Assembly (NCBI GenBank): GCA_016937995.1
Contig: JAFGVM010000011.1
Span: 1-7,310, forward strand
Length of the DNA stretch: 7,310 bases
DNA from: Candidatus Delongbacteria bacterium
Lineage (GTDB): Bacteria; UBA4055
Direction of reading: 5' to 3'
The position numbers and the translations under genes were made by a program. The notes beneath the pieces were generated by a model. The model did no database searches. It saw nothing but the letters and a program-made list of their open reading frames with translations, and was not told the origin of the DNA. Shown one piece after another: positions 1 through 7,310 of this stretch. The first letter of the stretch is position 1; each line of letters starts with the position of its first letter.

Positions 1-38
1 GACTTTTTCTTTTTTTAATATTTTGAATCTAACTCATC

Positions 39-59
39 ACTTACCACTTACCACTTACA
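39..59. repeat. Three tandem copies of a 7-base unit
   Basis: The heptamer ACTTACC occurs three times head to tail, the last copy ending in A instead of C. It lies just downstream of the stop of the minus-strand operon. Read on the minus strand the unit is GGTAAGT. The 7-base period in non-coding DNA resembles the short tandem heptamer repeats known from some bacterial genomes, but the copy number here is low and no function can be assigned. Confidence 0.6.
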
Positions 60-79
60 ACTTTTAAATAATTTTCAAA

Positions 80-1600
80 TTATTTTAGCAACAACATCTT
101 CTTTGTCATTGAAGGAACTCCATCTACATTAAGTTTGTAAAAGTAAATTCCTCCGGTAAGTTCAGATGCGTTGAAACTAATACTGTGCTCACCTTTTTCC
201 ATCAGATTATTGACTAAAGAACTAACAATTTCACCGCTGGAATTATATACAATTAATTCAACATTTGAATTATTTTCTAACCTGAATTTGATCTCTGTTG
301 TTGGATTAAAAGGGTTAGGGTAGTTTTGATATAATAAATTACCATTTATCATTACCGGGTTATCATTTATCCCTGTTGTAGTCCATAATCTGACATCGTC
401 GACATACCAGATATCACCCGCAATTCCCTGATAATTGAACCCGATATATATCTCCTGTCCGTCATATTCACTTAAGTCAACATAAGTCTGCTGCCAATTT
501 GATGTATGAGGAAGATTATACTCTACCATATTGTAACGGCCCAGGTCTTTTGTTGTTCCAACACTATGAATTCCGGTAGCTGAAGAGTATTTTGTTTTTT
601 CCCAGAATGATAGAACAGCATTTCCTGTTATCATCATTTTTGGAGAATACATCCAGTCATCCTGAGCGTCAAAATCATCATAAGAATGAGCTGCGGAAAA
701 TACTCCTGTGTTGGGATCTGATAACTGAATCCATCCAAGTCCTGTTGTTTGAAGTATCCATCCTGTCGGTTCAAAACTACCTTCAAAACTTTCGTAAAGA
801 TTCTGAAATAAAGCCGGATCCAGTGTTCCTACCTGCAGATTAACAAAACTTTCCTTCCCTGTGACTGTTGCACGAATAGTCAGGTCTACTGTTGTCATTT
901 TCTGATGACTGTCCAGAATAAGATCGCTCCCGTTCACACTTGCAGTGACAGCTTCATTGTCAGAATTTGAATAGACCTCGTAAGTTATATCTAAACCTGT
1001 CCCGTTATAAAAAACTGATGAAAGGTCTATAGTCTGTTGCTCATCAAAATACATATCTGCAATGTCTGGTACGTTCGTAGGGTATAATTCGAAATTTGCT
1101 AATGCCGCATCAATATGTACTGTTAATTGTGACTCAGTAGAAAATGTATTTCCAACCATATATGCCTGATATCCGGGTCCTACAACAATGTTATATGGAA
1201 CATAACCATTCCCAAACCCGCTGTATAATGATCCTAATTCACTCGCTATTGAAACATAGTACGTTAAATTTGGAGTAAAAACTGTTCTCCAGCCAGTTGT
1301 GTTCATACTGTCCCAGTTATTGTTATTTGTACTCCCGAATGCTATATGCAAACTCGAATGATCGTAATCATTCCAGATATTTTCAAACAACGGAGCCTCC
1401 GTTGAACAACCGGGTCAACCTAAGTAGCCCCAGGTTAATACTACAACTTTCCCAGCATCAACCATATCATATAGATTTCTGGTTACAGGTGCTCCTCCGT
1501 CTGAATCCTGCCAGGTTACATTGTCAACAATATCCCATTGATTATACTCAGCGAATACTGACAAAGATATTATCAGAATCAGTAAAAATATTTTTTTCAT
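80..1600 (-). CDS. T9SS-exported thioredoxin-like selenoprotein (UPGC active site), read through an in-frame TGA
   Basis: A 506-residue protein if the TGA at 1415-1417 is read as selenocysteine (Sec62); otherwise it would be a 61-residue stub plus an orphan 435-residue remainder in the same frame. Residues 1-17 are a signal peptide (cut likely after VFA). Residues 18 to about 170 look like a thioredoxin or redoxin fold: strand VVVLTWGYLG, then U62-P63-G64-C65, a helix, and a candidate cis-proline P135 in GYVPYN. Residues 171-260 look like a cadherin/Ig-type beta domain. Residues 267-406 resemble a MAM-like choice-of-anchor domain (ESFEG start, WYVDDVRLW end). Residues 422-506 are a T9SS type-A sorting domain (NYPNPFNPTT, then GGIYFYKL, ending KKMLLLK). 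C65 is the only cysteine, so U62/C65 is the only possible internal redox pair. The ATG at 1600 has a GGGAGT ribosome site (1606-1611). It is the last of four operon genes. Likely role: surface or secreted thiol oxidoreductase; the substrate is unknown. A pseudogene or sequencing error is the alternative but is unlikely. Confidence 0.87.
1388..1404 (-). promoter_or_regulatory. Candidate bacterial SECIS hairpin after the first Sec codon
   Basis: In the mRNA, a perfect 6-bp stem, CAACGG with CCGUUG, closes a 5-base loop AGGCU. The apical loop begins 17 bases after the UGA. Bacterial SECIS elements are stem-loops directly downstream of the UGA with a G among the first two apical loop bases; E. 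coli fdhF has an AGGUCU loop at nearly the same distance. The loop here, with G at its second base, closely resembles that. It lies inside the coding sequence, as expected in bacteria, where it would recruit SelB. Called from pairing by eye; no folding energy was computed. Confidence 0.75.
1415..1417 (-). other. In-frame TGA predicted to encode selenocysteine (Sec62)
   Basis: The minus-strand codons around it read Gly-TGA-Pro-Gly-Cys. The first part of the gene (1600 to 1418) and the rest (1414 to 80) are in the same frame with no other stop. The TGA replaces the first cysteine of a thioredoxin CxxC motif, giving UxxC, the commonest arrangement in thioredoxin-like selenoproteins. The segment between the TGA and the next possible start (TTG at 1388-1390) encodes sensible fold residues (CSTEAP, like the C-x-x-E-x-P of redoxins), so translation must pass through this point to make a complete domain. 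Confidence 0.87.
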
Positions 1601-1605
1601 TTGTC

Positions 1606-1611
1606 ACTCCC
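1606..1611 (-). promoter_or_regulatory. Ribosome binding site fixing the ATG start at 1600
   Basis: GGGAGT on the minus strand lies 5 bases before the ATG. It fixes the signal-peptide start at 1600 and supports initiation there rather than at the in-frame TTG at 1390, which has no comparable site placed as a purine-rich leader; the sequence before that TTG is taken up by the predicted SECIS stem. Confidence 0.6.
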
Positions 1612-1619
1612 TTTGTTAC

Positions 1620-3233
1620 CTAAAATTCTGATATCAATGTCATCCTGAAACCGTCAAATTCAGGAACCTGTCTGCATGCACCTCCGGAACATTTAATTCC
1701 GGCTCTCTCTCTACCGTAAAACAGTTCAAGCTTATGATTATCATATATATTAATACCGGCTTCAAATCCCAGCCATGAATCAGGAGCATCTTCAGCTACT
1801 TCTTCAGAAGTAGTTATCAATGAAATATTTAAATAACCATATTCAGGATATGAATATTCGACAGCAAAATACATGTCATCATAATCCTCATCCATAAGTT
1901 CATTTGTAACGGTCTGATATTCACCTGCGAACATCAATCCTGAGTTTTCGTTCAACTCATAATGAAATTCGCCCAGGAATGTAATCCTTTCATCAGAGTA
2001 TACACCGGTCGAATCTGTATCTGTTTCTCCGGGAATAATGAACTGATTCGCATCTTTAGACAGTGGAGCATCTTTCAGATAACCACCGCCTATCTTAATG
2101 TTATATTCACCTGTCCCGTATTTTGCGTCAGCCCAAATATCCATGTAAGGCAGATAATCATCTGAGAATTCAGGCATAACAGCGTCTTTATTGTGCTTCG
2201 ATGCAACTGCAAAAATAGTTGAAATATCAAGATTATCTACAGGATTTGTAAGAATTGAAAGTTTATATCCTATCTCATCGTTCGGATTTATCTCATGAGG
2301 ATGAGAGTTCAATAAATGTGATGTATGCTCTATCGTAAGTTCAGGCCCACCTTGATAAGGTGTAAATCCGGAAACAGTAGCATTAGGGTTAGCAGCATAC
2401 TGATAGTAATCTTTGAATTCTAAAGTTATCCCGAATCCCTCTCTTGAATAAGCTAATGAAGTATAATTTGCCCAGCCTTGTTTCGATGGGCTTCTCTGAG
2501 TGGTCTTAAGAGCGTATTCATTGTACAGATCAAAGTTCAACGCACTTGCACTAAAACTTATTCCTCCAATTTCTGTCTCTTCGATAAAGCTGGCTTCATA
2601 AAGGAATTGCAGCTCCGGAACATAATCTCCCTTCATATAAAGATAAGACCCACCCAAGTTCAAAACATAATTTTCGAGCTTAAATATTTCGCTTAGATTC
2701 AAGATCGTTTCACTACCCAAAAGCATTGTATTCATCTGATCAACACTCTTGTTTGAAGTGTCAAAATCGTTTATATACTTGAAGTAACTTTTTCCACCTA
2801 ATGCCTGAAATGTAAGAAAGTCACCTTCGTACATTAACTTTCCTCCGGTAACTTTACTGTCAAAAAAATCAGCTCTTTCCTCCTTCAGATCAAGAACAAC
2901 TCCTCTACCGAATGTACCGTAAAAATCACCGGCTGTGATCGTTATGTCATTGTTGAAGTACTTGAAAAACTTCTTTGTAAAACCATTTAAAGCTTCATTA
3001 AACTCACTGGAATCAGCAGCTTCATATCTGAACCCCAGGGAAAAATCACCTTTTGAAGCATCAACTGATATACAATCCTGAACGTATTGTTTTTTTATCT
3101 CAATATCTTTATCGTCTCCAACCCATTCACTCCCGGTTCCAAATTTTATGGTATTAGTTGCTGATATTTCAAATTCCTCAGCTATGACCATACTAAAAGC
3201 AACAAATATTAACATAAGAATTAATTTTTTCAC
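1620..3233 (-). CDS. DUF6029-like outer-membrane beta-barrel protein
   Basis: A 537-residue protein of unknown function. Residues 1-18 are a signal peptide (cut likely after VIA). The rest is built of alternating short amphipathic strands with many aromatic residues and ends in phenylalanine, as outer-membrane barrels do. The segment GDFYGTFGRGVVLDLKEER (about residues 97-115) matches my memory of the DUF6029 signature, in which a GDFYxxFGxGLxLRxxEER stretch is followed by a GG-containing strand; the match was made without a search. Near the C-terminus, KCSGGACRQVPEF holds two cysteines, C515 and C520; the only other one is C54. The gene lies between two selenoprotein genes, 18 bases after the stop of one and 19 before the start of the other, so it is probably the outer-membrane partner of the redox proteins, perhaps a port or docking site. 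The start is GTG at 3231-3233, chosen for its ribosome site and the intact signal peptide. Confidence 0.8.
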   Translation of the reverse strand: MKKLILMLIFVAFSMVIAEEFEISATNTIKFGTGSEWVGDDKDIEIKKQYVQDCISVDASKGDFSLGFRYEAADSSEFNEALNGFTKKFFKYFNNDITITAGDFYGTFGRGVVLDLKEERADFFDSKVTGGKLMYEGDFLTFQALGGKSYFKYINDFDTSNKSVDQMNTMLLGSETILNLSEIFKLENYVLNLGGSYLYMKGDYVPELQFLYEASFIEETEIGGISFSASALNFDLYNEYALKTTQRSPSKQGWANYTSLAYSREGFGITLEFKDYYQYAANPNATVSGFTPYQGGPELTIEHTSHLLNSHPHEINPNDEIGYKLSILTNPVDNLDISTIFAVASKHNKDAVMPEFSDDYLPYMDIWADAKYGTGEYNIKIGGGYLKDAPLSKDANQFIIPGETDTDSTGVYSDERITFLGEFHYELNENSGLMFAGEYQTVTNELMDEDYDDMYFAVEYSYPEYGYLNISLITTSEEVAEDAPDSWLGFEAGINIYDNHKLELFYGRERAGIKCSGGACRQVPEFDGFRMTLISEF

Positions 3234-3238
3234 TTTTT

Positions 3239-3244
3239 CCCTCT
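3239..3244 (-). promoter_or_regulatory. Ribosome binding site for a GTG start
   Basis: AGAGGG on the minus strand lies 5 bases before the GTG at 3231-3233. It supports this non-ATG start, which gives the normal KK-hydrophobic signal peptide. The next in-frame ATG (codon 7) would remove the positively charged N-terminus. Confidence 0.6.
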
Positions 3245-3251
3245 TATCTAA

Positions 3252-4211
3252 TTATTTTGAATATGCCTGATTGTACATTTTCTGCTGCCATTCTTCAAAA
3301 TCACCGTCATTTAATAAATCATATTTGATTATTATACCTGTTGGCATAATAGCTATAACGTCATTATTGGTCACTGCTACAAGACCGTCTGTCTGCTCTT
3401 CTACAAAAGTCTCTACATAATCTTCTGTACCGTCCCAGAAACAATCATATGGAAGACTATTCTCTGTTCTAAAAGCATCGAATTGTCTTCTATCAATAAA
3501 TGTATGATTTCCGAAAAGTGAGTGAGAGAATGGTTCATTATAATTCGGATTTTCATACATATTTTTAAAGGCAACTGCCTCTTCCAGACAAGAAGCTCAA
3601 CCGTCAGCAAGAAACTGTATAAATGTAAGCTGCTCAACCTTTCCTGTAAAATCGATAGAGTCTCTTCCGGTATTTTCCAGCAGACCGAATTTTTCAAAAA
3701 TCTTCTCTTGGAGGTATTTTTTTTCAAAGTTGTAACCTAATTTTTCAGAATTACTAATGTTTTCTGATTCATCAGCAATTGAAAAATACAAATAAAATTT
3801 CTGAGGATTAATTTCCTGAACAGCAGGTAGATCTGCCACATTTAGTATAAACAGATAATCTCCTTTTTCATCTGCTGATTTTGATTCTAGCTCATAGGAT
3901 ATTTTACTAAGCCAATCTTCCGCAAAAAGTGATACTTTATGTAGTGTTCCATTATCAATAGCCGATATAACCATACCATAGTCAGTTGTAAATTTTAAAC
4001 TATCCTGAAAATGTACAAATGTTGTATCTAGATTCAATTCAAAATACTGAGAATCGTATATTGTGTCTAAAGTCGAACAGTTGTAAATTACAACTCTTTG
4101 CACTTCGGGTGATTCAAAATCCACATTAACAGGTGTTTCTGTGTGACATGAGTAGAAAATAAAGGCTAAAAATACCAGCATACCCATGAAAAATAAGTTT
4201 AGATTCTTCAT
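3252..4211 (-). CDS. Lipoprotein selenoprotein with C-terminal thioredoxin-like domain (UASC motif), read through an in-frame TGA
   Basis: A 319-residue protein if the TGA at 3597-3599 is selenocysteine (Sec205). Residues 1-21 are a hydrophobic signal ending FYS before C22, a plausible lipobox, so it is probably lipid-anchored. Residues about 23-160 are beta-rich with no recognised family, perhaps an Ig-like domain (PEVQRVVIYNC, YLFILNVADLP, FYLYFSIADES). A linker of about 30 residues follows. Residues about 192-319 begin with strand QLTFIQFLADG, then U205-A206-S207-C208-L-E-E-A and a helix, the layout of a thioredoxin-fold active site and reminiscent of Omp28-type proteins with Cys replaced by Sec. 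A clear cis-proline was not found, so the fold is less certain than in the downstream selenoprotein. Other cysteines are C45 and C257. Its ATG overlaps the stop of the TlpA-like gene by 4 bases, which implies translational coupling, and GAGGA (4221-4225) serves as ribosome site. Probable periplasmic redox partner; substrate unknown. Confidence 0.82.
3567..3582 (-). promoter_or_regulatory. Candidate bacterial SECIS hairpin after the second Sec codon
   Basis: In the mRNA, AGAGGC pairs with GCCUUU (6 bp, one a G-U pair) around a 4-base loop AGUU with G at its second position. The loop starts 21 bases after the UGA, inside the range usual for bacterial SECIS elements. It is less stable than the one at 1388-1404 and the loop sequence differs, which is normal because these elements share shape rather than sequence. 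A rival pairing closer to the UGA (CUUC with GAAG) is possible. Confidence 0.55.
3597..3599 (-). other. In-frame TGA predicted to encode selenocysteine (Sec205)
   Basis: The minus-strand codons read Gly-TGA-Ala-Ser-Cys-Leu-Glu-Glu-Ala. Upstream (4211 to 3600) and downstream (3596 to 3252) parts are in one frame with no other stop. The position is again the first residue of a CxxC-type motif at the end of a hydrophobic beta strand, and the residue before it is again Gly (GGT codon in both genes). Two independent TGA codons at equivalent redox positions in one operon are hard to explain as chance mutation. Confidence 0.83.
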
Positions 4212-4744
4212 TTGCTCTTTTCCTCACTTTTTTCATCATTTATTTCAACTTTTACTTCGGAATCAAAAGCTGATAATATTGCTTCCTCGAACATTTTTTC
4301 TGTTCCTTTCCCATCCTGCTTGAAAACGATTTCTCCTTTCGTGTTCAAAATAAAGGTCACAGGTACTTTAGAAGAACATCCGAAGCTTTTAAATACTTTT
4401 TTATCACTGTCAAAAAGGACCTGAAAATCAAATCCTTTAGACTTTACAAAACTCTTAGCCTTTTGGATAGCACTTCCTTTATCTATCGTGATAAGGAGCA
4501 TACTGAGACCTTTATCCTTGTATTTATTATAAAGGTCATTGAACAACGGCATTTCCTCTTTACATGGAACACACCATGATGCCCAAAAATCAATTAAGAC
4601 CGGCCCTTTTGCTAAAACTTCTTCAAGTTTCACTGATTTCCCGTTAATATCTTTCAACTTGAAATCAGGTGCTTTTTTCAGTTCCTCTGAAAATAGTATA
4701 ACACTAAAAAAAAGTAGTGCTAACATCACTTTTTTCAATACCAT
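4208..4744 (-). CDS. TlpA/ResA-like periplasmic thiol:disulfide oxidoreductase
   Basis: A 178-residue thioredoxin-fold protein. Residues 1-19 are a hydrophobic export signal. APDFKLKDINGKSVKL (25-40) is the typical start of the AhpC/TSA-Redoxin family. FWASWCVPCKEEMP (53-66) holds the active-site pair C58 and C61, and P128 in KVPVTF is the cis-proline, followed by the FILNTKGEIV strand. An extra cysteine, C123, lies five residues before the cis-proline. The tail, residues 161-178, is highly charged. Such proteins usually reduce disulfides or supply electrons in the periplasm; the direction here cannot be told. It is the first gene of the operon and the only one of its three thioredoxin-like proteins with a full CxxC, so it may reduce the two UxxC partners. 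GAGGA (4751-4755) lies 6 bases before the ATG. It ends in TGA within the ATGA overlap with the next gene. Confidence 0.92.
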   Translation of the reverse strand: MVLKKVMLALLFFSVILFSEELKKAPDFKLKDINGKSVKLEEVLAKGPVLIDFWASWCVPCKEEMPLFNDLYNKYKDKGLSMLLITIDKGSAIQKAKSFVKSKGFDFQVLFDSDKKVFKSFGCSSKVPVTFILNTKGEIVFKQDGKGTEKMFEEAILSAFDSEVKVEINDEKSEEKSK

Positions 4745-4788
4745 CTTTGATCCTCACATTTAATTTGTGTATGTTCAATTCCTGCAAC

Positions 4789-4804
4789 ATAGATATTTAT
4801 CTAT
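4789..4804. repeat. AT-rich inverted repeat in the operon leader
   Basis: ATAGATA, two bases, then TATCTAT: a perfect 7-bp palindrome. It lies between the candidate operon promoter and the TlpA-like gene, 45 bases before its start codon. It could be a repressor site or a weak leader hairpin. Its AT content makes chance possible. Confidence 0.4.
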
Positions 4805-4819
4805 ATTCTTCCTAGTCCT

Positions 4820-4848
4820 ATAGTATCAAATAAAAAATAAAAAAACAA
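4820..4848 (-). promoter_or_regulatory. Candidate promoter of the four-gene redox operon
   Basis: On the minus strand an extended -10 (TGA before TACTAT, at 4825-4820) stands 17 bases after a poor -35, TTGTTT (4848-4843). It predicts transcription from about 4813 and a leader of roughly 70 bases. The region is very AT-rich, so this is a best guess rather than a firm site. Confidence 0.4.
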
Positions 4849-4899
4849 GGTTAAAGTTAACAAATAATACAGATTTAACTGCGTTACTGCAAGTTCCTC

Positions 4900-4923
4900 A
4901 CAATCAAAATATCCATTGATTGT
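4900..4923. repeat. 8-bp inverted repeat upstream of the aminopeptidase promoter
   Basis: Arms ACAATCAA (4900-4907) and TTGATTGT (4916-4923) are perfect inverted copies separated by 8 bases, with a span typical for a dimeric regulator's operator. It ends 16 bases before the -35 of the plus-strand promoter and lies between the divergent transcription units, so a regulator here could act on either. No such regulator is encoded in the window. Confidence 0.5.
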
Positions 4924-4939
4924 TTCCAAATAAAACAAA

Positions 4940-4968
4940 TTGACAAATCTGGCTTTGAGGATTATATT
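4940..4968 (+). promoter_or_regulatory. Sigma-70-type promoter of the aminopeptidase gene
   Basis: A consensus -35, TTGACA (4940-4945), is followed after exactly 17 bases by TATATT (4963-4968), one mismatch from consensus. Predicted transcription starts near 4975, giving a leader of about 40 bases. It is the strongest promoter-like signal in the window. Confidence 0.75.
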
Positions 4969-5003
4969 CTAGGTCTGTTAATTGTCGTATAAAAATTTAT
5001 ATA

Positions 5004-5010
5004 AAGGAGA
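5004..5010 (+). promoter_or_regulatory. Strong ribosome binding site of the aminopeptidase gene
   Basis: AAGGAGA, 6 bases before the ATG at 5017, is a near-perfect anti-Shine-Dalgarno match. Together with the GAGG-type sites of the minus-strand genes it shows this organism uses Shine-Dalgarno initiation, unlike most Bacteroidota. Confidence 0.75.
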
Positions 5011-5016
5011 TTAGCA

Positions 5017-6441
5017 ATGGCAAAGGAAAAAAAATCAGATCTCGAAAAATTGGGTGAAAAGCTTCTTTTTACCAAAAAGAACGGGTGGGATGGTCTTGAA
5101 AAAAAGAACTTCGATACTGTAATGGCCCTTTCTGAGGATTACAAAAATTTCCTTAATTCGAGTAAAACTGAAAGAGAGTCCATTGATACTATCGCTAAAC
5201 TTGCCAAAAAGTTTGGTTTTGTTGATATCAAAAAAGCTAAGAGAACAGATAAAAAGCTTTTTATCAATTATGATGGTGTTGCCGGTTCATTGGTCTATGT
5301 AAAAGACCCAAAGAAATTTCATGAGGGTTTCCTTATGAATGGAGCTCATATAGACGTTCCGAGAATCGATCTTAAACAGAACCCGCTTTATGAAGATGAA
5401 GATATGGCTTACATGAAAACTCACTATTATGGTGGAATAAAAAAATACCAGTGGGTAACCAGACCTTTAGCTCTTCATGGAGTTATTATTCTTGAAAATG
5501 GTAAAACTGTAAAAGTAAATATCGGTGAAAAAGATACAGATCCGGTATTTACAATCAATGATCTGCTTCCTCATCTTGCTCAGGACCAGTACAAAAAAAC
5601 TCCTGCGACTGTTGTTGAAGGTGAACAGCTGAATATTCTTGTAGGATCTATACCCTACAAATTCAAGCATGAAAAAAATGCCGTAAAATTAGCTATACTC
5701 GATCATTTGAATAAAGAGTATGGTATAGTTGAAGAGGATTTTGTAAGTGCTGAATTACAATTAGTTCCTGCCGGAAATGCCAGGGATATAGGATTTGACA
5801 GAAGCTTTGTCGGATCTCACGGTCATGATGACAGGATCTGTGCATATCTTGGAATGAAAGCTATCTTAGACATTAAAGAGAAGGATATTAAGAAGAATTT
5901 AATGATGATCTTCTTTGATAAGGAAGAGATCGGTTCTGCCGGAAATGCCGGTGCGGATTCTAATATTGTTGAAAGAATGGTCAATGATGTTCTACAGCTG
6001 AACGGAAACAAAGATTACAATGTCCTGATAAAAGCACTTGAGAACTCCAAACTACTTTCATCTGATGTAAATGCCGGAATTGATCCTGCCTGGAAGAGTG
6101 TGAATGAACCAATGAACGCTGCTAAGATCGGTTACGGAGTTTGTTTGACTAAATTCACTGGATCAGGAGGTAAAGGTGGTTCTAATGAAGCTCATGCTGA
6201 ATTTGTAGCTGATGTAAGAAAAGCTTTCAACAAAGACGGCGTTCTATGGCAAACTACAGAACTTGGAAAAGTGGATCAAGGTGGTGGTGGTACTATCGCA
6301 AAATATTTGGCTTCTTACGGAATGGATGTGGTTGACTGCGGAACAGCATTGCTTTCTATGCACGCTCCATTCGAAATTGCTTCAAAAATAGATATTTATC
6401 ACACTTACAAAGCGTATCTTGCTTTCTACAAATACTTGTAG
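5017..6441 (+). CDS. M18-family zinc aminopeptidase
   Basis: A 474-residue cytosolic metallo-aminopeptidase with no signal peptide, of normal length for peptidase family M18, whose members remove N-terminal residues from peptides as large oligomers with two metal ions per active site. Metal-binding motifs are all visible: H111 (GAHIDVP), bridging D272 (HGHDDR), E303 and E304 (DKEEIGSAG; catalytic base and ligand), D350 (SSDVNAG) and H449 (SMHAPFE). A glycine-rich loop (TGSGGKGGSNEAH, 381-393) and DQGGGGT (420-426) match the conserved late part of the family. The AHIDVPR and GGIKKYQW segments resemble the bacterial aminopeptidase-1 type rather than the eukaryotic aspartyl type, so substrate preference is uncertain. 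It has its own promoter and terminator and is divergent from the redox operon, so it is probably a housekeeping gene in peptide turnover. The ATG follows a strong ribosome site. Confidence 0.95.
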   Translation: MAKEKKSDLEKLGEKLLFTKKNGWDGLEKKNFDTVMALSEDYKNFLNSSKTERESIDTIAKLAKKFGFVDIKKAKRTDKKLFINYDGVAGSLVYVKDPKKFHEGFLMNGAHIDVPRIDLKQNPLYEDEDMAYMKTHYYGGIKKYQWVTRPLALHGVIILENGKTVKVNIGEKDTDPVFTINDLLPHLAQDQYKKTPATVVEGEQLNILVGSIPYKFKHEKNAVKLAILDHLNKEYGIVEEDFVSAELQLVPAGNARDIGFDRSFVGSHGHDDRICAYLGMKAILDIKEKDIKKNLMMIFFDKEEIGSAGNAGADSNIVERMVNDVLQLNGNKDYNVLIKALENSKLLSSDVNAGIDPAWKSVNEPMNAAKIGYGVCLTKFTGSGGKGGSNEAHAEFVADVRKAFNKDGVLWQTTELGKVDQGGGGTIAKYLASYGMDVVDCGTALLSMHAPFEIASKIDIYHTYKAYLAFYKYL

Positions 6442-6468
6442 TAAGGAGCAGTTTATTGATTTCACATG

Positions 6469-6498
6469 AAAAGGGTATCAAAATCGGTACCCTTTTTT
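6469..6498 (+). terminator. Rho-independent terminator after the aminopeptidase gene
   Basis: A perfect 9-bp stem, AAAAGGGTA (6469-6477) with TACCCTTTT (6488-6496), closes a 10-base loop and runs into a T-tract (6493-6498). It lies 28 bases after the TAG stop and separates the aminopeptidase from the methyltransferase gene. Confidence 0.88.
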
Positions 6499-6499
6499 A

Positions 6500-6527
6500 T
6501 TGAAAAAACATTTTGAATATATATATT
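6500..6527 (+). promoter_or_regulatory. Candidate promoter of the SPOUT methyltransferase gene
   Basis: TTGAAA (6500-6505), 16 bases, then TATATT (6522-6527): each hexamer is one mismatch from consensus. It starts right after the upstream terminator, where a new promoter is needed. The predicted start of transcription falls at about the ATG at 6534. The AT-rich background lowers confidence. Confidence 0.45.
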
Positions 6528-6533
6528 TCGTTA

Positions 6534-7268
6534 ATGAAAAAAGAAAATATAAAGATAATACTCTCAAGAACTTGGTCACCAGGCAATATTGGCTCAATAC
6601 TAAGGTCTATGAAAAATTTTGATTTTAGCAACATTGTCGCTGTTGATCAGATAAATTTTGATGATATAGAAATGAACATAATGGCTGCCGGAGCTAAGGA
6701 TCATATCAGATATTTAAGAAATAGTGATGATCTTAAAACAGAGGTCGAGAGTTGCAATGTTGTTTATGCTTTCACTGCAAGAAAAAGAAAATATTATAAA
6801 TATCTTACACCCAAGTCTATGGCTAACGAGATCATTCAATTAGGAAATGATGTAAAGGTCGGCTTACTGTTTGGTAATGAAACTAATGGTCTGACAAATG
6901 ATGAAACAGACCTGGCGGATAAGCTAGTTTGTATCCCTACGTCTGAAAAATACTCTTCCATGAATCTTGCAAGTGCTGTAATGATAGCTCTCTACGAATT
7001 AAGCAACTCACTCTCAGTAGGCATTAGATCTGAGTTCAGTGAAGATCTTATCAATTTGAAAGAAAAAGAAGAACTTTTTAACATTACCTCATCTCTTGTA
7101 AGTCAGAAATTGATGCATAAATCAAATAATCAGAAGAAGATAAGGGAAAATATCAGGCATCTTCTTAAGAGGGTCAATCTAAATAAAAAAGAAATTGGCT
7201 TCATAAGAAGTATCATCAAGATTATTGATATAAACATTCCTGAACCTGAACAGGATAATAATAACTGA
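6534..7268 (+). CDS. SPOUT-family (TrmH/TrmJ-type) RNA 2'-O-methyltransferase
   Basis: A 244-residue cytosolic enzyme expected to transfer a methyl group from S-adenosylmethionine to a ribose 2'-hydroxyl of tRNA or rRNA. The three SpoU motifs are present: NIGSILR (residues 18-24, Asn and catalytic Arg), LLFGNETNGL (111-120) and SSMNLASA (141-148), which form the knotted cofactor site of the dimer. The motifs and order fit TrmJ and its relatives, and residues about 165-235 form a charged helical C-terminal extension as in TrmJ. The target nucleotide cannot be told. A TTG at 6513 would add seven residues, but I chose the ATG because MKKENIKIIL starts just before the first core strand. Neither start has a Shine-Dalgarno sequence. 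It ends in an ordinary TGA stop, with TGA again 13 codons on and no UxxC-like context. Confidence 0.9.
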   Translation: MKKENIKIILSRTWSPGNIGSILRSMKNFDFSNIVAVDQINFDDIEMNIMAAGAKDHIRYLRNSDDLKTEVESCNVVYAFTARKRKYYKYLTPKSMANEIIQLGNDVKVGLLFGNETNGLTNDETDLADKLVCIPTSEKYSSMNLASAVMIALYELSNSLSVGIRSEFSEDLINLKEKEELFNITSSLVSQKLMHKSNNQKKIRENIRHLLKRVNLNKKEIGFIRSIIKIIDINIPEPEQDNNN

Positions 7269-7303
7269 CTTGATACAAGCCTTAAAATCCTTTCAAAAAA
7301 TAC

Positions 7304-7309
7304 TTGACA
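7304..7309 (+). promoter_or_regulatory. Possible -35 element at the window edge
   Basis: A perfect TTGACA lies one base from the end of the window, 35 bases after the methyltransferase stop. Its -10 partner would lie outside, so this is only a hint that a further plus-strand gene begins beyond the edge. Confidence 0.25.
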
Positions 7310-7310
7310 A

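What the first reader, a model, noticed from the sequence alone, without database searches (positions are those of the whole stretch)
80..1600. Surface-targeted T9SS thioredoxin selenoprotein, hidden as two broken ORFs
Seen: a 61-codon signal-peptide ORF and a 436-codon ORF lie in one frame, separated by a single TGA in Gly-TGA-Pro-Gly-Cys. Known: in thioredoxin-like selenoproteins Sec commonly replaces the first Cys of CxxC. Inference: this is one 506-residue protein with UxxC thioredoxin, Ig-like and anchor-type domains and a T9SS sorting tail. A Sec enzyme exported by T9SS to the cell surface would be unusual, since most bacterial selenoproteins I know of are cytosolic or periplasmic. C65 is the only cysteine, so the chemistry must use the U62-C65 pair.
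Basis: partly seen in the sequence, partly recalled or inferred. Interest (0 to 1): 0.92.

Follow-up and report, generated by a model that had tools for sequence, protein, structure and literature searches.

The report
Surface-targeted selenocysteine thioredoxin family, Delongbacteria
What looks like two broken genes is one protein in which a stop codon is read as the rare amino acid selenocysteine; it carries a tag for export to the cell surface and belongs to a family of at least 46 such genes in a little-known bacterial phylum, an export route not found for selenoproteins in the literature searched here.

Summary
Window 80-1600 (-) is one 506-codon frame with a single internal TGA (1417-1415) in G-TGA-P-G-C. 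By every sequence test available it is a selenoprotein gene: the genome has selA, selB, selD and tRNA-Sec; a bacterial-type SECIS hairpin follows the TGA; at least 46 related genes in 11 of 13 Delongbacteria genomes carry TGA at the same column, one member has Cys there, and dN/dS is about 0.13 on both sides of the TGA in the closest pair. The protein is a signal peptide, a ResA/TlpA-like UxxC thioredoxin domain, an Ig-like domain, a gingipain-adhesin-type jelly roll and a type IX secretion (T9SS) tail; 21 of 23 relatives scanned have the tail and the genome encodes SprA. Operon order suggests a thiol relay across the envelope (inferred). Sec insertion and surface location are not shown by experiment. 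UxxC thioredoxin-like selenoproteins are known; T9SS-sorted ones appear undescribed.

The parts
80..1600 (-). T9SS-sorted UxxC thioredoxin-like selenoprotein gene, 506 aa with Sec at residue 62
   Evidence: translate with TGA=U; homologs with TGA at the same column
1415..1417 (-). in-frame TGA, the selenocysteine codon (U62) of the motif G-U-P-G-C
   Evidence: column U in 39 distinct contexts
1388..1404 (-). SECIS-like hairpin CAACGGA-GGC-UCCGUUG: 7 bp, loop GGC, loop 17 nt after the UGA, MFE -12.1
   Evidence: covariation in relatives; published bSECIS constraints (PMC13188914)
1607..1614 (-). ribosome-binding site AAAGGGAG upstream of the ATG
   Evidence: sequence
1550..1600 (-). signal peptide MKKIFLLILIISLSVFA (residues 1-17)
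   Evidence: read directly from the sequence; no predictor was run
1097..1546 (-). thioredoxin-like domain (ResA/TlpA type), residues 19-168, U62xxC65 and cis-Pro P135
   Evidence: profile search against the PDB: ResA 4nmu E 8.7e-9, U column over the first Cys of CxxC; Pfam only sub-threshold
815..1093 (-). Ig-like beta domain, residues 170-262
   Evidence: AlphaFold2 pLDDT mostly 63-92; Z up to 9.9 to Ig-like domains
389..799 (-). choice-of-anchor J / cleaved-adhesin-type jelly roll, residues 268-404
   Evidence: NF038128 47 bits, cut-off 30; Z 9.2 to the Kgp cleaved adhesin domain 4itc, 10.2 to reelin repeats
83..322 (-). T9SS type A sorting domain, residues 427-506
   Evidence: TIGR04183 32.1 bits, cut-off 23; PF18962 39.2 bits, cut-off 27
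1620..3233 (-). DUF6029 protein (probable outer-membrane beta barrel) with a conserved C-terminal CSGGxC pair, directly upstream
   Evidence: PF19494 E 7.6e-47; Cys pair in all four relatives examined; synteny
3252..4211 (-). second hidden selenoprotein: 319-aa lipoprotein, U205xxC208, C-terminal thioredoxin-like domain
   Evidence: Sec in 3/3 genomes of the genus, Cys in 5 other genomes; fold Z 11-12.7 to ResA/TlpA-type proteins
3597..3599 (-). in-frame TGA (U205) of the lipoprotein
3567..3582 (-). SECIS-like hairpin AGAGGC-AGUU-GCCUUU of the lipoprotein gene, loop 20 nt after the UGA, MFE -7.5
4208..4744 (-). TlpA/ResA-like thiol oxidoreductase with an ordinary WCVPC site; its TGA stop overlaps the lipoprotein ATG
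   Evidence: PF00578 E 5.2e-26; stop codon TGA

Best explanation
The gene makes one selenoprotein. SelB and a SECIS hairpin whose loop lies 17 nt after the UGA insert selenocysteine at residue 62, which replaces the first Cys of a thioredoxin-type CxxC (U62-P-G-C65). The signal peptide sends the protein through Sec, and the C-terminal sorting domain hands it to the type IX secretion system, which should place it on the cell surface with its Ig-like and adhesin-type domains. There the UxxC pair most likely acts as a thiol/selenol oxidoreductase. Because it is co-encoded with a periplasmic TlpA-like CxxC protein, a second UxxC (Sec) lipoprotein with a ResA-like domain and a DUF6029 barrel, its likely role is the outermost carrier of a thiol-disulfide relay: DsbD, TlpA, lipoprotein, surface selenoprotein. 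Shown by sequence: UGA conservation, hairpin with covariation, sel genes, Cys exchange, domain make-up, operon order, SprA and DsbD genes. Inferred: Sec incorporation in the cell, surface location, direction of electron flow and substrates.
For: sel genes: selA, selB, tRNA-Sec, selD with its own TGA. At least 46 TGA genes in 11 of 13 genomes and 6 of 7 genera, TGA at one column; Cys in family member L029. Hairpin: 34 of 45 sites meet the published bSECIS constraints against 9.9% of synonymous controls; covariation score 0.519 against 0.173 shuffled, 0/500; Ala at the +18 codon is GCG in 15/15 against 13% usage elsewhere. Equal purifying selection on both sides of the TGA. TGA is a normal stop for the upstream tlpA and for trmJ. 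T9SS tail in 21/23 relatives scanned; SprA in a 2126-aa frame. Trx profile with the U column over the first Cys and P135 over the ResA cis-Pro. Lipoprotein: Sec with hairpin in the own genus, Cys without it in others. Synteny in four further genomes. DsbD_TM genes.
Against: No peptide, 75Se or expression data. PorV only below its cut-off (220 against 250 bits); PorU not tested. The structure model of the thioredoxin part is poor (pLDDT about 30), so that domain rests on profiles. 11 of 45 sites miss one or more SECIS constraints under my strict fold test. The relay is guilt by association: tlpA was seen next to the lipoprotein only in the window's genus, and most paralogs lie elsewhere.
Confidence: 0.82

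Rival explanations
1. It is a selenoprotein but not a surface one: the C-terminal domain is only an Ig-like/FlgD-like domain, or the protein is released or stays in the periplasm, so that the T9SS claim fails.
For: PorV is below its curated cut-off; PorU untested; some relatives in other lineages have dockerin-like or other ends; FlgD_ig also matches the tail weakly.
Against: TIGR04183 and PF18962 are over their cut-offs, 21/23 relatives scanned have the tail, SprA is present and the same search found nothing in 14 control genomes, and the jelly roll matches the gingipain cleaved adhesin domain, itself T9SS cargo (T9SS export of gingipains from general knowledge).
Confidence: 0.15
2. The TGA is a sequencing error or a pseudogene scar of an ordinary CxxC thioredoxin-like protein.
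For: A single substitution separates TGA from a Cys codon, and a MAG contig has no independent check here.
Against: TGA at the same column in at least 46 genes from many independent assemblies, conserved hairpin, low omega after the TGA, complete sel gene set.
Confidence: 0.01
3. TGA is reassigned to an ordinary amino acid genome-wide, or is read through at random.
For: Several genes in this genome have an in-frame TGA (six family copies, the lipoprotein, selD).
Against: tlpA and trmJ in the window end in TGA; nearly all members carry exactly one TGA, at one site; the site is of U/Cys type; a SECIS-like hairpin follows; tRNA-Sec(TCA) and selABD are present.
Confidence: 0.01
4. Two separate genes: a 61-aa exported peptide and a 436-aa protein started at the internal TTG.
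For: Both are open frames by table 11.
Against: The second ORF would lack both signal peptide and redox centre; the frame and spacing are preserved in the relatives and the thioredoxin profile spans the junction.
Confidence: 0.01

Closest known systems
UxxC ResA/TlpA-like and Prx-like thiol:disulfide oxidoreductase selenoproteins (PF00578, NF041054 WAxxUGC and similar; list in PMC13188914)
   Same: Thioredoxin fold, Sec in place of the first Cys of CxxC, bacterial SECIS directly downstream, Cys homologs.
   Different: The window protein does not match NF041054; it has Ig-like, jelly-roll and T9SS sorting domains and belongs to an expanded family with up to about 7 Sec copies per genome.
T9SS type A sorted surface proteins (TIGR04183 / PF18962), e.g. 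gingipains with cleaved adhesin domains
   Same: Signal peptide, C-terminal sorting domain, adhesin-type jelly roll; SprA in the genome.
   Different: Its catalytic domain is a selenocysteine thioredoxin; no selenoprotein of this class was found in the literature held here.
Exposed lipoprotein thioredoxins of pneumococcus (Etrx1/Etrx2)
   Same: Thioredoxin-like redox proteins outside the cytoplasm; the operon's lipoprotein matches Etrx2 by fold (Z 10.9, rmsd 3.0, 131 aligned).
   Different: Etrx proteins use Cys and sit on a Gram-positive membrane (general knowledge); here Sec is used and the last carrier is a separate T9SS protein.
Outer-envelope selenoproteins listed in PMC13188914 (ExtKL cytochrome, MtrB/PioB barrel, TonB-dependent receptor FCYXU type)
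   Same: Selenoproteins of the outer envelope.
   Different: Different protein families; none is listed as a T9SS cargo or a UxxC thioredoxin.

Membership tests
Bacterial selenoprotein | In-frame UGA at a redox position, conserved in homologs | tested here: met
   39 distinct contexts with U at one column, 45 distinct Sec sites
[quoted passage not shown]
   loop GGC, 7 bp, spacing 17, -12.1 (constraints from PMC13188914)
Bacterial selenoprotein | selA, selB, selC, selD in the genome | tested here: met
Bacterial selenoprotein | Cys homologs at the Sec column | tested here: met
   L029/L059 WCVPC within the family; TlpA proteins with CxxC; lipoprotein Sec/Cys exchange
Bacterial selenoprotein | Selenium in the protein | not testable with these tools
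   needs mass spectrometry or 75Se
ResA/TlpA-like thioredoxin | Profile match with CxxC aligned and cis-Pro | tested here: met
   4nmu ResA E 8.7e-9, U over the first Cys; P135 over the ResA cis-Pro
ResA/TlpA-like thioredoxin | Pfam AhpC-TSA/Redoxin gathering score for the window protein | tested here: not met
   15.7 bits against 26 and 13.5 against 26.6; so it is placed as thioredoxin-like, not as a member of these Pfam families
ResA/TlpA-like thioredoxin | Predicted fold | tested here: inconclusive
   pLDDT about 30 in this part with only four sequences
NF041054 WAxxUGC ResA-like selenoprotein | Model match over cut-off | tested here: not met
   not among the matches of the window protein
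T9SS type A cargo | C-terminal sorting domain over cut-off | tested here: met
   TIGR04183 32.1/23 and PF18962 39.2/27 bits; 21/23 relatives
T9SS type A cargo | N-terminal signal peptide | tested here: inconclusive
   MKKIFLLILIISLSVFA read by eye; no predictor run
T9SS type A cargo | T9SS translocon SprA in the genome | tested here: met
   three segments in one 2126-aa frame, 649.9 bits together, cut-off 200
T9SS type A cargo | PorV | tested here: inconclusive
   220.3 bits against a cut-off of 250
T9SS type A cargo | PorU sortase | not tested
T9SS type A cargo | Surface location | not testable with these tools
   needs fractionation or labelling

The most novel reading that the evidence does not exclude
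Delongbacteria, and probably several other lineages, have a trans-envelope selenium-based redox system: a DsbD/TlpA-fed chain in which a Sec lipoprotein passes electrons to a large, diversified set of T9SS-displayed UxxC selenoproteins. Bacterial selenoproteins would then work at the cell surface on extracellular disulfides, sulfur species or oxidants.
Probability: 0.4. Interest if true: 0.85.

Novelty: new variant of a known kind. Interest (0 to 1): 0.74.

Why it matters
Selenocysteine is costly and oxidation-sensitive, and the prokaryotic selenoproteins catalogued in the reviews read here are not described as type IX secreted. A multi-copy family sent through that system to the cell surface would widen where selenium chemistry is used, suggest that Sec proteins can pass two membranes, and point to an extracellular redox role in an uncultured phylum. 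In practice, gene callers reading table 11 split each of these genes in two, so the family is likely to be missed or mislabelled in annotation.

Tried and rejected
Pseudogene/error, genome-wide reassignment and the two-gene reading were considered and rejected (see rivals). The viral collection gave no relative. Rfam gave nothing in the window. The fold comparison of the window protein covered only residues 170-506, because the thioredoxin part of the model is poor. Literature searches for selenoprotein with Delongbacteria found nothing, and with type IX secretion only an unrelated rabbit-diet paper; a P. gingivalis CRISPR paper holding both sets of words is also unrelated.

Full report
What the sequence shows. 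On the minus strand, ORFs 1600-1415 (61 codons) and 1390-80 (436 codons) share one frame and are separated by a single TGA at 1417-1415. Reading it as a residue gives a 506-aa protein, MKKIFLLILIISLSVFAEYNQ...TWGYLG-U62-PGC65...KMLLLK. C65 is the only cysteine. The ATG has a clear ribosome-binding site (AAAGGGAG, 1607-1614).

Where it is. The window is contig C46 of a 2.75-Mb draft genome, 97% complete. Its closest named relatives are 'Candidatus Delongbacteria bacterium' and UBP11 MAGs. The held set for this phylum has 13 genomes, all in one family.

Machinery. The genome has selA (549 bits), selB (334 bits), tRNA-Sec with anticodon TCA and selD, which itself has one in-frame TGA. TGA still serves as an ordinary stop: the upstream tlpA gene and trmJ in the window end with it.

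A family with TGA at one column. A search with the N-terminal domain found relatives in 10 of 13 genomes, nearly all with exactly one TGA; a profile search reached all 13, though the weakest hits are ordinary TlpA-type proteins. After removing duplicates there are 45 distinct Sec sites with full flanks plus one masked one, in 11 genomes and 6 of 7 genera. At the Sec column the distinct contexts give U in 39 cases, Cys in one true family member (L029/L059, WCVPC) and in more distant TlpA proteins, and D, Q or E in three degenerate copies. The +3 Cys is the only Cys shared by all 22 full-length members examined. The window genome has six TGA-bearing copies (C46, three in tandem at C50:57.7-62 kb, C71, and C3 beside selA). 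One divergent branch (L088, L101, L102, L104, L075) reads CxxU instead of UxxC. In a tree of the domain, the window gene groups with its syntenic orthologs L024-L026 (92/94) and the Cys member is placed among Sec members (82/92).

Selection. Between the closest pair tested (L035/L036) dN/dS is 0.134 before and 0.131 after the TGA, with dS about 0.6-0.7. The downstream part is therefore translated.

SECIS. In the window CAACGGA-GGC-UCCGUUG (1404-1388) has its loop 17 nt after the UGA. The published bSECIS model asks for a 3-9 nt loop with a G in its first two positions, at least 4 bp, 16-37 nt spacing and MFE <= -7.5 (PMC13188914); the window site meets all four (-12.1). 34 of 45 family sites do, against 9.9% of synonymous recodings of the same peptides. 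The mean folding z-score against synonymous controls is -1.9; the Ala codon at +18 is GCG in 15 of 15 cases although GCG is 13% of Ala codons elsewhere in these genes. Base pairs covary: score 0.519 against 0.173 after shuffling (0/500) and at most 0.194 when slid. Relatedness can inflate the shuffle control; the slide and synonymous controls do not depend on it in the same way.

Domains. The TIGR04183 (32.1, cut-off 23) and PF18962 (39.2, cut-off 27) sorting domains are over their cut-offs, and 21 of 23 full-length relatives have TIGR04183. Residues 268-404 match choice-of-anchor J (47 bits, cut-off 30) and by fold the gingipain Kgp cleaved adhesin domain (Z 9.2) and reelin/meprin-type jelly rolls. 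Residues 170-262 are Ig-like. The thioredoxin part is below Pfam thresholds alone, but the family profile matches ResA (4nmu, 8.7e-9) and a thioredoxin (4fyu, 5.4e-10) with the U column over the first active-site Cys and the invariant P135 over the ResA cis-Pro. The AlphaFold2 model is poor there. SprA is present in a 2126-aa frame; PorV-like is just under its cut-off.

The operon and a second hidden selenoprotein. Upstream on the same strand lie tlpA (4744-4208, WCVPC), an uncharacterised lipoprotein (4211-3252) and a DUF6029 protein (3233-1620) with a conserved CSGGxC pair near its C-terminus. The lipoprotein frame is also interrupted by one TGA (3599-3597; DG-U205-ASC). Its orthologs carry TGA in all three genomes of the window's genus, each followed by the same AGAGGC-AGUU-GCCUUU hairpin. 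In five other genomes the codon is TGT/TGC and that hairpin is gone. This Sec/Cys exchange, with the hairpin following the Sec form, is a clean natural control. The lipoprotein has no significant Pfam or NCBIfam match, but its modelled C-terminal domain (pLDDT about 80) aligns with ResA/TlpA-type proteins at Z 11-12.7 with U205 at the start of a helix. The order lipoprotein - DUF6029 - T9SS selenoprotein recurs in L084, L085 and L086; in G012 tlpA - lipoprotein(U) - DUF6029 is followed by a convergent, different T9SS Sec paralog.

Mechanism. Best reading (0.82 for a T9SS-sorted UxxC selenoprotein; the relay is less sure): Sec is inserted at 62, the protein crosses the inner membrane by its signal peptide and the outer membrane through the T9SS, and U62-C65 does thiol-disulfide type chemistry at the surface. 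The neighbours suggest a relay DsbD (genes present) - TlpA - Sec lipoprotein - surface selenoprotein, possibly with the DUF6029 barrel as a partner. This resembles the pneumococcal CcdA-Etrx surface redox pathway in logic (from general knowledge), but no step of the relay was tested.

Beyond the phylum. The profile also finds exported UxxC proteins with TGA at the same place and a similar hairpin (e.g. GCGGAGGCTCCGC) in genomes of other lineages; some end in a T9SS-type tail (L141, L142, L146, L153), others in a dockerin-like end (L140, L150). So the architecture is not confined to Delongbacteria, though its expansion may be.

Comparison and novelty. UxxC thioredoxin-like, Prx-like and ResA-like selenoproteins are known kinds (PMC13188914, PMC9312934), and a few outer-envelope selenoproteins are listed. 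Nothing held links selenoproteins with T9SS or Delongbacteria. Most subscription journals are not held, so this absence is weak. I rate it a new variant of a known kind: known chemistry and fold, new export route and architecture, with a large expansion.

Noticed in passing
window 3252-4211 (-), TGA at 3599-3597: A second hidden selenoprotein: an uncharacterised lipoprotein with U205xxC208, a SECIS-like hairpin, and Cys orthologs without the hairpin in other genera.
   Followed up: yes
L088 (G000:C3), family member near 6741-8288 (+), selA at 3642-5051 (-): A CxxU member of the family lies close to selA; a thioredoxin-reductase-like gene is nearby at 1385-2305 (-).
   Followed up: partly
L088, L101, L102, L104, L075: A divergent branch has TACYSU/EACFSU (CxxU) rather than UxxC, with its own hairpin (e.g. 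GATGCC-GGA-GGCATC) shifted by one codon.
   Followed up: partly
L087 (G000:C50) and L090 (G005:C74): Tandem arrays of three and four T9SS selenoprotein genes, as if diversifying.
   Followed up: partly
window 1620-3233 (-), residues 515 and 520: DUF6029 protein with a conserved C-terminal CSGGxC pair in all relatives examined, possibly redox-active.
   Followed up: partly
L139-L153: UxxC TGA-bearing exported proteins with similar hairpins in genomes of other lineages, with T9SS-type or dockerin-like ends.
   Followed up: partly
L048, L097, L098: Family members whose active site is degenerate (NDPY, DQSN, EEDL), perhaps non-catalytic surface proteins.
   Followed up: no
L053 (selD, G000:C37:2048-2968): selD itself has one in-frame TGA, as in many Sec users.
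   Followed up: no
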